Below are positions 1 to 64,000 of a stretch of DNA of 64,000 nt, piece by piece. The translations under genes and the position numbers were made by a program. Position 1 is the stretch's first letter. Every line of letters begins with the position of its first letter. The stretch spans positions 1,714,726 through 1,778,725 of the forward strand of contig NZ_LN890655.1 of assembly GCF_900066015.1 (NCBI RefSeq), written 5' to 3'. The notes beneath the pieces are model-generated. The model searched no databases. It saw only the letters and a program-made list of their open reading frames with translations, and was not told the origin of the DNA. The stretch comes from Candidatus Promineifilum breve (GTDB taxonomy: Bacteria > Chloroflexota > Anaerolineae > Promineifilales > Promineifilaceae).

Positions 1-1053
1 GGTGTAGGCCGCGATCGGGTAGTAGCGCAGCAGCTTAAAGTCGGGCGTCACGCCACCGGCCGCTTCGCGCACGTTGCCCTTGCTGTCCAGCAGCCGGATC
101 TTGAAGCGCACGCCGGGCTGATTGACGATATAATCGACCTTCCAGTTGACGCTAACATCAATGCCCGCGGCCGAGTTGTTTTCGGTTACGAGCACGTTGC
201 CGATGTTGCCGAGTGTGCTGCCGGTCTTCAAGGGGTTACTACTTTTGCCGCCAGGGTTCCAGTTGTTGCGCTGGACGCTGTGCCAGTCGCGCGTTATGCC
301 GTCGTTGTCATCGTCGTAGCCCTCGTAGTAGGCGTGGAACTCGACAATATCACCCAGGATGTCGCTGTCCCCATCGACGTTGGGGCCAATGTGGGCCTTT
401 AAGGTCAACAGATTATTGTTGACGATCAGGTTGCCGCCGGCGCCGGCCGGCGTCACCACGCCCGAATCGGCGGTGATGTCAAGCAGATCGCCATCGGGCG
501 GCGTCACATCGCTGCCCCCCACGCCGACCAGCGGGTGATCGGCGTCGTGGTAGATGCGCACGGCCACGTCGTAGATGTGGTACTTGGCCGCCTCGCCCCA
601 AAAGAGAAAGAGGTTTGTCCCCGTCTGTAACGAGGCCAACGGGATATCGATGGTCCAGTGCGTGTGGCTCCAGTCGTAGCCGCTCGGCGGTGTATAGATC
701 GTCGGCAGACCATTGATGCGCAGGCGCGGGCTGATCTGGTCATCCGTGCGCCACATATCGACGTAGAGTTCGGCCCGCAGCGCGCCGGAAAAGTCGTCGA
801 GGATGGGCAGTTCCATCTCCTTCGGACATTTGCCCAGCCCTTCGGGTTCGGCATAGAACGAACCATTGGGGCTGGTGGGCAGACCATCGTCGGTGCAGCC
901 GCCGGTGAACTCCTTATGGTCGATCCAATACTCTTTATAGGTCACCTCCGTGTCGGCGCTGAAAATGCCCGCCTCCACGGCCGGTGTCCGTCCCAGGCCG
1001 ATCATCAGCCCGAGCAGGAGAAATAAAACCGCAATTCCATTAAAACGCTTCAT
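1..1053 (-). CDS. Secreted protein, partial (C-terminus beyond window)
   Basis: Reading the minus strand from ATG at 1053 gives 351 codons with no stop before the window edge, so the C-terminus is missing. The start follows a GAGGAAGAAG ribosome-binding site. The N-terminus is a Sec signal peptide: MKRF, then a Leu/Ile-rich stretch, ending near TPAVEAG. The mature part is polar and rich in Asp, Gly and aromatic residues, with beta-sandwich-like stretches around residues 85-175 (ELYVDMWRTDDQ, HWTIDIPLASL, YHIYDVAVRIYHD). That is compatible with a carbohydrate-binding or jelly-roll module, but no catalytic motif is visible. It lies 72 bp downstream of another secreted protein gene on the same strand. 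Family not recognised. Confidence 0.8.
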   Translation of the reverse strand, partial: MKRFNGIAVLFLLLGLMIGLGRTPAVEAGIFSADTEVTYKEYWIDHKEFTGGCTDDGLPTSPNGSFYAEPEGLGKCPKEMELPILDDFSGALRAELYVDMWRTDDQISPRLRINGLPTIYTPPSGYDWSHTHWTIDIPLASLQTGTNLFLFWGEAAKYHIYDVAVRIYHDADHPLVGVGGSDVTPPDGDLLDITADSGVVTPAGAGGNLIVNNNLLTLKAHIGPNVDGDSDILGDIVEFHAYYEGYDDDNDGITRDWHSVQRNNWNPGGKSSNPLKTGSTLGNIGNVLVTENNSAAGIDVSVNWKVDYIVNQPGVRFKIRLLDSKGNVREAAGGVTPDFKLLRYYPIAAYT

Positions 1054-1125
1054 CTTCTTCCTCGTCTCTGTTTGCCGTGATGCATCCTGTCGGGCTGACC
1101 GTACTTCCAATACAAAGTCATACGA

Positions 1126-3639
1126 CTATTTTATATAGATGACCAGGGGCAGGGAAATCCGATACTGTGCATCACCTGGCGTGAAGGTGGCCGTGATGTT
1201 ATGGTTGCCGCTGACGGTCAACTGCTGGGTTAGGTTGGCGCCACCGATGTCGCCGGTCCAACCGAGAAATGACCAGCCCTCGGCAGGCACGGCGGTCAGG
1301 GTGACCATCTCGCCGCAGGTATAGGTGGGCTTGTCCGGGCTGATGGTTACGGTGCCCTGGCCCACTTTGTTGACCGTTAGGCTGAAGCCTTCCAACGTGT
1401 TGCCGTCTTCGGGCACGATGGGCGCGGCGCTATTGAAGAAGTAATCAACAATGGCCGTATGGGCCGGGGCCGGCCGCAGGGGCGGCGTGCCGTGGTTGGC
1501 GCCGAAAACGCCCGACTTGGTGACGGTCATGGAGAACGTAAAGCTGCCGCCGGCAACCCACGTTTCGCCGTCGTTGGAGTAGGAGAAGCTCCACAGCGTG
1601 CCGACACGGGTGACGCGCAGATAGGCCGGTGTGCCGGCCAGCGACACGTCGGCGATGACCGCCCGCGGCGAGCCGCCCAGGAAGCGCGCGGCGTAGAGCT
1701 TGACGCCCGCTCCATCGTTGTGTACCTCGAAGCGCAGGAAGTTCTGGCTGTCCTGCTCGACCAGGATGCCCTGCATCTGGTAGCGTTGGGTGACGAACGA
1801 CTCGAACTTGGTAACGATCTCAAAGTCCACGTTCTGGGTCGGCTGCATCACGCGCACCGAGCGGTTGCCCTCGGTCCAGATATTATGCGACACATTGGCC
1901 GGCACGTTGAGCAACAGTTGCGTGCCGTTGACGGAGTAAGTGCCATCGCCCACCGGGTTGACGAACGTCCACAGGCCGGTATCCAGCGCGCAGGCGTTGA
2001 AATCGTCGGAGATGGGCGAATCGGCGTTGGCCGAAATAAAGTTGGCGGTGATGTTCTTGGTGCTGCTCATCACGATGACCGCCGGGTTGTCCGCGCCCGA
2101 CAGATCGCCGCTCCACCCGGCAAAGATAAAGCCCAACGCCGGTTCGGGCGTCAGCGTCACCAGTTCGCCGTTGAGATAGTTGTTCTTCTGCGGCGCGGCG
2201 CTTACCTCGCCCTGGCCGTTGACGCTCAAATTGAGCTTGGGCGGCGGGCCGGCGGCGAACGTGGCCCCCACGGTGATGTCCTTGGTGATGTCGAAAACGA
2301 TGGGGTTATTGACGCCGGAGAAGCTGCCCGTCCAGCCGGCCAGGTTATAGCCGTTTAGACCCTGGGCGCGGATGGTGACCGTCTCGCCGTAGGTATACGT
2401 TTCCTTATCGGGGGTGACGGTAATGCTGCCGTTGGCCGGCGGCTGGACATTGATGGAGTAGGTGGTGTTGCCAATCGGCCGCACCGTGGCATTGCCCCAA
2501 CTGACGTTGGCATGATGGGCCACCAACACGACGGAACCGGAAGCCGGTTCGCCGGGGTTGCCCGTGGCCGATATATTCCAGGCCGCCGGTTCGGTTTCGC
2601 CGGCCGGCCAATACTTGAAGCGATAAGTGGCCGCGTTGCCGGAGAAGGTGGACGCTTGCACACTCAGTTTGAACATATAGGGGACACCCAGCTCGAAGAC
2701 AATGTCGTCGTCTGGTTCGATGATGTCCTGGCCGCCGTTGCCGCGAATCTCGAAGGCGGCGTTACCGCTCGATGTCCAGCGGGCCCAGGCCAGCGCGCCG
2801 AGACGCCGCCAGCCGTCGACCGGCTGGCCGTCGCCGGTGCTGTAGTGGCCCAGCCAACGCACAATCATGCCCACGCCCGACCCCTGCGACGAGGGGCTGA
2901 GCGAGTGGATGGTGACGGGCACTTCGACCTCGTAATCGGTCCAGTTCATGCTGCCGAACGTCACGAGGCGGTCATAGCCGGGGGTGACGGTATTGAGCGT
3001 GCCGCCGCTGACAGCCCATTGACCATCAACGACCTGCGCCCAGGCCTGGATGTTGGGCTGTGAAGTCCAATTCGTCGAATAAGGCAACGGCCACTCGTTG
3101 CCGGCGTCGTAGTTGACGGTCACCACCTGGGTGGCCTGGGTCGCGCCGTCGCCGGCCTTGATCAGCACCGTGTTGGCCCCGTCGTTCAGCTCGGTATAGG
3201 CCAACTCGATGTTGAAGTCGCCGGCGTTTTGCAACCGTTTGCCGTCGGGGCCGATGGACAGGGTTTGTTCCGGCCCATTGTTCAGCGTGTAGGACAACGT
3301 GGTGGCCCCGGTGACATTGCCCAGGATGTTGATCCATTCCTGCGGTGTGCCCCATTGGCCGAAGTTCTGGGTGTTGCCGTACCAGACGGTGATGGCCGGC
3401 GCGGCCGGGGCTTCGGGGGAAACGGGGGCGGCCCCTTCATCGATGATGATGGGGAACGGATAGGGAGCGCCGCCCAACAGCGGCGGCTTGTCGGGATCGA
3501 GCATCTCCGGGTCGGTGGGCGGCGGGATAAGACCTGCCGGGTCAACCTGGGTGATCGCCTGGGCCGATGAAGATAAAAGAGTCGCCGACAGCGCCATGAG
3601 GACCGTCAGCGTGAACAGTAAAATTCTGAGGTATTTCAT
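1126..3639 (-). CDS. Secreted multidomain protein with three InlB-type (Flg_new_2-like) repeats
   Basis: This is an 837-residue extracellular protein with a signal peptide at residues 1-28 (ending SSSAQA). An Ig-like stretch (about 80-180) is followed by a concanavalin-like beta-sandwich (about 185-390), two GW-type repeats (about 395-540; pattern YxxGExVTL...GFxFAGWSGDLSG), a second sandwich domain (about 545-745), and a third GW repeat (about 755-820). The repeats match the divergent InlB B-repeat family seen in bacterial surface adhesins. The chain ends YRISLPLVIYIK, resembling the LPLV-type tails I associate with secreted Chloroflexota proteins. An AAGGAG lies 12 nt before the start. A role in adhesion or glycan binding is inferred; no enzyme motif was seen. 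Confidence 0.85.
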   Translation of the reverse strand: MKYLRILLFTLTVLMALSATLLSSSAQAITQVDPAGLIPPPTDPEMLDPDKPPLLGGAPYPFPIIIDEGAAPVSPEAPAAPAITVWYGNTQNFGQWGTPQEWINILGNVTGATTLSYTLNNGPEQTLSIGPDGKRLQNAGDFNIELAYTELNDGANTVLIKAGDGATQATQVVTVNYDAGNEWPLPYSTNWTSQPNIQAWAQVVDGQWAVSGGTLNTVTPGYDRLVTFGSMNWTDYEVEVPVTIHSLSPSSQGSGVGMIVRWLGHYSTGDGQPVDGWRRLGALAWARWTSSGNAAFEIRGNGGQDIIEPDDDIVFELGVPYMFKLSVQASTFSGNAATYRFKYWPAGETEPAAWNISATGNPGEPASGSVVLVAHHANVSWGNATVRPIGNTTYSINVQPPANGSITVTPDKETYTYGETVTIRAQGLNGYNLAGWTGSFSGVNNPIVFDITKDITVGATFAAGPPPKLNLSVNGQGEVSAAPQKNNYLNGELVTLTPEPALGFIFAGWSGDLSGADNPAVIVMSSTKNITANFISANADSPISDDFNACALDTGLWTFVNPVGDGTYSVNGTQLLLNVPANVSHNIWTEGNRSVRVMQPTQNVDFEIVTKFESFVTQRYQMQGILVEQDSQNFLRFEVHNDGAGVKLYAARFLGGSPRAVIADVSLAGTPAYLRVTRVGTLWSFSYSNDGETWVAGGSFTFSMTVTKSGVFGANHGTPPLRPAPAHTAIVDYFFNSAAPIVPEDGNTLEGFSLTVNKVGQGTVTISPDKPTYTCGEMVTLTAVPAEGWSFLGWTGDIGGANLTQQLTVSGNHNITATFTPGDAQYRISLPLVIYIK

Positions 3640-3926
3640 TTTGTACCCTGACTCCTTCGCTTCTGTTTACGGTATAGCGCCACACTTACAACTTTTCTTA
3701 CGGGTTGGTGGCGTTCGCGCCATTTTCACGCTCCCTTCAGGCCCCCTCGCCACGCGAACAAGCGACAACCACCGGCGACCCATGGGCCGCCGGCCGGTTA
3801 TCTATGGGGTAATGCTGCTCGTAAAAACTGATGCGCCGGATGCGCTTGATAAGGGGAGAGTATAGCAGGGAGACCGGCGGCATAAGCGCCAACCGGCCTC
3901 TTCCTTACAGAGTGTTAATCGACAGA

Positions 3927-5459
3927 TTACTTGGGCGTTTGGGGGTGCTCGCGCAGCCGCGCCGGCAACAGCCGCGGCCAGCGCCGGTCGAAGCCCAGGG
4001 CTTTAATGAAAAGCTCGTACAGTTCCAGCACCAGCGCCCACTGCATGATGAGGATGGCGACGAGATAGATGACCGCGGCCAGCAGGACAACGAGGGTCAG
4101 CGCCAACAGATTTTCGCCGCCGGCCAGGGCGATGATCGGCTCTTGCAATAGGAATACGCCAAGCGCCATAAACCCGCCGGCCAAAAAGAACGGCAGGCTC
4201 TGGGTGAAGGTCTTGGTAGCGGTGCCCGGCAATATCTGGTTGACCTGGAAGACGTTGAACAACATGCCGATCAGCGTGGCGACCGTGACGGCCACGGCCA
4301 CGCCAATGGTTCCATATGGCCCCACCAGCAACAAGATGAGCGGCAGCTTGATCGCCATCAATACCAGCCCGGAGGTCAGATTGCGCTTCGGTTGGCCCAC
4401 GGCCTGGAAGATGGGCGCGGCGTTCGAGACGATCGGCCGCAGCAGGCCATAGAGGGAGAAGATTTGCCAGATGGGGATCATCGGCGTCCATTGTGGCCCC
4501 AGCAACACCGGAACCAGCAGCGGCGCGCTGATGGCTAAGCCTACCGACACCGGCACGATCATCAGAAAGACCATTTTGCTGCTTTTCAGATAGGCCCGCG
4601 CCAGCCGCGGCCGGTCGTCCTGAATCTTGGCATACGAGGGGAACAGCACATTGCCGAAGATCGACGTGGTGAGCATATCACTGAGGCGGCCGGTCAGATT
4701 AAGCGCCTTGTTATAGAGACCGACCGGCCCCGCGCCTAAACGGCGGCCGATGACGAAGGTGTCGATCTGGGCCTGGGAATAGCGCAACAAACCGTTGCCC
4801 ATGCTGGGCAGGCCAAACTTGAACATGCCGCGCAGGATGTCGCGATCCCATTTCTGGGGCCGCAGCCAGATCCACGGCCGGTAGTACCACCACAACAGCG
4901 CCGCCCGCAACAGTTGACCGGCGCAATTGCCGATGACCAGACTCCACACGCCAAAGCCCATCAAGGCCAGGACGATGGCGATGATCGTCGAGGCCAGCTC
5001 GCCCGGCAGTTGTGATAGCCCCAGCTCCTTAAAGCGCAGGTCGCGGCGCAACAGGGATTCGGGGACGATCCACAGGCCGTCGATGGCGACGTAGACGGCC
5101 ATCCAGCGAATAACCTCGACCAGCCCTTCGCTGCCGCCCAGCAGGCGGGCAATGGGGCCGGCCACCAGGATGGAGAAGACGGTGAAGGCAATGCTGGCCG
5201 CCATCACCAATACAAAGGCGTAATGGGCGACCTTATTGATGTCTTCCTTGGTCTGCACCACCGTGGGGCGCATGCCCAGGTCGGTGAACAGGTTGGCGGC
5301 ATTGAAGACGACCATCGCCAGCGCCACCAGACCGAAATCGGCCGGTGTCAGCAGGCGCGCCAGCCAGATCGCCAGCAGCATGGAGATCGGCCGGATGCCG
5401 AACGAGATGGCGGTCATATAGATGCTGCCGCGGGCTGTTCTGAGCTTCAGGTTACTCAA
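3927..5459 (-). CDS. Polysaccharide flippase, MOP superfamily (Wzx-like)
   Basis: A 510-residue integral membrane protein with about 12-14 hydrophobic helices spread over the whole length and few charged loops, the size and layout of oligosaccharide flippases (PF01943/PF13440). The N-terminal stretch ISFGIRPISMLLAIWLARLL followed by TPADFGLVALAMVVFNAA is typical. It should move lipid-linked repeat units across the cytoplasmic membrane. It starts 10 bp after the upstream glycosyltransferase and is the last gene of the long minus-strand polysaccharide run. A lipid-linked intermediate is also implied by the phosphoglycosyl transferase at 30238-31026 and the Wzy-like protein at 23481-24869. Confidence 0.92.
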   Translation of the reverse strand: MSNLKLRTARGSIYMTAISFGIRPISMLLAIWLARLLTPADFGLVALAMVVFNAANLFTDLGMRPTVVQTKEDINKVAHYAFVLVMAASIAFTVFSILVAGPIARLLGGSEGLVEVIRWMAVYVAIDGLWIVPESLLRRDLRFKELGLSQLPGELASTIIAIVLALMGFGVWSLVIGNCAGQLLRAALLWWYYRPWIWLRPQKWDRDILRGMFKFGLPSMGNGLLRYSQAQIDTFVIGRRLGAGPVGLYNKALNLTGRLSDMLTTSIFGNVLFPSYAKIQDDRPRLARAYLKSSKMVFLMIVPVSVGLAISAPLLVPVLLGPQWTPMIPIWQIFSLYGLLRPIVSNAAPIFQAVGQPKRNLTSGLVLMAIKLPLILLLVGPYGTIGVAVAVTVATLIGMLFNVFQVNQILPGTATKTFTQSLPFFLAGGFMALGVFLLQEPIIALAGGENLLALTLVVLLAAVIYLVAILIMQWALVLELYELFIKALGFDRRWPRLLPARLREHPQTPK

Positions 5460-5469
5460 GGCAAATACC

Positions 5470-6708
5470 TCATCGCGCCGAATCGACGCTTAAATCGATG
5501 GCGCTTTCGGCTAATCCGGCTTCGCCCGGCCCATCGGGGGCCAGGAGCCGCCGGTAGATGTCCATGTATTGCGTCGCCGCCGCGTCCCAGGTCGGCCCGT
5601 CGCGCATGGCCTGGGCGTTGGCCCGGCAGCGCGCCCGGAAGGCGGGATCGGCGATAAAGCGCAGCAGGGCGGCGGCGATGCTGTCGGCCGTGTTGCTCAC
5701 CAGCAGGCCGTTGACCTCGTGGCTCACCAGTTCGCGGTTGGGCGGCAGGTCGGTGGCGATGACCGGCATCCCCAGAGCGCGATACTCGACGCCCTTGATC
5801 GTCGGCTGGTATTGCCAATCGGGCGGGCTTTCGGGCACGATGGTCAGGGCCACGTCGTAGGCGGTCACCGTCTCCGGCACGCGGTCGTAGGCGATGGGCG
5901 GCAGCAGACGCACAGTGTCGCCCAGCCCCATCTGCCCGGCCAGGGCGTGGTAGTGGCCGCCGGTCGTGTCGGGGCCGATAAAATCGAGGCGGAAGGCATC
6001 CGGGGCCAGGCCCGGCTGGGCTACTAGGCGCTCGACGGCGGCCATAATCTGCTCCAGCTTGCGCACGCGGGCGATGGAGCCGAGATAGAGAAAGGTGACC
6101 GGCCCGCCCGCGCGGCGCGCGGGATGGGCGAATTGCAGGAAGGGGTCATCGACGGCCAGGGGCACAACGTCGGCCCAGCGCCGCCAGTCGGGGCCAAGCA
6201 CTTTCTCGGCCCCCAGGGCGTGGAGAAAGGTGGCCCGGTCGAAGAGGACGCGGCAATAGAAAGAGCGCACGCCGTGGGCGAAGGCGGCTTTCAGGCGAGC
6301 CAGCAGCCCGCCCCCCTCGCGCTGGGCTATTTGCCGGTAGTCGATGACGAAGCGCATCCGTCGCGGCCGGCCCAGGGGCAGCAGCCAGACCATGCGTGCC
6401 GCGTTGGGGCAGACGTGGACGACGTCGGCCTGCTGGCGGATGAAGAAGCGCCGCAGCCGCAGCATGAAGGCCACGAAGGCCAGCCGGGCCCACAGCGCGC
6501 CCAGCCCCGGCACGCGGCCCAACCCGCCCGGCGCGCGGCGCGGCCCGGCCACTGTGGCCACCCGTTCGTCGCCGCGATACCAGGCGATGTCGCCGGCCTC
6601 GTCGTAGTTGGCGACCCACGCTTCGTGGCCTCGGGCGCGCAGAATGGCCGCCACCTTGGGGTAGTCGGGGAAGCTGCGGGCGTAGAACCAGATGTAGAGA
6701 ACTTTCAT
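5470..6708 (-). CDS. Glycosyltransferase family 4
   Basis: A 412-residue GT-B glycosyltransferase. The N-terminal half carries the acceptor Rossmann fold (MKVLYIWFYARSFPDYPKV; R/GHEAWVAN). The C-terminal half has the GT4 donor-site signature: FLYLGSIARVRKLEQIM near residue 225 and IKGVEYRALGMPVIATDLP near residue 325 (the E-x7-E-like region). It is cytoplasmic or membrane-peripheral and transfers a nucleotide-activated sugar to the growing lipid-linked oligosaccharide; the sugar cannot be read from sequence. It sits 10 bp before the flippase and 20 bp after the nucleotidyltransferase, consistent with one operon. Confidence 0.9.
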   Translation of the reverse strand: MKVLYIWFYARSFPDYPKVAAILRARGHEAWVANYDEAGDIAWYRGDERVATVAGPRRAPGGLGRVPGLGALWARLAFVAFMLRLRRFFIRQQADVVHVCPNAARMVWLLPLGRPRRMRFVIDYRQIAQREGGGLLARLKAAFAHGVRSFYCRVLFDRATFLHALGAEKVLGPDWRRWADVVPLAVDDPFLQFAHPARRAGGPVTFLYLGSIARVRKLEQIMAAVERLVAQPGLAPDAFRLDFIGPDTTGGHYHALAGQMGLGDTVRLLPPIAYDRVPETVTAYDVALTIVPESPPDWQYQPTIKGVEYRALGMPVIATDLPPNRELVSHEVNGLLVSNTADSIAAALLRFIADPAFRARCRANAQAMRDGPTWDAAATQYMDIYRRLLAPDGPGEAGLAESAIDLSVDSAR

Positions 6709-6728
6709 GCGCTGTCCTGTCAGGTCCG

Positions 6729-7724
6729 TCAGCCGGCGGCGCTCTTCATTTTACTGTCGTCGCCCAAAATGAGCGCCTGGGCCGCGCCGATGACGGTGGC
6801 GTTCTCGCCGATGACCGAATCGCGCAGGACGCAATCGACAACGGTCGCGCCTGCCTCGATGATGCTGGCGGCGATGACCGCGCCGCTGACGCGGGCGTCG
6901 CGGCCGATGGTGGCGTGGGGGCCGATGACCGACGCCTCGATTATCGCCGACGGATGAATATAGACCGGGGGAATAATGGCGATGCCGGGACGCGCTGCGG
7001 ATGGCGCGCCCTGGCCGGCGGCGCATTCCAGCAGTCGCCTGTTGGCCGCCAGCCGGTTGCCCGGCGAACCGACGTCGACGATCCAATTGATGGGCTGGAC
7101 GCCGATGCGGTCGCCGCGGGCCAGCATGATCTGGAAGGCGTCGGCCAGGAAGTATTCGCCATTGGTCTGCCGGCCGGATTTAAGGGTCTGATCGAGCGTC
7201 TGCCACAGGCGGCGGCCGTCGCGGAACCAGTAGCTGCCCGCCGCCGCCAGACGGTAATCGCCGCTCTGGGGCTTCTCCACCAGGTGGTCGATGAAGCCGT
7301 CCGGGCCGACCGTCAGGCAGCCGAAGTGGCGCGGATCGTCAATTTCCATCGTCTGGAAGACGGCGTCGGTCGTGGGGTGGGCGATATGGGCGAAGTCGGC
7401 GTCGATGATGATGTCGCCCAGCAGCACGAGCAGGTCGCCGTCCAGCAGGTCGCCGCACAGCCACAGGGCGTGGGCCTGGCCCAGCGGTTCGGGCTGGTAG
7501 ACGAAGCGCAGCGGCAAATGGCCGTAGTGCGCCCGCGTCCAGGCCTCGATCTGCTCGCCCCGGTAGCCGACGACGAGGATGACCTCGCTCGCGTCCCCGG
7601 CGGTGCGGTCGAGGATGTGGCCGATGACCGTATTATCGGCCACCGCCATCACCGGCTTGGGCCGGCTCCAGGCGTGGGGCCGCATCCGCGTGCCGTAGCC
7701 CCCCATCAGAACGACGACTTTCAT
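6729..7724 (-). CDS. Sugar-1-phosphate nucleotidyltransferase
   Basis: A 331-residue nucleotidyltransferase. The start is placed at the internal ATG preceding KVVVLMGGYGTRMRP, the pyrophosphorylase loop; an AGGAG lies 11 nt upstream, whereas a longer reading would add 19 non-homologous residues and overlap galE. Further motifs are RPKPVMAV (sugar/NTP site) and LVLLGDIIIDADF (metal-binding Asp). The C-terminus has left-handed beta-helix-like hexapeptides (IHPSAIIEASVIGPHATIG). It makes an NDP-sugar. Because hddA, gmhA and gmhB lie just upstream, it may supply the HddC step (GDP-heptose), but it is longer than typical HddC and could be a glucose- or mannose-1-phosphate enzyme. Confidence 0.88.
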   Translation of the reverse strand: MKVVVLMGGYGTRMRPHAWSRPKPVMAVADNTVIGHILDRTAGDASEVILVVGYRGEQIEAWTRAHYGHLPLRFVYQPEPLGQAHALWLCGDLLDGDLLVLLGDIIIDADFAHIAHPTTDAVFQTMEIDDPRHFGCLTVGPDGFIDHLVEKPQSGDYRLAAAGSYWFRDGRRLWQTLDQTLKSGRQTNGEYFLADAFQIMLARGDRIGVQPINWIVDVGSPGNRLAANRRLLECAAGQGAPSAARPGIAIIPPVYIHPSAIIEASVIGPHATIGRDARVSGAVIAASIIEAGATVVDCVLRDSVIGENATVIGAAQALILGDDSKMKSAAG

Positions 7725-7744
7725 GGTTTGGCGCGCTCCTGATC

Positions 7745-8722
7745 CTAGTAGGGATAGCCGTTGGGATGGGCCTGATGCCACTTCCAGGCCATCTCGACGA
7801 TCTGGCGCAGGTCGGGGTATTGCCGCCGCCAGCCCAGATCGCGCACGATGGCGTCGCTGCCGGCGATCAGGATGTCGGGGTCGCCGGGCCGCCGCGGGCC
7901 GATCACAGACGGGATGGGGTGGCCGGTCACCTGGCGGGCGGTGTCGATGACTTCCTGGACGCTGAAGCCGCGGCCGTTGCCCAGGTTATACTTGCGGCTG
8001 CCGCCATCGACCGCGCCCAGGGCCAGAATATGGGCCTCGGCCAGGTCGTGGACGTGGATGTAATCGCGCACGCAGGTGCCGTCGGGCGTGTTGTAGTCGT
8101 CGCCGAAGATGGTGATCTTGTCGCGCTGGCCCAGGGCGACCTGGAGCACCAGTGGGATCAGGTGCGTCTCCGGGTCGTGGTGCTCGCCGCGCTGCTCGGT
8201 CGCGCCGCAGGCGTTGAAGTAGCGCAGGCAGGCGTAGCGGAAGCCGTAGACGCGATCCAGCCAGTAGAGGTAGCGCTCCATGATGTTCTTCGATTCGCCA
8301 TAGGGGCTGCCGGGGACGATGCGCTCCGTCTCATGGATGGGCACGCTCTCCGGGTCGTCGAACAGGTTGGCGGTGGAGGAGAGGATGAAGCGACGAACGC
8401 CATGCTCGACGGCGCTCTCCAGCAGGTTCAGGCCGTTGACGATGTTATCGCGCAGGTACATGAACGGCTTTTCCCACGACTCGCCGACCAGGGTGTAGGA
8501 GGCGAAGTGCATGATGCCGTCGGGGCGGTGGCGGGCCAGGGTATCATCGATGGCTGCCCGGTCGGCCAGATCGCCGCAGACGAAGGTGGCGTCGGGATGG
8601 ACGGCGGCCTCGTGCCCCTGATAGAGATTATCGAAGACGACGACCGACGCGCCGTGGGCGATCAGTCGTTCAACGGTGATACTGCCGATGTAGCCGGCCC
8701 CGCCGGTGACGAGCACTTTCAT
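7745..8722 (-). CDS. galE: UDP-glucose 4-epimerase
   Basis: A 325-residue extended short-chain dehydrogenase. The NAD-binding motif [10 protein letters not shown] is at residues 5-14, and the catalytic YxxxK pair lies in [14 protein letters not shown] near residue 145. The stretches [14 protein letters not shown] and [16 protein letters not shown] are hallmark GalE sequences, and the length is typical (about 330). It interconverts UDP-glucose and UDP-galactose (or the GlcNAc/GalNAc pair) in the cytoplasm, supplying precursors to the polysaccharide cluster. An AAGGA lies 8 nt before the start. It lies 20 bp upstream of the nucleotidyltransferase in the same orientation. Confidence 0.95.
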
Positions 8723-8743
8723 ACTGTTTATTCCTTATTGCTT

Positions 8744-8809
8744 AGACCTGAGAGGAGTGGCCCCCTGAACTGTTAATGACGTCGCTTATTGGGCCGGCCT
8801 GTCAGGTCT
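8744..8809. repeat. Palindromic repeat, AGACCTGA(C/G)AGG arms
   Basis: AGACCTGAGAGG at 8744-8755 is matched by the inverted arm CCTGTCAGGTCT at 8798-8809, with one mismatch and a 42-nt interior. The same arm pair occurs at 24884-24930, and a half-site (CCTGTCAGGTC) lies at 6718. It is located between galE and gmhB. It could form a hairpin; its role is unknown. Confidence 0.7.
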
Positions 8810-8864
8810 GACGTTGGCGGTGTTACCAATTAGCGAGGATACCCGCCCATGATTACGGCGCGGC

Positions 8865-9416
8865 TTACGGCGATTCTATCACCGCCGGTAGGGCGTCGGC
8901 CAGCGTGTCATAGACGAGGAAGGGGGGCAGGTCGGCCGCGCCCGGCAGCCGCTCCTGATCGCCGCCGCGTCCGGTGCGCAACAGCACCGCCCGCGCCCCG
9001 GCGGCCTGCCCGGCCATCACGTCGCTCAGCGCGTCGCCGATCATCACCGAGCGGCTCAGGTCGATGTCCAGTTCTTCGGCCGCCCGCAACAGCAGGCCGG
9101 GTAAAGGCTTGCGGCAATCGCAGCCGTCATCCGGCCCGTGGGGGCACATATAGACGGCGTCGATGCGGCCGCCGGCGGCGCGCACGTGGGCCAGCAGCCG
9201 GTCGTTAATGGCCTCGGCCGTGGCCTGGGAGATGAGGCCGCGGCCGACGGCCGACTGGTTGGTGACCAGCACGATGCGGTAGGGGCAATCGCGCACGGCA
9301 GCCAGCGCGGCCACAGCCTGCGGGAATATCGCCACGTCGGCCCACGAGCGCACGTAGTTGCTGCAATTCTCGATGATCACGCCGTCGCGGTCGAGGAAGA
9401 GGGCGGGGTGCTTCAT
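8865..9416 (-). CDS. gmhB: D-glycero-D-manno-heptose 1,7-bisphosphate 7-phosphatase
   Basis: A 183-residue HAD-IIIA phosphatase. The nucleophile motif DRDGVI (residues 9-14) comes first, then VTNQSAVGRG (motif II Thr/Asn), then the zinc-binding loop CPHGPDDGCDCRKP with Cys, His, Cys, Cys, and finally the acidic motif MIGDALSDVMAG. This zinc loop is diagnostic of the histidinol-phosphatase/GmhB subfamily. It removes the 7-phosphate from heptose 1,7-bisphosphate in nucleotide-heptose synthesis. hddA and gmhA lie immediately upstream in the same direction, which favours GmhB over histidinol phosphatase. A 26-bp perfect-arm hairpin (9435-9502) separates it from gmhA. Confidence 0.9.
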   Translation of the reverse strand: MKHPALFLDRDGVIIENCSNYVRSWADVAIFPQAVAALAAVRDCPYRIVLVTNQSAVGRGLISQATAEAINDRLLAHVRAAGGRIDAVYMCPHGPDDGCDCRKPLPGLLLRAAEELDIDLSRSVMIGDALSDVMAGQAAGARAVLLRTGRGGDQERLPGAADLPPFLVYDTLADALPAVIESP

Positions 9417-9434
9417 GGCGTCGGAGAAGAGAAT

Positions 9435-9502
9435 CCACAGATTACACAGATTTCACAGATTGGGAGTGCATCTTCCATCTGTGAAATCTGTGTAATCTGT
9501 GG
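9435..9502. repeat. Long perfect hairpin of CACAGATT units
   Basis: The arms at 9435-9460 and 9477-9502 are perfect 26-bp inverted copies built from about 9-bp CACAGATT(T/A) units; the loop is 16 nt. Pairing continues imperfectly to about 9426-9510. The element fills the gmhA-gmhB gap. Related elements lie at 45201-45320 and, with CACGGAT units, at 63321-63414. Confidence 0.9.
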
Positions 9503-9519
9503 TTTTCTTCCGCTTAATC

Positions 9520-10104
9520 TCAGCGCGTCATCTCGCGCAGGGCTTTGGTGATCAGGTGCTCCAGCATCAGGTGGATGTCCTCCACCTGCTCGATACAATC
9601 GCTGGGCACGTGGAGATGGATATCGACCAGCGGCCCCAGCTTGCCCGCGCCGAAGCCGGTCATGCCGATGACCGTGGCCCCGCGCTCGTTGGCCAGTTCC
9701 ACGGCGCGCAGCACGTTGGGCGAGTTGCCGCTGGTGGAGATGGCGACCACCACGTCGCCGGGGTTGAGCAGGTTCGCCAGTTGCAGGCGGAAGACGTTGT
9801 CGTAGCCGTCATCGTTGCCATAGGCCGAGAAGATCGCCATGTTGTCGGCCAGGCCGATGACCTTGTAATGGGGCCAGTCGGCGTGGCGCGTGTTCTTGGC
9901 CAGGTCGCAAACCATGTGGCTGGCGGTCGAGGCGCTGCCGCCGTTGCCCATGATGAAGATTTGCTTGCCGTCCATGCGCGCCGCGTGCAGGGCGTCGATG
10001 GCGGCATGGATGGGCGCGCGGTCGATGCGGTCGAATACGGCCTTCATCTCGTCGAAGTACCATTCAACACTGGCTGTCTTGTCGAAATCGATTACTTGTA
10101 ACAT
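9520..10104 (-). CDS. gmhA: Sedoheptulose-7-phosphate isomerase (SIS domain)
   Basis: A 194-residue SIS-domain isomerase of the usual GmhA length (about 190-195). The phosphosugar-binding motif FIMGNGGSASTASHM is at about 50-64, followed by VVVAISTSGNSPNVLRAV and the C-terminal catalytic region QVEDIHLMLEHLI, where the Glu and His are those used by GmhA. It converts sedoheptulose 7-phosphate to D-glycero-D-manno-heptose 7-phosphate, the first committed step of heptose activation. An AAAGGTG ribosome-binding site precedes the start. It sits between the heptose kinase and gmhB. Confidence 0.92.
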   Translation of the reverse strand: MLQVIDFDKTASVEWYFDEMKAVFDRIDRAPIHAAIDALHAARMDGKQIFIMGNGGSASTASHMVCDLAKNTRHADWPHYKVIGLADNMAIFSAYGNDDGYDNVFRLQLANLLNPGDVVVAISTSGNSPNVLRAVELANERGATVIGMTGFGAGKLGPLVDIHLHVPSDCIEQVEDIHLMLEHLITKALREMTR

Positions 10105-10119
10105 CTATCACCTTTCTAT

Positions 10120-10244
10120 GTAGGGTCATCTTCCAGATGACCCCTCCGAAGTAACATCACGATTGGGTCATATCTGTAGGGTCATCTTCCAGATGACCCA
10201 TCCGAAGTGGCATCAGAATTGGGTCATCTGGAAGATGACCCTAC
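10120..10244. repeat. Tandem plus inverted GTAGG-stem-TCC hairpin element
   Basis: Two direct 56-bp units (10120-10175 and 10176-10231) each begin with GTAGGGTCATCTTCCAGATG, in which GGGTCATCT pairs perfectly with AGATGACCC across a TCC loop. A third copy at 10221-10244 is inverted and ends CCCTAC, so 10176-10244 has 24-bp perfect terminal inverted repeats. The hairpin layout matches the array at 31175-31417, which has a different stem sequence. The element fills the hddA-gmhA gap. Confidence 0.9.
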
Positions 10245-10251
10245 GCTATGC

Positions 10252-11232
10252 CTATCGTTGATAGTCGAAAATTACCTTGCTGCCGTCCTGGCCCAGATTG
10301 AAGGGCAACTCCTGGAGCATGTGCAGTTCGCGGCGCAAATGTTCCTGCCGGCCGGGCGGGCAATAGAGCAGCAGAAAGCCGCCGCCGCCGGCCCCGGCGA
10401 TCTTGCCGCCCGTGGCCCCGGCCCGGCGGGCCAGTTCGTACAGGTCGTCCACTTCGCTGTTGCTGATCTTGCTGGCTAATTGTTTCTTCAGCAGCCAACT
10501 GTCGTGCAGCAGGTCGCCGATGGCATCCATGTCCCCCTGCTGGAGCTTATCGCAGGCGACGCGGGCCACGTGCTTCATCTCTTCCAGCACCGACTCGCGC
10601 GAGCGGATGTTCGATTGCTGCTCGGCCAGAATCGAATCGGCCTTGCGCGTCACGCCGGTGTAGAACAGCAGCAGGTTGTGGTTCAACTGCCGCTTGGTGG
10701 CCGGGTCCAGCTCGATGCGCGTGCTGCGCACCTCGCCGTTGCCGGGCATGAACTCCATGAAGCGCAGCCCTCCATAGGCGGCGATGTATTGATCCTGGAT
10801 GCCGATGGGCTTGCCCAATACGTCGATCTCGATGTGGCACGCCTCGGCGGCCAGCCGCTCGGCCACGACCAGTTCGCGCTGCATGGTGTACATGGCATGG
10901 AGCGCGCCGACAGTGACCGTGCTCGACGACCCCAGACCGGAGCCTTCGGAGGGGATGTCGCCCATGGTGGTGATCTCCACGCCGTGGTCGATGCCCGTCA
11001 GCCGGAAGGCCTCGCGGATCAACTCGTGGTGCAGCTCATCGACCGAGTCGACCAGTTCGGTGTGGGTCCAACCGACGCGCAGCTTCTTGTCGAAGCGGCG
11101 CTTGATGGTGACGAAGATGTATTTGTCGATGGCCGAACTCAGCACACAGCCGCCGTGTTCCAGATAGTAGCCCGGAAAATCCGTCCCGCCGCCGAACAGG
11201 CTGGTTCGCAGCGGGGCTTGTACGATGATCAT
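10252..11232 (-). CDS. hddA: D-glycero-alpha-D-manno-heptose-7-phosphate kinase (GHMP kinase)
   Basis: A 326-residue GHMP-superfamily kinase. The N-terminal substrate motif [15 protein letters not shown] is characteristic of heptose/fucose kinases of the HddA type. The ATP-binding motif [19 protein letters not shown] lies near residues 95-113, and the third GHMP motif [14 protein letters not shown] is near the C-terminus. HddA phosphorylates heptose 7-phosphate at O-1 to give the 1,7-bisphosphate that GmhB then trims (established for the GDP-heptose route of S-layer glycans). Next to gmhA and gmhB this assignment is well supported. A GAGGTG lies 11 nt before the start. Confidence 0.9.
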
Positions 11233-11270
11233 AGAGACGACACCTCAATTGTAATTTCCGGCCATTGCAG

Positions 11271-12146
11271 TTAGGCATCCCGCAACAGCAGATTGCGCCC
11301 CAGCCGCCGCCGGTTCTTGAGCATCCAGTAGCCCATGTAGAGATAGCAGGAGGCGCGATCCTTCAGGCCGACGGGCGAGCGCTCGATGGAGCGGACGTGC
11401 TCGCGCAGCAGACGCCATTGGGGGAAGGTGACCTTGCCGGCGCGGCGCGGGTCATACCACGCCTGTTGCGCCTGGGCCGATTTGTTGCCGCCCCACGACT
11501 GTTCCTCGTGGAAGCGGTAGAAAAACAGGTGTTCCGGCACTTCGTGGAACTTGCCCAGCAGGCTCATCTCGCTCAGCAGCGGCCGATCCGAGCCGGCATA
11601 TTGGCCGATGAGCCGGGTGCGGGCCAGCGCCTCGCGGCGCATCAGGCCAAACACGGCCACCACCGGGTGGGGGTCGAGCACAAACTCATAGAAGCGTTCG
11701 CGCGGCGTGGGCGCATTGAAATGGTGCTTGCCGGGATAGACCTTGACCACCTGCCCCTTGTCATCGATGGCCTTGGCCTGAGTATAGGCCAGCACCACGG
11801 CCGGGTCGCGATCCAGGGCTGCGACGCAACGCTCCAGAAAGGTGGGAGCCAGCAGGTCGTCATGGGCGGCCCACTTGAAGTATTGGCCGCGCCCCAACTC
11901 GAAGGTGCGGTTGTAGTTGGCCGACGCGCCGACGTTGACCTCGTTGCGGTGGTAGCGCACGCGCGGGTCGCGGGCGGCGTAGTCGCGGCAGATGGCCTCC
12001 GTTCCGTCGGTCGAGGCGTTGTCGGAGATGACCAGCTCGAAATCGCGGAAGGTCTGAGCCAGCAGGGAATCCATCGTTTCGGCCAGGTAGTTTTGGCCGT
12101 TATAGATCGGCAAGCCGATGGTGACGCGCGGGGTGGTGGTGGTCAT
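11271..12146 (-). CDS. Glycosyltransferase family 2
   Basis: A 291-residue GT-A fold transferase. The N-terminal nucleotide-binding part is VTIGLPIYNGQNYLAETMDS, with SDNASTDGTEAI near residue 43 and the metal-binding acidic pair in KWAAHDDLLAPTFLERC near residue 95. It uses an NDP-sugar and acts at the inner face of the membrane; donor and acceptor are unknown. It begins 9 bp after the stop of the upstream sulfotransferase gene, so the two are probably cotranscribed, and it is followed after 38 bp by hddA. Confidence 0.9.
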   Translation of the reverse strand: MTTTTPRVTIGLPIYNGQNYLAETMDSLLAQTFRDFELVISDNASTDGTEAICRDYAARDPRVRYHRNEVNVGASANYNRTFELGRGQYFKWAAHDDLLAPTFLERCVAALDRDPAVVLAYTQAKAIDDKGQVVKVYPGKHHFNAPTPRERFYEFVLDPHPVVAVFGLMRREALARTRLIGQYAGSDRPLLSEMSLLGKFHEVPEHLFFYRFHEEQSWGGNKSAQAQQAWYDPRRAGKVTFPQWRLLREHVRSIERSPVGLKDRASCYLYMGYWMLKNRRRLGRNLLLRDA

Positions 12147-12155
12147 GGCGATTGG

Positions 12156-13046
12156 TTAGTGATAGTGGCCGTTGCCGGCCGGGGTGGAAACGAGGGCGGC
12201 GCTATTGAGCCGGTCGAGCCGGGCCAGCATGGCCGCGCACAGTTCATCGACGGCCGGGCTGAGCTTGGACACGCGCCCCTTGCCCACCGATTGGGCGTTC
12301 ACGTCCTTGACGATGTGGTCGCCCGGATACGGTTGGCCCAGGAAAGCGTAAGTACGGCGCATGGTCTGGGCCGGATTGGTGACCAGATCTTCGTAGCGGC
12401 TGAGCAGCACGCGCGGGTTCTCGTCCAGCCCTTGCTCGAAATAGAGCTGCATCCGCGCCCACCAGAACAGAGACGCGGCGTCGAACGGGTTCATGTCGTC
12501 GGCGTAGAAATGGCGGATGGTGGCCCGCGTCTCGGCCGAACTGTGTTGCGAGCGCCAGTTGTCGGGGTCATCGGCCAGGAAGGGGGCCAGGTCGCGCCGG
12601 CCGTTGTCCTGGCCGAACGCCTTCAGGTTCGACGCGGCCACGTCCTGATAGTGGCGATAGGCCCACAGCACTTTGGCCGTGGGGAAGGCGCTCAGCAGTT
12701 CGGCCGCCCGCTGTGATTCGACCAGTGGCTTGAACACGACCATCGGCAGGCGGTGGCGCTTGATCTGCGCCGCCACCGACGGCAGCGGGTTCAGGCGGAT
12801 GTGCTCCACGGCGTCGAGCGAGGAAAGTTCGCTCGATTCGCGATAGACCTTCACGTTCAGGTCGCGCTCGAAGACCCAGTACATCAGGCTCGTGCCGGAG
12901 CGCTGGATGCCCAGGATGGGCACGATGATGGGGTCGCCCGTGTGGCGCGCCCCGCCCAACATCTGGCGCGCGCTCTTGTAGAGACGGAACGCGCCGAAGG
13001 ACAGGGTGCGCATGTTGATGTCGGCCGATTTCAGTTGGTAGGGCAT
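12156..13046 (-). CDS. Sulfotransferase family protein (1 of 7)
   Basis: A 296-residue PAPS-dependent sulfotransferase-fold protein. The start is set at the ATG beginning MPYQLKSADIN; a longer reading would overlap the upstream gene and add low-complexity Arg-rich residues. The 5'-phosphosulfate loop is PIIVPILGIQRSGTSLMYW (G-x-Q-R-S-G-T-S). A later region (LLSRYEDLVTNPAQTMRRTYAFLG) matches the R/K-YEDL-P helix common to bacterial sulfotransferases, as does the NPFDAASLFWWARMQLY stretch. The predicted role is O- or N-sulfation of a carbohydrate using PAPS. It lies 27 bp after another sulfotransferase and 9 bp before a GT2 gene. Confidence 0.87.
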   Translation of the reverse strand: MPYQLKSADINMRTLSFGAFRLYKSARQMLGGARHTGDPIIVPILGIQRSGTSLMYWVFERDLNVKVYRESSELSSLDAVEHIRLNPLPSVAAQIKRHRLPMVVFKPLVESQRAAELLSAFPTAKVLWAYRHYQDVAASNLKAFGQDNGRRDLAPFLADDPDNWRSQHSSAETRATIRHFYADDMNPFDAASLFWWARMQLYFEQGLDENPRVLLSRYEDLVTNPAQTMRRTYAFLGQPYPGDHIVKDVNAQSVGKGRVSKLSPAVDELCAAMLARLDRLNSAALVSTPAGNGHYH

Positions 13047-13072
13047 GATGACGCTACGCTCAGGATAGTTGG

Positions 13073-13921
13073 TTACGCCTCTTCGGTGTAACCGCGCCGC
13101 CAGACGTTCAGGCTGTAGCCCAGCATCTGCTCGATGGTGAGGACGTCGTCTTCCAGCAAGCGCCACAGCGCCTGCTTGACCTCCGGCGCGAAGTGGGGCT
13201 TCTCGTCGATTTTATTCGACAGCAGCCGGTGGCGGATGGGCTGGCGGATGGCCGCGGGCACGACGCCGCGCACCTTCTGGAACAATTCGCTTTTGGTGAA
13301 GGAGCGGGCCGCCTCGGAGCGCAGATAGGGCTGGCCGACGGATTGGTGCAGCGGCGTGGTGTCGGTCTCGGCGAAGGGCGCGGCGTCGATGCCCAGGAAT
13401 TCGGCCACGCGGTAGAGGGTGGCGATCTGGTCGGCGGTGTACTCCTCGAAGACCAGCAGCAACACGTTCTCCGGCCCGAACAGTTCCAGATAGGGGCGAA
13501 TCTGCACGCCGTAGCGGCTGCGATTGAGATAGGCCGGCTCGGCGAAGACGGCCTCGGCCGGCGGGCGGGTATCGATCTCGCGCACGCGGTTGTGGGTGTA
13601 GTGGGAGATGATGCGCTCCACCGGCTGGCGCACGACGTAGATCAGCTTCAGGGCCGGGTTGTAATCGTAGAGGCGCTTGTGCGTCTCGCGGAACTCCGGG
13701 AAGAAGGTGTAGTACGTCGAGGCCTCGCCGCACAGTTGGCCGGGCGTGGGGCTATAGAGGCTGTGGTAGTGATCCAGCCCGGCGGCCCACTCTTCCGTCT
13801 TGTGGAAGTAGCCCGGCTCTTTCTCCCGGCAGAAGCAAATCTGCGGATGGGCCGCCAGTTGCGCCGCCAGGCTGGTTGTGCCCGCTTTCTGGGCGCCGAT
13901 CATCATAAAATCTACACGCAT
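13073..13921 (-). CDS. Sulfotransferase domain protein (2 of 7; heparan-type)
   Basis: A 282-residue protein starting MRVDFMMIGAQKAGTTSLAA, whose GAQKAGTTSL is the PAPS 5'-phosphosulfate-binding loop of PF00685-type carbohydrate sulfotransferases. CREKEPGYFH (conserved K-E-x-x-YF) and the 3'-phosphate-binding stretch KLIYVVRQPVERIISHYTHN (R...S-x-Y) follow at about residues 33 and 95. This is the same arrangement as heparan N-/O-sulfotransferases and bacterial NodH-like enzymes. It is 12 bp downstream of the Wzz/BY-kinase stop and 27 bp upstream of sulfotransferase 1, linking sulfation to polysaccharide chain assembly. Confidence 0.9.
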   Translation of the reverse strand: MRVDFMMIGAQKAGTTSLAAQLAAHPQICFCREKEPGYFHKTEEWAAGLDHYHSLYSPTPGQLCGEASTYYTFFPEFRETHKRLYDYNPALKLIYVVRQPVERIISHYTHNRVREIDTRPPAEAVFAEPAYLNRSRYGVQIRPYLELFGPENVLLLVFEEYTADQIATLYRVAEFLGIDAAPFAETDTTPLHQSVGQPYLRSEAARSFTKSELFQKVRGVVPAAIRQPIRHRLLSNKIDEKPHFAPEVKQALWRLLEDDVLTIEQMLGYSLNVWRRGYTEEA

Positions 13922-13933
13922 GGTTAGCTCTCG

Positions 13934-15451
13934 TTAGCGGGCTTCGGCCTCGTAGTAGGCGTAGCTGCCGTTCGGCTCGGCGCGATTGACGACGACCTCG
14001 ATCGACTTCACGCGCACGCTGGACAACTGGCGGCGGACGGTTTGCACGTCGCCACGGCGCGTCTGCGATTGGGCCACGACCAGGATGACGTTATCGACCG
14101 CCGGGGCCAGTACGGCCGCGTCGGCCACCGACAGCAGCGCCGGCGTATCCAGGATGATGAAATCGAACTGCGTCTTGAGCTGCTCGATCAGGTCGAGCAT
14201 CCGCTGCGAGCCGAGCAACTCGGTCGGGTTGGGCGGCAACGGGCCGCTGGTGATCACCTGCACCCGCGGGAAGGCGCTGTACTGCATGGACTCATCCAGC
14301 GACACTTCGCCGGCCAGGATGTTGGTCAGGCCGCGCTTGTTGGGCAGGTCGAACAGCTTGTGCACCGTCGGCAGGCGCAGGTCGCAATCGACGACGACGA
14401 CCTCGCGGCCGGATTGGGCGATGGTGACGGCCAGATTGGCCGAGACGGTCGATTTACCCTCGCCACGCTTGGCGCTGGTCAGCAACGCCACCTGCGAGCC
14501 GCCGCTACCGGAGGCCAGGATGTTGGTGCGCAGGCGCCGGAACGATTCCAGTTGCGGGTAGTGGCCGGCCCCCAGGCGGGCGATGGACAGGTCGTCCTTG
14601 GAGGCCGGGATCGTGCCCACGGTTTCCATCTGGGTGGCGTTCTCGATCTGCTCGGCGGTGTAGAGCGTCGTGTCCAGATTTTCGGCCAGCAGGGCCAGGG
14701 CGATGCCGCCGATGAGGCCGATGGCCAGCCCCAGGGCCAGATTGACCGGGTGGCGCGGCTTGGCCGGGCGGTTGGGGGCGTTGGCTTCCTCGACGATGGT
14801 GATGGCGTTGGCCCGCACGGCCTCTTCCAGCCGGGCCGCCTCGTATTGGGTCAGCAGCGAGGTGTAGGTGCGCTCGCGCGTTTCCAGCGCCTCCCTGGCG
14901 GCGGAGATGGCCGTTTCGACCGGCGGCGACGCGGCCAGGGCGGCGTCGTAGTTGGTGCGGGCCTCGTTCAGGGCAATCAACGCCTGATCGACTTGCTCGC
15001 TGAGAATATCTTTTAACGTCTGGCCCGCGCCGCCACTAAAGAACTCGCGGTTTTCGTCGACCAATACATCGGCGGCGGCATTGGCGATGTCGCGGGCGTC
15101 TTCGGGGTCGGGCGCCTCGGCCACAATGCGGATCAGTTCGGTGCCGGCAATCGATTGCACCGAGATGATGGGCATGTTCTCCAGCCCCAACTCGTTCATA
15201 ATCTGCCGGCGCACGTTATTGCCGGTGATGATGCGCGAATACGTATTGACCAGCCGCTCCGTATAAGTGATGTCCGGCCGGGCGCTGCTGTCGGTGCTGC
15301 CGATGGTCAGCACACGCACCGTGGTCGAAGCGGCATATTGCGGCGTGGATAAAAAGGTAAATGCGGCGGCGATGGCCGTCCCGAGCAGGACACTCAGGAT
15401 GACGAACCATTTTCGGCGCTGCAATACCGATAGATATGTGCTCAGCTCCAT
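13934..15451 (-). CDS. Fused Wzz/BY-type tyrosine autokinase for polysaccharide export
   Basis: About 505 residues. TM1 is near residues 17-35 (RKWFVILSVLLGTAIAAAF). A Wzz domain and an extracytoplasmic coiled region follow (about 40-235), then TM2 near 245-262, then a cytoplasmic P-loop kinase: Walker A TSAKRGEGKSTVSANLAV, Walker A' VVVVDCDLRLP, Walker B FIILDTPALLSVADAAV. A short Tyr cluster ends the chain (GSYAYYEAEAR). These features define bacterial tyrosine autokinases that control polymer length and export. A GTG at 15460 is an alternative start. The fused form is typical of proteobacteria, whereas many Gram-positives split the two parts. No low-molecular-weight phosphatase is adjacent; the PHP protein at 18220 is a conceivable partner. 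Confidence 0.93.
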   Translation of the reverse strand: MELSTYLSVLQRRKWFVILSVLLGTAIAAAFTFLSTPQYAASTTVRVLTIGSTDSSARPDITYTERLVNTYSRIITGNNVRRQIMNELGLENMPIISVQSIAGTELIRIVAEAPDPEDARDIANAAADVLVDENREFFSGGAGQTLKDILSEQVDQALIALNEARTNYDAALAASPPVETAISAAREALETRERTYTSLLTQYEAARLEEAVRANAITIVEEANAPNRPAKPRHPVNLALGLAIGLIGGIALALLAENLDTTLYTAEQIENATQMETVGTIPASKDDLSIARLGAGHYPQLESFRRLRTNILASGSGGSQVALLTSAKRGEGKSTVSANLAVTIAQSGREVVVVDCDLRLPTVHKLFDLPNKRGLTNILAGEVSLDESMQYSAFPRVQVITSGPLPPNPTELLGSQRMLDLIEQLKTQFDFIILDTPALLSVADAAVLAPAVDNVILVVAQSQTRRGDVQTVRRQLSSVRVKSIEVVVNRAEPNGSYAYYEAEAR

Positions 15452-15637
15452 ACGACTCACATGCTCCTACAAAAAGACTTCCGTCCCTATTCCCGATGTG
15501 GACGATTCCAGCGTAACAACTCTTGGTTACGAACAATCTTGCGACCGCGCCCGTCTCATCCTTCCCTGAAGCAGGACGGCGGCCATATTTTACATCAACT
15601 TGGTGATTGGGAAGGCCGGTAAAGCGCGTCGCTAGCG

Positions 15638-15696
15638 CAATCGCTATCGTAATCGGAATCGAAGAGCGAAAGCGATTACGACAGCGATAGCGATTG
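15638..15696. repeat. Inverted repeat of AATCGCTATCG units at a gene end
   Basis: The left arm at 15638-15655 and right arm at 15673-15696 pair along their length except for a 6-nt insertion; the loop is about 17 nt. The right arm contains the stop codon of the GT4 gene and encodes its last residues (SQSLSLS). It may serve as a transcription end for that gene but has no T-run, so it is more likely a repeat inserted at the gene end. Confidence 0.75.
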
Positions 15697-16959
15697 TGAT
15701 TTGGTTAGGGGCGCAGCCCGGCGCGGCGCGATACCCACCAGGCTCTCGTAGACGGCCATCGTCTGCTCGTAATGGGCGTCGGGGCCGTTGAGCGTTTCGA
15801 CCTGCTGCCGGCCGCGGCGGCCCATCTCGACGGCCGCGGCGCGGTCGTCGATCAGGTGTTGCATTTTGGCCGCCAGTCCGGCGGCGTCGCCGGGGGCGAA
15901 GAGGTGGCCGTTCCAGCCGTCGCGCACCTGTTCGGGGATGCCGCCGATGTTGGCCCCAATGACCGGCGTGCCGCAGGCCAGCGATTCGATGACGGTCATC
16001 GAGTAGTTCTCGTACCACTCCGAGGGCACGACGGTGAACAGGGCGCGCTGCACCAACCGGGCCAGTTCTTCCGTGCCCAGATGCCCCACGAATTGGACGT
16101 TAGTCAGGTTGTGGTCGGCCACGAAGCGGCGCATCTCCGGCTCCAGCTCGCCCGCACCGGCGATCTTCAGCACGGCATCGCCGCGCACGTGGCGCATGGC
16201 TTCCAGCAGGGTCAGGATGCCCTTCACCCGCACCAGTCGCCCGGCGAAGATGAAGTAATTCTCCGGCTCATAGACGGCGCGGAAGTTGTCGGGGTTGATG
16301 AAGTTGGGAATGGTGGTGATCGGCGGGCGGATGCCGTGTTCGGCCATTTTGTCGGCCAGGAATTGGCTGGGCGAGATGAAGCGGTCGATATTGGGCTGGT
16401 AGAGGCGCAACACCTCGTGGAAATACATCTCGGCCGTCGCCAGCACGCTGGCGCTGCGCGAGCCGCGCTTGCAGCGGTAGCGGGTCATGTTGAAGTAATG
16501 CCCGCCGCGGCACGCCTCGCACACCCGGTCGTTGGAGACGAAGGTCGTGTTGGGGCAGGCCGGCTTGTAGTCGTGGAGCGTCTGCACCACCGGCAGCTTG
16601 GCGGCCTTCAGCGGCGGCAGGATCGACGTGGACATCTCGTGGATGAAGCCGTGGATGTGGACGAGATCGGGCCGCGTGTCGGCCAGCAGCGCCTCGACCT
16701 TGTCGCGGGCCTCGCGCGAATAGAGCACCCGCTCCAGCACGCGCAGCTTGGGGGTCAGGCCGGGCTTGCCCAGTTCGGTGGGGAAGTCGACGTGGCTGAC
16801 GAAGTAATCGCTATATTCCGACGGCAAATTCTGCGGGTGATCCATGCAGAACGGGATGACCTCGTGGCCGCGGGCGCGCAGCAGGTCGGACAGGTCGAAG
16901 AAGCACCGCTCGCCGCCGCCGCGCAAATAGTTGAAGCTGTTGATCATCAGGATCTTCAT
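15676..16959 (-). CDS. Glycosyltransferase family 4
   Basis: A 427-residue GT4 enzyme starting MKILMINSFNYLRGGGERCF; an alternative ATG lies 15 nt upstream. The GGGERCFFDLSDLLRARGHEV segment is the acceptor-site loop of the family, and a Cys-rich insert near residue 145 (ACPNTT...CEACRGGHYF) occurs in many capsule GT4 proteins. The donor-site region is PSEWYENYSMTVIESLACGTPVIGA with GGIPEQVRDGWNG. The last residues (SQSLSLS) are encoded by the inverted repeat at 15638-15696, so the native C-terminus may have been replaced by repeat sequence. The gene follows the deacetylase by 25 bp. Confidence 0.9.
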   Translation of the reverse strand: MKILMINSFNYLRGGGERCFFDLSDLLRARGHEVIPFCMDHPQNLPSEYSDYFVSHVDFPTELGKPGLTPKLRVLERVLYSREARDKVEALLADTRPDLVHIHGFIHEMSTSILPPLKAAKLPVVQTLHDYKPACPNTTFVSNDRVCEACRGGHYFNMTRYRCKRGSRSASVLATAEMYFHEVLRLYQPNIDRFISPSQFLADKMAEHGIRPPITTIPNFINPDNFRAVYEPENYFIFAGRLVRVKGILTLLEAMRHVRGDAVLKIAGAGELEPEMRRFVADHNLTNVQFVGHLGTEELARLVQRALFTVVPSEWYENYSMTVIESLACGTPVIGANIGGIPEQVRDGWNGHLFAPGDAAGLAAKMQHLIDDRAAAVEMGRRGRQQVETLNGPDAHYEQTMAVYESLVGIAPRRAAPLTKSQSLSLS

Positions 16960-16984
16960 GGTAGTTCCGTTCATTTATTCCAGA

Positions 16985-18223
16985 TCAGCGCGCGCCGGGC
17001 ACGTTGGCCACCAGCCGGTTGCCGCGATTTTCGATGGTCCAGACGACCGCCTCGGGCAGCGCGGCCCGGCCGGCGGGCGTCGCCAGTTGGGCGGCATCGG
17101 TGGCCGCGCGGCGGCGCCACCAATCGGCCGCCTCGCGCGGCAGGGCGCGCCAGCAATCGCGGCGCTGGGCCAGGGCCGCCAGCAATGCCTCATAGACGGC
17201 CATGCCGCCCGGCTTCAGCAGGTAATCGGGATGGGAATTGAGCAAGACCATCCCGTAATGATCCTCGATAAAGTCCACCTTTTCCAGCCACAGGTCGGGC
17301 GAGCGCTGCTCCAGCACTTCCAGATAGCGGTGATCCTGCATCAGGGTGTAGGGCAGTTCGACGAAGCGGCCGATGAAGTAGGGCCAGATGCTCATCGACC
17401 CGCCGGCCATCGGCTCGTAGGGGTCGGTATCGAAAAAGGACAGGTCGTAGTCGATTTCGAGCGACTGCATCCACTCCGGGTTGCGGTGGGTCATGGGCGA
17501 GCGGTAGCCGACCGCGCCCCACTGCCGGGCGTAGCCGTTGATCTTTTGCGCCCGCTCCTCGAACAGTTGGCGCGAGGCGAAGAGGCGGCCGTCGTGCTTC
17601 AGGCCGTGGACGCCGACCTCGAAGCCGCGGGCGCGCATTTCGTCCAGCAAATCGCCATCAACCCGGTAGCCCTCGGGCACGAAGTTGAACGACGAGCGGA
17701 AGCCGTACTTCTCTTCCAGAGCCATCACCTGGCGCACGAAGTCGTGGCCGGGGCGGGCTTCCACGTCGTGGGTCAGTACGCAGGCGAAACGATTGCCGCC
17801 CGGCCACAGGCCGACGATGTTGAGCGCATCCTGCCCCAGTTCGTCCATCACGCGGGCCAGCAGGGCGAACTGGAAGCGCACCAGGCGATCCTCCACCGGC
17901 CAGCCGAGGGCCGATTGCACGTCGTCGGCCGGATGATAGACCTTGCGCAGCAGCGGCCGCACCCAGGTGGGCAGCAGCGGCCGGGCCACGGCGTAGTAGA
18001 TCGATTTCAGGCCGCTCAGCCGGTAGCGCTCCTCGCCGAACAGGCTTTCATCGAGGGCGCGGCCCAGGATGCCGGCCGCCGCGCCGTTGCTGGCGCTCTC
18101 GGCCAGCCCCGGCGGCAAGACACCGGCCGCGGCGCGGGCCGCCCCGTCCCACAGCACGGGAGAGATGGACTGCACCGGCCGCCAGAAGGCGGCCGGCGTG
18201 TTGGCGGCGTAGAGGTCGTTCAT
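16985..18223 (-). CDS. Polysaccharide deacetylase family protein (CE4-like)
   Basis: 412 residues from the ATG at 18223, which overlaps the PHP gene stop as ATGA; a longer reading would add 55 Arg/Pro-rich residues inside the PHP gene. NodB-fold motifs are present: CVLTHDVEARPG (catalytic/metal Asp-Asp-like pair) near residue 165 and EVGVHGLKHDG (the H-x3-H metal site) near residue 218, then YRSPMTHRN and SFFDTDPYEPMAG. It has no signal peptide, so it would act on a cytoplasmic or lipid-linked intermediate. It probably removes an N- or O-acetyl group, which could expose an amine for N-sulfation. It is translationally coupled to the PHP gene. Confidence 0.87.
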   Translation of the reverse strand: MNDLYAANTPAAFWRPVQSISPVLWDGAARAAAGVLPPGLAESASNGAAAGILGRALDESLFGEERYRLSGLKSIYYAVARPLLPTWVRPLLRKVYHPADDVQSALGWPVEDRLVRFQFALLARVMDELGQDALNIVGLWPGGNRFACVLTHDVEARPGHDFVRQVMALEEKYGFRSSFNFVPEGYRVDGDLLDEMRARGFEVGVHGLKHDGRLFASRQLFEERAQKINGYARQWGAVGYRSPMTHRNPEWMQSLEIDYDLSFFDTDPYEPMAGGSMSIWPYFIGRFVELPYTLMQDHRYLEVLEQRSPDLWLEKVDFIEDHYGMVLLNSHPDYLLKPGGMAVYEALLAALAQRRDCWRALPREAADWWRRRAATDAAQLATPAGRAALPEAVVWTIENRGNRLVANVPGAR

Positions 18224-18867
18224 AACAGTCGTTTCACCCGTTTGACGATTTTGGAGCCATAGACGGCCGTGGATGAGCGGCCGGCGCGTCTCACGGGTTG
18301 GGCGCGGCGGCCCAAAATGGCGGCGCGCACGGCGGCGGCGTCCGGCCGCTCCAGGTCGAGCAGGGTGCAGGCCCGGCCGATCTCCCAATACAGATGGGCG
18401 TCGGAGTTGGCGACCGTCGCCAGCCGGTAGGGGTTGGCGTATTCGGCGTAGGTCTGGACGGCGTAGTCGCGTTTGTCGCGGCCGTTGTAGATTTCGACGC
18501 CGTCGAGGCAGCCCAATAGCGCCGGCGTCAGGTTCTGGTGGTGGGCGTAGGGATGGGGCAGGATGGCGATGCCGCCCTGATCGTGGATGTCGGCCACGAC
18601 TTCCATACTTTGACGCGAGGTGATCTCGCGCGTCAGGAACAGGCCCAGGATGTCGCCCACCTCGGTCTGCATCTCCGCGCCGACGATGACCAGGAAGTCC
18701 GGGTCATGGTTGGCGGCCACGGCTTCCAGCCCCCCGGCGATGGTGTTGTGGTCGCTGACGGCGATACCGGCCAGACCGCGCCGCCGGGCGATGCGCACAA
18801 TGTGGGCCGGAGCCATCAGCCCGTCGAAGGAGTGGCGGGAGTGCATGTGCAGATCGAACAGGGCCAT
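18220..18867 (-). CDS. PHP-domain phosphoesterase
   Basis: A 215-residue PHP protein with metal motifs DLHMHSRHSFDG (residues 4-15), VSDHNTIAGG near 37, AEMQTEVGDILGLF near 63, ILPHPYAHHQN near 100 and ANSDAHLYWEIG near 152. These fit the TrpH/YciV type rather than the CpsB/YwqE tyrosine-phosphatase type, whose start reads DIHCHILPGIDDG. It hydrolyses a phosphoester of unknown identity in the cytoplasm. It lies 4 bp after the ATP-grasp gene and overlaps the deacetylase by 4 bp, so these form a translationally coupled set. A phosphatase role for the BY-kinase is possible but speculative. Confidence 0.87.
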   Translation of the reverse strand: MALFDLHMHSRHSFDGLMAPAHIVRIARRRGLAGIAVSDHNTIAGGLEAVAANHDPDFLVIVGAEMQTEVGDILGLFLTREITSRQSMEVVADIHDQGGIAILPHPYAHHQNLTPALLGCLDGVEIYNGRDKRDYAVQTYAEYANPYRLATVANSDAHLYWEIGRACTLLDLERPDAAAVRAAILGRRAQPVRRAGRSSTAVYGSKIVKRVKRLL

Positions 18868-18871
18868 GAGA

Positions 18872-20077
18872 TTAGGCGCGCTCCCCGGCTTTTTCGCCCG
18901 CGGCCACGGCCGCGCCGGTGCTATGAACCTTGCGCTTGCCGCCCAGCACGTCCTTGGCTCCCTGGGCCAGCAGCATCACGTTGGGCATGGGGTCGGCCAG
19001 CCGGAAATCGTTGGGCGTGCCGCGCAGCACGAAGCCCAGCCATTGCAACGGCTTCTTGATGGCGATGGAGTGGGCGATGTCCATGCTCAGCCACTGGTAG
19101 GTGACCGGCGTGCGCGGCATCTCCACCGGCCGGGCGTCGCCATCGACGGCCATTTGCGTCAGCAGATAGGGGAAATCGACGCCGGTGGCAATGGACAGCC
19201 CCAGCGACCCCCAGAACTTGGGGTTGATCTCGATCAGCTTGTATTGGCCGTCCTTCTCGTCTTTCTTGAACTCGACCATCGCCACGCCATGCCATTTCAA
19301 TTCGCGCAGCATCCGCGCGCCGACGGCGATCAATTCTTCATCGTAGAAGCTCTTAGCCATGGCGCTGGGGCCGCCGGTGGGCGGCACTTCGTGGATGCGC
19401 TCGTGCATGAAGTAGGCCACCACGTCGCCGTGGTTCATCAGGGCGTAGAAGCCGTGGGCCTTGCCGACGATGAACTCCTGCAGGATGGGGTAGACGCCCT
19501 CGGCCATCTGGTCGGCCACCTCGCCGCAAATCTGGGGGTAGACCACATCGCGCAACTCGGCGAAGCTGCCGGCGTAGGCGTAGTGCCCCTGGCCGCGGCG
19601 GGCCTTCACGACGACGGGATAGGGGATGTCGCGGAAGCGCTCCAGGTCGTCCGGGCCGTCGGGGTAATAGGTGATGGGCGTGGGCACGCCGACGCGCTCG
19701 CCAAAGAGAGTCGTGTCGGCCTTGTCCTCGGCGATGGCGAATAGCGGCCAGGGAGACACGGGCACGGCCGCATGGGCCGACAGCCGCTCCAGCCCGCAGG
19801 ACAGGATGCGAAAGCCGTCCAGCCCGGCGGCGATGATGGCATCGTAGCGGTTCTGCCGGGCCAACTTCTCCAGAAAGGCGATGCTCGGCTCCATGTCGTT
19901 GCTGTCGAGCGGGAAGACGTGGGCCTGGGCCAGATAGCGGCTATAGCTGGCCGCGGGCTTGCCGGCCTTGACCACGCTTTCGACGTGGATGCCGCGCTTG
20001 CCCAGCGAGCGCACCACGTCGATGGCGTGGCGCACGCCGGCATCGACTACCAGAACGCGGGTTTGTTGATCGTTCAT
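18872..20077 (-). CDS. ATP-grasp protein (carboxylate-amine ligase-like)
   Basis: A 401-residue protein with an N-terminal Rossmann-like pre-grasp domain (VLVVDAGVRHAIDVVRSLGKRG) and a central/C-terminal ATP-grasp fold. The nucleotide-binding strand is YPVVVKARRGQGHYAYAGS near residue 155, and the Mg-binding pair lies in KLIEINPKFWGSLGLS near residue 293 (E-I-N-P-K). It resembles carbamoyl-phosphate-synthase-like ATP-grasp proteins found in capsule loci, which join a carboxylate to an amine or thiol. The substrate is unknown; attaching an amino acid to the sugar acid or deacetylated sugar is an inference. Start and stop overlap neighbours (4-bp overlap with the GT upstream). Confidence 0.85.
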   Translation of the reverse strand: MNDQQTRVLVVDAGVRHAIDVVRSLGKRGIHVESVVKAGKPAASYSRYLAQAHVFPLDSNDMEPSIAFLEKLARQNRYDAIIAAGLDGFRILSCGLERLSAHAAVPVSPWPLFAIAEDKADTTLFGERVGVPTPITYYPDGPDDLERFRDIPYPVVVKARRGQGHYAYAGSFAELRDVVYPQICGEVADQMAEGVYPILQEFIVGKAHGFYALMNHGDVVAYFMHERIHEVPPTGGPSAMAKSFYDEELIAVGARMLRELKWHGVAMVEFKKDEKDGQYKLIEINPKFWGSLGLSIATGVDFPYLLTQMAVDGDARPVEMPRTPVTYQWLSMDIAHSIAIKKPLQWLGFVLRGTPNDFRLADPMPNVMLLAQGAKDVLGGKRKVHSTGAAVAAGEKAGERA

Positions 20078-21192
20078 GCCAGCGCCTCATAGAGCGTTTC
20101 ATATTGATCGATGACTTCGGACCACTGATAGCTGTCGCGTACCACGGCCTCGGCGCGGCCGGCCAGTTGGTGCATCTCGCGCGGGTGCGCCAGCGCCCAG
20201 ATCATCTTATCGCGCAGGTCGGCCACGTCGGACGAGCGGAAGAAGAGCGCCTCGTCGGGCAGCACGGCCCGGTTTTCGGGCAGGTCGCTGGCGATCAGCG
20301 GCGTCTTCAGCGCGGCGGCCTCCAGCAGCGTGGCGGCCATCGCCTCGTAGGTCGTGGGGAACAGGAACAGGGTCGCCATCTGGATCAGGGCGAAGAGCAG
20401 TCCCTTGTCGGACACAAAGCCGCCGAAGTGGGTGCGCTCGTCGGCCAAAGAGAGTAGTTCCTGATGGTACTCCGGGTCGAAGGCTGAATCGCCCAGGATG
20501 AGCAACGGCGTGGGGTCATCAATGTCGCGCATGGCCTGGAGCACGAAGTGGCAGCCCTTGCGGCGGATATTGCGCCCGGCGGTGAAGACCATGTAGTTGC
20601 CCGGCTCCAGGCCGTGCTGGGCCAGAAAGGCGCGGGCCTCTTCCAGCTTCAGGTCGGGCAACTGGATGCCGATGGGCAGATATTTCACCTCGCGGCCGTA
20701 ATGCTCCTCCAGAAACACCTTGTCCGGCAGCGAGACGCTGGTGCGGATGTTGGCCAGGTGCATGAATGGGTATTCGCAGGCTTTGAAGAACAGCTTGCCC
20801 TTGCCCCACGGGTTGTGCTCCTCGGGGATCATGCTGCCCAGGCCGTGGGCCGTCGCCACCACCTTGTAGCGCAGGCGCAACAGCGGCAGGACGAAGCTGG
20901 TCTCCATGCTGTGGACGTTGACCACGTCATAGTTGCCGAAGAACAGGGCGTGGAGCGCGGCCATCAGGAACGTCACCGTGGCGTGGGTGAACTTGCCGGG
21001 CACGGACGGCACGCGGATGATGCGCACACCGGGGACGGCGATATCCTTCGACACCTCGCGGCTGCTGACGTAGACCGTCGGCTCGAAACGCGTGTGGTCG
21101 AAGGACGTGGCGATCTTCTGCACCACGGCATCGACGCCCGCCTTGGCCGGCAGGGCTTTGATTCCAATAAATGCGACTTTCTTTTTCTTCAT
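20074..21192 (-). CDS. Glycosyltransferase family 4
   Basis: A 372-residue GT-B transferase. It begins KKKKVAFIGIKALPAKAGVDAVV, the usual acceptor loop with a small-residue turn. YMVFTAGRNIRRKGCHFVLQAM near residue 200 starts the donor domain, and PTTYEAMAATLLEAAALKTPLIASDLP near 285 is the E-x7-E region. Cytoplasmic face, sugar unknown. It is the first gene of the coupled run GT - ATP-grasp - PHP - deacetylase - GT, overlapping the ATP-grasp gene by ATGA. Confidence 0.9.
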   Translation of the reverse strand: MKKKKVAFIGIKALPAKAGVDAVVQKIATSFDHTRFEPTVYVSSREVSKDIAVPGVRIIRVPSVPGKFTHATVTFLMAALHALFFGNYDVVNVHSMETSFVLPLLRLRYKVVATAHGLGSMIPEEHNPWGKGKLFFKACEYPFMHLANIRTSVSLPDKVFLEEHYGREVKYLPIGIQLPDLKLEEARAFLAQHGLEPGNYMVFTAGRNIRRKGCHFVLQAMRDIDDPTPLLILGDSAFDPEYHQELLSLADERTHFGGFVSDKGLLFALIQMATLFLFPTTYEAMAATLLEAAALKTPLIASDLPENRAVLPDEALFFRSSDVADLRDKMIWALAHPREMHQLAGRAEAVVRDSYQWSEVIDQYETLYEALA

Positions 21193-21261
21193 CGTTCCCT
21201 CGCGCGGCGCGTTGGGCCGCTGGGTCGGGGTTGGCGGCCAACTCAGGCCGCGGCGGCCAAC

Positions 21262-21900
21262 TCAGGCGGCGGTCGCCAGTTGCCGGTTGCGGTACAGATT
21301 GGGGTCGATGACCTGGGCCATCGCCGCCTCATTCACATCGCGGCCCAGGAAGCGGGCCACGCGGCCGATCTCCGTCTCCGGGTCGGCCAGCATGTCGTGA
21401 TACTGCACGTAGAGCGTCTCCACGTTCGGCCGGCTCCACAGCCAGCGCTCGACGAGATCGATGTGGCGGGTGAACATCTCGGCCACGCGGGCGTCGTCCA
21501 TCGCGTCGGGGTCTTCGCCGCGATTGATGATCATCTTGCGCTGCGAGGCCAGGATTTCATCCAGGTTGCGCCGCAGGAAGATGACTTGATAGGTCTCATC
21601 GGGCGGCAGGTATTGCAGCAGGTAGGAGATGACCTTGACGACCTTGCCCCGCGCCTGCGGCAGCCAGCTCGTGTCCCCCTTGTCCAGGGCCTTGACGCGC
21701 TCGAATTCGTAGTACCCCTTGGGGTTATCGACGTCGGCGGCGCGCAGTTCGTCGGTCAGCGGTGTCAGGCCGCCGGCGGCCAGCATCTTCATCATCATCG
21801 ACGTGCCCGAGCGGGGCAGGCCGGAGACGATGACGATGGGCTGGGCCGGTTGGGCAACGGCCGTCGGCTCGTTGCGTAAGCGTTGAAATGGGTTCTTCAT
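21262..21900 (-). CDS. Sulfotransferase family protein (3 of 7)
   Basis: A short (212-residue) sulfotransferase. The PAPS loop is PIVIVSGLPRSGTSMMMKM at residues 22-40, the 3'-phosphate region is YQVIFLRRNLDEILASQRKM near 118, and the terminal helix region is MLADPETEIGRVARFLG. The acceptor-recognition inserts of longer enzymes are missing, but this compact form is common in bacteria. It is 12 bp downstream of the alkaline-phosphatase-fold gene (21913-23271), suggesting the two act together. Confidence 0.85.
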   Translation of the reverse strand: MKNPFQRLRNEPTAVAQPAQPIVIVSGLPRSGTSMMMKMLAAGGLTPLTDELRAADVDNPKGYYEFERVKALDKGDTSWLPQARGKVVKVISYLLQYLPPDETYQVIFLRRNLDEILASQRKMIINRGEDPDAMDDARVAEMFTRHIDLVERWLWSRPNVETLYVQYHDMLADPETEIGRVARFLGRDVNEAAMAQVIDPNLYRNRQLATAA

Positions 21901-21912
21901 ACGGATTCAGTC

Positions 21913-23271
21913 TCACTCCACGTAGCCGAGCTTGCGCAGATGGTCGGCCAGACCGGCCATTTCCAGTTCGCTCAACTCATCGGTCATATCGACGGCCCCG
22001 GCGGCGGCGCCGGCTATGTGCCCGGCGATTAGATCGCGCAATTCGGCCGTCTTGTGGGCCATGGTCGGGGCCAGGTTGCGGGTCTCTTCCGGGTCGGCGC
22101 TCAGGTCGTATAGCTCTTCCGGCGTCCGCGGGTTGGCGGCGTCGTAGGCATACTTGAAGCCCCCGGCGCGCACGCCATAGAAGGAAGACGGCTCGCGCGT
22201 GTTCTGGCAGGTCTCGATGAAGGCCGGCTCTTCGGGCAGGTGTTGGCCGTGAACCAGCGGCAGCAGGCTGTGGCCGTCGGCCGTGGGCGGGACGCAGTCG
22301 CCCAGTCCGGCCAGATCGAGGATGGTGGGCATGATGTCCACCTGGCGCGCCTGCCGGCTGATGCGCTGCCCGGCGGGCACGGGGCCGCCGGCCATGACGA
22401 ACGGCACGCGCACCAGCGAATCGTAGACGTGGTAGCCGTGGCCGGTGACGGTCGCCAGCGGGCTATCGACGACGCCGGCCGAATAGAGCAGCCGCGACGC
22501 CTTGAACCACCCGGCGCGGATGGAGGCGATGGCCTTGCGGCGAGTGCGCGTCCAGCGGCCGGTGGCCTTGCCCTGTTGGCGGGTCAGCGATTTCTTGAGC
22601 GATTCGACGCGGCTCTCCAGTTCGTTTTCCGGCACCTTTTCGCCGTGGTCGCCGGTCAGCAGGACGACGGTATTTTCGAGGTCGAGGGCGGCCAATAGCT
22701 CGCCCAGGCGCTTGTCGTAGCTGGAGATGGCCCGGTCATATTGGGTGCGGCCGTACTCCGGCGCATCGTAGCCGGGCAAAATCTGCCGCGGGCGATGGAC
22801 GCCCCACAGGTGCAGATAGGCGAACCACGGCTCGCTGAAGTGGCCGTCACGGAAGCGGGCGATGAGGTCATCGCCCCACTGGCCGAGCATGGCCGACTTG
22901 ACGCCGTCGCGGTGCTCGTACTGGTCGAAGCCGCGGTCGAGGCGGTAGAAGCGGCTCAGCGGGCCGGTGGCCTCGGCGTAGGTGTGGTAGCCGTTATCGC
23001 GCAGCAGTTCGGCCAGCAGCGGCACGCTATCGGCCACGCGCGCGCCAACCATGGCCCGCACGCCGTGGCGGGCGGGGTAGAGGCCGCTGAACATCGTCGT
23101 CATGCAGGGGATGGTCATGGAGTTGGCCGTGATCAGGTGCGTGAAGAGCGCGCCCCGCTCGGCCAGGGCCTGCATGGCCGGCGTCTGGGCCGTGCGGTCG
23201 GGGTCAAAGGCCCGGTCGGCCCGCAGGCAGTCGATGACGACGAGTAAGATGTTTGGCCTAGTCACAGGCAT
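21913..23271 (-). CDS. Sulfatase-fold / alkaline phosphatase superfamily protein with Thr at the nucleophile position
   Basis: A 452-residue cytoplasmic-looking protein (no signal peptide) of the sulfatase/alkaline phosphatase fold. Metal residues are at NILLVVIDCLRADR (Asp14), LLTGDHGEKVPENE and HGYHVYDSLVRVPFVMAG. In the C/S-x-P-S/A-R motif of formylglycine sulfatases this protein reads T-I-P-C-M (Thr53), followed by the usual FSGLYPARHG. Thr is the nucleophile in phosphoethanolamine/phosphoglycerol transferases of this fold, so a phospho-transfer or hydrolase role is at least as likely as sulfate ester cleavage. It precedes sulfotransferase 3 by 12 bp. Confidence 0.85.
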   Translation of the reverse strand: MPVTRPNILLVVIDCLRADRAFDPDRTAQTPAMQALAERGALFTHLITANSMTIPCMTTMFSGLYPARHGVRAMVGARVADSVPLLAELLRDNGYHTYAEATGPLSRFYRLDRGFDQYEHRDGVKSAMLGQWGDDLIARFRDGHFSEPWFAYLHLWGVHRPRQILPGYDAPEYGRTQYDRAISSYDKRLGELLAALDLENTVVLLTGDHGEKVPENELESRVESLKKSLTRQQGKATGRWTRTRRKAIASIRAGWFKASRLLYSAGVVDSPLATVTGHGYHVYDSLVRVPFVMAGGPVPAGQRISRQARQVDIMPTILDLAGLGDCVPPTADGHSLLPLVHGQHLPEEPAFIETCQNTREPSSFYGVRAGGFKYAYDAANPRTPEELYDLSADPEETRNLAPTMAHKTAELRDLIAGHIAGAAAGAVDMTDELSELEMAGLADHLRKLGYVE

Positions 23272-23480
23272 TCAATTTTCCTCCGCTCGCTGGAGCTGGG
23301 TGGCAACGGATCGTGCCGGTTTCCTTCAATAGTATCATGGTTTGGCGGCCCCGCCGGTTGGCGCGGCCGTTATCCGGCAGCCGCACAGCGGCCATCCGTT
23401 GGTTCGTATGGTTGCATCGTAGCGCGGCCGGCTTACGATGTTTCTGAAGAGGGGGTAGCAAACGGGCAGCGGGCGGCGCG

Positions 23481-24869
23481 TTAACGCTCTTTGCGGGCCG
23501 CGGCGCGCCGATTCGCCCGCCGCTGGGAAGCGTAGATGACGTGGAACATATAGCCGAATGACACCCAATAGAGGGCCATCATAAAGCCGGCCGTCCACGC
23601 TTTTTGATAGAACATCCACACCGGCCAGAAGAATGTGAAGAGGATCAGGCCATAGGCCAGCGTCGCCCGATAGGGATCGTCGGCGGTACGGGCATAGCGC
23701 AGCAGTTTAAGCATCGCCCAGGCGTTGAACAGCAGGAAGAGGCCCACGCCCACCACGCCGAACTCTTGCAGCCAGGTCGCCAGCGTGTCGGTGCCGACGC
23801 CATAGACGTCCTCCTCCAGCACGCTGCCGCGAATGCCCAGGAAGGTGCTCTGGGTGCGTGTGCCCAACCCGAAGCCGAAGAGGGTCGTCGTCCAGTCGCG
23901 TTGAATCTGCTGCCAGGCCAGGGTCATGGCCAGACCGCGGCCGATATTATAGGTACTATCGGTGGCGTTGGTGCCGTCGGTGAAGAGATAGCCCTCGATC
24001 GATTCCGCCGTCAATAACTCCGCCATCGACGGCTTGCCGCGGCTCTCCAGATAGGAGTCATAGACCGGCAGGGCGATGGCCCCGGCGATGCCGATCAGCA
24101 CAATATAAAGGAACAGTTGCCGGAACTGCCCGCCGCGTATCATGTGCAGCACCAGCGTGGCGATGACCATCAGGCCCACGGCCACCAGATAGAACTTGGT
24201 GCCGTTCAGCGTGCTGCCGACCATCCCCAGCGCCAGCACCAGCACCAGCGATTTCCACTGGTAGGTCGCCAGCCAATGGCCGAGGGCCAGGGCAACGATG
24301 AAGAAGACCATCATCGTGAACTGGATGACGCCCTTGTGGCCGAAGGTGCCGGCCAGACTGTCGTCGCCGATTTGCACGCCCATCGCCAGCAGCACGAGTT
24401 GCATCAGCACTTCAAAGATCAGCAGGCCGATGCAAAAGCGGTAGAACCAGCGGCCGAAGTCGGACGGCCAACTCTGGACGAGATAGGCGAACAGGCCCAG
24501 CAGCGGGTATTTGAACAGGCTCCACCAGCCCCAGGCCGTGGCCGCCAGCGATTGCCCTTCAAACGTGGAGACCATGCCCCAGATGAGGCTGATGCCGGCG
24601 ATGAGCAGCACCGCGCGGGGGATTCTGTCCTCCTTCAGCATGTAGGCGAAGGCCACCAGGACGACCAGCGCGGCGGCGACCTCGGTGACGCCCAGCAACA
24701 TACGGGGCAGCCCCAGCGGCCAGATCAAAAACGGCACGAATAGCTCGGCCAGAAAGACCAGCACCAGCAAGCGAAACCAGCCCTGGCGCGTCCAGGTATC
24801 GCGGGCGCGAACCTTGCTGGGGGCCGGGACAACGGCCGTTCCGGGTGTCAGATAGTCTTGGCGAGCCAT
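23481..24869 (-). CDS. O-antigen polymerase/ligase-like membrane protein (Wzy-like)
   Basis: A 462-residue polytopic protein with about 10-12 hydrophobic helices and one large hydrophilic loop (about residues 270-350; ESRGKPSMAELLTAESI ... LFGFGLGTRTQSTFLG). The loop position, the GFGLGTRT-type element and the length match the Wzy/WaaL (PF04932) topology, in which the loop is periplasmic/extracytoplasmic and holds catalytic Arg residues. It would polymerise or ligate lipid-linked repeat units after flipping. The primary sequence of this group is poorly conserved, so polymerase versus ligase cannot be decided. Flanked by the sulfatase-fold gene and the DegT gene. Confidence 0.8.
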   Translation of the reverse strand: MARQDYLTPGTAVVPAPSKVRARDTWTRQGWFRLLVLVFLAELFVPFLIWPLGLPRMLLGVTEVAAALVVLVAFAYMLKEDRIPRAVLLIAGISLIWGMVSTFEGQSLAATAWGWWSLFKYPLLGLFAYLVQSWPSDFGRWFYRFCIGLLIFEVLMQLVLLAMGVQIGDDSLAGTFGHKGVIQFTMMVFFIVALALGHWLATYQWKSLVLVLALGMVGSTLNGTKFYLVAVGLMVIATLVLHMIRGGQFRQLFLYIVLIGIAGAIALPVYDSYLESRGKPSMAELLTAESIEGYLFTDGTNATDSTYNIGRGLAMTLAWQQIQRDWTTTLFGFGLGTRTQSTFLGIRGSVLEEDVYGVGTDTLATWLQEFGVVGVGLFLLFNAWAMLKLLRYARTADDPYRATLAYGLILFTFFWPVWMFYQKAWTAGFMMALYWVSFGYMFHVIYASQRRANRRAAARKER

Positions 24870-24883
24870 GTGCGTTTATTCTG

Positions 24884-24930
24884 AGACCTGACAGGTCGGC
24901 GGATGTAATTCCGTGTGGCCTGTCAGGTCT
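24884..24930. repeat. Palindromic repeat, AGACCTGACAGG arms
   Basis: AGACCTGACAGG at 24884-24895 and its perfect inverse CCTGTCAGGTCT at 24919-24930, with a 23-nt interior. It is the same family as 8744-8809. It lies between the Wzy-like gene and the DegT gene. Confidence 0.8.
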
Positions 24931-24947
24931 GGATAGTAGCAAAAACC

Positions 24948-26090
24948 TTAGTCGGCGGCCACGGCTTCCGGCATCTTCTCAGCCGCGCGGGCCAGGACGA
25001 AGGCGCGGACGGCCTCGGCCACGTAGGCCACCTTCTCGTCGTCCAGTTCGGGGAAGATGGGCAGCGAGACGATCTCCTCGGCATAAGCCTCGGTGACCGG
25101 GAAGTCGCCGCGCCGGTAGCCCAGTTCGGCATAGGCCGGTTGCAGGTGGATGGGGATGGGGTAGTGCAGGCCGGAGGCGATGCCCTTGCCCTTCAACTCT
25201 TCCATCAGCGCGTCGCGGTCGGCCATACGGATGACGTAGAGGTGGAAGATGTGCTCGGCATAGTCGGCCGTGGTCGGGGTGACGAGCGGCAGGTCGGCCA
25301 GCAACGCGGCATAGGTGGCGGCGGCGCGGCGGCGGCCGGCGTTCCAGTCGTTCAGGTGCGGCAGCTTGACCCGCAGCACGGCGGCCTGAATCGTATCCAG
25401 CCGGTTATTGAAGCCCTTCACCTCGTGGTAATACTTCACCTTCTGGCCGATGTTGCGCAGCAGGCGGATCTTCTCGGCGATGGCGGGGTCGTTGGTGGTC
25501 ACCGCGCCGCCGTCGCCATAGGCCCCCAGGTTCTTACCGGGGTAAAAGCTGAAGCCGGCGGCATCGCCCAGACTGCCGGCCATGCGCCCCTTGTAGCGCG
25601 CGCCGCTGGCCTGGGCCGCGTCCTCGAAGACCAGCAAGTTGTGCTTGCGGGCGATGGCCCGGATGGCGTCCATGTCGGCCATCTGGCCGTAGAGGTGGAC
25701 GGGCATGATGGCTTTGGTGCGCGGGGTGATGGCCGCCTCGATCTGCGTGGCGTCGATGTTGTAGGTCAGCGGATCGCAATCGACCAGCACCGGCGTCGCC
25801 CCGGCATTGGAAATCGCCAGGGTGGTGGCGATGAACGTATTGGCGGCGGTGATGACCTCATCGCCGGGGCCGATGTCGTAGGCGCGGACGATGAGTTCCA
25901 GCGCCGAGTAACCGGAATCGACGCCGACGCAATGGGCCACGCCGCAATAGGCCGCGAATTCGCGCTCGAATTCGGTCACGGCCCCGCCCAGGATGAAATC
26001 GCCGCGCTGCATGACGGCCAGCACGGCCGGGTCAACTTCTTGTTGGATCTGGCGATATTGGGATCGCAGATCGACGAATGGGATTTCCAT
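24948..26090 (-). CDS. DegT/DnrJ/EryC1-type sugar aminotransferase (WlbC/WbpE-like)
   Basis: A 380-residue PLP enzyme. The start is the ATG beginning [15 protein letters not shown], preceded by AAGAGGT; a longer open frame upstream is not homologous. PLP features are [10 protein letters not shown] (Asp157), [17 protein letters not shown] (Schiff-base Lys186) and the [12 protein letters not shown] phosphate loop. It aminates a 3- or 4-keto NDP-sugar. With the Gfo/Idh oxidoreductase (29163-30236) and hexapeptide acetyltransferase (28520-29170) close by, it fits the WlbA-WlbC-WlbB order of reactions giving a 3-acetamido sugar. The sugar identity is inferred. Confidence 0.92.
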
Positions 26091-26115
26091 GTGAATACCT
26101 CTTAACTTGAATATT

Positions 26116-26149
26116 AGAAACCGAGTTTTTAAGAAAAAACTCGGTTTCT
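26116..26149. repeat. Short palindrome matching the IS terminal repeat
   Basis: AGAAACCGAGTTTTT (26116-26130) and its perfect inverse (26135-26149) flank a 4-nt loop. The outer AGAAACCGAGTTT is identical to the outer end of the IS4-element terminal repeats at 46404 and 47907. It lies 3 nt from the stop of the sulfotransferase gene. It could be a MITE-like remnant or a terminator-like hairpin. Confidence 0.8.
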
Positions 26150-26151
26150 GG

Positions 26152-27246
26152 TTAGCGTTTCGCCAGATGCCCGGCGCGCCGCCACGAATTGCGGGCCATG
26201 CCCTGGACGTAATCCAGGCCGCGCGCCCGCCACAGATCGTAATAGTGGCTGACCAGATCGACGCCGCTGCGGGCCACCCAGTAGGGGGCCTTGGCCCGGC
26301 TGCCGGGCGGCTCGGCCTGTAGCGCGTAGCCCAGGCCGGCCATCTCGGCGCGGTTGATCCGTTGGCACAGGCTGATGACGTCGGCCGACAGCTTGCCGGC
26401 CCATTTGCCCACGGCGCGGCGGTCGATGCCGGCCTGGCCGGAGCCGCCCTGGGCCGTGGTGTTGCTCCAGCCGACGGCCAGCATGGCCGGGTCGAATTCC
26501 AGCCCCAGGAAGTCGCACAGACGGCGGGCCTGCTCTTCCGGAGCCGTGACGAGGTCTTCGTAGCGCAGGCGCAGGATCGCGCCGGGGTGGCCCTGGGCCG
26601 CTTCGTTGCCGGCGCGCACGGCCGCCCGCCAGCCCAGACTGTCGCGCAACGGGTCATAGCCGCGGCTCAGTTGCATCCTGGCCCCCACCGTCTCGCCATA
26701 GCGCCCAGACCAATCGCTCTGCTTGCGCACCTTCTTGGAGGCCAGCACGTCGCGTGGGTCGCGCACCATCTCGATGATGCGCGCCCCCGGCAGGGCGGCC
26801 AGAATGGCATCGACGTGGAAGATGTGGCTGGGCGTCTTCTCCAGCCAGCGCGTTTTGCCGGCGGCGGCGGTGATGGCGCTGAAGACGTGGGCGAAGATGG
26901 CTGTATAGTCCCGGTTGCCCCGTGTCTCGGCCACGATGCGGGCCGCGAGTTCCTCGTCGGGCTGAAATTGGGGCGGTTCCAGGTCGGCTTCGGCGGCGGT
27001 CATGGGCGGCCAGTCGAAAGTGGTCTTCTTGATCAGGAAGCGCACGTAAGCCTCGTGCACGGCGTCGTCGGCCAGGTTGCGAAAACGGCCGGGCAGGCTG
27101 TGCATGAGCTGATCGAAGAACATCGTCTCGGCCCGGATGCTGTAGACCTCCGGGTGGTGGCCGATCACCTTGCGCAACAGCGTCGTGCCGGAGTGCATGT
27201 AGCCGACGATGAAGATCGGGCGGGCGTTGTCGTGGGCCGGGGTCAT
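26152..27246 (-). CDS. Sulfotransferase family protein (4 of 7)
   Basis: 364 residues from the ATG opening [20 protein letters not shown]; a longer frame adds an Ala/Pro-rich tail and overlaps the upstream gene. The PAPS loop is [19 protein letters not shown], with [20 protein letters not shown] and [19 protein letters not shown] (R-D-P-R-D, 3'-phosphate site) near residue 170, and [22 protein letters not shown] near 260. All are standard for bacterial sulfotransferase_3-type enzymes. It is downstream of a GT4 gene by 31 bp and upstream of the DegT gene, separated by a palindrome. Confidence 0.88.
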
Positions 27247-27277
27247 GGTTGCAATTACTCCGCTGGCGATGGCCGTC

Positions 27278-28489
27278 TCAGCGCGACTCGACCCGAACGC
27301 GGCCGGATGGGGCGCGGGCGTAGGCGTCGCGGCCCAGGCCATAGACCAGCGCCGCCTTCAGTTTGGCGGCATTGGCGGCATACGTCCAATCGTGGGCATC
27401 GGCCTGGGCTTCACGGCCCAGTTCGGCCAGCGCCGTGCGGGCGGCCCAGACGCGGCGCAAGGCGGCCAGCAGCGTCTCCTCGGCCACGTCGTCGGCCCAG
27501 AAGGCGTAGCGGCCATTGCCCACCACGTCGGTGTGGCACTTGTTGCTCGTCGCCAGCACCGGCATCCCGGCGGCCATGTACTCGAATAGCTTGATGGGGC
27601 TGGAAGCCTCGTACTTCACGTCGTCCACTTCGGGCAGCGACGTGACGCCAACGTGGGCGCGGGCCAGCAGGTGGGGCACGTTTTCATGGGCCACGGGCTG
27701 CTCGACGCAGACCGAGCCGTTGCTGCCGGCGGCCACGCTCGCCAGTTCCGGCCGCTGTGGCCCGTCGCCGTAGAGGCTGAAGACGAAGGACATGCCCTCG
27801 GCCCCGGCCCGGCTAACGGCCCGGCACAGCGGCAACAGGTTGCGCTTGGACAGGAAGATGCCGACGTAGACCAGGCGGATGGCCTCGCCCTGGTAGGGCC
27901 AGTGGCGGGCCTTGGCCGCGGCGGCGAAGCGGTCGGCCTCCACACCCGACGGCCAGATGCCCCACAGTTGCTCGCGGGGGATGCGTACCAGTTCGGCCAT
28001 GCGCGGCGTGATGGCTGTTTGCCCGTCGGCCAGCCGCGCCGCCAGCCGGGTGATCAGATCGAACCAGGCCGTGCGCAGGCGCACCTTGAAGCTGCCGCTG
28101 GCGAAGTCGACCATGTCGCGGGTGTCCATGACCAGCCGCGGCCGATGCCGGCCCAGCAGTCGCAGCGGCAAGAGCCAGATGGCCGAAAGCTGGTGGAACA
28201 GGATGACGTCATAGTCGCGCCGGCGCGGCAGCAGATAGCGCAGGACGTTGAGGTGGAACAGCATCTGGCCCAGCAGGTAGACCGAGGGCCGGGGAATGTT
28301 GAGCACCTCGACGCCGCGATAGGAGTGCTTGCCCGCCGGGCCGATGGTGATCAGCGTGACGTCGACGCCCTGGCGGCGCAATTCGCGCGTCGTATCGACC
28401 CAGGTGGCCGAATCGAGCTTGTCGGACGTGACGGGCGATACCCAGGCCACGCGGAGCCGGTCGCCGGTCGGCGGCATCTCGTTCGTCAT
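27278..28489 (-). CDS. Glycosyltransferase family 4
   Basis: A 403-residue GT-B enzyme: RVAWVSPVTSDKLDSATWV at the N-terminus, VLFHQLSAIWLLPLRLLG in the acceptor domain, RLVYVGIFLSKRNLLPLCRAV opening the donor domain near residue 215, and SSPIKLFEYMAAGMPVLAT near 315 (E-x7-E region). Sugar unknown; membrane-associated. It follows the acetyltransferase gene by 30 bp and precedes sulfotransferase 4. Confidence 0.88.
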   Translation of the reverse strand: MTNEMPPTGDRLRVAWVSPVTSDKLDSATWVDTTRELRRQGVDVTLITIGPAGKHSYRGVEVLNIPRPSVYLLGQMLFHLNVLRYLLPRRRDYDVILFHQLSAIWLLPLRLLGRHRPRLVMDTRDMVDFASGSFKVRLRTAWFDLITRLAARLADGQTAITPRMAELVRIPREQLWGIWPSGVEADRFAAAAKARHWPYQGEAIRLVYVGIFLSKRNLLPLCRAVSRAGAEGMSFVFSLYGDGPQRPELASVAAGSNGSVCVEQPVAHENVPHLLARAHVGVTSLPEVDDVKYEASSPIKLFEYMAAGMPVLATSNKCHTDVVGNGRYAFWADDVAEETLLAALRRVWAARTALAELGREAQADAHDWTYAANAAKLKAALVYGLGRDAYARAPSGRVRVESR

Positions 28490-28519
28490 CTCGTTTCTGT
28501 CGCTCCCCGGCGGCTCGGA

Positions 28520-29170
28520 TTAGTGCGCGCCGCAGGAATTCTTGAGGCCGTTGACGTAGGCTTTCTCGCCGGGGTGGAGCGGGCAGTCGATGTCATCGAC
28601 CGTCGTCGCCACGCGGGCGGGATTGCCGTAGACGACGGCGTGGGGCGGCACGTCCTTGGTGACGACCGACCCCGCGCCCACCAGGGCATATTCGCCGATG
28701 GTGACGCCGGGCAGGATGGTCACGTTGACGCCGACGCGCGCGCCGCGCTTGATCGTCGGGCCGCCGGCGCGGGTGCATTCGGCGCAGAGCGGCCGCATAT
28801 CGTTGGCGATGGTGACGCCGGGGGCCAGGAAGGCATCGTCCTCGATGGTGGTGAATTGGGCCACGTAGACGTTGCTGTGGATCTTGACGTTGTTGCCGAT
28901 ACGGCAGCCGTAGTCGATGACCGAATTGCTCCAGATGCCCACGTTGTCGCCGATGACGTTTTCCTCGCGGATGACGACGTTGTGGCCCGTTTGCAGGCCG
29001 CGGCCGATCGTCGCTCCGGCGTAGATGACCGTGCCGGCGCGGACGTTGGCCCCGCCGCCGATGCGCAACGTGCGGTCGGCGATGGGCCGCCCGGTGGGGT
29101 AGCCGAGGTTGACGCCCTCGTCAATCGCGTGGGGTTCTTCCAACAGGACGTGATCGAGCATCTCAAGCAT
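28520..29170 (-). CDS. Left-handed beta-helix N-acetyltransferase (WlbB/WbpD-like)
   Basis: 216 residues from the ATG at 29170 (AAGGA about 8 nt upstream; overlaps the upstream stop by 8 nt). Repeated hexapeptides dominate (ANVRAGTVIYAGATIGRGLQ, NVGIWSNSVIDYGCRIGNNV, GVNVTILPGVTIGEYALVGAG), with SVVTKDVPPHAVVYGNPARV at the end, the CoA-site pattern of trimeric acetyltransferases. DYGCRIGNNVKIHSNVYVAQFTTIEDD is close to WlbB/WbpD-type sugar N-acetyltransferases. It probably acetylates the 3-amino group produced by the DegT enzyme. A short C-terminal Cys-containing tail (IDCPLHPGEKAYVNGLKNSC) is unusual. Confidence 0.88.
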   Translation of the reverse strand: MLEMLDHVLLEEPHAIDEGVNLGYPTGRPIADRTLRIGGGANVRAGTVIYAGATIGRGLQTGHNVVIREENVIGDNVGIWSNSVIDYGCRIGNNVKIHSNVYVAQFTTIEDDAFLAPGVTIANDMRPLCAECTRAGGPTIKRGARVGVNVTILPGVTIGEYALVGAGSVVTKDVPPHAVVYGNPARVATTVDDIDCPLHPGEKAYVNGLKNSCGAH

Positions 29171-30236
29171 GAGCCAGTTCCTTGACCCGCCGGGCTTCGG
29201 CGGCATTCCCGCGGCCGTTGCCGTTCAGGTAGACGGTATCGCCGCCATTTTGCATCGAGCGTTGGGCCGCCTCGACGATCTGCACCACGCGCTTGCCGTT
29301 GTGGCCGTCGGTGTCGGGCTGCTTGCCCTCGCGCACACAGTCGAGGAAGTGCTGGCATTGCACGCGCAGCGGCTCCTCGAAGCGGATGTAGGGGATGACC
29401 ACGTCGCCGTAATGATAGGCGAAACTGAACTCACCGTAGGTGTCGGTGTGGCGGATGGCCTTGACGCCCTTATCGAAGATCTTGACCTTCTCCAGTGGCT
29501 CCACGTCGTCGTAGATGACCATCTTCTTGCTGCCCACGACGGTGATGCGCCGCTGCTTCGACGGGTCGAGCCAACTGGAGCGGATGTGGGCCAGCACGTT
29601 GTTGGGGAACATCAGGGTGGTGTAAGCCACGTCCTCGATGCCCTGCTGCACGCACGAGGAGCCGTGGGTGTTGACGCTGACCGGGTCGGCGTCGAGCAGG
29701 TAGCGCAGGATGGAGATGTCGTGGGGGGCCAGGTCCCAGACGACGTTGGCCTTGGTCTGAAAGAGGCCCAGGCTGGCGCGGATGGCGTCGATGTAGTAGA
29801 TGTCGCCCAGTTCGCCGCTGGTGATCATCTCTTTGATGGCTCGCACGGCCGAGTTGTATTCGAAGGTGTGGCCGACCATGAGCACACGGTCGTGGGCCTC
29901 GGCCACGTCGATCAGCCGTTGGGCGTCGTCGCTATTGAGCGTGATGGGCTTCTCGACCAGGACGTGGAGGCCGTGCTCCATGCAGTCGCGGGCGATGGCG
30001 TAATGGGTGGCCGGCGGCGTGGCGATGACCACGGCGTCCAGGTCGAGGTCGAACAGGTCGCGGTAATCGGTGGTCGATGTCTCGATCTGCGGGAAGCGCT
30101 GCATCATGCGATTCAGCGGCTCCGGCTGCAAATCGGCCACGGCGACGACGACCGCGCCGGGGATTTCGATGAAATTGCGAATCAGGTTTGGGCCCCAATA
30201 GCCGCAGCCAATGGCGCCGATACGAAGGTCGGTCAT
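29163..30236 (-). CDS. Gfo/Idh/MocA oxidoreductase (WlbA/WbpB-like)
   Basis: 357 residues from MTDLRIGAIGCGYWGPNL; an alternative ATG 12 nt upstream overlaps the previous gene. The NAD(P) Rossmann motif GAIGCGYWGPNLIRNF is at the N-terminus, and the EKP catalytic motif in HGLHVLVEKPITL is near residue 95. The later DLAPHDISILRYLL and its Asp/His pair fit WlbA-type UDP-N-acetylglucosamine-uronate 3-dehydrogenases. Next to an acetyltransferase and a DegT aminotransferase, the predicted step is 3-oxidation of an NDP-sugar acid. The 6-dehydrogenase that would make the uronate is not in the window. Confidence 0.88.
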   Translation of the reverse strand: MTDLRIGAIGCGYWGPNLIRNFIEIPGAVVVAVADLQPEPLNRMMQRFPQIETSTTDYRDLFDLDLDAVVIATPPATHYAIARDCMEHGLHVLVEKPITLNSDDAQRLIDVAEAHDRVLMVGHTFEYNSAVRAIKEMITSGELGDIYYIDAIRASLGLFQTKANVVWDLAPHDISILRYLLDADPVSVNTHGSSCVQQGIEDVAYTTLMFPNNVLAHIRSSWLDPSKQRRITVVGSKKMVIYDDVEPLEKVKIFDKGVKAIRHTDTYGEFSFAYHYGDVVIPYIRFEEPLRVQCQHFLDCVREGKQPDTDGHNGKRVVQIVEAAQRSMQNGGDTVYLNGNGRGNAAEARRVKELAHA

Positions 30237-30237
30237 G

Positions 30238-31026
30238 TTAGCGAGCACCTTTGCCGTTGATGACGGCCGTCAACGTCATAAAGATAATTTTGATGTCCAG
30301 CCACAGCGATTGGCGGGTGATGTAATCAACGTCCATGCGCACCATTTCCTCGAAGCTGGTGGCGCTGCGGCCACGCACCTGCCACCAGCCGGTGATGCCC
30401 GGAACCGTGCGCAGACGGTCGTGGTGATGGAACAAGTATAGCTCAACTTCGTAAGGAATGGGCGGGCGCGGGCCGACCAGGCTCATGTTGCCCAGCAGCA
30501 CGTTCCCGAACTGCGGCAGTTCGTCGAGGCTGGTCTTGCGCAGGAAGCTGCCGACGCGGGTGACGCGCGGGTCTTGCACCAGCTTGAACTTGGCTTCTTC
30601 GGCCTTCTGGGCATTCTGCAATTCGGCCATGCGCTTGCTGTCGCCGGCGATGTAGGCTTCGATGAACTGGCGGTGGATGGTCGATTTGGCGTCGGCGCGC
30701 ATGGTGCGGAATTTGTAGATGGTGAAGGGGCGCTCTTCCCAGTAGACCTGGCCGTTGCGCACGACGCGCCGGGCGGTCACGCGCTCCTGGCGGAAGACGG
30801 CCGGGCCGGGCGAATCCCACTTGATGAGCAGGGCGATGAAGGCCAGCAGCGGCAGGAGAAAGACCATCGACAGGATGACGATGATGAAATCCATCACACG
30901 CTTGGCGAGGAAATACGTCGCGTCGGCGCCTTCTTGTTTGGCACTGATGGCCGGACCCATTGTCCACTGTAAGACCTTTTGCTCTTCCATTTCGCTCAGT
31001 TTCCTCTCGTTCGCCAGACCGCTCAT
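30238..31026 (-). CDS. Monotopic phosphoglycosyl transferase (initiating sugar transferase)
   Basis: A 262-residue small-form bacterial sugar transferase (PF02397). A single membrane segment at about 43-69 ([20 protein letters not shown]) is followed by the catalytic core [40 protein letters not shown] (catalytic Asp-Glu) and [18 protein letters not shown]. It transfers a sugar phosphate to undecaprenyl phosphate, starting the repeat unit. An ATG at 30990 with GAGGAAA upstream is an alternative start. It is the first gene of this minus-strand run; upstream are 0.8 kb of repeats and leader sequence. Confidence 0.93.
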
Positions 31027-31174
31027 CGCTCTCCAGAATCCTGCTCCACTCTCATTTTTAACAGCCTAAGCTTACGAACAGGCTAACGGTTGGGCCGGTT
31101 CTTCTCCGGTCGGGCTTGTCGGCGGCAGCTTCTCCGATAGTAGGGTGGTCACCTTACGGCCCGTGTTAAGGCGC

Positions 31175-31417
31175 GTCGTAGGCGGAACTTCCAGTTCCGC
31201 GGGTCGTAGGCGGAACTTCCAGTTCCACGCGTCGTAGGCGGAACTTCCAGTTCCGCGCGTCGTAGGCGGAACTTCCAGTTCCGCGCGTCGTAGGCGGAAC
31301 TTCCAGTTCCGCGCATTGGGGAATGTGGAACTAGAAGTTCCACCTACAGGGGTCGTAGGCGGAACTTCCAGTTCCGCGCATTGGGGGGAAGGTGGAACTG
31401 GAAGTTCCACCTACAGG
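31175..31417. repeat. Array of GTAGG-stem-TCC hairpins: five 28-bp tandem units plus composite direct/inverted units
   Basis: Five exact 28-bp tandem units start at 31175, 31203, 31231, 31259 and 31287, each beginning GTCGTAGGCGGAACTTCC; a sixth starts at 31352. Inverted copies lie at 31325-31347 and 31392-31414. In every unit GCGGAACT pairs with AGTTCCGC across TCC; the inverted copies read GTGGAACT/AGTTCCAC, so the base changes are compensatory. Units 5 and 6 with their inverted partners form two related composites of about 65 bp sharing a GCATTGGGG spacer. There are no unique spacers, so this is not CRISPR. Confidence 0.93.
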
Positions 31418-31490
31418 GATAAAATCGGCCCAATGTTGTAGTTTTGCAATATTTTTACATTACAACGTATTGTATTACCACAATATTTGC

Positions 31491-31519
31491 TTGCCATAGC
31501 CGGGGGCGGTCATTATAAT
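31491..31519 (+). promoter_or_regulatory. Sigma70-like promoter for the beta-helix genes
   Basis: TTGCCA (31491-31496), a 17-nt spacer, then a perfect TATAAT (31514-31519). It lies in an AT-rich island (about 31424-31495) inside otherwise GC-rich sequence. Transcription would begin near 31526, leaving a leader of about 310 nt before the gene at 31838. Confidence 0.8.
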
Positions 31520-31525
31520 GTCAAC

Positions 31526-31837
31526 ATAAGGTATCGGCGACGACACCCGTCATGCGCACCAAACGTGCCACGACCGGCGGAGAGGGAACCCAAGCGGGAA
31601 GTGCGGGGCGAGCAACTCTAACCAGCCAACGGGAGCCGGGCCATCCGGCGTCGTGCTGAGCCAACCTGCGACTATCGTCAGAGTAGTACCACAGTGATGT
31701 AGCGGATCGCGGCCGGCGGCCAAGGTCCTTCTGCGAATTACCTGCGCCACAGCGGCGGGCCTGTCGTTGGCTGCCTGCCCCTGCCGGGCGCGGAGGATGT
31801 CTGACGCATCCTCGTCGAATCAGGGAGAAAAAGAGAT
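31526..31837 (+). other. Long GC-rich 5' leader, possible structured RNA
   Basis: About 310 nt lie between the predicted transcription start and the beta-helix gene, with no supported reading frame. Several short complementary stretches are visible (for example GAGCCGGGCCATCCGG near 31631). I could not match it to a known riboswitch consensus. The rest of 31027-31837 holds the repeat array and promoter, and I see no gene there. Confidence 0.4.
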
Positions 31838-34375
31838 ATGGGCACTACGTACTACGTATCGGCCGGCGGCGGCAACAATAACCATCCGGGAACCCAGGCC
31901 GACAAGCCGCTGCGCACGATTCAGGCGGCAATCAACAAGGCGCAGGCCGGCGACACGATCACGGTGAGCGCCGGCACCTACGCCGAGCGCCTGCACATCC
32001 AGAAGCCGGGCACGGCCGACGCGCCGATCCTCATCGCCGCCAAGGAAGGAGAGCAGCCGGTTATCGACGGCACCAGCCTGAACATCCCCGATGACGCCGC
32101 CCTGGTGGTCATCCAGCAAAGCCAGGACGTGACGCTGAGCGGCTTCACCATCCGCAATTCGGGCGGTCGCGGCCTATACGTCAACAAGGCCAGCCGCATC
32201 ACGCTGCGCGGCAACACGATTGCCGAGAGTTATGCCGGCGGCCTGCAAGCGATCCAGGCCGACGCGCTGCTGGTCGAGCAGTGCGCCATCCACGGTTGCG
32301 CCCGCCGCTTTCTGGCCCACGGCCCATCGCCGCTCAACGCCGCGCTGCTGGTCAAGAATTGCCGGGACGTCACCATCCGTCAGAATCAGGTGTACGAGAA
32401 TTCGGCCGAGGGCATCCTCGTCTCGGTCGGCAGCCGCCAGGTGGTCGTCAGCCAAAACGTGTGCTACGACAACCGCAACGGCCAGATCGGCGTCAAGTCG
32501 GCCGTCGACGTGACCATCGACTCGAATCTGTGCTACCACACCGGCCGCCAGCCGTATCTGACGCTACGCGAGCAGCGCGGGCCGGGCATCACCAAACAAG
32601 ACCTGGCCCGCTACCGCACCGACGGCTCATGGCACACCCGCGACGTGACCGTAGTCAACAACATCGTCGTCGGCTGCGGCGTGGGCTTCAGCGCCGACCA
32701 GCGCGGCGGCCAACTCAGCCGTTTCGCCCTGACCCACAATACGATCCTCAACAGCGCCGTGCGGGCCATCGAACTGGGCCGCAACGGCGGCGGCCGGCGG
32801 GCCTTCATCGAGAATAACCTGATCGCCTCCAGCAACGGCGGCGGCATGGCCCTGGCCGAGGGCAATGAGGGCATCGTCTGGCGGCACAATCTGTGGTCGA
32901 CCTTCCCCGGCGAAGATGTCTATAACCCGTCGAGCGACGTGATCGAGAGCGATATCGGGCTGGTCAACATCGATGCCCCGATCAGCGCCGGCGGCGTGAC
33001 GCCCGACCCGTACAAGCTGGTTGGCGCCTCCATTGCCATCAATCGCGGCATCCGCCACCAGGCCGCCATCGCCAAGGATTTCTGGGGCACGCCGCGCGAT
33101 ACGGCCCCCGACATCGGCGCCAACGAATTTCCCGACGCCAGCGGCGATGAGCTGGTGGATGATCCCGTCTTGCCGGCAGCGGGTACGCGCGTCAGCGATG
33201 GGCTGGTGGCCCTTTATGATTTCAAGGAAGGCCAGGGCCAGGAAGTGCGCGACGTCAGCGGCGCGGGTTCGGCGCTCCATCTGCGGATCATGGACGCTTC
33301 CCGCGTCAGTTGGAGCGCCAACGGCCTGACGCTCAACCAACCTGTCCTCATCTCGTCGGAACGGCCGGCGAAGAAGATCATCGACGCCTGCCGGGCGACG
33401 AACGAGATCACCCTGGAGGCATGGGTGCGGCCGGCCAACGTGACCCAGGACGGCCCGGCGCGCATCATCGGCATCTCCAACAACAAGACCCAGCGCAACA
33501 TCACCCTGGGGCAGGGGATGCACGGCAACCGGCCGGCCGATCTCTACATGGCCCGGCTGCGCACAACACTGACCTCCGGTAACGGCCTGCCCGCGGTGGT
33601 GACGCCGGCGGGCACGGCCAGCCAAAGCCTGACCCACATCGTCTACACCCGCCGGGCCAATCATCGCGCCATCCTCTACGTCAACGGCCAGGAACGCGGT
33701 GTACTGAACGTCGATGGCGACTTCAGCAATTGGGATGCCCAAATGCCGCTGTTGCTGGGCGACGAAATGAGCGAAGACCGGCCGTGGCTGGGGCTGTATA
33801 ACCTGTGCGCCATCTATGGCCGGGCGCTGAAGCCGGCCGAAGTGTTGCACAACTACGAGGCCGGCTTCACCAGCGATGCGCCATTGACGGCCGAGTTCTC
33901 CATTCTGCCCGGCGACGAATACGGCATCGCCCCCCACGTCGTTGAGTTCGATTCGGCCGACACGATTTCGACGGCCGGCGTCAGTGCCCACTTCTGGGAA
34001 TTCGGCGACGGGCAGACCTCGACCCGCGCCGCGCCGACCAATACCTACACGACGCCCGGCGTCTACACCGTCTCGCTGACGGTCACCGACGTCAACGGTC
34101 TGACCAGTAAGGTCACCAAGGAAGAGTTGATCACCGTCGTCGAGACGCCGGTGGCCCCGCTGCCGGCCGACTATGCCCGGTTTGTGCTGGTCAAAGTCGC
34201 CAATTCGCGCATCAAAGCCTTCGGGATTCAATACCCCGACCTGCGCTGCGCGCTGATGTGGAACGAGGAGCCGTTCCACATGATGGTCTATACCGCCATC
34301 GATGACGTGCGCCGTATCTTCACCGCCGGCAACGCCATCGAATTGATCTGGGTTGATTCCTTAGAAGAAGAGTAG
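31838..34375 (+). CDS. Parallel beta-helix + LamG-like + PKD protein
   Basis: 845 residues. The start follows AGGGAGAAAAAGAG. There is no signal peptide: it opens directly with TYYVSAGGGNNNHPGTQ and a DUF1565-like segment (IQAAINKAQAGDTITVSAGTY). Right-handed beta-helix rungs fill about 80-340, a concanavalin/LamG-like sandwich about 445-640, a PKD domain about 685-760 (HFWEFGDGQTSTRAAPTNTY), and a compact C-terminal domain from 779 (YARFVLVKV ... AFGIQYPDLRC ... W/N-EEPFH) shared with the next gene. Such architectures bind or cleave polysaccharides outside the cell, yet no export signal is seen. It may bind or trim the polymer made by the surrounding locus. No catalytic residues could be assigned. 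Confidence 0.87.
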   Translation: MGTTYYVSAGGGNNNHPGTQADKPLRTIQAAINKAQAGDTITVSAGTYAERLHIQKPGTADAPILIAAKEGEQPVIDGTSLNIPDDAALVVIQQSQDVTLSGFTIRNSGGRGLYVNKASRITLRGNTIAESYAGGLQAIQADALLVEQCAIHGCARRFLAHGPSPLNAALLVKNCRDVTIRQNQVYENSAEGILVSVGSRQVVVSQNVCYDNRNGQIGVKSAVDVTIDSNLCYHTGRQPYLTLREQRGPGITKQDLARYRTDGSWHTRDVTVVNNIVVGCGVGFSADQRGGQLSRFALTHNTILNSAVRAIELGRNGGGRRAFIENNLIASSNGGGMALAEGNEGIVWRHNLWSTFPGEDVYNPSSDVIESDIGLVNIDAPISAGGVTPDPYKLVGASIAINRGIRHQAAIAKDFWGTPRDTAPDIGANEFPDASGDELVDDPVLPAAGTRVSDGLVALYDFKEGQGQEVRDVSGAGSALHLRIMDASRVSWSANGLTLNQPVLISSERPAKKIIDACRATNEITLEAWVRPANVTQDGPARIIGISNNKTQRNITLGQGMHGNRPADLYMARLRTTLTSGNGLPAVVTPAGTASQSLTHIVYTRRANHRAILYVNGQERGVLNVDGDFSNWDAQMPLLLGDEMSEDRPWLGLYNLCAIYGRALKPAEVLHNYEAGFTSDAPLTAEFSILPGDEYGIAPHVVEFDSADTISTAGVSAHFWEFGDGQTSTRAAPTNTYTTPGVYTVSLTVTDVNGLTSKVTKEELITVVETPVAPLPADYARFVLVKVANSRIKAFGIQYPDLRCALMWNEEPFHMMVYTAIDDVRRIFTAGNAIELIWVDSLEEE

Positions 34376-34423
34376 GAGAGCGCACTCCGTAACTCGGACT
34401 GCAAGATTAGCATGTAAGGTAGG

Positions 34424-36430
34424 ATGCCAATGGCTACTTATTACGTAGATGGAAACACGGGCAACGATGCCAACAACGGCAGCAGCGCCCAACCGTGGAA
34501 GAAGCTGGGCCAGGCGATGGACGTGGTGCAACCCGGCGACGAGGTGCGCATTCGCACCGCCGTCTATCACGAGGAGTTGCGCATCAACGTCGCCAATACG
34601 ACGTGGAAGGCCGACACGGGTCACAAGCCGGTCATCGACGGCCGCTATCACGAGGGGCTATTCGAAAACGGCCGTCTGCCCACCCCAGGCGAAGGGAACG
34701 GCTATCTGCCCGAGGGCGAAGGCAACATGGTGCGCTGCCGGGGCGAGGGGGTCACGCTGGACGGCCTGACCATCCAGAATTGCGCCGGCACCGGCATCGG
34801 CGTCAGCGAATCGAACGTGACCATCCGCAATTGCCGGCTCGATTTCACCTACGACTCGTCGATTAAGGTCAACCCGACGACGACCTACATTGACAACGTC
34901 GTGGTGGAAAACAATGTCTGCACGCGCTCCAGTATGCGCTACTTCGACCCCAACCGCTCCAACCCCGGCGGCTCGCAGAGCGTCAACGGCGTGTGCAAGA
35001 TCGGCCGGACGCGCGATGGCATCATCCGCAACAACGTCTTCGCCTACGGCCACGGCGAGGGGATCAACGTCGACAAGGGCACTTCGCGCATTCTGGTGGA
35101 AGGCAACATCGTCCACACCTGCAACCATGTCCACATCTATATCAACCACTCCATCGATCCCATCATTCGCAACAATCTGATCTACCATCTGTATACGAAT
35201 GATCACCTGGGCGAGAACGGCCGGCCGCCGGCGGCCATTATCTACGGCGACGAACATGCCGGTGGCGCGCCCTGGGCACCCAGTTCGGGCGGGGCAATCT
35301 ATAACAACCTCATCATCGGTCTGGGCAAGCTGTTCATGGTGCGCAACAACACCCACAACTACGACACCCAACTCGATCACGCCTACATCGGCTATAACAC
35401 CTTCATCGGCGGCAGCAAGACCGAGGCGGGCATCCAGATTCTGGGCAACAGCCATGGCCGGCCGCACAAAGACAGCATCTTCGAAAACAACATCATCATC
35501 AACGCGCCGCAGATTAGCCAGGTGACGGGCAGCATCAGCGGTCTGGCCTTCCGCAACAACCTGTGGAGCGAGCAGCCCCACCAGGCCATGCGCGGCCCCG
35601 GCGATCGCATCGGCAACCCCAAGCTGGTTGACCCGCTGGCCGAGATTGAGTTCACCTTCCCCGATCCCAACACCAATATCGATCCGCGCAATTATCAGCT
35701 TACCAGCCACAGCGCGCTGGCGATTGGCATGGCTAGCGACGGGTCGCAGTTCAACAACCTGCGACCGCCGACGATCAACAAGGACTTCTTCGGGGCCAAT
35801 CGCGACGGCCAGCCCGACATCGGCGCGCACGAATTCGCCGGGGTGGTCACCGACCTGACGGCCAACTTCAGCATCGGGCCGGGCCAGGGCGCGGGCAGCC
35901 TGCCCCACACCGTCGATTTCACCGACAAGAGCGTCTCGCAGCACCCCATCGTCAGCCACGCCTGGGATTTCGGCGACGGGCAAACCTCGACCGAGACGAA
36001 CCCGTCCCATACCTACGCCACGGCCGGCGACTTCGACGTCTCGCTGACTGTGACCGACGACCAGGGCAACAGCGACACCCTGACCCAACCCGGCCTGATC
36101 AACGTGACCGCGGAGCCGGACACGGAGATTCCCGACACATTCCGCCGCTTCATCCTGATGCAGCCGGCGGCCCAGCAGATATTGGCCTTCGGCACGCAAT
36201 ACCCCGACCTGCGTTGCATCGTCATCTGGAACGACGATCCGTTCCATTTGCTCAACTTTGCCGACGTGGAAGACGTGGTGCGCGGCCTGGCCGACGACAC
36301 CACCGAAGTGATATGGATCGACCCCAGCGACCAGGGCGAGCCGATCCTGACCGAGGATGACGTGGAGCCGATAGAATCGTCGGCTTCACGGGAATCGCCG
36401 GCGGCGATTCTGGCCCGTGTCCGCGCCTGA
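34424..36430 (+). CDS. Parallel beta-helix + PKD protein, paralogue of upstream gene
   Basis: 668 residues (a second ATG 6 nt downstream is equally good; TAAGGTAGG lies just upstream). It opens TYYVDGNTGNDANNGSSAQP, a DUF1565-like start, with no signal peptide. Beta-helix rungs occupy about 60-400 (NVVVENNVCTRSS, IIRNNVFAYGHGEG), a PKD domain about 480-560 (SHAWDFGDGQTSTETNPSHTY), and the shared C-terminal domain starts at 573 (FRRFILMQ ... AFGTQYPDLRC ... WNDDPFH). An acidic tail of about 30 residues follows. It lacks the LamG part of its neighbour. Transcription ends at the hairpin at 36454-36486. A polysaccharide-associated role is inferred from context. Confidence 0.87.
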   Translation: MPMATYYVDGNTGNDANNGSSAQPWKKLGQAMDVVQPGDEVRIRTAVYHEELRINVANTTWKADTGHKPVIDGRYHEGLFENGRLPTPGEGNGYLPEGEGNMVRCRGEGVTLDGLTIQNCAGTGIGVSESNVTIRNCRLDFTYDSSIKVNPTTTYIDNVVVENNVCTRSSMRYFDPNRSNPGGSQSVNGVCKIGRTRDGIIRNNVFAYGHGEGINVDKGTSRILVEGNIVHTCNHVHIYINHSIDPIIRNNLIYHLYTNDHLGENGRPPAAIIYGDEHAGGAPWAPSSGGAIYNNLIIGLGKLFMVRNNTHNYDTQLDHAYIGYNTFIGGSKTEAGIQILGNSHGRPHKDSIFENNIIINAPQISQVTGSISGLAFRNNLWSEQPHQAMRGPGDRIGNPKLVDPLAEIEFTFPDPNTNIDPRNYQLTSHSALAIGMASDGSQFNNLRPPTINKDFFGANRDGQPDIGAHEFAGVVTDLTANFSIGPGQGAGSLPHTVDFTDKSVSQHPIVSHAWDFGDGQTSTETNPSHTYATAGDFDVSLTVTDDQGNSDTLTQPGLINVTAEPDTEIPDTFRRFILMQPAAQQILAFGTQYPDLRCIVIWNDDPFHLLNFADVEDVVRGLADDTTEVIWIDPSDQGEPILTEDDVEPIESSASRESPAAILARVRA

Positions 36431-36453
36431 TATCAGCGACCCCCCCCTCTACC

Positions 36454-36486
36454 AAAAAGAGGCGCTCCCACTGAGCGCCTCTTTTT
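36454..36486. terminator. Bidirectional rho-independent terminator
   Basis: A 13-bp perfect stem, AAAAAGAGGCGCT / AGCGCCTCTTTTT, with a 7-nt loop lies between convergent genes ending at 36430 (+) and 36513 (-). A- and T-runs on both sides make it work in both directions. Confidence 0.93.
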
Positions 36487-36512
36487 GTTGGGGGCAGCCG
36501 GGGGCGGCGGGC

Positions 36513-37733
36513 TTAGTGCCGGCCGTCGGCCGCGGCCAGGTAGGGGCGCAACGCGTCGGGATTCTCCACCGCCGCACGGATAATCTCACAGATCGGGCCG
36601 ATCTCGTCCGGCCCCACGGCCGTGCCCGACGGCAAGGACATGACCCGCTGGGTCAGCTTCTCCGTCTCCGGCAGCAGCAAGTGGGAGTGGGGAAAGTAGG
36701 AGCGGTATGGCTCCATCTCGTGGCAGCCGGGGTAGAAGTAGCGGCGGGCCATGACGTTCTCGGCGTGGAGAACGCGCACGAGATCGTCGCGGCTGATACC
36801 GGCCGCGGCCTCGTCGACCTCGACGATCATGTACTGGTAGTTGCAGCGCTCGCCATCGTCGTAGGCGATAACCTGGACGCCGGGCAGGCCGGCCAGCCCG
36901 CGGCGATAGGCGTGGTGGTTGCGCTTGTTGGCGGCGATGAAGGTATCGACCGATTCCAGGCTGGTGAGGCCCATGGCCGCCGAGACCTCGCTCATCTTGC
37001 CGTTGGTGCCGATGTAGATGACGTTGTCGTAACCGGCAAAACCGAAGTTCTTCATCAGGCGAATCTTGGTCGCCAGTTCGGCGTCGTTGGTCGCCACCGC
37101 CCCGCCCTCGAAGGTATTGAAGAACTTGGTGGCGTGGAAGCTGAATATCTCCACTGCGCCGAAGCCGCCGATCATCTGCCCGCCATAGGAGTTGCCGAAG
37201 GCGTGGGCGGCGTCGAACATCAGCTTCAGGTTGCGGCGGGCGGCGATCTCGCTCAACTCTTCGATGGCGCACGGCCGGCCCCAGACGTGGACGCCGATGA
37301 TGCCACTGGTGCGCGGGGTGATCAGCCGCTCCACCTGGCGCGGGTCAAGGTTGTGGGAGGCCGGGTCCACGTCGCAGAACACGGGGGTGATCTCCTGCCA
37401 TTGCAGGGCGTGGGCCGTGGCGACGAAGGTGAAGGAGGGCACGATGACCTCGCCGGTCAGACCCAGGGCGCGGATGGCGATCTCCAGGGCCACGGTGGCG
37501 TTGCACATGCAGATGACGTGCTCCACGCCGAGATAGTCGGCCAGGCGCGCCTCGAACTCCTGCACCAGCGGGCCGTTGTTGGTCAGCCACAGCCGATCGA
37601 GCATGTCCTCGATGCGGCCCATGAGGGCGGCCCGGTCGCCGATGTTGGGCCGGCCGACGTGCAGTTTTTCCTCGAAACGAGGCCGGCCGGAAACGACGGC
37701 CAATTCATCCAGTCGCGATAGTTGGGCGATCAT
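36513..37733 (-). CDS. DegT/DnrJ/EryC1-type sugar aminotransferase (second copy)
   Basis: 406 residues with a GGGAG 10 nt upstream. PLP features are HVICMCNATVALEIAIRAL (phosphate-binding turn), LMFDAAHAFGNSYGG (Asp174) and EIFSFHATKFFNTFEGG (Schiff-base Lys203). The FHATKFFNTFEGG form matches dTDP-4-amino-4,6-dideoxyglucose-type aminotransferases rather than the [14 protein letters not shown] form at 24948-26090, so the two probably act on different keto-sugars. It lies at the head of a second minus-strand group with GT61 and three sulfotransferases; a keto-sugar-producing dehydratase is not visible in the window. Confidence 0.9.
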   Translation of the reverse strand: MIAQLSRLDELAVVSGRPRFEEKLHVGRPNIGDRAALMGRIEDMLDRLWLTNNGPLVQEFEARLADYLGVEHVICMCNATVALEIAIRALGLTGEVIVPSFTFVATAHALQWQEITPVFCDVDPASHNLDPRQVERLITPRTSGIIGVHVWGRPCAIEELSEIAARRNLKLMFDAAHAFGNSYGGQMIGGFGAVEIFSFHATKFFNTFEGGAVATNDAELATKIRLMKNFGFAGYDNVIYIGTNGKMSEVSAAMGLTSLESVDTFIAANKRNHHAYRRGLAGLPGVQVIAYDDGERCNYQYMIVEVDEAAAGISRDDLVRVLHAENVMARRYFYPGCHEMEPYRSYFPHSHLLLPETEKLTQRVMSLPSGTAVGPDEIGPICEIIRAAVENPDALRPYLAAADGRH

Positions 37734-37796
37734 ACTTGCAATTCTCCCTATGACACAATGGGCCGATGCGCGCGGCGGCGCAACCGGTGCCGGTTT

Positions 37797-38957
37797 TTAG
37801 ACGATGCCCTCGGCCGTCAGCCAGGCAATCGCCCGCTTATAGTCTACTTTATGCGCTTTGGCGAAGCCGTCAAAATCCGACTTCTTGCCCGTTATCCGGC
37901 GCATGGCCGAACTATAGAGTGTGCGGGCGACGTGATCCGCCTCGCACACCTTGACAAACGTCGCCTGATTGCCGAAGCATTTGTTGATCAGGATCGACCC
38001 GCCCCACGGCGTCTCCTCGGTGAAGTAGGTTACCGTTTTGGGTTCCAGCGCGCCGACGATGTTTGCCAGTTGGCTGCCCTGGAAGCCGAGGATATTGGTG
38101 TGTTCGTTGACGACCCGCAACTGCTCGGCAAAGGGCAACTGTTGGGGATGGACGATGCGCGCACCGCGCTCGGCCAGGAAGGACTCGACCTTTTCCTCGC
38201 CGATGTACTGGCGCACGCCGCTCTTGTGGGCGGTGCGCGACAGATAGAGCGGCTGATCGGTCGGCCGCGCGTCGGCCACGCCCAGGGCCACGGCCAGCTT
38301 GTTCATAAATTCGCGGTAGGCGTCGTGGGTATGGCTCTGCAATTGAAACGACGTCTGCGGGACGATGACCCGGCTGAGGCGGGTGGGCCGGTCGAAGGTG
38401 ACCAGGTTGTCGGCGGTGATGCCCATCGCGTCGAGGCAGGCCTTGATGTAGGGCCGCTGCAAGAGCGACGGGTCGTAGACGTGGAAGCAATAGCGGTCAA
38501 TGTCGCCCAGATTCTCCGTCAGCGCCCACCAGTTGGACAGAGTCTCCATGATGTAGTGGCCGAAGTGGGGGCGGATGTGGTTCATGTACAGCACCGGGCG
38601 GTCATAGACCGGCAGGTCGTCCACGTCACCGGCGAAACGTGGCGGGTCGGTGTTGAACAGATCGTCGGAGCGGCGGCGGAGGGTCAGTGAGTGAGGGATC
38701 TGGTTCAGCTCCCGGTCATAGAGACAGCCGACGCGCTGCTTGGCCCCACCGCGCACGGCCGGCGTGTAGATGACGTCGCTATGGGTGGTCAACGCCGGTT
38801 TTGCCGGGATCAGGCGGAAAGGCCGTTCGCCACGAAAGAAGCGTTCGGGCTTGGAAAAATGAACGAAACGAAAGTCGTCGCTCGTGATAGCGATGGCCGT
38901 GGGGTCGTCGGCAGCGCGGCGCGGGTCGGAATAGGTGACCGCCGGTAACGAATTCAT
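37797..38957 (-). CDS. Glycosyltransferase family 61 (DUF563)
   Basis: 386 residues with GAGGT before the start. The GT61/DUF563 core is clear: NHIRPHFGHYIMETLSNWW near residue 128, PLYLSRTAHKSGVRQYIGEE near 240 and NEHTNILGFQGSQLANIV near 290. GT61 includes EGF- and xylan-modifying enzymes and many bacterial capsule transferases; the sugar (often xylose, GlcNAc or a heptose-like acceptor) cannot be read from sequence. It is 63 bp downstream of the DegT gene's start region and transcribed the same way. Confidence 0.87.
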   Translation of the reverse strand: MNSLPAVTYSDPRRAADDPTAIAITSDDFRFVHFSKPERFFRGERPFRLIPAKPALTTHSDVIYTPAVRGGAKQRVGCLYDRELNQIPHSLTLRRRSDDLFNTDPPRFAGDVDDLPVYDRPVLYMNHIRPHFGHYIMETLSNWWALTENLGDIDRYCFHVYDPSLLQRPYIKACLDAMGITADNLVTFDRPTRLSRVIVPQTSFQLQSHTHDAYREFMNKLAVALGVADARPTDQPLYLSRTAHKSGVRQYIGEEKVESFLAERGARIVHPQQLPFAEQLRVVNEHTNILGFQGSQLANIVGALEPKTVTYFTEETPWGGSILINKCFGNQATFVKVCEADHVARTLYSSAMRRITGKKSDFDGFAKAHKVDYKRAIAWLTAEGIV

Positions 38958-39074
38958 GCGTATACCTCAATTGTGTGACTGGTCCAGCATTACCTGTGTT
39001 GGCCCAGAGTAGACTTTCAATCTTAAGGGTGGGCTTACACCGCGAATGCCCACGGCCGCCATTCAGCCGCCGCG

Positions 39075-39947
39075 CTAATAGCCATAGCGCGCCAACGTGG
39101 CTCCGGCGATGCGGTCGAAAACGGCGATTTCCTCGGCCGTCAGTAGCGAACGATATTTGCCGACCTCGGAATCGGTCGGCATCTCCAGCGTCTTGCGCTT
39201 CCATTGCAAAAATTCCAGCGGCTCCTGGTGCGCCTTCCGGTTCCAGAGGTAATATTCCAGCATCTGCTCGTCGTAAGGCTCAGCCAGAAAGGCGCAGAGG
39301 CGGCGCAGTTCGGTTTCACTGTTGGTCACCAGATCTTCGTAGCGCACGATGCATACCCGCTCCCGGCCGGCGGCGTCAAACGCGGACGTGGCCTGGTCGT
39401 TGTTATCGGCCCACTCGGCGGCGATGGCAGCGATGTCGGTTGCCAGATGGGGCGCATATTTGGAGTCCATCGGCGTCACCGCCAGCTTGCGATAGGAGCA
39501 GGCCACGTCGCGGCCGTCGCGCACGATGTGGACGTAGGCCGCGTCGGGGAACATCGCCGCCAGCGTGGCGATATGTTGAATATAGAAGTTGTTTTTGTCG
39601 CCCCAACGTTGAAAGGTTTTCCCGGTGGTGTGGCCGAAGAATGTGTAGATACAGGCGACCAGTTCCGCGTAGCTCGCCGGTTGATTGGCGGCGATGGCGT
39701 CGCGCAAGGCGACATAGTCCAGGTTCCAGGTCTCGATCTTCTTCGAGGCGGCCAGATCGGCGAGGAAGCCATCTAACAGTTGTGGATCGCGACTGGAATC
39801 GATGCCCCAGTGACGATACTTGTCGTACCACCACACCGCAAAGCCACACTCCGGCGGCACGATGATATGGCGATGGTTGTTCACCATCAAGCGTAAAAGG
39901 GTTGTCCCCGATCGGGGATTGCCGATTATGAATATCGGTGGTCTCAT
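39075..39947 (-). CDS. Sulfotransferase family protein (5 of 7)
   Basis: 290 residues starting MRPPIFIIGNPRSGTTLLRL, with the PAPS loop GNPRSGTTLL at the extreme N-terminus. FPDAAYVHIVRDGRDVACSYRKL near residue 137 is the 3'-phosphate-binding R-D-G-R-D...S segment, and CIVRYEDLVTNSETELRRLCAFLA near 205 the C-terminal YEDL helix. WGDKNNFYIQHI (K-x-N) is also typical. Context is the second minus-strand polysaccharide group, next to GT61. Confidence 0.9.
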   Translation of the reverse strand: MRPPIFIIGNPRSGTTLLRLMVNNHRHIIVPPECGFAVWWYDKYRHWGIDSSRDPQLLDGFLADLAASKKIETWNLDYVALRDAIAANQPASYAELVACIYTFFGHTTGKTFQRWGDKNNFYIQHIATLAAMFPDAAYVHIVRDGRDVACSYRKLAVTPMDSKYAPHLATDIAAIAAEWADNNDQATSAFDAAGRERVCIVRYEDLVTNSETELRRLCAFLAEPYDEQMLEYYLWNRKAHQEPLEFLQWKRKTLEMPTDSEVGKYRSLLTAEEIAVFDRIAGATLARYGY

Positions 39948-40007
39948 GTCACATTCAACGTCTCGCCGCAGGTGGACGCGGCCTCACCCGGCAATGGGTC
40001 AGGTGTC

Positions 40008-40946
40008 CTACTTCTTCCAGTTCGACAGATCGCGATCGATCAGCCCTTCCAGCCGTTCCACTTCCTCGCGGTAATAATCATACAGGCGACGGGCCAGATC
40101 GGCGGGCATGGGCGGCGGTTCCTCGAGGTTACTGTCGCGGGTCTCGATCATCTTCTGGCGCAGGCGGGCCGGCACCAGCGGGTCGATGGCCCGGCGCAGG
40201 GGGTGCTTCTTGAGCGTCTCGTAGAGGCGGCCGAGGCGGTGGTTCTTCATCGCCCCGCCCCGGTTCTTCACCGACAGATCGGGCACAAAGGTGTCGTCGA
40301 TCTCCAGGAAGCGGCAAATGTCGGCCACCACGCCCAGTGCGTCGCCGATCAGGTCGTCGAACAGGATGATCTTGACCTGCGCCGGATCGAACTGCTCATA
40401 CCAGCGCGTCAGCCAGGCATGGTATAGCCCATGCTCCACGGCCTGGTCGCCGGGCTGCAACACTACCTCGGCCGGGCGGTCTTCCAGCCCCAGCCGCACG
40501 CGATGCCAATAGCTGGAATAGGCCCGCCGCACCGGGTCGCGCAGGCTAAAGATGAGCCGGACGTCGGGGATGGCGGCGGCGATGAGTTGCGGCGCGGTGT
40601 CGCTACGCAGATAGTGGGGCGACGTTTCGCCCACGGCGCGGTAGCCGGCCGAGTCGGCGAAGAGCGCGGCGTACTCATCCAGCGTCTTGATCGGGAAGCG
40701 CAGCCCATGGCCGGCCACGTGCTCCGGGTTGGTGGGGTCATAGGCAAAGTAGCGCGGCTCCTTGAAGGCGCTCATATACACGTCGGGGTGCTGCTTCAAA
40801 TAGTAGTTCAGCGACGTGGTGCCGCCCTTGATGGCCCCGCCGATGATGAAATTGGGCAGGCGCAGCCCGGTGGCGGCCGGCGGCAAAGGGGCGCGGTCGC
40901 GCGCCGGGCGTTCGGCCGTGAGGTGGGGCGTGGTAATCGTGTTCAT
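40008..40946 (-). CDS. Sulfotransferase domain protein (6 of 7; heparan-type)
   Basis: 312 residues from the ATG opening MNTITTPHLTAERPARDRAP, which overlaps the upstream stop as ATGA; a much longer open frame runs antisense-like through the neighbour and is rejected. The PAPS loop is NFIIGGAIKGGTTSLNYYLK, followed by MSAFKEPRYFAYD (K-E-x-RYF) and VRLIFSLRDPVRRAYSSYWH (R-D-P...S-S-Y). The region KIILFDDLIGDALGVVADICRFLE follows. It is the same sub-type as 13073-13921, close to glycosaminoglycan sulfotransferases. It is translationally coupled to sulfotransferase 7. Confidence 0.9.
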   Translation of the reverse strand: MNTITTPHLTAERPARDRAPLPPAATGLRLPNFIIGGAIKGGTTSLNYYLKQHPDVYMSAFKEPRYFAYDPTNPEHVAGHGLRFPIKTLDEYAALFADSAGYRAVGETSPHYLRSDTAPQLIAAAIPDVRLIFSLRDPVRRAYSSYWHRVRLGLEDRPAEVVLQPGDQAVEHGLYHAWLTRWYEQFDPAQVKIILFDDLIGDALGVVADICRFLEIDDTFVPDLSVKNRGGAMKNHRLGRLYETLKKHPLRRAIDPLVPARLRQKMIETRDSNLEEPPPMPADLARRLYDYYREEVERLEGLIDRDLSNWKK

Positions 40947-41902
40947 TGGGCAAACCGTATTTTGCTGATGCGGGTGCGGGTGAATTGGCGCAACTGCTTC
41001 ATGCGGTAATCGATGGCGCCAAGTTTTAGCTCCGGCCAGTTGCCGGCCGGCGGGCCGTCGCCGGCTATATCGTGGGCTATCAGCATCTCCTCGACCTGAT
41101 CGATAGTGGGCGATTCGCCGCGCAGCCGCCCCACGTGGGCCAATAGCACGGACTCGTCGGGACTCTCGTAGTAGACCTGGCGGTAGTTGGCGTCGTTTTC
41201 GCCCAGGTCGTTGCGGCGGCCCTCGGCGCGCCGCTGCACGTCGCGGTAGCGGTCGCTCTCCTTGGAGTAGAGGTGGATGCGCGACGACAGATTGCCGCCC
41301 AGCGCGTGGTGGGTCTTCTCCCAGTAGCGCTCCTTGCCCGCGAAGTAAGGGATGCCGAAGGTGGCGCAGGCCGCTTGCAGCACGTCGGCCTGGCGGCGGG
41401 CATAGTCGGCGTACTTGACGGTGCGGAAGGAGTCGACGAAGGAGTAGAAGTTGCGGTGGTATTGCGGCCAATGGGCCAGCTCGGCCCCGTCTTTCTTGTC
41501 CAGCCGGTTGCGCTTTTGCAGCGAGTGGGCGTATTCCAGCAGTGTCTTCCAGATGACGACGTGGTGGGTCTCGATCCCCTGGCGGGCCAGATAGTCGGTC
41601 TGGTCGTCGATCCAGACGACGTTCTTGCTGGCATCGACGATGAACTCGACCTCGGGGTGGATGTCGAAGATGGTCTGGTAGAGGTTGGCCTCGCCATGCT
41701 TCTTGACCCGGCTCCACAAGTCGCAATTGGGATCGCCGCAGCCGCAGGCCCAGGTCGGCCGCGTGTGGCGCTCCTTGGTCGGCCGGAAGAGGTGCTTCAC
41801 CTCGCCGATGCCGAAGCCGCGCGGATCGTTGGCGATGGTCAGATGGAAGAAGGTGGAGCCGCTATAGGACGTGCCACCGACAAAAATTACTTTCTTGCTC
41901 AT
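40943..41902 (-). CDS. Sulfotransferase family protein (7 of 7)
   Basis: 319 residues from MSKKVIFVGGTSYSGSTFFHLT; an upstream in-frame ATG would add an Arg-rich tail extending into the divergent promoter region. The N-terminal GGTSYSGSTFFHL is a PAPS-type P-loop variant, and VEFIVDASKNVVWIDDQ near residue 85 resembles the VDSSK(x)P segment of sulfotransferase_3 enzymes. The stretch THHVVIWKTLLEYAHSLQKRN occupies the usual 3'-phosphate region but lacks the standard R-D-P motif, so substrate or cofactor use is less certain than for the other copies. First gene of its transcript; overlaps copy 6 by 4 bp. Confidence 0.78.
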   Translation of the reverse strand: MSKKVIFVGGTSYSGSTFFHLTIANDPRGFGIGEVKHLFRPTKERHTRPTWACGCGDPNCDLWSRVKKHGEANLYQTIFDIHPEVEFIVDASKNVVWIDDQTDYLARQGIETHHVVIWKTLLEYAHSLQKRNRLDKKDGAELAHWPQYHRNFYSFVDSFRTVKYADYARRQADVLQAACATFGIPYFAGKERYWEKTHHALGGNLSSRIHLYSKESDRYRDVQRRAEGRRNDLGENDANYRQVYYESPDESVLLAHVGRLRGESPTIDQVEEMLIAHDIAGDGPPAGNWPELKLGAIDYRMKQLRQFTRTRISKIRFAQ

Positions 41903-42045
41903 GCGCTTGCTCTTATTCTCCGGCGGGGCGACGGATGCATCCGTTCCCGGCCGCGCCCGTTCTAATCTAACCCGCCCACGCTTACAGCGCGTATTACGGT
42001 ATAGAACGCTTTCCATCTTTCTTTCAGCCGCCCGCCGACCGGGCT

Positions 42046-42051
42046 ATAATG
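42046..42051 (+). promoter_or_regulatory. -10 element (TATAAT) for the aminotransferase gene
   Basis: A perfect TATAAT 26 nt before the ATG at 42078, in a divergent region with the sulfotransferase at 41902 (-). No good -35 is seen at 16-18 nt spacing. The predicted leader is about 20 nt. Confidence 0.6.
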
Positions 42052-42077
42052 GCCCCATTTCCCGTTCGAGGCAAGCC

Positions 42078-43208
42078 ATGCAAATCAAGCCCTTCGCCAC
42101 CGAGGAGTTCTTCGCCCGCTACGAATTCACCACCCCCCACCTGCTGTGCGCTTCCGACTGCGAGACGCTGACCGTCGGCGATCTGCTGCGGCTGGCCGGG
42201 GCGAACGCGGCCGACTTGCTCGACCTGCGCCTGAGCTACACCGAATCGGCCGGCCACCCCGCGCTGCGGGCGGCCGTGGCTGCGCTCTACGAGCAGGTCG
42301 CGCCGGAAGAAGTCGTGATCCTGGGCGCGCCAGAAGAGGGCATCTATCTGACCATGCGCGCCCTGCTGTCGCCGGGCGACCATGCCGTGGTGCTGACCCC
42401 GGCCTACGATTCGCTGCTCAATCTGGCCGAGCACGCCGGCGCCGACGTCAGCCGCTGGGCCGTCCGGCCGCGGCCCGGCGGCTGGGCGCTCGACCTGGAC
42501 GAGCTGGCGCGCCTGCTGCGGCCCGCTACGCGCCTGGTGGTCGTCAATTTCCCCCACAACCCGACCGGCCTGCTGCCCACGCCGGCCGAATTCGAGGCGC
42601 TGATCGACCTGGTGCGGCGGCGCGGCGCGTGGCTGCTGTGCGACGAGATGTACCGTGGGCTGGAGCGCGACCCGGCCGAACGCCTGCCCTCGGCCGCCGA
42701 CCGCTATGAGCGGGCCGTCGTCCTGTCGGGCCTGTCGAAGACCCACGGCCTGCCGGGCCTGCGCGCCGGGTGGCTGGTCGTCCACGACGCGGCCTTGCGC
42801 GCGGCGCTGATCAACTGGAAGCATTACACCACCATCTGCGCCGCCGCGCCCAGTGAATTGCTGGCGACCGTGGCCCTGTCGGCCCACGAGGCGCTGGCCG
42901 GGCGCAACCGGCGGATCATCGCCGGCAACCTGGACATGGCCGCGACGTTCTTCCGGCGCTGGCCGGAGCTGTTCGACTGGCGGCCGCCGCGGGCCGGGTC
43001 GGTGGCCCTGGTCGGCGTCAACGTGCCCTCGGCCACGGCCTACTGCCACGCGCTGGCCCATGACGCCGGGGTGCTGCTGCTGCCGGGGCCAAACCTGGGG
43101 GCCGATGATCGTAGTGTACGCTTCGGCTTCGGCCGGGCTGGTTTCGCGGCGGCGCTGGCGGCCTATGAAGACTACCTGATGAGACTATCCAATAGCGCCG
43201 CGAGTTGA
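42078..43208 (+). CDS. PLP-dependent aminotransferase class I/II
   Basis: 376 residues from MQIKPFATEEFF, placed downstream of a TATAAT; a longer frame would start inside the divergent gene. Fold-type I residues are NFPHNPTG (Asn161), LLCDEMYRG (Asp189), LSGLSKTHGLPGLRAGW (Lys221, Arg229) and an N-terminal SYTESAGHPALRAAV substrate loop. It belongs with aspartate/aromatic-type aminotransferases; the substrate is not identified. It ends convergently, overlapping the sulfatase stop region by 37 bp, and shows no obvious link to the sugar locus. Confidence 0.9.
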   Translation: MQIKPFATEEFFARYEFTTPHLLCASDCETLTVGDLLRLAGANAADLLDLRLSYTESAGHPALRAAVAALYEQVAPEEVVILGAPEEGIYLTMRALLSPGDHAVVLTPAYDSLLNLAEHAGADVSRWAVRPRPGGWALDLDELARLLRPATRLVVVNFPHNPTGLLPTPAEFEALIDLVRRRGAWLLCDEMYRGLERDPAERLPSAADRYERAVVLSGLSKTHGLPGLRAGWLVVHDAALRAALINWKHYTTICAAAPSELLATVALSAHEALAGRNRRIIAGNLDMAATFFRRWPELFDWRPPRAGSVALVGVNVPSATAYCHALAHDAGVLLLPGPNLGADDRSVRFGFGRAGFAAALAAYEDYLMRLSNSAAS

Positions 43209-44455
43209 GCCTGCCGGTGGGCAAAAGCCGGCCGGCCGGCGCGATTGCCCTTTTGAAATCGGTCGGCCCTGACATGGTACAATTCGCGATCGCCGTTGTC
43301 ATACGCCACGTACTGCCAACCGGGCACGCGCACCCCCCAATATTGCGCATTTTCCGAGGAACTCGCCCGCTTTTCCTGGAGAACGGCCTCGTTCCATTCG
43401 ACGGCTGTACCGCGCAATAGAGGCAGCAAACTCGCGCCATCCTGTGGCCGCCCCACCGTCACCCCGGCATATTCGGCAATCGTCGAAGCCAGATTGACGT
43501 GGGACACGAAGCGCCTCTCTTGTCTATTCCCACTTCGTCCCGGATAGCGAATCAACAAGGGAACCCGCGAACACTCATCATAGGGGCAGTTTTTGTAAAA
43601 CCAGCGGTGCGACCCCCACGAGAAACCATTGTCGCTGACGAACACGATCAGCGTGTTATCCAGTTCCCCTTTGGCCTGTAAGGCCGCGACGATGGCCTGC
43701 ACACCGTCATCGATAGCTAATAATTCCCGGTGGGCGTTCAATCGTTCGATACGCCACTGGTTGAGGGTGCTCTGGCTCGGAATCCCTAACTCCCGCACCC
43801 ACTGTGGCTTATCAGCGATATTGGCTTCGAGATAATTCGGCGGATCCGGCGGCACGTAGACGTCCACGTTTTCATAGCGGGCCGGTGGGCGAGCGATCAT
43901 ATGGGGCGCGTGATAACTGACGTAGAGGAAAAATGGCTCCTCGTTGTCCTCAATAAAGCTCACGGCGCTTGTCGTCAGCGGATCCACCGGGCCGGTGTAG
44001 ACCTGCCACACATCCCACCCGGTTTGGGGGCTGGTTCCCAGCTCCCCATACTTGCCCAACATCGCCGTCCGGTAGCCGGCCGCATCCAGCCAGACGGGCA
44101 AGGTATTGGTCGAATCCAGCTGGGCGATGTGTCTCGGCGCGTTGGAAAGCACGCCGTGATGATGGGCATACTGGCCGGTCAACAAGGTGGAGCGGGCCGG
44201 GGCGCACAGGGCCGTGTTGGCAAAGGCGTTGGTGAAGCTAACCCATGACCCGCCCGGGTAGGCCATTAAATGGCGCATCACCGGCAACGAGGCCACGTCC
44301 TGATCATCGGTGAGGATCAGCACGATATTGGGCCGGGTCGCCTGAGCTGCGATCGCCGATCGGCTCAACCACAGGGACAGAGAGAGCGAGGGAGAGATAA
44401 GAAGGAACAGTCCCACGATCAGCAGGACGAAGAACAAGGTAAATTTGCGTGTCAT
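43172..44455 (-). CDS. Exported sulfatase (formylglycine type)
   Basis: 427 residues from the ATG after AGGGGGG; an ATG 72 nt upstream lacks a signal-like start. The N-terminus has a hydrophobic signal (FTLFFVLLIVGLFLLISPS). The core sulfatase motif is CAPARSTLLTG, Cys84 being converted to formylglycine by a maturase not in this window. NIVLILTDDQD supplies metal Asp residues, with VFVSDNGFSWGSHRWFYKN and YHAPHMIARPPARYEN further on. It hydrolyses a sulfate ester outside the membrane, so it could remodel the sulfated polymer made by the neighbouring sulfotransferases. It overlaps the convergent aminotransferase by 37 bp. Confidence 0.92.
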   Translation of the reverse strand: MTRKFTLFFVLLIVGLFLLISPSLSLSLWLSRSAIAAQATRPNIVLILTDDQDVASLPVMRHLMAYPGGSWVSFTNAFANTALCAPARSTLLTGQYAHHHGVLSNAPRHIAQLDSTNTLPVWLDAAGYRTAMLGKYGELGTSPQTGWDVWQVYTGPVDPLTTSAVSFIEDNEEPFFLYVSYHAPHMIARPPARYENVDVYVPPDPPNYLEANIADKPQWVRELGIPSQSTLNQWRIERLNAHRELLAIDDGVQAIVAALQAKGELDNTLIVFVSDNGFSWGSHRWFYKNCPYDECSRVPLLIRYPGRSGNRQERRFVSHVNLASTIAEYAGVTVGRPQDGASLLPLLRGTAVEWNEAVLQEKRASSSENAQYWGVRVPGWQYVAYDNGDRELYHVRADRFQKGNRAGRPAFAHRQAQLAALLDSLIR

Positions 44456-44647
44456 TTTATGCCCCCCTGATGACTCCGGCCTAAACGGTGACGGAAACCT
44501 TAGCCCGAAACGCATTGCTAAACTCAAACGATGACACCTTTCCTCGCCACACAGGGTATCATCCGCACAGTCGATTATCCTGAACAGCGGGAGAGCAGTT
44601 GCATCGATCCTCCCGCCACCATTATAGCACCAAAAGGTGGCAGGTTT

Positions 44648-45196
44648 ATGAATCAGTTACAGTTTGGCGAGATCGAATATTTAGCGGCATGGCTGGCTGG
44701 AAGCGGTATCGACGTCGCCGGCTGGGGCAAGGGCGAGGCCAAACAGTTGCTCGATCTGTGGCGAGAATATACGAGCGGCGAATCATGCCTTACCGATAAC
44801 CCACCGGCGCGGCAGATTGACGTGGCGCAGGTGATCATCCGCCGCGGCGACCGGGTGCTGGTGGAACTGGCCCAGGAGTTCGCCGACGACCGGCGGCGGA
44901 GCCGGCTTTTGCCGCCGTCGGAGAAGCTGAAGGGGGGCGAATCGCCGCGCGCGGCGGCATGGCGCTGTCTGGGCGAGGAATTAGGACTACGCGAAGAAGA
45001 TGTGGCGCTGGGCCAGTCGGCGCAAGTCAGCGAGGAAGTGGGCGATTCCCCTTCCTACCCCGGCCTGCCCACGCGCTACGTCTTTCACGTCTTCGAGGCC
45101 ACGGCCGACAGCTTGCCGGACGATGATTTCTACCGCGACAACGCCGCCCCTGACGACCCCATCCGCCGCCACCTCTGGGGGTGGAGAAGGGAATGA
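44648..45196 (+). CDS. Nudix-like hydrolase
   Basis: 182 residues from MNQLQFGEIEYLAAW (AAGGTGG upstream). An N-terminal helical part (1-60) precedes a Nudix-like fold (about 60-182). The Nudix box is degenerate, GGESPRAAAWRCLGEELGL, keeping the two Glu of the EExG core but with Cys where REL is usual, and the spacing is shortened. Pyrophosphohydrolase activity is therefore uncertain. It is transcribed divergently from the sulfatase. A nested repeat follows 4 nt after its stop. Confidence 0.7.
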   Translation: MNQLQFGEIEYLAAWLAGSGIDVAGWGKGEAKQLLDLWREYTSGESCLTDNPPARQIDVAQVIIRRGDRVLVELAQEFADDRRRSRLLPPSEKLKGGESPRAAAWRCLGEELGLREEDVALGQSAQVSEEVGDSPSYPGLPTRYVFHVFEATADSLPDDDFYRDNAAPDDPIRRHLWGWRRE

Positions 45197-45200
45197 AGAG

Positions 45201-45320
45201 AAACCACAGATTTCACAGATTTCACAGATTTAGAATAGTGGGTAGTGGGCAGTGGACAGTTTTCAGACTGACCGCTGACCACTTCTTTAAATCTGTGCAA
45301 TCTGTGTAATCTGTGGTTTT
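45201..45320. repeat. Nested hairpin: CACAGATT arms around AGTGGGT heptamer arms
   Basis: The outer arms (about 45201-45232 and 45288-45320) are inverted CACAGATT-type units. The inner part (about 45236-45285) consists of AGTGGGT/AGTGGAC heptamers on the left and GACCGCTGACCACT on the right. This nests two repeat families seen separately elsewhere. It lies between the Nudix-like gene and pdxS. Confidence 0.85.
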
Positions 45321-45327
45321 CCCCTTC

Positions 45328-46242
45328 TTACCAGCCGCGGGTCGCCAGTTGCTGGTCTTCGGTCAGGGTGTGGATGCCGATGCCGACCATCGGCTGGCCC
45401 AGATTCTCGCTGACGCGGGCCAGGATTTCGGCGTTGCGGAAGTGGGTGGTGGCCTCGACGATGGCCTTGGCCCGCCGCGCCGGGTCGCCGCTCTTGAAGA
45501 TGCCGGAGCCGACGAACAGGCCATCGACGCCCAGTTGCATCATCAGCGCCGCGTCGGCCGGGGTGGCGATGCCGCCGGCGGCGAAATTGACCACCGGCAG
45601 GCGGCCGAGCGCCCGCGTCTCCTTGACCAGTTCATAAGGCGCGCCGATCTCCTTGGCGAAGGTCATCAGCTCCTCTTCGGGCATGGCTTGCAGGCGGCGA
45701 ATGTCGCCCAGCACGGTGCGGGCGTGGCGCACGGCCTCGACCACGTCGCCCGTGCCCGCCTCGCCCTTGGTGCGGATCATGGCCGCGCCCTCGCCCACGC
45801 GCCGCAGCGCCTCGCCCAGGTTGCGGCAGCCGCAGACGAACGGGATGCCGAAGTCGTGCTTGTTGATGTGGTAGCTCTCATCGGCCGGGGTCAGCACTTC
45901 GCTCTCATCGATGAAGTCGACGCCCAGCGCCTCCAGGATTTGGGCCTCCACAAAGTGGCCGATGCGCACCTTGGCCATGACCGGAATGCTGACCGCGGCC
46001 ATGATCTCCTTGATCAGGCCGGGGTCCGACATGCGGGCCACGCCACCGCTGACGCGAATATCGGCCGGGACGCGCTCCAGGGCCATGACGGCCACCGCGC
46101 CCGCTTCCTCGGCGATGCGGGCGTGCTCGGCCGTCACCACGTCCATGATCACGCCACCCTTCAGCATCTGGGCCAGCCCGCGCTTGACGGTGAGGTTGCC
46201 CACCTCGCCGCGGCCGTTCTGGTTGTGTCCGTTCTCGTTCAT
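45328..46242 (-). CDS. pdxS: Pyridoxal 5'-phosphate synthase, synthase subunit
   Basis: 304 residues, the usual PdxS length. Catalytic Lys91 lies in [15 protein letters not shown] and Lys159 in [15 protein letters not shown] (equivalents of the K81/K149 pair). [20 protein letters not shown] and [17 protein letters not shown] are diagnostic. It condenses ribose 5-phosphate, glyceraldehyde 3-phosphate and ammonia to PLP; the ammonia normally comes from the glutaminase PdxT, which is not adjacent here. A clear promoter lies at 46316-46344. PLP could feed the three aminotransferases nearby, though this is only suggestive. Confidence 0.97.
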
Positions 46243-46315
46243 TGCCTGACCTCCCGCCGCCGGCCCTCCATAGAGCCGCGCCGCGTCTCATCTGTGTGAT
46301 TTATCAACACTATCC

Positions 46316-46344
46316 ATTGTAGGGGCAGGCGCGGGGGATTTCAA
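46316..46344 (-). promoter_or_regulatory. Sigma70-like promoter for pdxS
   Basis: On the minus strand TTGAAA (46344-46339), a 17-nt spacer and TACAAT (46321-46316). The predicted start is near 46309, giving a leader of about 67 nt. This is one of the best-scoring promoters in the window by eye. Confidence 0.75.
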
Positions 46345-46403
46345 GCGAATTGGCCCTATCGTTTAGGTGTTTTTATATATGATGATGGGGCCGATTTAGA
46401 TAC

Positions 46404-47907
46404 GAGGTTAGAAACCGAGTTTCTCAGAATAATACCTTCGCCAAATCACGAAGGGCAAAGGGCAGGTTGAGGGGGATGAATCCTGCCCAACCTGGAAATC
46501 CGGTCGAAAATTGCTTCCGTAAAAATCGGGTCTGGTTTTTGCGGAAGCAATTTTAGCACTTCGGCCACGTATTTATGGCCGCGATAATGAGCTTTCAAAT
46601 CCAGCACGTTGACCGCTGGGTCTTCACGCCGCAGGTCCTGTAACAACACCTGAGAAACGTTGACCATCAGGAAGGACAGATTGATGGCATTGGTCACCGG
46701 GGTCTTTTTGACGTTCATAAAGTCCTCTAAACCCCAGTATTGTTTGGCGTCGCGGAAATTGAACTCGATTTGAAAACGCAGTTGATAATACTCTAGCACC
46801 TGCGACCAGTTCAGGGCCAGGTCGCTGGTGAACAACAACACACGGGCCTGCGCGCCGGTGGTCGGCCTTGTTTTGAGCAGGATGACCACATTGAGCGGCT
46901 GGGCGAACGCCTTGTGGCGCAGGGTAGCCTGATAGATGTCGGTGTGGACGCCGTCGTCGATGATCGTCTGCTGCCAGCAGCTGGCCGGGAGGTTGTCATA
47001 GGCGACCTTAGCGCCGTACTTACAACGTTTGTTGTCCCCCTGGTAGGGGAAATACAGGGCGGCATCGTGACGCAATTTGGAAACCAGGTGCAGCCCGCAC
47101 TGCCGAACCATTTGCAGGGCATTGTTGTTGCCGAAGTGGCCGTCCAAGACCAGATAGGTCAATTTGAGTCGTTGGTCAACCACCGCCAAAAACTGCTTGA
47201 CCATCGTTTGGATGCGGGTCAGTTCGGGCGTTAAGGTCACCTCGGTTTTGATGCTGTTGCGACGCCCCGGCGGGCGGCCGGGGCGGCCCGCGCTACTTTG
47301 GGCGGCGGCTTTCTTGCGCCGCGTCCGCGGCTTGACCTCTCTGTTTACCCCTTCCTGGCTGGGCACTTGTTCGCTCATCACCGGATACGACCGCCGTTCC
47401 CGCGGGTTGACCAACGACAAGGCAAACAGGGCCACGCTGGACACTGGCCGGCCCCATAACGGCGCATAGAAGCGTCCCAAGCCGTGCGTCTCCTTGCCCG
47501 ATTTGCTGACGACACATTCATCCCCCACTAACAGGTACTCGTCCCCGGCCTGGTGCAGATGGTCACGGAAGAAGGCCCACATGACTTGTGTCCAGGGAAT
47601 GGTGGTCTGGAAAAAACGTTGTACGCTCCGATAGCTGCCCCCTTTATCCGTCCAGCGCGCCATGCCCAACATCGTTACTCGTCCAGTCATGGCTAACATC
47701 GCCCCCATGAGTACGCTCATCTGCCGCATGGTCGTTTGGCTAACAATAGGACGCAATGGTTGTAATAGTGCTAGAATATTCATCGTGGGTGGTTGTGTCG
47801 ACGGTTCCTTTTCCTTGGTCGGTAAAGTTTCCTATCTTACACGCCCACCCACTTTTTGCTATTTTTTTGGCGAAGGTATTATCAGAAGAAACTCGGTTTC
47901 TAATCTC
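46404..47907. mobile_element. IS4-family insertion sequence with about 40-bp terminal inverted repeats
   Basis: The left end (46404-46445) and right end (47866-47907) are inverted copies with GAG(A/G)TTAGAAACCGAGTTTCT outside and AATACCTTCGCCAAA inside; a few mismatches lie between. One transposase gene fills the interior, so the element looks complete (about 1.5 kb). I do not see a clear target duplication. The right end is 9 bp from the stop of the secreted-protein gene at 47916. Confidence 0.9.
46446..47783 (-). CDS. IS4-family DDE transposase
   Basis: 445 residues, intact. The catalytic acidic residues are in LLVGDECVVSKSGK (first D), YLVLDGHFGNNNALQM (second D) and FQIEFNFRDAKQYWG (E). 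The last part fits the Y-(2)-R-(3)-E-(6)-K signature of IS4 exactly: Y in YYQLR, then R, E and K. A basic linker (RTRRKKAAAQSSAGRPGRPPGRR) sits near residue 160. It cuts and pastes its own element using the flanking repeats. No frameshift or early stop, so the element may still be active. Confidence 0.93.
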   Translation of the reverse strand: MNILALLQPLRPIVSQTTMRQMSVLMGAMLAMTGRVTMLGMARWTDKGGSYRSVQRFFQTTIPWTQVMWAFFRDHLHQAGDEYLLVGDECVVSKSGKETHGLGRFYAPLWGRPVSSVALFALSLVNPRERRSYPVMSEQVPSQEGVNREVKPRTRRKKAAAQSSAGRPGRPPGRRNSIKTEVTLTPELTRIQTMVKQFLAVVDQRLKLTYLVLDGHFGNNNALQMVRQCGLHLVSKLRHDAALYFPYQGDNKRCKYGAKVAYDNLPASCWQQTIIDDGVHTDIYQATLRHKAFAQPLNVVILLKTRPTTGAQARVLLFTSDLALNWSQVLEYYQLRFQIEFNFRDAKQYWGLEDFMNVKKTPVTNAINLSFLMVNVSQVLLQDLRREDPAVNVLDLKAHYRGHKYVAEVLKLLPQKPDPIFTEAIFDRISRLGRIHPPQPALCPS

Positions 47908-47915
47908 ATCTCTTA

Positions 47916-50411
47916 TCAATTGGAGTTGCAGGGGTAGCTGGCCGCCGCGCCGACCACAGCCGCCGAGTCGCCGTCCGCGCTACTGCGCAGTTCGATGGTC
48001 ACCTCGGTCGTGCCCACGGGCACGTCGGGCAGAGTCAGGGTGATCAGGTTCAACAGCGCCCCGTGCGTCGGCCCAAAGCTGACGTCGGTGTCATCGACCC
48101 CGCCGGCATCGGCGATCACGGTGATGGCGCGGTTGTCGTTGTCGTTGTCCACCAGCGCCACCTGGACGGTGACATCGGCCGGGCCGAGCGGCGGGTCGAT
48201 GGGGATCGAGAGGGTCTGAACTTGCGACCAGGGTTCCTCCGGCCCGACCATGTTGGTATGGCCGTCGGGATAGACGACGTAATTATCGAAATACGGCACG
48301 GTCGTGGCGTGGGTGGCGTAGAGGATGAAGGCGCGCGGCACCTTGCCCCGTGTCCCCGGCGAGAGGAACCACCGGCCACGAATCGACGCCGCCGGCTCCA
48401 GCTCCGTGCCGTACCAGTAGATACCATAGGAGCGGGCCGCCGTGCCGGTGAGGGACAGCACATCGACGTAGCTGCCATTGGGGTATTGGAAACGGCCCCG
48501 GCGCGGCAGGCGGCCGCCGTCCTTGCCGGCCAACTGGCCGTAAAGGCCGATCAGATTGCCGGCGTTGGGGACCGTCAGCTTAGCCCGCGTCTTGGCCTTG
48601 CGCGTGTCGCCCATGCCCACGCCGAGGATCGTCGTCAACTGGTTGTCCGGCGCGGGGCAGATGCCGACCGGCGGCGCGCCGACGTATTCATAGGCGCCGA
48701 TGTCGCACTCGTTGCTACTGGGCGCACCGTTACCTTCCTGGGGGCGAGCCACGTCGCGCTGGTCAACGCTGCTGACCGGGGCGACGGTGCAGGCGGCGCT
48801 GGGGGCGCGGTCGATGGCCGGGCTGCCGGCCACCAGGGCGTGGGTCTCGGTGGCTGGGGTCGTCGGGCCACCGTTGTCGGCCAACGGGGCCAGGATGGCG
48901 GCCAGGGCCGTGGGTTGTGTGCCGAGGCTGGTGGCGGTGATGTCGGTCGCGCCGGGGGTGAAGTTGACGAAGGCGGCGCCGTTGGTCAGACCGCTGTGGC
49001 CGAGGAGGTTGAAGTTGTTGGCCGTGACGGTTCCCGTGCCGTAGGTCCCACTGTAGACGTAGACTTCGGCCCCACTGGCGGCGGCGTTGCCGCTGATGAT
49101 CGCGCGGTTGAGGTCCAGGGTAGCGCTGCCGCCCACGAAAACACCGCCACCGTAAAACTCGGCCGTATTGTCGCTGATAGTCACGTTGTTCAACGTCAAT
49201 TCGCCGACGACGGCCAGGATGCCGCCGCCGTCATCGGCCGCGTTGCCGCTGATCGTCGTATTGGTGATGCTGCCCGTGGTCGGATAGGCCCCGGAGTCGC
49301 CAAAGCCGCCCCAGACGATGCCGCCGCCGTCACCGTAGTTGCCTGCACTGTTGTTGGTGATGGCCGATTGGCTGATGGTGACATCGACGCCGTCCTCGAT
49401 CGCCAACCCGCCGCCGGATGAGTTAGCCGTGTTGCCGTCGATAGTGGAGCGGGTGATGGTCAGATCGACCTCATCGGCGAAGATGCCGCCGCCGTAATCG
49501 GCCGGGCCGTTGCCGCTGATGATGCTATCGATGACATCCAGCGACCCGCCCTCAGCCTGGATGCCCCCGCCGTTGCGGTTGGCGTCATTGCCGCTGATGG
49601 TGGTGGTCGTGATGGTGACGGTCGCGCCTTGCGAATTGATTGCCCCGCCCCGGAAGCCGTAGTTGCCATCAAACGTGCTGTCAGTGATATCAAGCGTGCC
49701 GCCATCGGCCAGGATGGCCCCACCGTTGGTTGTCGAACTGTCGTAGAAGCGACTGTTCGTAATCGTCAGCACGCCGCCATCAGAGAAGATCGCGCCGCCG
49801 CCACCGTAGAAGCTAACCGATACGCTGCCGTTTTGCAGCGTCAGGTCATCGACAGTCAGGTCGCCGCTGGCGGCCACGGCCAGGAAACGCAGATCGGCGG
49901 CGGTGGTATTGTCGAAGGTCGAGCCGTTGCCGGAGAGGGTGATCGCGCTCGTGATCTGGGGCAGGCCGGTGTTGCCATCATAATCGCCGGCCGGAGCCGT
50001 GAAGTCGAACGTGCCGCCGGCGGGCAGCGCAACGGTATCGGCCCCGACCCCTCCGGCCGCGCAGTCACCCCCGGAGGTGTCGTTATTGTTGTTGGCGTTG
50101 TTGATGGCTTCGATGAGCGAGCAGTCGCCGTTGCCGGCGTTGAAGGCAATCTCGCCATCGGCGACGGTGATCGTCGCTGCCTGGGCGGCGGGCACGAGCA
50201 GCGGGCTGCCGGCCAGCGCCAGCAACAGCGCCGCCCCGGCCAGCGACACGGCCGCGCGTCGGTGGAGCCGCCGCCGCACGACGCGCGGCGCGGCCCGCAA
50301 GCGGACAAGGGCGGCGGCGAAGCGCGGCAGCAGCCGGCTCTGTCGCCGCAGCAAGAGGGCGGCCAGCCAGTCGCGGCCGGGGGCGCGGGAATAAGGGGTC
50401 TGTTCGGGCAC
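47916..50411 (-). CDS. Secreted CSLREA-like / choice-of-anchor Q beta-helix protein
   Basis: 831 residues from a GTG with AGGAG 6 nt upstream. A long Arg-rich N-region (1-50) leads to a hydrophobic signal (AAVSLAGAALLLALAGSPLL, ending PAAQA). Then comes GDCSLIEAINNANNNNDTS, a variant of the CSLREA-type start seen in polymorphic surface proteins, and many short beta-helix rungs with GG(G/A)I and TISGN repeats (about 190-460). ECDIGAYEYVG near 590 is the choice-of-anchor Q mark. The last about 240 residues form another beta-rich domain. It is exported; adhesion or matrix function is inferred. Transcribed divergently from the GntR gene. Confidence 0.87.
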   Translation of the reverse strand: MPEQTPYSRAPGRDWLAALLLRRQSRLLPRFAAALVRLRAAPRVVRRRLHRRAAVSLAGAALLLALAGSPLLVPAAQAATITVADGEIAFNAGNGDCSLIEAINNANNNNDTSGGDCAAGGVGADTVALPAGGTFDFTAPAGDYDGNTGLPQITSAITLSGNGSTFDNTTAADLRFLAVAASGDLTVDDLTLQNGSVSVSFYGGGGAIFSDGGVLTITNSRFYDSSTTNGGAILADGGTLDITDSTFDGNYGFRGGAINSQGATVTITTTTISGNDANRNGGGIQAEGGSLDVIDSIISGNGPADYGGGIFADEVDLTITRSTIDGNTANSSGGGLAIEDGVDVTISQSAITNNSAGNYGDGGGIVWGGFGDSGAYPTTGSITNTTISGNAADDGGGILAVVGELTLNNVTISDNTAEFYGGGVFVGGSATLDLNRAIISGNAAASGAEVYVYSGTYGTGTVTANNFNLLGHSGLTNGAAFVNFTPGATDITATSLGTQPTALAAILAPLADNGGPTTPATETHALVAGSPAIDRAPSAACTVAPVSSVDQRDVARPQEGNGAPSSNECDIGAYEYVGAPPVGICPAPDNQLTTILGVGMGDTRKAKTRAKLTVPNAGNLIGLYGQLAGKDGGRLPRRGRFQYPNGSYVDVLSLTGTAARSYGIYWYGTELEPAASIRGRWFLSPGTRGKVPRAFILYATHATTVPYFDNYVVYPDGHTNMVGPEEPWSQVQTLSIPIDPPLGPADVTVQVALVDNDNDNRAITVIADAGGVDDTDVSFGPTHGALLNLITLTLPDVPVGTTEVTIELRSSADGDSAAVVGAAASYPCNSN

Positions 50412-50457
50412 GTTATTCTCCTGTTCGGTAGAGTTTTATCAACCAACGCCAAGCAAA

Positions 50458-50497
50458 AAGGAGCAGCGCAAAAATACATATTTTTGCGCTGCTCCTT
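50458..50497. repeat. 18-bp perfect hairpin in the divergent promoter region
   Basis: AAGGAGCAGCGCAAAAAT at 50458-50475 and its exact inverse at 50480-50497 with a 4-nt loop. It lies 47-86 bp upstream of the secreted-protein start, in the leader or promoter of that gene, so it could act as an attenuator or RNA-stability element. No gene ends here, so an ordinary terminator role is unlikely. Confidence 0.85.
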
Positions 50498-50575
50498 CCT
50501 TCGTGGAGTACATCATAATGATTTCGTTGATAATGTCAATGATGAATTTGACCGGCAGTCAGGGGCTATTTGCTA

Positions 50576-50604
50576 TTGCCTGCCGCCGCGTCGGGCGCTA
50601 TAAT
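50576..50604 (+). promoter_or_regulatory. Sigma70-like promoter for the GntR gene, with possible operator
   Basis: TTGCCT (50576-50581), 17-nt spacer, TATAAT (50599-50604); a second TATAAT lies at 50606-50611. Between the start site and the GTG codon, TTGAT-N7-ATCAA (50624-50640) is an inverted repeat of the size bound by GntR/FCD dimers, suggesting autoregulation. Confidence 0.75.
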
Positions 50605-50645
50605 TTATAATCATCGGATTCATTTGATTTATTGGATCAATCATC

Positions 50646-51323
50646 GTGCGCCTCGATAAGCTCGACTCTGAGTTTCTCAAGTATCTGACCGAACATCACG
50701 TCAACCCCGGCGATCGGCTGCCGTCCCTGACCGAGATCGGCGATGAGATGGGCGTCAGCGTCGGCACACTGCGCGAGCAGGTGGCCGTGGCGCGCGGGCT
50801 GGGGGTGGTCTCGGTACGGCCGCGGCTGGGCATCCAGCGCGAGCCGTTTGACTTCGCCGAGGCCATTTTGCCGGCCATCCTCTTCGGTCTGGCGACGGGC
50901 GAGGCCGGCTTCGCTCAATTGAGCCGGCTACGGCGGGTGATCGAGGTCGGCTTCTGGGACGAGGCGGTCGTGTTGCTGACGGCGGCCGACAAGGCCCGCC
51001 TGGGCCAACTGGTGACCGGGGCCTGGGCCAAGCTGCGCGGCGACCCGGTTCACATCCCCAACGGCGAGCACCGCCAACTGCATTTGACCATCTTCGGCCG
51101 TCTGGGCAATCCCTTTGTCCAGGGGCTTCTAGTTGCTTATTGGGATGCCTATGATGCCAGCGAATTGACCCGTTTCATGCGCTATGACTATTGGGTGGAC
51201 GTGTGGACCTACCACGAGCAGATCGTCGCCGCTCTGTGCGCCAACGACTTTGACCGCGGCCGGCGGCTGCTGGAAGAGCACTTTGCGCTCTTGCCGATGG
51301 CCCCGACGACCACTGATCACTGA
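50646..51323 (+). CDS. GntR-family regulator, FCD (FadR-type) effector domain
   Basis: 225 residues from a GTG codon; no better ATG is in frame. A winged helix-turn-helix (residues 8-60: HVNPGDRLPSLTEIGDEMGVSVGTLREQ) is followed by a helical FCD domain. The metal-site pattern includes the HRQLHLTIFG (H-x3-H-like) and TYHEQIVAAL segments, typical of regulators that sense small organic acids. It heads the run of oxidoreductase genes, so a 2-oxoacid or related metabolite is a reasonable effector guess. The last residues (TTTDH) and stop are encoded by the heptamer repeat that follows, so its original C-terminus may be altered. Confidence 0.9.
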   Translation: MRLDKLDSEFLKYLTEHHVNPGDRLPSLTEIGDEMGVSVGTLREQVAVARGLGVVSVRPRLGIQREPFDFAEAILPAILFGLATGEAGFAQLSRLRRVIEVGFWDEAVVLLTAADKARLGQLVTGAWAKLRGDPVHIPNGEHRQLHLTIFGRLGNPFVQGLLVAYWDAYDASELTRFMRYDYWVDVWTYHEQIVAALCANDFDRGRRLLEEHFALLPMAPTTTDH

Positions 51324-51412
51324 CCACGGGCAGTGCAGGGGAGCAGGGGTGCGGGGGAGCAGGGGAGAAAGAGCACCACTACCCACTGACCACTGACCAC
51401 TGACCACTATTT
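51313..51412. repeat. Heptamer repeats (ACTGACC type)
   Basis: Tandem GACCACT/ACTGACC heptamers lie at both ends, with a G-rich centre of GGGGAGCA units. The repeats include the stop codon of the GntR gene. Related hairpins lie at 45236-45285, 51893-51962, 53837-53913 and 57771-57848. Confidence 0.85.
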
Positions 51413-51424
51413 CACGGAGTTACA

Positions 51425-51895
51425 ATGACCTTACGATCCGAACTGGAAGCCGAGCAAGTGCGGCATCTGGACTTAAAAAGTTACTGTCTGGTCGAAAGCG
51501 GGGCCAGCGTGCGCGAGACGCTGAACCGGATGCGGGCCGAGGGGGGCGCGTCGGCGCTCATCACCCAGGGCGGCAGCCTGATCGGCATCTTCACCGAGCG
51601 CGACGTGATGCGCCGCGTGGCCGCCGCGCCGGAGACACTCGACGGCCCGGTCGACGCGGTGATGACGCCCAAGCCCATCACCGTCCTGCCCGACACGGCC
51701 GCCGCCGACGCGCTGTGGCTCATGGACGACCATCACTTTCGCAACCTACCCGTCATCGACCGCCAGGGCCAAATCCTGGGCGACATGACCTACGCCTCCA
51801 TCATCAACTACCTGGCCGCCCGCTATCCGGTGGAAGTGCTCAACCAGCCGCCCCGGCCGGAGCAGTATCCGAGCAAGCCGGAGGGTGGGGATTAG
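51425..51895 (+). CDS. Two-CBS-domain protein
   Basis: 156 residues with ACGGAG before the start. CBS1 covers about 20-75 (CLVESGASVRETLNRM ... SLIGIFTERDVMRRVAA) and CBS2 about 82-140 (VMTPKPITVLPDTAAADALWLM ... NLPVIDRQGQILGDMT). CBS pairs bind adenine nucleotides and regulate partner enzymes. The same GIFTERDV(M/L)xRVA module is fused to KorB at 53938-55482, so this protein may regulate the same complex in trans. It lies between the regulator gene and the KorA gene; its stop codon is inside a heptamer repeat. Confidence 0.92.
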   Translation: MTLRSELEAEQVRHLDLKSYCLVESGASVRETLNRMRAEGGASALITQGGSLIGIFTERDVMRRVAAAPETLDGPVDAVMTPKPITVLPDTAAADALWLMDDHHFRNLPVIDRQGQILGDMTYASIINYLAARYPVEVLNQPPRPEQYPSKPEGGD

Positions 51896-51962
51896 TGGAT
51901 AGTGGGTAGTGGGTAGTGGGCAGTAAAGAGACTGACCACAGACCGCTGACCACTGACCACTG
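51893..51962. repeat. Heptamer hairpin (AGTGGGT arms)
   Basis: The left arm is AGTGGAT/AGTGGGT/AGTGGGC units (51894-51926) and the right arm is ACTGACC/GACCGCT units (51938-51961). It begins within the stop codon of the CBS gene and ends 14 nt before the KorA start. Confidence 0.88.
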
Positions 51963-51975
51963 GAACAAAAATATC

Positions 51976-53823
51976 ATGGATCAGAACGACTACATCATCG
52001 AGGAACGCGACGCGGTCGTCATCCGCTTTGCCGGGGACTCCGGCGACGGGATGCAGGTGACCGGCACGCAATTTACCAACACGTCGGCCGTCTTCGGCAA
52101 CGACGTCAGCACCATGCCCGACTTTCCGGCCGAGATTCGCGCCCCGGTGGGCACGCTGGCCGGCGTCAGCGGCTTCCAGGTCAACTTCTCCAACCGCGAC
52201 ATCCTGACCCCCGGCGACGCGGCCCAGATTCTGGTGGCAATGAACCCGGCGGCGCTGAAGGCCAGTCTGGTCGACGTGGAGACGCAGGGCACGATCATCG
52301 TCAATACCGACGCCTTCACCCAGGCCAACCTGCGCAAGGCCGGTTATGAGACCGACCCGCGCCACGACGGCTCGCTGAAGGAGTATCAGGTCATCGAAGT
52401 GCCGCTGACGTCGCTCAACCGCGAGGCGCTGCGGGACATCGAAGGGCTATCGAGCAAGGAGAAAGACCGCTCGCAGAACTTCTTCGCCCTGGGGCTGGCC
52501 TTCTGGATGTTCGACCGCTCGCTGGACGTGACCATCGAGTGGCTCAACAAGAAGTTCGCCAAGAAACCGGCCGTGCGCGACGGCAATATTCGCGCGCTGG
52601 AGACCGGCTACCATTTCGGCGACACCAGCCGCGTCTTCCAGCACCGCTATCACATCCGCCCGGCGGCGCTGAAGCCGGGAACGTATCGCAAGGTGACGGG
52701 CAACGGCGCGCTGGCGTTGGGTTTTGTCACCGCGGCGCGCAAGATGGGCAAGCCGTTGTTCTACGGCACGTATCCCATCACCCCGGCCAGCGACATCCTC
52801 CACGCCCTGGCCCTGCTGCGCAATTTCGACGTGCGCACCTTCCAGGCCGAGGACGAGATCGCCGCGATGGGTTCGGTCATCGGCGCGGCCTTCGGCGGCG
52901 CGCTGGCCGTGACCGGCACCAGCGGCCCCGGTATCGCCCTCAAAAGCGAGGGCATGAACCTGGCCGTGGCCCTGGAGCTGCCGATGGTCATCGTCAACGT
53001 GCAGCGCGGCGGCCCCAGCACCGGTCTGCCGACCAAGGTGGAGCAATCCGACCTGTTGCAGGCCATGTTCGGCCGCAACGGCGAAAGCCCCATCGCTATC
53101 ATCGCCCCCTATAGCCCGTCCGACTGCTTCGACGCGGCCATCGAGGCTTGCCGGCTGGCCGTGCGGGCCATGACGCCGGTGATGATCCTGTCCGACGGCT
53201 TTCTGGCCAACAGTTCCGAGCCGTGGATGATCCCCGACTCGGCCGATATCCCGCCCATTGAATTCAGTCATCCGACCGGCAACGGCGAAACCTTCCTGCC
53301 CTACCGGCGGGACGAGGAAACGTTGGCCCGGCCGTGGGCGCTGCCCGGCACGCCGGGGCTGGAGCACCGCATCGGCGGCCTGAGCAAGGCCCCGGTGACG
53401 GGCAACGTCTCCTATAACCCGCTGCACCACGAGCAGATGGTCCACGACCGGGCGGAGAAGATCGCCCGCCTGGCCGACATACTCCCCGAACAGGAAGTGT
53501 TTGGCCCGCAGTCAGGCGAGTTGTTGCTAGTCAGTTGGGGCGGCACCTACGGCGCGGTGCGTTCGGCCGTGGTCGAGGCCCAGCGGCGCGGCTTGCCGGT
53601 GGCCCATGCCCATGTGCGCTACATCAACCCGTTTCCGCGCAACCTGCGCGACGTGCTCAGCCGCTACCGGCAGGTGATCGTGCCCGAATTGAACGGCGGG
53701 CAGATGGCCTTCCTGCTGCGCGGGCGCTACGCCCTGAACATCCAGGCCTACACCAAGGTTCACGGCCGGCCGTTCTCCATCAGCGAGATCGGGCGCCGGA
53801 TTGAGCAGGCGTTGGAGAGATGA
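51976..53823 (+). CDS. korA: 2-oxoacid:ferredoxin oxidoreductase, fused gamma-alpha subunit
   Basis: 615 residues starting MDQNDYIIEERDAVVIRFAG. The N-terminal gamma domain (about 10-195) has the IRFAGDSGDGMQVTGTQF loop. The alpha (PYR) domain (about 225-480) carries YGTYPITPASDILHALA, FQAEDEIAAMGSVIGAAFGG and VNVQRGGPSTGLPTKVEQSD. Domain III follows to about 615 (LLLVSWGGTYGAVRSAVVEA). This gamma-alpha fusion is the KorA form of 2-oxoglutarate/2-oxoacid:ferredoxin oxidoreductases, which decarboxylate the oxoacid to an acyl-CoA with ferredoxin. It pairs with the KorB at 53938. The exact oxoacid is not determined. Confidence 0.94.
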   Translation: MDQNDYIIEERDAVVIRFAGDSGDGMQVTGTQFTNTSAVFGNDVSTMPDFPAEIRAPVGTLAGVSGFQVNFSNRDILTPGDAAQILVAMNPAALKASLVDVETQGTIIVNTDAFTQANLRKAGYETDPRHDGSLKEYQVIEVPLTSLNREALRDIEGLSSKEKDRSQNFFALGLAFWMFDRSLDVTIEWLNKKFAKKPAVRDGNIRALETGYHFGDTSRVFQHRYHIRPAALKPGTYRKVTGNGALALGFVTAARKMGKPLFYGTYPITPASDILHALALLRNFDVRTFQAEDEIAAMGSVIGAAFGGALAVTGTSGPGIALKSEGMNLAVALELPMVIVNVQRGGPSTGLPTKVEQSDLLQAMFGRNGESPIAIIAPYSPSDCFDAAIEACRLAVRAMTPVMILSDGFLANSSEPWMIPDSADIPPIEFSHPTGNGETFLPYRRDEETLARPWALPGTPGLEHRIGGLSKAPVTGNVSYNPLHHEQMVHDRAEKIARLADILPEQEVFGPQSGELLLVSWGGTYGAVRSAVVEAQRRGLPVAHAHVRYINPFPRNLRDVLSRYRQVIVPELNGGQMAFLLRGRYALNIQAYTKVHGRPFSISEIGRRIEQALER

Positions 53824-53836
53824 GAAATTATCGTTG

Positions 53837-53913
53837 AAGGGTAGCGAGTAGCGGGTAGCGGGTGGCAAGTCGCTCTGCCAACGCCACCCGCCACCCGCCA
53901 CTCGCCACCCTTT
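53837..53913. repeat. Heptamer hairpin (AGCGGGT arms)
   Basis: The left arm (53837-53866) of AGCGGGT/AGCGAGT units pairs with the right arm (53883-53913) of CGCCACC units; the loop is about 16 nt. It lies in the korA-korB gap, starting 14 nt after the korA stop. Confidence 0.9.
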
Positions 53914-53937
53914 AGCGTTGCGATGCGGATAATAACC

Positions 53938-55482
<1,545 letters not shown>

Positions 55483-55510
55483 TACGCTATCGGCAATCAT
55501 ACTGAGGTTT

Positions 55511-55534
55511 GTAGTAAGCAACTTTAGTTGCGTT
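55511..55534. repeat. Short GTAG-type palindrome
   Basis: GTAGTAAGCAACTTTAGTTG CGTT contains GCAACT-TT-AGTTGC. It resembles the GTAGG-stem-TCC hairpins in layout but has a 2-nt loop and no second copy here. Possible distant relative only. Confidence 0.5.
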
Positions 55535-55596
55535 CCCCGCGCGGACTCCTGTACGCCGAGGACTCTGTTGCAGATTTACAAATGAATGCGGTTTAG

Positions 55597-55666
55597 GGGC
55601 GAGCCGGCGGCGATGGACAAGATGGAAACCAACCACCTTGTCTCGCCGCCGCCTCGCCCTTCTTTT
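55597..55666 (+). terminator. Long GC-rich hairpin with T-run, terminator or attenuator
   Basis: A 27-bp imperfect stem (55597-55625 with 55633-55659) is followed by TTCTTTT. It lies 115 bp after korB and 82 bp before the second korA. It may separate two transcripts or attenuate the second pair. Confidence 0.75.
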
Positions 55667-55748
55667 GCCGCGACCGAAGAGAGGTCAGGCAACCGTCGCA
55701 CGCAGCGCACGCGGGCGCGGCCGATGGTTGTCATGAAGGAGAAATCAC

Positions 55749-57776
55749 ATGGGTAATGGAATGATTAAAGAAGCGCCGCCGGCGCAACAAAGCGACCCGG
55801 CCGATGGCCTGAGCGCCAACGATGGAACCATCGTCAACGATTTTTCCATCGTCGTCGCCACGGCCAACGGCACCGGCAGCCAGACGGCCAACATGGCAAT
55901 CCTGCGCGCGCTGTTCAAGATGGGCATCCCCGTCAACGGCAAGAATATCTTCCCGTCCAACATCCAGGGCTTGCCGACGTGGTACCACATCCGGCTGAGC
56001 AAGGACGGCTACACCGCCCGCCGCCATACGTCGGAGATTCTGGTGGCTTTCAATCAGACCACGGTCGTCCAGGACATCCAGACGCTGCCGCCGGGCGGCA
56101 TCTGCCTCTACAACGCCGATTGGCGCTCCATTCCCCAGCGCGACGACGTGACCTACTACGCCGTGCCGGTCAACGAGTTCATCCGCGATTCGGGCATGAA
56201 GGGCAAGCTGAAGGACTATCTGTCTAACATGGCCTACGTCGGCGCGCTGGCCCATTTGCTGGCGATTCCGCTGGAGCGGCTGGACGATGCCCTGCTGTTC
56301 CTGTTCAAGGGCAAGCGGCGCACGGTCGATTCCAACATGGCCGTCGTGCGCGTCGCCTACGAGTGGGCCGCGGCCAACCTGACCGCCGCCCACCCCTACC
56401 GCGTCGCGCCGATGAACGAGACCGAGGGGCTGATTATGATGACCGGCAACGAGGCGGCGGCGCTGGGGGCCGTCTTCGGCGGCGTCACCTTCGCCGCCTG
56501 GTATCCCATCACCCCCTCCACCAGCGTCATCGACGCCCTCAACGGCTATCTGGCGCAGATGCGCCGCGACCCGGCCACGGGCGAGGCCACCTACGCCGTG
56601 GTGCAGGCCGAGGACGAGCTGGCCGCCGTCGGCATGATCATCGGCGCGGGCTTCGCCGGAGCGCGGGCCATGACGGCCACCTCCGGCCCCGGCATCTCGC
56701 TCATGGCCGAATACGTTGGCCTGGGCTACTTCGCCGAAGTGCCGGCCGTCATCTGGGACATCCAGCGCGTCGGCCCCAGCACCGGCCTGCCCACCCGCAC
56801 CAGCCAGGGGGACGTGCTCTTCACCTACTACCTGGGCCACGGCGACACCAAGAATGTCATCCTGCTGCCGTCGTCGTTGCGCGAGTGCTTCGATTTCGGC
56901 TACATGGCTTTCGACCTGGCCGACACACTGCAAACGCCGGTCTTCGTCCTCAGCGATCTCGATCTGGGCATGAACAACTGGATGTCGGAACCGTTCGACT
57001 ACCCGGCCGAGCCGCTGAAGCGCGGCAAGGTGTTGTCGGCGGCCGACGTGGCCGAGCGCGGTTTCGCCCGCTACCGCGACCTCGACGGCGACGGCATCCC
57101 CTATCGCACCCTGCCCGGCAACGAGCACCCGCTGGCGGCCTACTTCGCCCGCGGCACGGGCCACAACGACGCCGCCGTCTATAGCGAGCGGCCCGACGAT
57201 TGGCGCAACAACATGGCCCGGCTGGCGCGCAAATTCGACACGGCCCGCTCGCTGGTTCCCGGCCCGGTCATCGACGAGGTGGAAGGGGCCGAGATCGGCA
57301 TCATCGCCTACGGCACGACCCGCCCGGCCATCGACGAAGCCCGCGACCGGCTGGCGGCCGACGGCATCGCCACCAGTTTGCTGCGGCTGCGCGCCCTGCC
57401 CATCAACGGCGAGGTCGAAGCGTTCATCGCCCGCCACGAGCGGGTCTACGTCATCGAGATGAACCGCGACGGCCAACTGCAAACCATCCTGCGCGCCGAG
57501 TTGCCCGAAGTGGCGACCCGGCTGGAGTCGCTGGCCCTGCTCGACGGCATGCCCCTGACCGCCCGCTGGGTGGTCGAGGCGATCATGGCCGCCGAGCAAG
57601 ACCGGCCGCGCCGCGCCCCCACCCGGCGGGAGGGGTCAGCGGAGGGCGCGACCGAGCTGGACCTGCCCGGCGACGGTTCGCTCTCGCCCGGCAACGGCCT
57701 GCCCCGCGGCGATAGCGGTCTGACCGATATGGGGCATGATGGGCATAATCGGGAAGTGATTGCGGGCGAGGGGTAG
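55749..57776 (+). CDS. 2-oxoacid:acceptor oxidoreductase, fused gamma-alpha subunit (second copy)
   Basis: 675 residues with AAGGAG 8 nt before the start. The gamma domain (about 30-205) reads FSIVVATANGTGSQTANMAIL. The alpha domain follows with WYPITPSTSVIDALNGYLAQ, VQAEDELAAVGMIIGAGFAG and IQRVGPSTGLPTRTSQGDVL; domain III runs to about 620 (VYVIEMNRDGQLQTIL). A C-terminal tail of about 55 residues is rich in Arg, Gly and Pro and poorly conserved, and the stop codon falls inside the following heptamer repeat, so part of the tail may be recent. It differs clearly from the first copy, suggesting a different oxoacid or acceptor. Confidence 0.92.
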   Translation: MGNGMIKEAPPAQQSDPADGLSANDGTIVNDFSIVVATANGTGSQTANMAILRALFKMGIPVNGKNIFPSNIQGLPTWYHIRLSKDGYTARRHTSEILVAFNQTTVVQDIQTLPPGGICLYNADWRSIPQRDDVTYYAVPVNEFIRDSGMKGKLKDYLSNMAYVGALAHLLAIPLERLDDALLFLFKGKRRTVDSNMAVVRVAYEWAAANLTAAHPYRVAPMNETEGLIMMTGNEAAALGAVFGGVTFAAWYPITPSTSVIDALNGYLAQMRRDPATGEATYAVVQAEDELAAVGMIIGAGFAGARAMTATSGPGISLMAEYVGLGYFAEVPAVIWDIQRVGPSTGLPTRTSQGDVLFTYYLGHGDTKNVILLPSSLRECFDFGYMAFDLADTLQTPVFVLSDLDLGMNNWMSEPFDYPAEPLKRGKVLSAADVAERGFARYRDLDGDGIPYRTLPGNEHPLAAYFARGTGHNDAAVYSERPDDWRNNMARLARKFDTARSLVPGPVIDEVEGAEIGIIAYGTTRPAIDEARDRLAADGIATSLLRLRALPINGEVEAFIARHERVYVIEMNRDGQLQTILRAELPEVATRLESLALLDGMPLTARWVVEAIMAAEQDRPRRAPTRREGSAEGATELDLPGDGSLSPGNGLPRGDSGLTDMGHDGHNREVIAGEG

Positions 57777-57848
57777 CGAGTAGCGGGTGGCGAGTAGCAA
57801 GTGACGGGTGGCGGCAGTTCGCCGACCGCTGACCGCTGACTAACGACC
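57771..57848. repeat. Heptamer repeat (AGCGGGT / GACCGCT)
   Basis: AGCGAGT/AGCGGGT-like units on the left (57771-57812) and GACCGCT units on the right (57823-57848). The first unit contains the TAG stop of the second korA-like gene. Confidence 0.85.
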
Positions 57849-57871
57849 GACAACTAAAAAAGGGTAAACAA

Positions 57872-58918
57872 ATGACTGAAACCACAACACCACGCGCCGG
57901 CCGGGTGAATGCCATCGGGCTGGCCCAGGCTGATTACAAGGGGCTGCCCTCGACGCTGTGCCAGGGCTGCGGCCACAACTCCATCGCCAATCAGATCGTG
58001 CAGGTGGCCTACGAACTGAACGTGCGCCCGGCCGAGGTGCTCAAGCTGAGCGGCATCGGCTGCTCCAGCAAATCGCCGGCCTACTTTCTGGGCGGCAGCT
58101 TCGGCTTCAATACGCTCCACGGCCGCATGCCCTCGCTGGCGACCGGGGCGCTGCTGGGCAACCATGCCATGCGGGCCATCGCCGTCAGCGGCGACGGCGA
58201 CACGGCCAGCATCGGCCTGGGGCAGTTCAAGCACCTGCTGCGCCGCAACGTGCGCATGGTCTACGTCGTGGAGAACAACGGCGTCTATGGCCTGACCAAA
58301 GGGCAGTTCTCGGCCACGGCCGACGAGGGGCAGGAACTCAAGTACGCCGGCACCAACGACTTCCCGCCCATCGACATCTGCATGGAAGCCATCCTGGCCG
58401 GCTGCGGCTTTGTGGCCCGCTCCTTTTCCGGCGATGCCCAGCAGGTGCGCGAATTGATGAAGGCCGCCCTCAGCCATCGCGGCACGGCCGTGCTGGACAT
58501 CATCAGCCCGTGCGTGGCCTTCAACAACGAGGACACCTCCACCAAGAGCTATAGCTACGGTAAGGAGCACGAGATCCCGCTGCACGGCATCGGCTTCGTG
58601 CCCAAGGAAGCGGAGATCAGCATCGAGGCCTATGAGCCGGGCGAGATGCGCGTCGTGGCGATGCACGACGGCTCGCTGATCAAGCTGCGCAAGCTGGAAA
58701 CGGACTACGACCCCACCGACCGCATGGGGGCCATGCACCGCCTGCAATGGGCGCAGGAGAAGCAGGAGTTCATCACCGGCCTGCTCTATCTGGACGAGTC
58801 GCGGCCGAATCTGGCCGAGCACGCGCGGTTGGGGGAGACGCCGTTGAATGCGTTGGAGGAGAAGCGGGTGCGGCCGGGGGCGGCTGTGTTGGCGGAAATG
58901 ATGGGTAGTCTAATGTAA
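57872..58918 (+). CDS. 2-oxoacid:ferredoxin oxidoreductase beta subunit (second copy)
   Basis: 348 residues with AAAGGG upstream. TPP-binding motifs are TLCQGCGHNSIANQI, SGIGCSSKSPAYFLGG, AVSGDGDTASIGLGQFKH and NNGVYGLTKGQFSAT. The C-terminal segment is a normal short tail (HARLGETPLNALEEKR), without CBS domains, in contrast to the first beta subunit. It pairs with the gamma-alpha protein just upstream, forming a second two-gene complex. No ferredoxin-like delta subunit lies nearby, so an external ferredoxin is expected. A strong terminator follows at 58934. Confidence 0.93.
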   Translation: MTETTTPRAGRVNAIGLAQADYKGLPSTLCQGCGHNSIANQIVQVAYELNVRPAEVLKLSGIGCSSKSPAYFLGGSFGFNTLHGRMPSLATGALLGNHAMRAIAVSGDGDTASIGLGQFKHLLRRNVRMVYVVENNGVYGLTKGQFSATADEGQELKYAGTNDFPPIDICMEAILAGCGFVARSFSGDAQQVRELMKAALSHRGTAVLDIISPCVAFNNEDTSTKSYSYGKEHEIPLHGIGFVPKEAEISIEAYEPGEMRVVAMHDGSLIKLRKLETDYDPTDRMGAMHRLQWAQEKQEFITGLLYLDESRPNLAEHARLGETPLNALEEKRVRPGAAVLAEMMGSLM

Positions 58919-58933
58919 TTAGGCGATAAAAAA

Positions 58934-58965
58934 GGGCCGATGCGCTAGTGCGCATCGGCTCTTTT
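58934..58965 (+). terminator. Rho-independent terminator
   Basis: A 12-bp stem, GGGCCGATGCGC / GCGCATCGGCTC (one wobble pair), a 4-nt loop and then TTTT. It begins 15 bp after the stop of the second beta subunit, ending the oxidoreductase run. Confidence 0.92.
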
Positions 58966-58989
58966 AGTTTGCCTGGAAAACCAGAGTGC

Positions 58990-59229
58990 TCACGCTGGTT
59001 CCACACCTCGCCCAAATGAGTCAACCAAGATTCGGGCTGTCTCATCTGATACGTCAATCAGCACAAAATAATCGGTCGGATAAAGATAGTCTTCCCCACT
59101 CTCATCGATGACGCGCAAATCCCCATCCGCCTGAGCATCTATATCAGGCAGAACCCGATAGGTCTTATGCAATTCAAGCGATGCCGGATATTCACTATTA
59201 TCGATACAGATCGCGAATTGATTGCTCAT
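58990..59229 (-). CDS. Small acidic protein, unknown function
   Basis: 79 residues, acidic, starting MSNQFAICIDNSEYPASLEL. It reads as a small beta-rich domain (YRVLPDIDAQADGDLRVI; YLYPTDYFVLIDVSDE). I do not recognise a named family. It lies 4 bp downstream of another small gene on the same strand, a paired layout that suggests a two-gene unit; toxin-antitoxin function is possible but unsupported by motif. AT content is higher than that of the neighbours, compatible with recent acquisition. Confidence 0.75.
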   Translation of the reverse strand: MSNQFAICIDNSEYPASLELHKTYRVLPDIDAQADGDLRVIDESGEDYLYPTDYFVLIDVSDETARILVDSFGRGVEPA

Positions 59230-59233
59230 TGGG

Positions 59234-59494
59234 TTAGTCTAGGTATCTCTTGCGTTTGATTTCCTTTCTGCCGATGCCATGTGCCTCATACCAATGAAGT
59301 TCAGCATGACGAATTCTGCCGTTGCGTAATTCTATATAAGCTCTGCCTTTCAATTTTCGCCAACGGCCTGGGCCATATTGGTTTCGAAGACGGTCGATGT
59401 CAATAATAGCATCACCGATCGCAATAATTTCAATCTCGGTTATTTTGCTAACAATCTCGAATGGTGCCACATTATTTACACCTGCGATTGACAA
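59234..59494 (-). CDS. Small basic protein, unknown function (paired gene)
   Basis: 86 residues. The C-terminal half is strongly basic and contains RAYIELRNGRIRHAELHWYE followed by AHGIGRKEIKRKRYLD, a compact HWYEAHG-type segment that looks like an active-site or binding stretch. The N-terminal half is hydrophobic/acidic (KITEIEIIAIGDAIIDIDRL). Family not named by me. Acidic/basic pairing with the downstream gene and the 4-bp gap would suit a toxin (this one) and antitoxin, but this is inference only. Confidence 0.72.
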   Translation of the reverse strand: MSIAGVNNVAPFEIVSKITEIEIIAIGDAIIDIDRLRNQYGPGRWRKLKGRAYIELRNGRIRHAELHWYEAHGIGRKEIKRKRYLD

Positions 59495-59532
59495 ATAGAG
59501 AGTACATTATTTTGTCGTGAGTTTCAATACAA

Positions 59533-59565
59533 AACGGCCCGGCGTTTAGATAACGCCGGGCCGTT
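59533..59565 (-). terminator. Rho-independent terminator for the FKBP gene
   Basis: A 14-bp perfect stem, AACGGCCCGGCGTT / AACGCCGGGCCGTT, with a 5-nt loop; on the minus strand it continues into TTTTGTATTG. It lies 26 bp after the FKBP stop. Confidence 0.9.
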
Positions 59566-59590
59566 CCTAGATAATCAGAAGCAGCGCGAT

Positions 59591-60913
59591 TTACTCAGCC
59601 GCTTCCTGCACGTCCATCAACTCCACCTCAAACACCAGCGTCGCGCCGGGCGGGATGATGCCGCTGCCGGTGTCGCCGTAGCCCAAGGCGGCCGGGATGA
59701 CCAGCTGGCGGATGCCGCCGACCTTCATGCCGAGCACGCCCTCTTCCCAACCGGGGATGACCGCGCCCGTGCCCAGCGTGAACGGGAAGGGCACACCGCT
59801 ATCGATCGAGCTGTCGAACTTCACGTTGTCGGTCAGCCAGCCGGTGTAGTTCACCGTCACGGTGTTGCCCGTTTCGGCCGTCGTCCCGTCGCCCACGACG
59901 ATGTCGTAGTAGCGCAGGCCGCTCTCGGTCTCGGTGAAGTCGCCCTCATCGATCTCCGTCGGCAGCAGCAGCGGCTTGACCTCAACCAGTTCCACTTCCA
60001 TGATCAGCGTGGAGTTGGGCGGGATACGGCCGCCGCCGGCCTCGCCCAGCGCCAGATCGGGCGGGATGACCAGGTAGCGCTTGCCGCCCGGCCGCATGGT
60101 CGATACGCCCTCGTCCCAGCCGGGGAAGACGCCCATCTCGCTGCCCAGGGTGAAGGTCAGCGGCTCGCCCTGCGTGTCCGATGAGGCCACGTACTCCTCG
60201 CCTTCCTGCAACCAGGCGGCATAATTCACGACCACGTCCTGACCCGCGACGGGCATGTCGCCCTCGCCTTCGACGATGTCGAAGTATTGCAGGCCGCTAT
60301 CGGTCGTGGTCAGGTCGCCCTCATCGACGGCCGTCGGCGTGGGCGGGGCCACGGCCGTCAGCAGTTCCACGTCCATCGTAATCGTCGCATCGGGCGGGAT
60401 AACGCCGCCCGCGCCCTCGGCGCCAAAGGCCAGGGCGGGCGGGATGATCAGGCGCACTTTGCCGCCTTCCTTCATCAACAAGACGCCTTCCAGCCAGCCG
60501 GGGAACAGGTCGGCCTCGGTCAGGGTGGCCGTAATCGGCGCGCCCTCGGCGACGGTGTCGGCGAAGACCGTGCCGTCTTCCAACATGCCCATAATATTCA
60601 TCGTCACCAGATCGCCCGGCTCGGGGGTGCGGCCGTCGCCGGCGCGAATCTCGACTATGCGCAGACCGGTCTCGGTGTCGGTGATGGGGCCATCAACTTC
60701 GGGAATGCCCGCCGCTGCTTCGCCCTCGGTGGCCGTCTCTTCGCCGGCCGCGGCTTCTTCTTCCGTCGTCGTTTCTTCGGACGGGTTGGCCGCTTCCGCC
60801 TCGGCGGTCATCTGGTCGGCCTGCTCCGTGGAAACGGCCGGGCCGCACGCGGCCAGCAACAACAGGATCGTGAGCAATGCAGCCCACATGGTAATCGCAA
60901 CTCTCTTCTTCAT
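59591..60913 (-). CDS. Lipoprotein with three tandem FKBP-type peptidyl-prolyl isomerase domains
   Basis: 440 residues. A lipoprotein signal ends LLLLAACGP with lipobox Cys23, followed by an acidic Glu/Ala/Thr-rich linker (about 30-75). FKBP domains are at about 80-190, 200-310 and 322-438. The third keeps the classic VNYTGWL ... FDSS ... VIPGWEEGVLGM active-site residues. The first (MGMLEDGTVFADT ... FPGWLEGVLLM) and second (AAWLQEGEEYVASS ... FPGWDEGVSTM) are more divergent. It is anchored outside the cytoplasmic membrane and assists folding of exported proteins, which fits a species with many large secreted proteins. Confidence 0.95.
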   Translation of the reverse strand: MKKRVAITMWAALLTILLLLAACGPAVSTEQADQMTAEAEAANPSEETTTEEEAAAGEETATEGEAAAGIPEVDGPITDTETGLRIVEIRAGDGRTPEPGDLVTMNIMGMLEDGTVFADTVAEGAPITATLTEADLFPGWLEGVLLMKEGGKVRLIIPPALAFGAEGAGGVIPPDATITMDVELLTAVAPPTPTAVDEGDLTTTDSGLQYFDIVEGEGDMPVAGQDVVVNYAAWLQEGEEYVASSDTQGEPLTFTLGSEMGVFPGWDEGVSTMRPGGKRYLVIPPDLALGEAGGGRIPPNSTLIMEVELVEVKPLLLPTEIDEGDFTETESGLRYYDIVVGDGTTAETGNTVTVNYTGWLTDNVKFDSSIDSGVPFPFTLGTGAVIPGWEEGVLGMKVGGIRQLVIPAALGYGDTGSGIIPPGATLVFEVELMDVQEAAE

Positions 60914-61072
60914 TTGTAACGTCTCAAAGCTCCTTCTATGGAAAAAATCCGGCGACCGGTGTGTTTTAGACAGCCGAATAGTGCCAAACGTCTAATAATA
61001 CTATCCTCGCCCCTTCTCCTGTGCCACTTTCCCCTAAGTGTACTTATCAATCCATAAATATAGCGCCACTGG

Positions 61073-61078
61073 TATAAT
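61073..61078 (+). promoter_or_regulatory. -10 element placing transcription at the start codon (leaderless)
   Basis: A perfect TATAAT with only 6 nt between it and the ATG at 61085, so the first transcribed base would be at or next to the start codon. No Shine-Dalgarno is present. The -35 region is weak. Confidence 0.6.
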
Positions 61079-61084
61079 GGGGCC

Positions 61085-63316
61085 ATGTTTATGCCTCAAG
61101 AGACTCGTCGGCTCGCCTATCGCTTTCTGGCCGTGGCGGCGCTTCTGATCTTCTTCGCCCTGGCCCTGGACACCGCCGGGCGCAAGGCCGTCACCACCGA
61201 CGAACCGCTCCATCTGACGCACAGCATCGCCATGCTACAAACGGGTCTTATGTCCATCCCGGAGATGCATACCCCCCTCACCTACCAACTGATCGGCCGA
61301 TTATTAGCCACGGAGCCGCCCTTGCCCGACGTAACGGCCCTGGACAGTTGGCCGACGCTGAACCCGTTCGTTATCAGTCGCGAACTTATCTGGCGCGACG
61401 ATGTCGCCACGGACCGCATCGTCTGGCTCGGCCGTTTCGTTGTCGCCGGCATGGGTGTCTTGCTCGGCGCGCTGATGGCGGCCTGGACGTGGACTCTGTC
61501 TCGCGGGCACTTGCCGACCGTGGCCGGCCTTCTGTCGCTATACGCCCTGGCGCCTAACCTGCTGGCTTCGGCCGCCCTGGTGACGACCGACATCGCCGCC
61601 ACGCTGACCTGGTTTCTCTGTATCTATACGTGGTGGCGCTATTGGCAACGACCGGGCTGGGGGCGCTGGCTGATGGCGGGCGTGGCCCTGGGGCTGGCGC
61701 TGGCGGCCAAGCTGACCGGCGTGCTGCTGCTGCCGATCACGCTCATCCTGGCCTTGCTCTATCAGGTTAGGGTCGGCCGCTGGTGGCACAACCTGGGCAT
61801 CTGGGCGGGAATGTTGCCTGTGGCCGCCCTGATCCTGTGGGCGCTCTATAACTTCGACATGCGCGGCGTGTTGCCGATGCCCGCCTACCTGGAGGCGTGG
61901 CAACTGTTGCTGCTCGAGGTAGACGTCAGTCACGCCAATTTCTTTATGGGTCGCGTCTCGCCGGTTGGCTCGTGGCTCTATCTCCCGGCCACCTTGCTGC
62001 TAAAGAACCCCCTATTGCAACTGGCCCTTTTCCTGCTGATCCCGTTGGTGTTGTGGTGGGAACGACGCCGGTGGCGCACGCTTATCTTCCTGCTGCTGCC
62101 GGCCGTTTTTTTCCTGCTCGTGTCGGCCGCCAGCCGCGTGAACTATGGCTATCGCCACGCGCTGCCGGCCGTGCCGTTCCTGATGGTCCTCGGCGTGCTG
62201 GCGATCCCGCGGCTATGGATTCGCCCAATAGCGCGCGTCGCGCTGGTCGCGGGCCTGGGCCTGACGGCCCTTTCGGCCCTGGCCTACCATCCCGACCACC
62301 TGACCTATTTCAACGAACTGGTCGGCGGTCGTGGTTATCACTATCTCGGCGACTCGAACCTGGACTGGGGGCAGGATTTGAACCAACTGGCAGCGTATGC
62401 CGCGCGCTACCGTTCGGAGACAGGGCGGCCACTCCATTTCTCCTACACCGGCGTGGTCGACCGGGAGCACTATGGCCTGGCCGGGCTGTCGCTGACCGAG
62501 CAATTCAACCGGAATGAGAGCGCCTTCGCCCCGGCCAATCCACCCGCGGGGCGCTACGCCATCAATACCGGAGACTTGCAGGGCACCGGCTTGATCCTCG
62601 GCGAGCTACGCGAGAGCGATCTGTTCGACTGGTTCCGCCGGCAGCAACCGATGGAGACGCTGGGGGGATCGATCTTCATCTACGACGTGCCCAGGCAGGC
62701 GGACGGGACGTGGATGGCCCACTGCGCGCCCGATCGCTTGCTGAATAATGAACAGGCGGAACGGCTGATCGGTCGTGGGACATTGCGCCACGTGGAATTC
62801 GACTGCCGGACGAACTGGGTTTTCCCCGGCGGCGGGCCGGGATGGTACGTCTTGCCGCCGGAAGGCACGGAGTGGCTCGGCCGCCGGCTCGGCCCGGACA
62901 GCCCGCGCGAGGTCTACCGGCATCGGGCCAATGCCTATGGGCCGGACTACGTCATCGTCTATTGGCCGGGGACGCCGGAGGCGGCGCTGGGGGACAATCT
63001 CCAGCCATTTGCCGGGGAGGGCGGCGGCCCGGCAACCTTGCGGGGCTTCGGCGCGGCTGGGGCCGAATGGGTGACGTTCTGGGAAGTGATCGCGGCGACG
63101 ACTGAGCCTCTCTCAGTCAAGGCCCACTTGCTGGCCGGTGACAGCCCCCCGCAGGTGGCCGATGGGCTGGGTTTCGCCGCCAACCAATGGCAACCGGGCG
63201 ACTGGTTCATCCAGCGCCACGTCTTCCCCGCCCCCGGCACAACGCTGGAAACGGGCCTGTATAATTACGTGACGCTGCAAGCGGTCTCCGGGCCGATCCG
63301 GTTGGTTGAAGATTGA
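61085..63316 (+). CDS. Polytopic membrane glycosyltransferase (PMT/ArnT-like)
   Basis: 743 residues. About ten hydrophobic helices lie in residues 10-400, with the first extracytoplasmic loop holding KAVTTDEPLHLTHSI; the Asp-Glu pair is the catalytic motif of GT-C enzymes using polyprenyl-phosphate sugars. A large soluble C-terminal domain (about 410-743) follows and contains LGDSNLDWGQDLNQLAAY. It transfers a lipid-linked sugar to protein, lipid or glycan outside the membrane. It may be translated from a leaderless message. It is divergent from the FKBP gene and not obviously part of the capsule locus. Confidence 0.9.
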   Translation: MFMPQETRRLAYRFLAVAALLIFFALALDTAGRKAVTTDEPLHLTHSIAMLQTGLMSIPEMHTPLTYQLIGRLLATEPPLPDVTALDSWPTLNPFVISRELIWRDDVATDRIVWLGRFVVAGMGVLLGALMAAWTWTLSRGHLPTVAGLLSLYALAPNLLASAALVTTDIAATLTWFLCIYTWWRYWQRPGWGRWLMAGVALGLALAAKLTGVLLLPITLILALLYQVRVGRWWHNLGIWAGMLPVAALILWALYNFDMRGVLPMPAYLEAWQLLLLEVDVSHANFFMGRVSPVGSWLYLPATLLLKNPLLQLALFLLIPLVLWWERRRWRTLIFLLLPAVFFLLVSAASRVNYGYRHALPAVPFLMVLGVLAIPRLWIRPIARVALVAGLGLTALSALAYHPDHLTYFNELVGGRGYHYLGDSNLDWGQDLNQLAAYAARYRSETGRPLHFSYTGVVDREHYGLAGLSLTEQFNRNESAFAPANPPAGRYAINTGDLQGTGLILGELRESDLFDWFRRQQPMETLGGSIFIYDVPRQADGTWMAHCAPDRLLNNEQAERLIGRGTLRHVEFDCRTNWVFPGGGPGWYVLPPEGTEWLGRRLGPDSPREVYRHRANAYGPDYVIVYWPGTPEAALGDNLQPFAGEGGGPATLRGFGAAGAEWVTFWEVIAATTEPLSVKAHLLAGDSPPQVADGLGFAANQWQPGDWFIQRHVFPAPGTTLETGLYNYVTLQAVSGPIRLVED

Positions 63317-63320
63317 ATGA

Positions 63321-63414
63321 TTAGCCACGGATGGACACGGATTTAACGGATGACCACGGATTAAGTTCTCTCTATCCGTGTTCATCCGTCCCATCCGTGT
63401 CTATCCGTGACTAA
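63321..63414. repeat. Long hairpin of CACGGAT units
   Basis: The left arm (63321-63364) and right arm (63373-63414) are inverted copies made of (A/C)CACGGAT and ACGGATG units, about 85 percent matching. It fills the gap between the convergent glycosyltransferase and Nudix genes. The same style as the CACAGATT hairpins but a different unit. Confidence 0.88.
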
Positions 63415-63433
63415 ATTATTCCTTCCGCAACCG

Positions 63434-63991
63434 TCATCCATCGTGGCGCTGGAAGCGGATCATCTGGCTGGGTTGGGCGGCCGAGCCGTCGAGCAGCGCG
63501 CGCATCTCCACTTCCACGTAGGGCGCGTGTTGTTTCGCCGCGCCGAATTCGCGGATCATGGCGTAGTCGCTGGGGATGATGCGCCCCTCGGCATGCAGGG
63601 CGTCGATGGCCGCGCGGTCGAACCAGGCCACCAGCCCTTCCTGTTGTTCGGCGGCCGTGCCGTCGCGCACGACCAGATCGCACACCAGCAGCAGGAAGTG
63701 GGCCCCATCATCGCCGCCCGTCCACGGGGCGACGCGCTCGCTGACCAGCGCCCGCAGGGCCACAAACTCCGTGCGCAGACCGGTCTCTTCCAACGCCTCG
63801 CGCACCACGGCCGCGGCCAGCGTCTCGCCGAAATCCCATTTGCCGCCGACCAGCGCCCACTGGCCGGTGTAGGGGCCGCCGGCGCGACGGATGAGCAGCA
63901 GTTGCTCGCCCGCTTCGGCCGCGCGGCGGATGAGGGCCACGGCGACCGGGATAGGCGCGGTCTGGCCGCGCCAGCGGCGCTCGGGCGGCAA
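63434..63991 (-). CDS. Nudix hydrolase (start uncertain at window edge)
   Basis: About 185 residues from a TTG at 63991; the frame stays open to the window edge, so the true start may lie outside. PVAVALIRRAAEAGEQLLLI leads to a canonical Nudix box, GGKWDFGETLAAAVVREALEETGL (G-x5-E-x7-R-E-x2-E-E-x-G), so catalysis is likely. WALVG before the box and an Asp-rich loop after it are usual. It hydrolyses a nucleoside diphosphate linked to another group; the substrate is unknown. A CACGGAT hairpin lies just past its stop. Confidence 0.9.
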   Translation of the reverse strand: MPPERRWRGQTAPIPVAVALIRRAAEAGEQLLLIRRAGGPYTGQWALVGGKWDFGETLAAAVVREALEETGLRTEFVALRALVSERVAPWTGGDDGAHFLLLVCDLVVRDGTAAEQQEGLVAWFDRAAIDALHAEGRIIPSDYAMIREFGAAKQHAPYVEVEMRALLDGSAAQPSQMIRFQRHDG

Positions 63992-64000
63992 CGTGGGTAG

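What the first reader, a model, noticed from the sequence alone, without database searches (positions are those of the whole stretch)
31838..36430. Shared uncharacterised C-terminal domain in two beta-helix/PKD proteins without signal peptides
Residues 779-845 and 573-640 share the pattern F-x-L-x(7)-I-x-AFGxQYPDLRC-x3-WNxxPFH ... (V/I)W(V/I)D with nearly identical spacing, while the rest of the two proteins differs in domain content. PKD and beta-helix domains normally work outside the cell, yet both proteins start directly with the helix. The tail could be a sorting, assembly or secretion signal.
Basis: seen in the sequence. Interest (0 to 1): 0.6.

Follow-up and report, generated by a model that had tools for sequence, protein, structure and literature searches.

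The report
Phage-family domain on biofilm-locus beta-helix proteins
Two neighbouring proteins in a slime-polysaccharide gene cluster of a sludge filament bacterium (Promineifilum relatives) both end in the same small folded domain, which turns out to be a diverged copy of a widespread phage protein of unknown function; the proteins lack the usual export signal, and a third protein in the same cells carries the same domain behind a membrane anchor.

Summary
Both ORFs (31838-34375, 34424-36430) end in a homologous ~65-residue domain, preceded by a homologous PKD domain. No signal peptide can fit in front of either start, nor in any ortholog examined. The tail is not an orphan: it is a diverged branch of phage family PHROG_7499 (standalone ~70-aa proteins in actinophages, Bacillus phage G, haloarchaeal viruses and plasmids; function unknown). 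hhalign gives 98.7%, score 80.8 versus at most 13.6 for shuffles; the confident AF2 fold best matches those phage proteins in BFVD. It lost that family's two conserved motifs and forms one clade in these Chloroflexota. The gene pair sits beside the sugar-transferase-like gene of a polysaccharide locus, conserved in Promineifilum. P2's beta-helix resembles RbmB, AlgE4/6 and tailspikes; its closest paralogs in the genome are signal-less phage/prophage proteins. All nine family genomes with the tail on a beta-helix also carry a membrane-anchored copy; 43 others have neither. Best reading: matrix-polysaccharide beta-helix proteins whose captured phage-type domain is a non-catalytic docking/assembly module. 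A secretion signal is possible (AlgE precedent) but unshown, and the domain's other settings (standalone phage proteins, an HTH fusion) do not suggest it. Export route: unresolved.

The parts
31838..34375 (+). P1, 845 aa: signal-less beta-helix + LamG + PKD + tail
   Evidence: ORF; Pfam Beta_helix E 3e-25, Laminin_G_3 E 1e-19, PKD_4 E 2e-15; orthologs 58-70% identical in the genus
33929..34132 (+). P1 PKD domain (aa 698-765)
   Evidence: Pfam PKD_4
34166..34372 (+). P1 tail domain (aa 777-845), PHROG_7499-like
   Evidence: phrog_7499 E 0.0025; hhalign A1/A3 prob 98.7 with shuffle control; AF2 pLDDT 91, bbbb-alpha-b; BFVD top hits are PHROG_7499-type phage proteins
34424..36430 (+). P2, 668 aa: signal-less beta-helix + PKD + tail
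   Evidence: ORF; Pfam; AF2 model mean pLDDT 73; VIA Z 31 to RbmB and AlgE4/6 A-modules
35906..36085 (+). P2 PKD domain (aa 495-554)
   Evidence: Pfam PKD_4 E 9e-17
36140..36325 (+). P2 tail domain (aa 573-634)
   Evidence: 43% identical to the P1 tail; same fold in the full-length model
36326..36427 (+). P2 variable acidic C-terminal extension, low confidence
   Evidence: 27% mean identity among orthologs; pLDDT about 30-47
30238..31026 (-). sugar transferase-like gene adjacent to the pair, conserved neighbour in the loci long enough to tell
   Evidence: synteny by tblastn, including the other-genus locus L077; function read from sequence, not profile-tested
20074..21192 (-). glycosyltransferase group 1 of the same polysaccharide locus
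   Evidence: Pfam PF00534 E 3e-18
24948..26102 (-). DegT/DnrJ sugar aminotransferase of the same locus
   Evidence: Pfam PF01041 E 2e-129
37797..38957 (-). glycosyltransferase family 61 protein of the same locus
   Evidence: Pfam PF04577 E 3e-15

Best explanation
The tail is a domesticated, diverged copy of a small phage/plasmid domain (PHROG_7499). It was probably captured once in the Promineifilum lineage and now sits (a) at the C-terminus of two adjacent signal-less beta-helix proteins of an exopolysaccharide locus and (b) behind the membrane anchor of a third protein encoded elsewhere. P1 and P2 most likely act on or hold the cell's own matrix polysaccharide, like RbmB, AlgE and WceF. The tail, which has lost the conserved motifs of its phage relatives but keeps its fold core, most likely works as a non-catalytic docking/assembly module that keeps P1 and P2 at the surface, possibly by pairing with the membrane-anchored copy. 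Shown: homology of the tail, predicted fold, single clade, conserved gene pair and synteny, lack of signal peptides, co-occurrence. Inferred: polysaccharide activity, extracellular location, docking. Unknown: how P1/P2 leave the cell.
For: Tail homologous to PHROG_7499: 16 of 21 tails match it, best E 8.5e-5; hhalign score 80.8 vs at most 13.6 in 60 shuffles and the reversed control; BFVD hits E 1e-4, TM 0.74-0.79. Single clade of Chloroflexota tails, support 95/92. The phage members' DxSGVSGTG and HGHxG motifs are lost, the F, A, G, W, D core kept. The tail evolves slightly faster than the beta-helix (54-56% vs 63% identity), more like a docking part than an enzyme. All 9 of 52 family genomes with tail-on-beta-helix also carry an anchored tail protein; the other 43 have neither. 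Synteny with polysaccharide genes, including a second genus. P2 beta-helix: RbmB Z 31.4, AlgE4/6 Z about 31, tailspikes Z 26-29; WceF is a tailspike-like enzyme encoded in an EPS cluster (PMC7949094).
Against: No experiment and no binding data. The co-occurrence comes from only two lineages (one genus of eight species plus one other genome), so it is not nine independent events. The anchored gene is not next to the pair. Topology of the anchored protein was judged by eye. Tail-tail pairing was not modelled. No export route was identified.
Confidence: 0.42

Rival explanations
1. The tail is a C-terminal export signal: P1 and P2 leave the cell unprocessed through a dedicated exporter that recognises the folded tail, as AlgE epimerases leave by type I secretion without an N-terminal signal.
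For: Signal-less beta-helices in all orthologs. The two beta-helices come from different clades yet both lack signals and carry the tail. Best structural matches AlgE4/AlgE6 align from chain residues 1-2, and their export by a type I system is reported (Gimmestad 2006, cited in PMC4465626).
Against: The domain family is mostly standalone phage/plasmid proteins and one HTH fusion. No RTX repeats. No HlyD over the curated TIGR01843 cut-off. Signal-less beta-helices with another C-terminus exist in the genome's phages.
Confidence: 0.17
2. P1 and P2 are cytoplasmic, or are released only by lysis, as domesticated phage tailspike-like proteins; the tail is a stabilising or oligomerising remnant of phage origin.
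For: P2's closest paralogs in the genome are signal-less beta-helices beside holins in a phage contig and a prophage (33-36% and 27-31% identity). Phage spikes need no signal peptide. The tail is of a phage family.
Against: P1's beta-helix groups with the secreted type. Both genes are conserved in a polysaccharide locus, not a phage module. LamG and PKD are typical of extracellular proteins. Phage paralogs lack the tail.
Confidence: 0.22
3. The tail binds the polysaccharide or another ligand itself (a small carbohydrate-binding-like module), with no role in location.
For: Position after PKD/LamG in a polysaccharide-locus protein. New conserved residues in the Chloroflexota branch (QYPDxRC, WNxxPxH).
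Against: Homologs are intracellular-type phage proteins. No Pfam/NCBIfam match. A membrane-anchored copy exists away from the polysaccharide locus.
Confidence: 0.15

Closest known systems
PHROG_7499 (SH1 ORF8 / phage Dori gp40 / VWB family, function unknown; homologs listed in PMC3622292)
   Same: Homologous sequence profile and predicted fold; fold-core residues kept
   Different: Here fused to the end of large beta-helix proteins or to membrane anchors; DxSGVSGTG and HGHxG motifs lost
AlgE mannuronan C-5 epimerases (Azotobacter)
   Same: Beta-helix A-module fold (Z about 31) beginning at the N-terminus; polysaccharide-modifying; C-terminal accessory modules
   Different: C-terminal modules are RTX R-modules exported by type I secretion; here a PKD and a PHROG_7499-like domain, no type I adaptor over cut-off
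WceF of Pantoea stewartii
   Same: Tailspike-like beta-helix encoded in an exopolysaccharide cluster
   Different: Has a Tat signal (PMC7949094); no PKD/tail
RbmB of Vibrio cholerae
   Same: Best structural match to P2's beta-helix (Z 31.4); encoded in a biofilm-matrix gene cluster
   Different: Has a predicted signal peptide (PMC11637428); no PKD/tail

Membership tests
PHROG_7499 | Profile-level sequence homology over the domain | tested here: met
   16 of 21 tails match phrog_7499, best E 8.5e-5; hhalign prob 98.7 with shuffle control
PHROG_7499 | Same predicted fold | tested here: met
   BFVD top 6 hits include Haloarcula viruses and Streptomyces phages VWB, Coruscant, Tribute, TM 0.74-0.79
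PHROG_7499 | Conserved DxSGVSGTG and HGHxG motifs of the phage members | tested here: not met
   Absent in the window tails and their orthologs; the viral set was found by these motifs, so their invariance is overstated
AlgE-type epimerases | Right-handed beta-helix A-module without N-terminal signal | tested here: met
   (Z about 31)
AlgE-type epimerases | C-terminal RTX R-modules | tested here: not met
   Pfam shows only PKD, and the tail is a different fold
AlgE-type epimerases | Type I exporter | tested here: inconclusive
   No TIGR01843 match over cut-off in the genome; other exporters not surveyed
WceF / tailspike-like EPS enzymes | Beta-helix protein encoded in an EPS locus | tested here: met
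   enzymatic activity itself not tested
WceF / tailspike-like EPS enzymes | N-terminal export signal | tested here: not met
   No signal
WceF / tailspike-like EPS enzymes | Trimeric assembly | not testable with these tools
   No multimer modelling or biochemistry available
PL6 / chondroitinase B | Pfam Chondroitinas_B over the curated cut-off | tested here: not met
   P1 19.0 bits vs 24 cut-off, P2 none
Known C-terminal sorting domains (PEP-CTERM, LPXTG, T9SS CTD) | Match to curated models, or sorting motif plus hydrophobic tail | tested here: not met
   No Pfam or NCBIfam match of the tails at E up to 10; no hydrophobic C-terminal segment in the sequence

The most novel reading that the evidence does not exclude
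A phage-derived small domain has been turned into a surface-retention or export tag in Promineifilum-lineage Chloroflexota: signal-less matrix beta-helix proteins carry it at their C-terminus and a membrane protein displays the same domain as a homotypic receptor, making a new kind of protein-to-surface pairing system.
Probability: 0.15. Interest if true: 0.7.

Novelty: new variant of a known kind. Interest (0 to 1): 0.42.

Why it matters
Promineifilum relatives are abundant filaments of activated sludge, and their matrix proteins are uncharacterised. The finding ties a very common phage protein family of unknown function to a cellular setting where its role could be tested, and raises a concrete question about how signal-less beta-helix/PKD proteins leave a Chloroflexota cell.

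Tried and rejected
No Pfam or NCBIfam family for the tail and no PDB sequence relative. PDB fold matches of the tail are weak (best Z 5.1 to YkuJ) and not used. The idea of an orphan Promineifilum-only domain was dropped once PHROG_7499 homology was found. Contractile injection cargo: sheath genes exist on C2 but far from the pair, so not pursued. Viral contigs or phage records encoding P1- or P2-like whole proteins: none found. The weak own-genome match at C1:202469 lies in a shifted frame of unrelated genes and is taken as chance. Two alignment scans failed for lack of conserved stretches.

Full report
Observation. P1 (31838-34375) and P2 (34424-36430) are adjacent + strand ORFs. Pfam finds beta-helix, LamG and PKD in P1 and beta-helix and PKD in P2. 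The PKD plus tail regions are 44% identical over 170 aa, E 4e-41, and the tail alone is Z 16 above shuffles. Neither ORF can have a signal peptide: the upstream stop lies 11 and 2 codons before the start. Orthologs show the same; two P1 orthologs have 19-44 extra open codons, not hydrophobic.

Organism. The window lies in a 5.03-Mb genome (C1 3,989,163; C2 1,004,044; C3 40,759 bases). Loci from related species are named Promineifilum / Ardenticatenia. That the genome is Ca. Promineifilum breve itself is a guess from memory of its size and replicons.

Conservation. The adjacent pair is found in all eight genomes of the genus held, next to the same sugar transferase-like gene and other polysaccharide genes (Pfam of neighbours: GT group 1, DegT, GT61, sulfatase). 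A single larger relative (1249-aa frame: beta-helix, PKD, LamG, PKD, LamG, tail; no signal) lies next to the sugar transferase in another genus (L077).

What the tail is. Single tails hit phrog_7499 weakly; across 21 tails 16 hit it, best E 8.5e-5. tblastn of the P1 tail finds small hypothetical proteins of Streptomyces, Mycobacterium and Haloarcula viruses, and all 12 relatives collected from phages, plasmids and one Chloroflexota genome hit phrog_7499, best E 1e-34. Profile-profile comparison gives 98.7% probability and score 80.8; 60 column shuffles and the reversed profile give at most 13.6. AF2 models the tail as bbbb-alpha-b at pLDDT 91, and its best viral structural neighbours are PHROG_7499-type proteins. 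The family is large: 352 IMG/VR contigs by motif scan, mostly standalone ORFs of about 70 aa, plus plasmids of Nocardia, Deinococcus, Bacillus and haloarchaea. In Chloroflexota it also occurs as standalone phage-type copies (L055, L058, L245, L246) and once behind a LuxR-type HTH (L056; the HTH is read from sequence). A published table already lists the SH1 ORF8 / Dori gp40 / VWB / Nocardia homologs without function (PMC3622292).

How the Chloroflexota tails differ. They form one clade (95/92; short alignment, bootstrap not settled). They lack DxSGVSGTG and HGHxG but keep the core F, A, G, W, D; new conserved residues are Q-Y/F-P-D, R-C, W-N, P. The viral set was found through those motifs, so their invariance among phages is overstated; in the tblastn-derived set A3 the SGxSG loop is present in 11 of 12.

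Membrane-anchored copies. Every genome with the pair has a third copy; where read, it lies behind several hydrophobic segments and an RRQFLLQFGAGAAA-type segment (326 aa in the window genome, L005). The other genus has a 137-aa frame with a Tat-like SRRDFLALG segment and the domain (L022). By the positive-inside rule the domain would be outside; this is inference. Nine of 52 family genomes have both kinds, 43 have neither. Fisher p 3e-10 ignores that this is one genus plus one genome; G037's third copy lies in a 109-aa frame that I did not inspect.

What the rest is. P2's model (pLDDT 73, weak at 398-476) matches RbmB (Z 31.4), AlgE4/6 (about 31), NosD and tailspikes (26-29). In the genome, P2's nearest other relatives are signal-less beta-helices next to holins in the C3 phage contig and a C1 prophage; P1's beta-helix groups with secreted ones. 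Other beta-helix/PKD proteins of the genome nearly all have hydrophobic, anchor or Tat-like N-termini.

Mechanism. The most economical account is a polysaccharide-matrix pair with a domesticated phage domain as docking/assembly part. A C-terminal export signal has a real precedent in AlgE, but nothing here shows an exporter, and the family's other contexts do not suggest export. Lysis release or cytoplasmic location cannot be excluded.

Noticed in passing
G000:C3 (L232, L233): 40.8-kb contig is phage-like (portal phrog_113 E 6e-56, holin) and carries a signal-less beta-helix protein (L232:5797-7272) that is P2's closest paralog, with a different helical C-terminus.
   Followed up: partly
G000:C1:2582000-2601000 (L234): Prophage with tape measure, signal-less beta-helix (9316-10944) and holin; the beta-helix shares its helical C-terminus with the C3 phage protein.
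   Followed up: partly
G000:C2:795000-814000 (L244): Two phage-sheath family proteins with neighbouring large ORFs: looks like a contractile injection system locus.
   Followed up: no
L056:1276-1686: A Chloroflexota protein joins a LuxR-type HTH to a PHROG_7499-like domain, hinting at a regulatory use of the domain.
   Followed up: no
L060:1797-2210 (Bacillus phage G gp248) and L063:1797-2219: Tandem arrangement: a short-loop copy followed by a full-motif copy of the domain, suggesting that motif-less copies also exist in phages and plasmids.
   Followed up: no
window 46446-47783: DDE transposase gene near the edge of the polysaccharide locus (Pfam DDE_5 E 8e-35); a PdxS-like gene (45328-46242) precedes it.
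   Followed up: no
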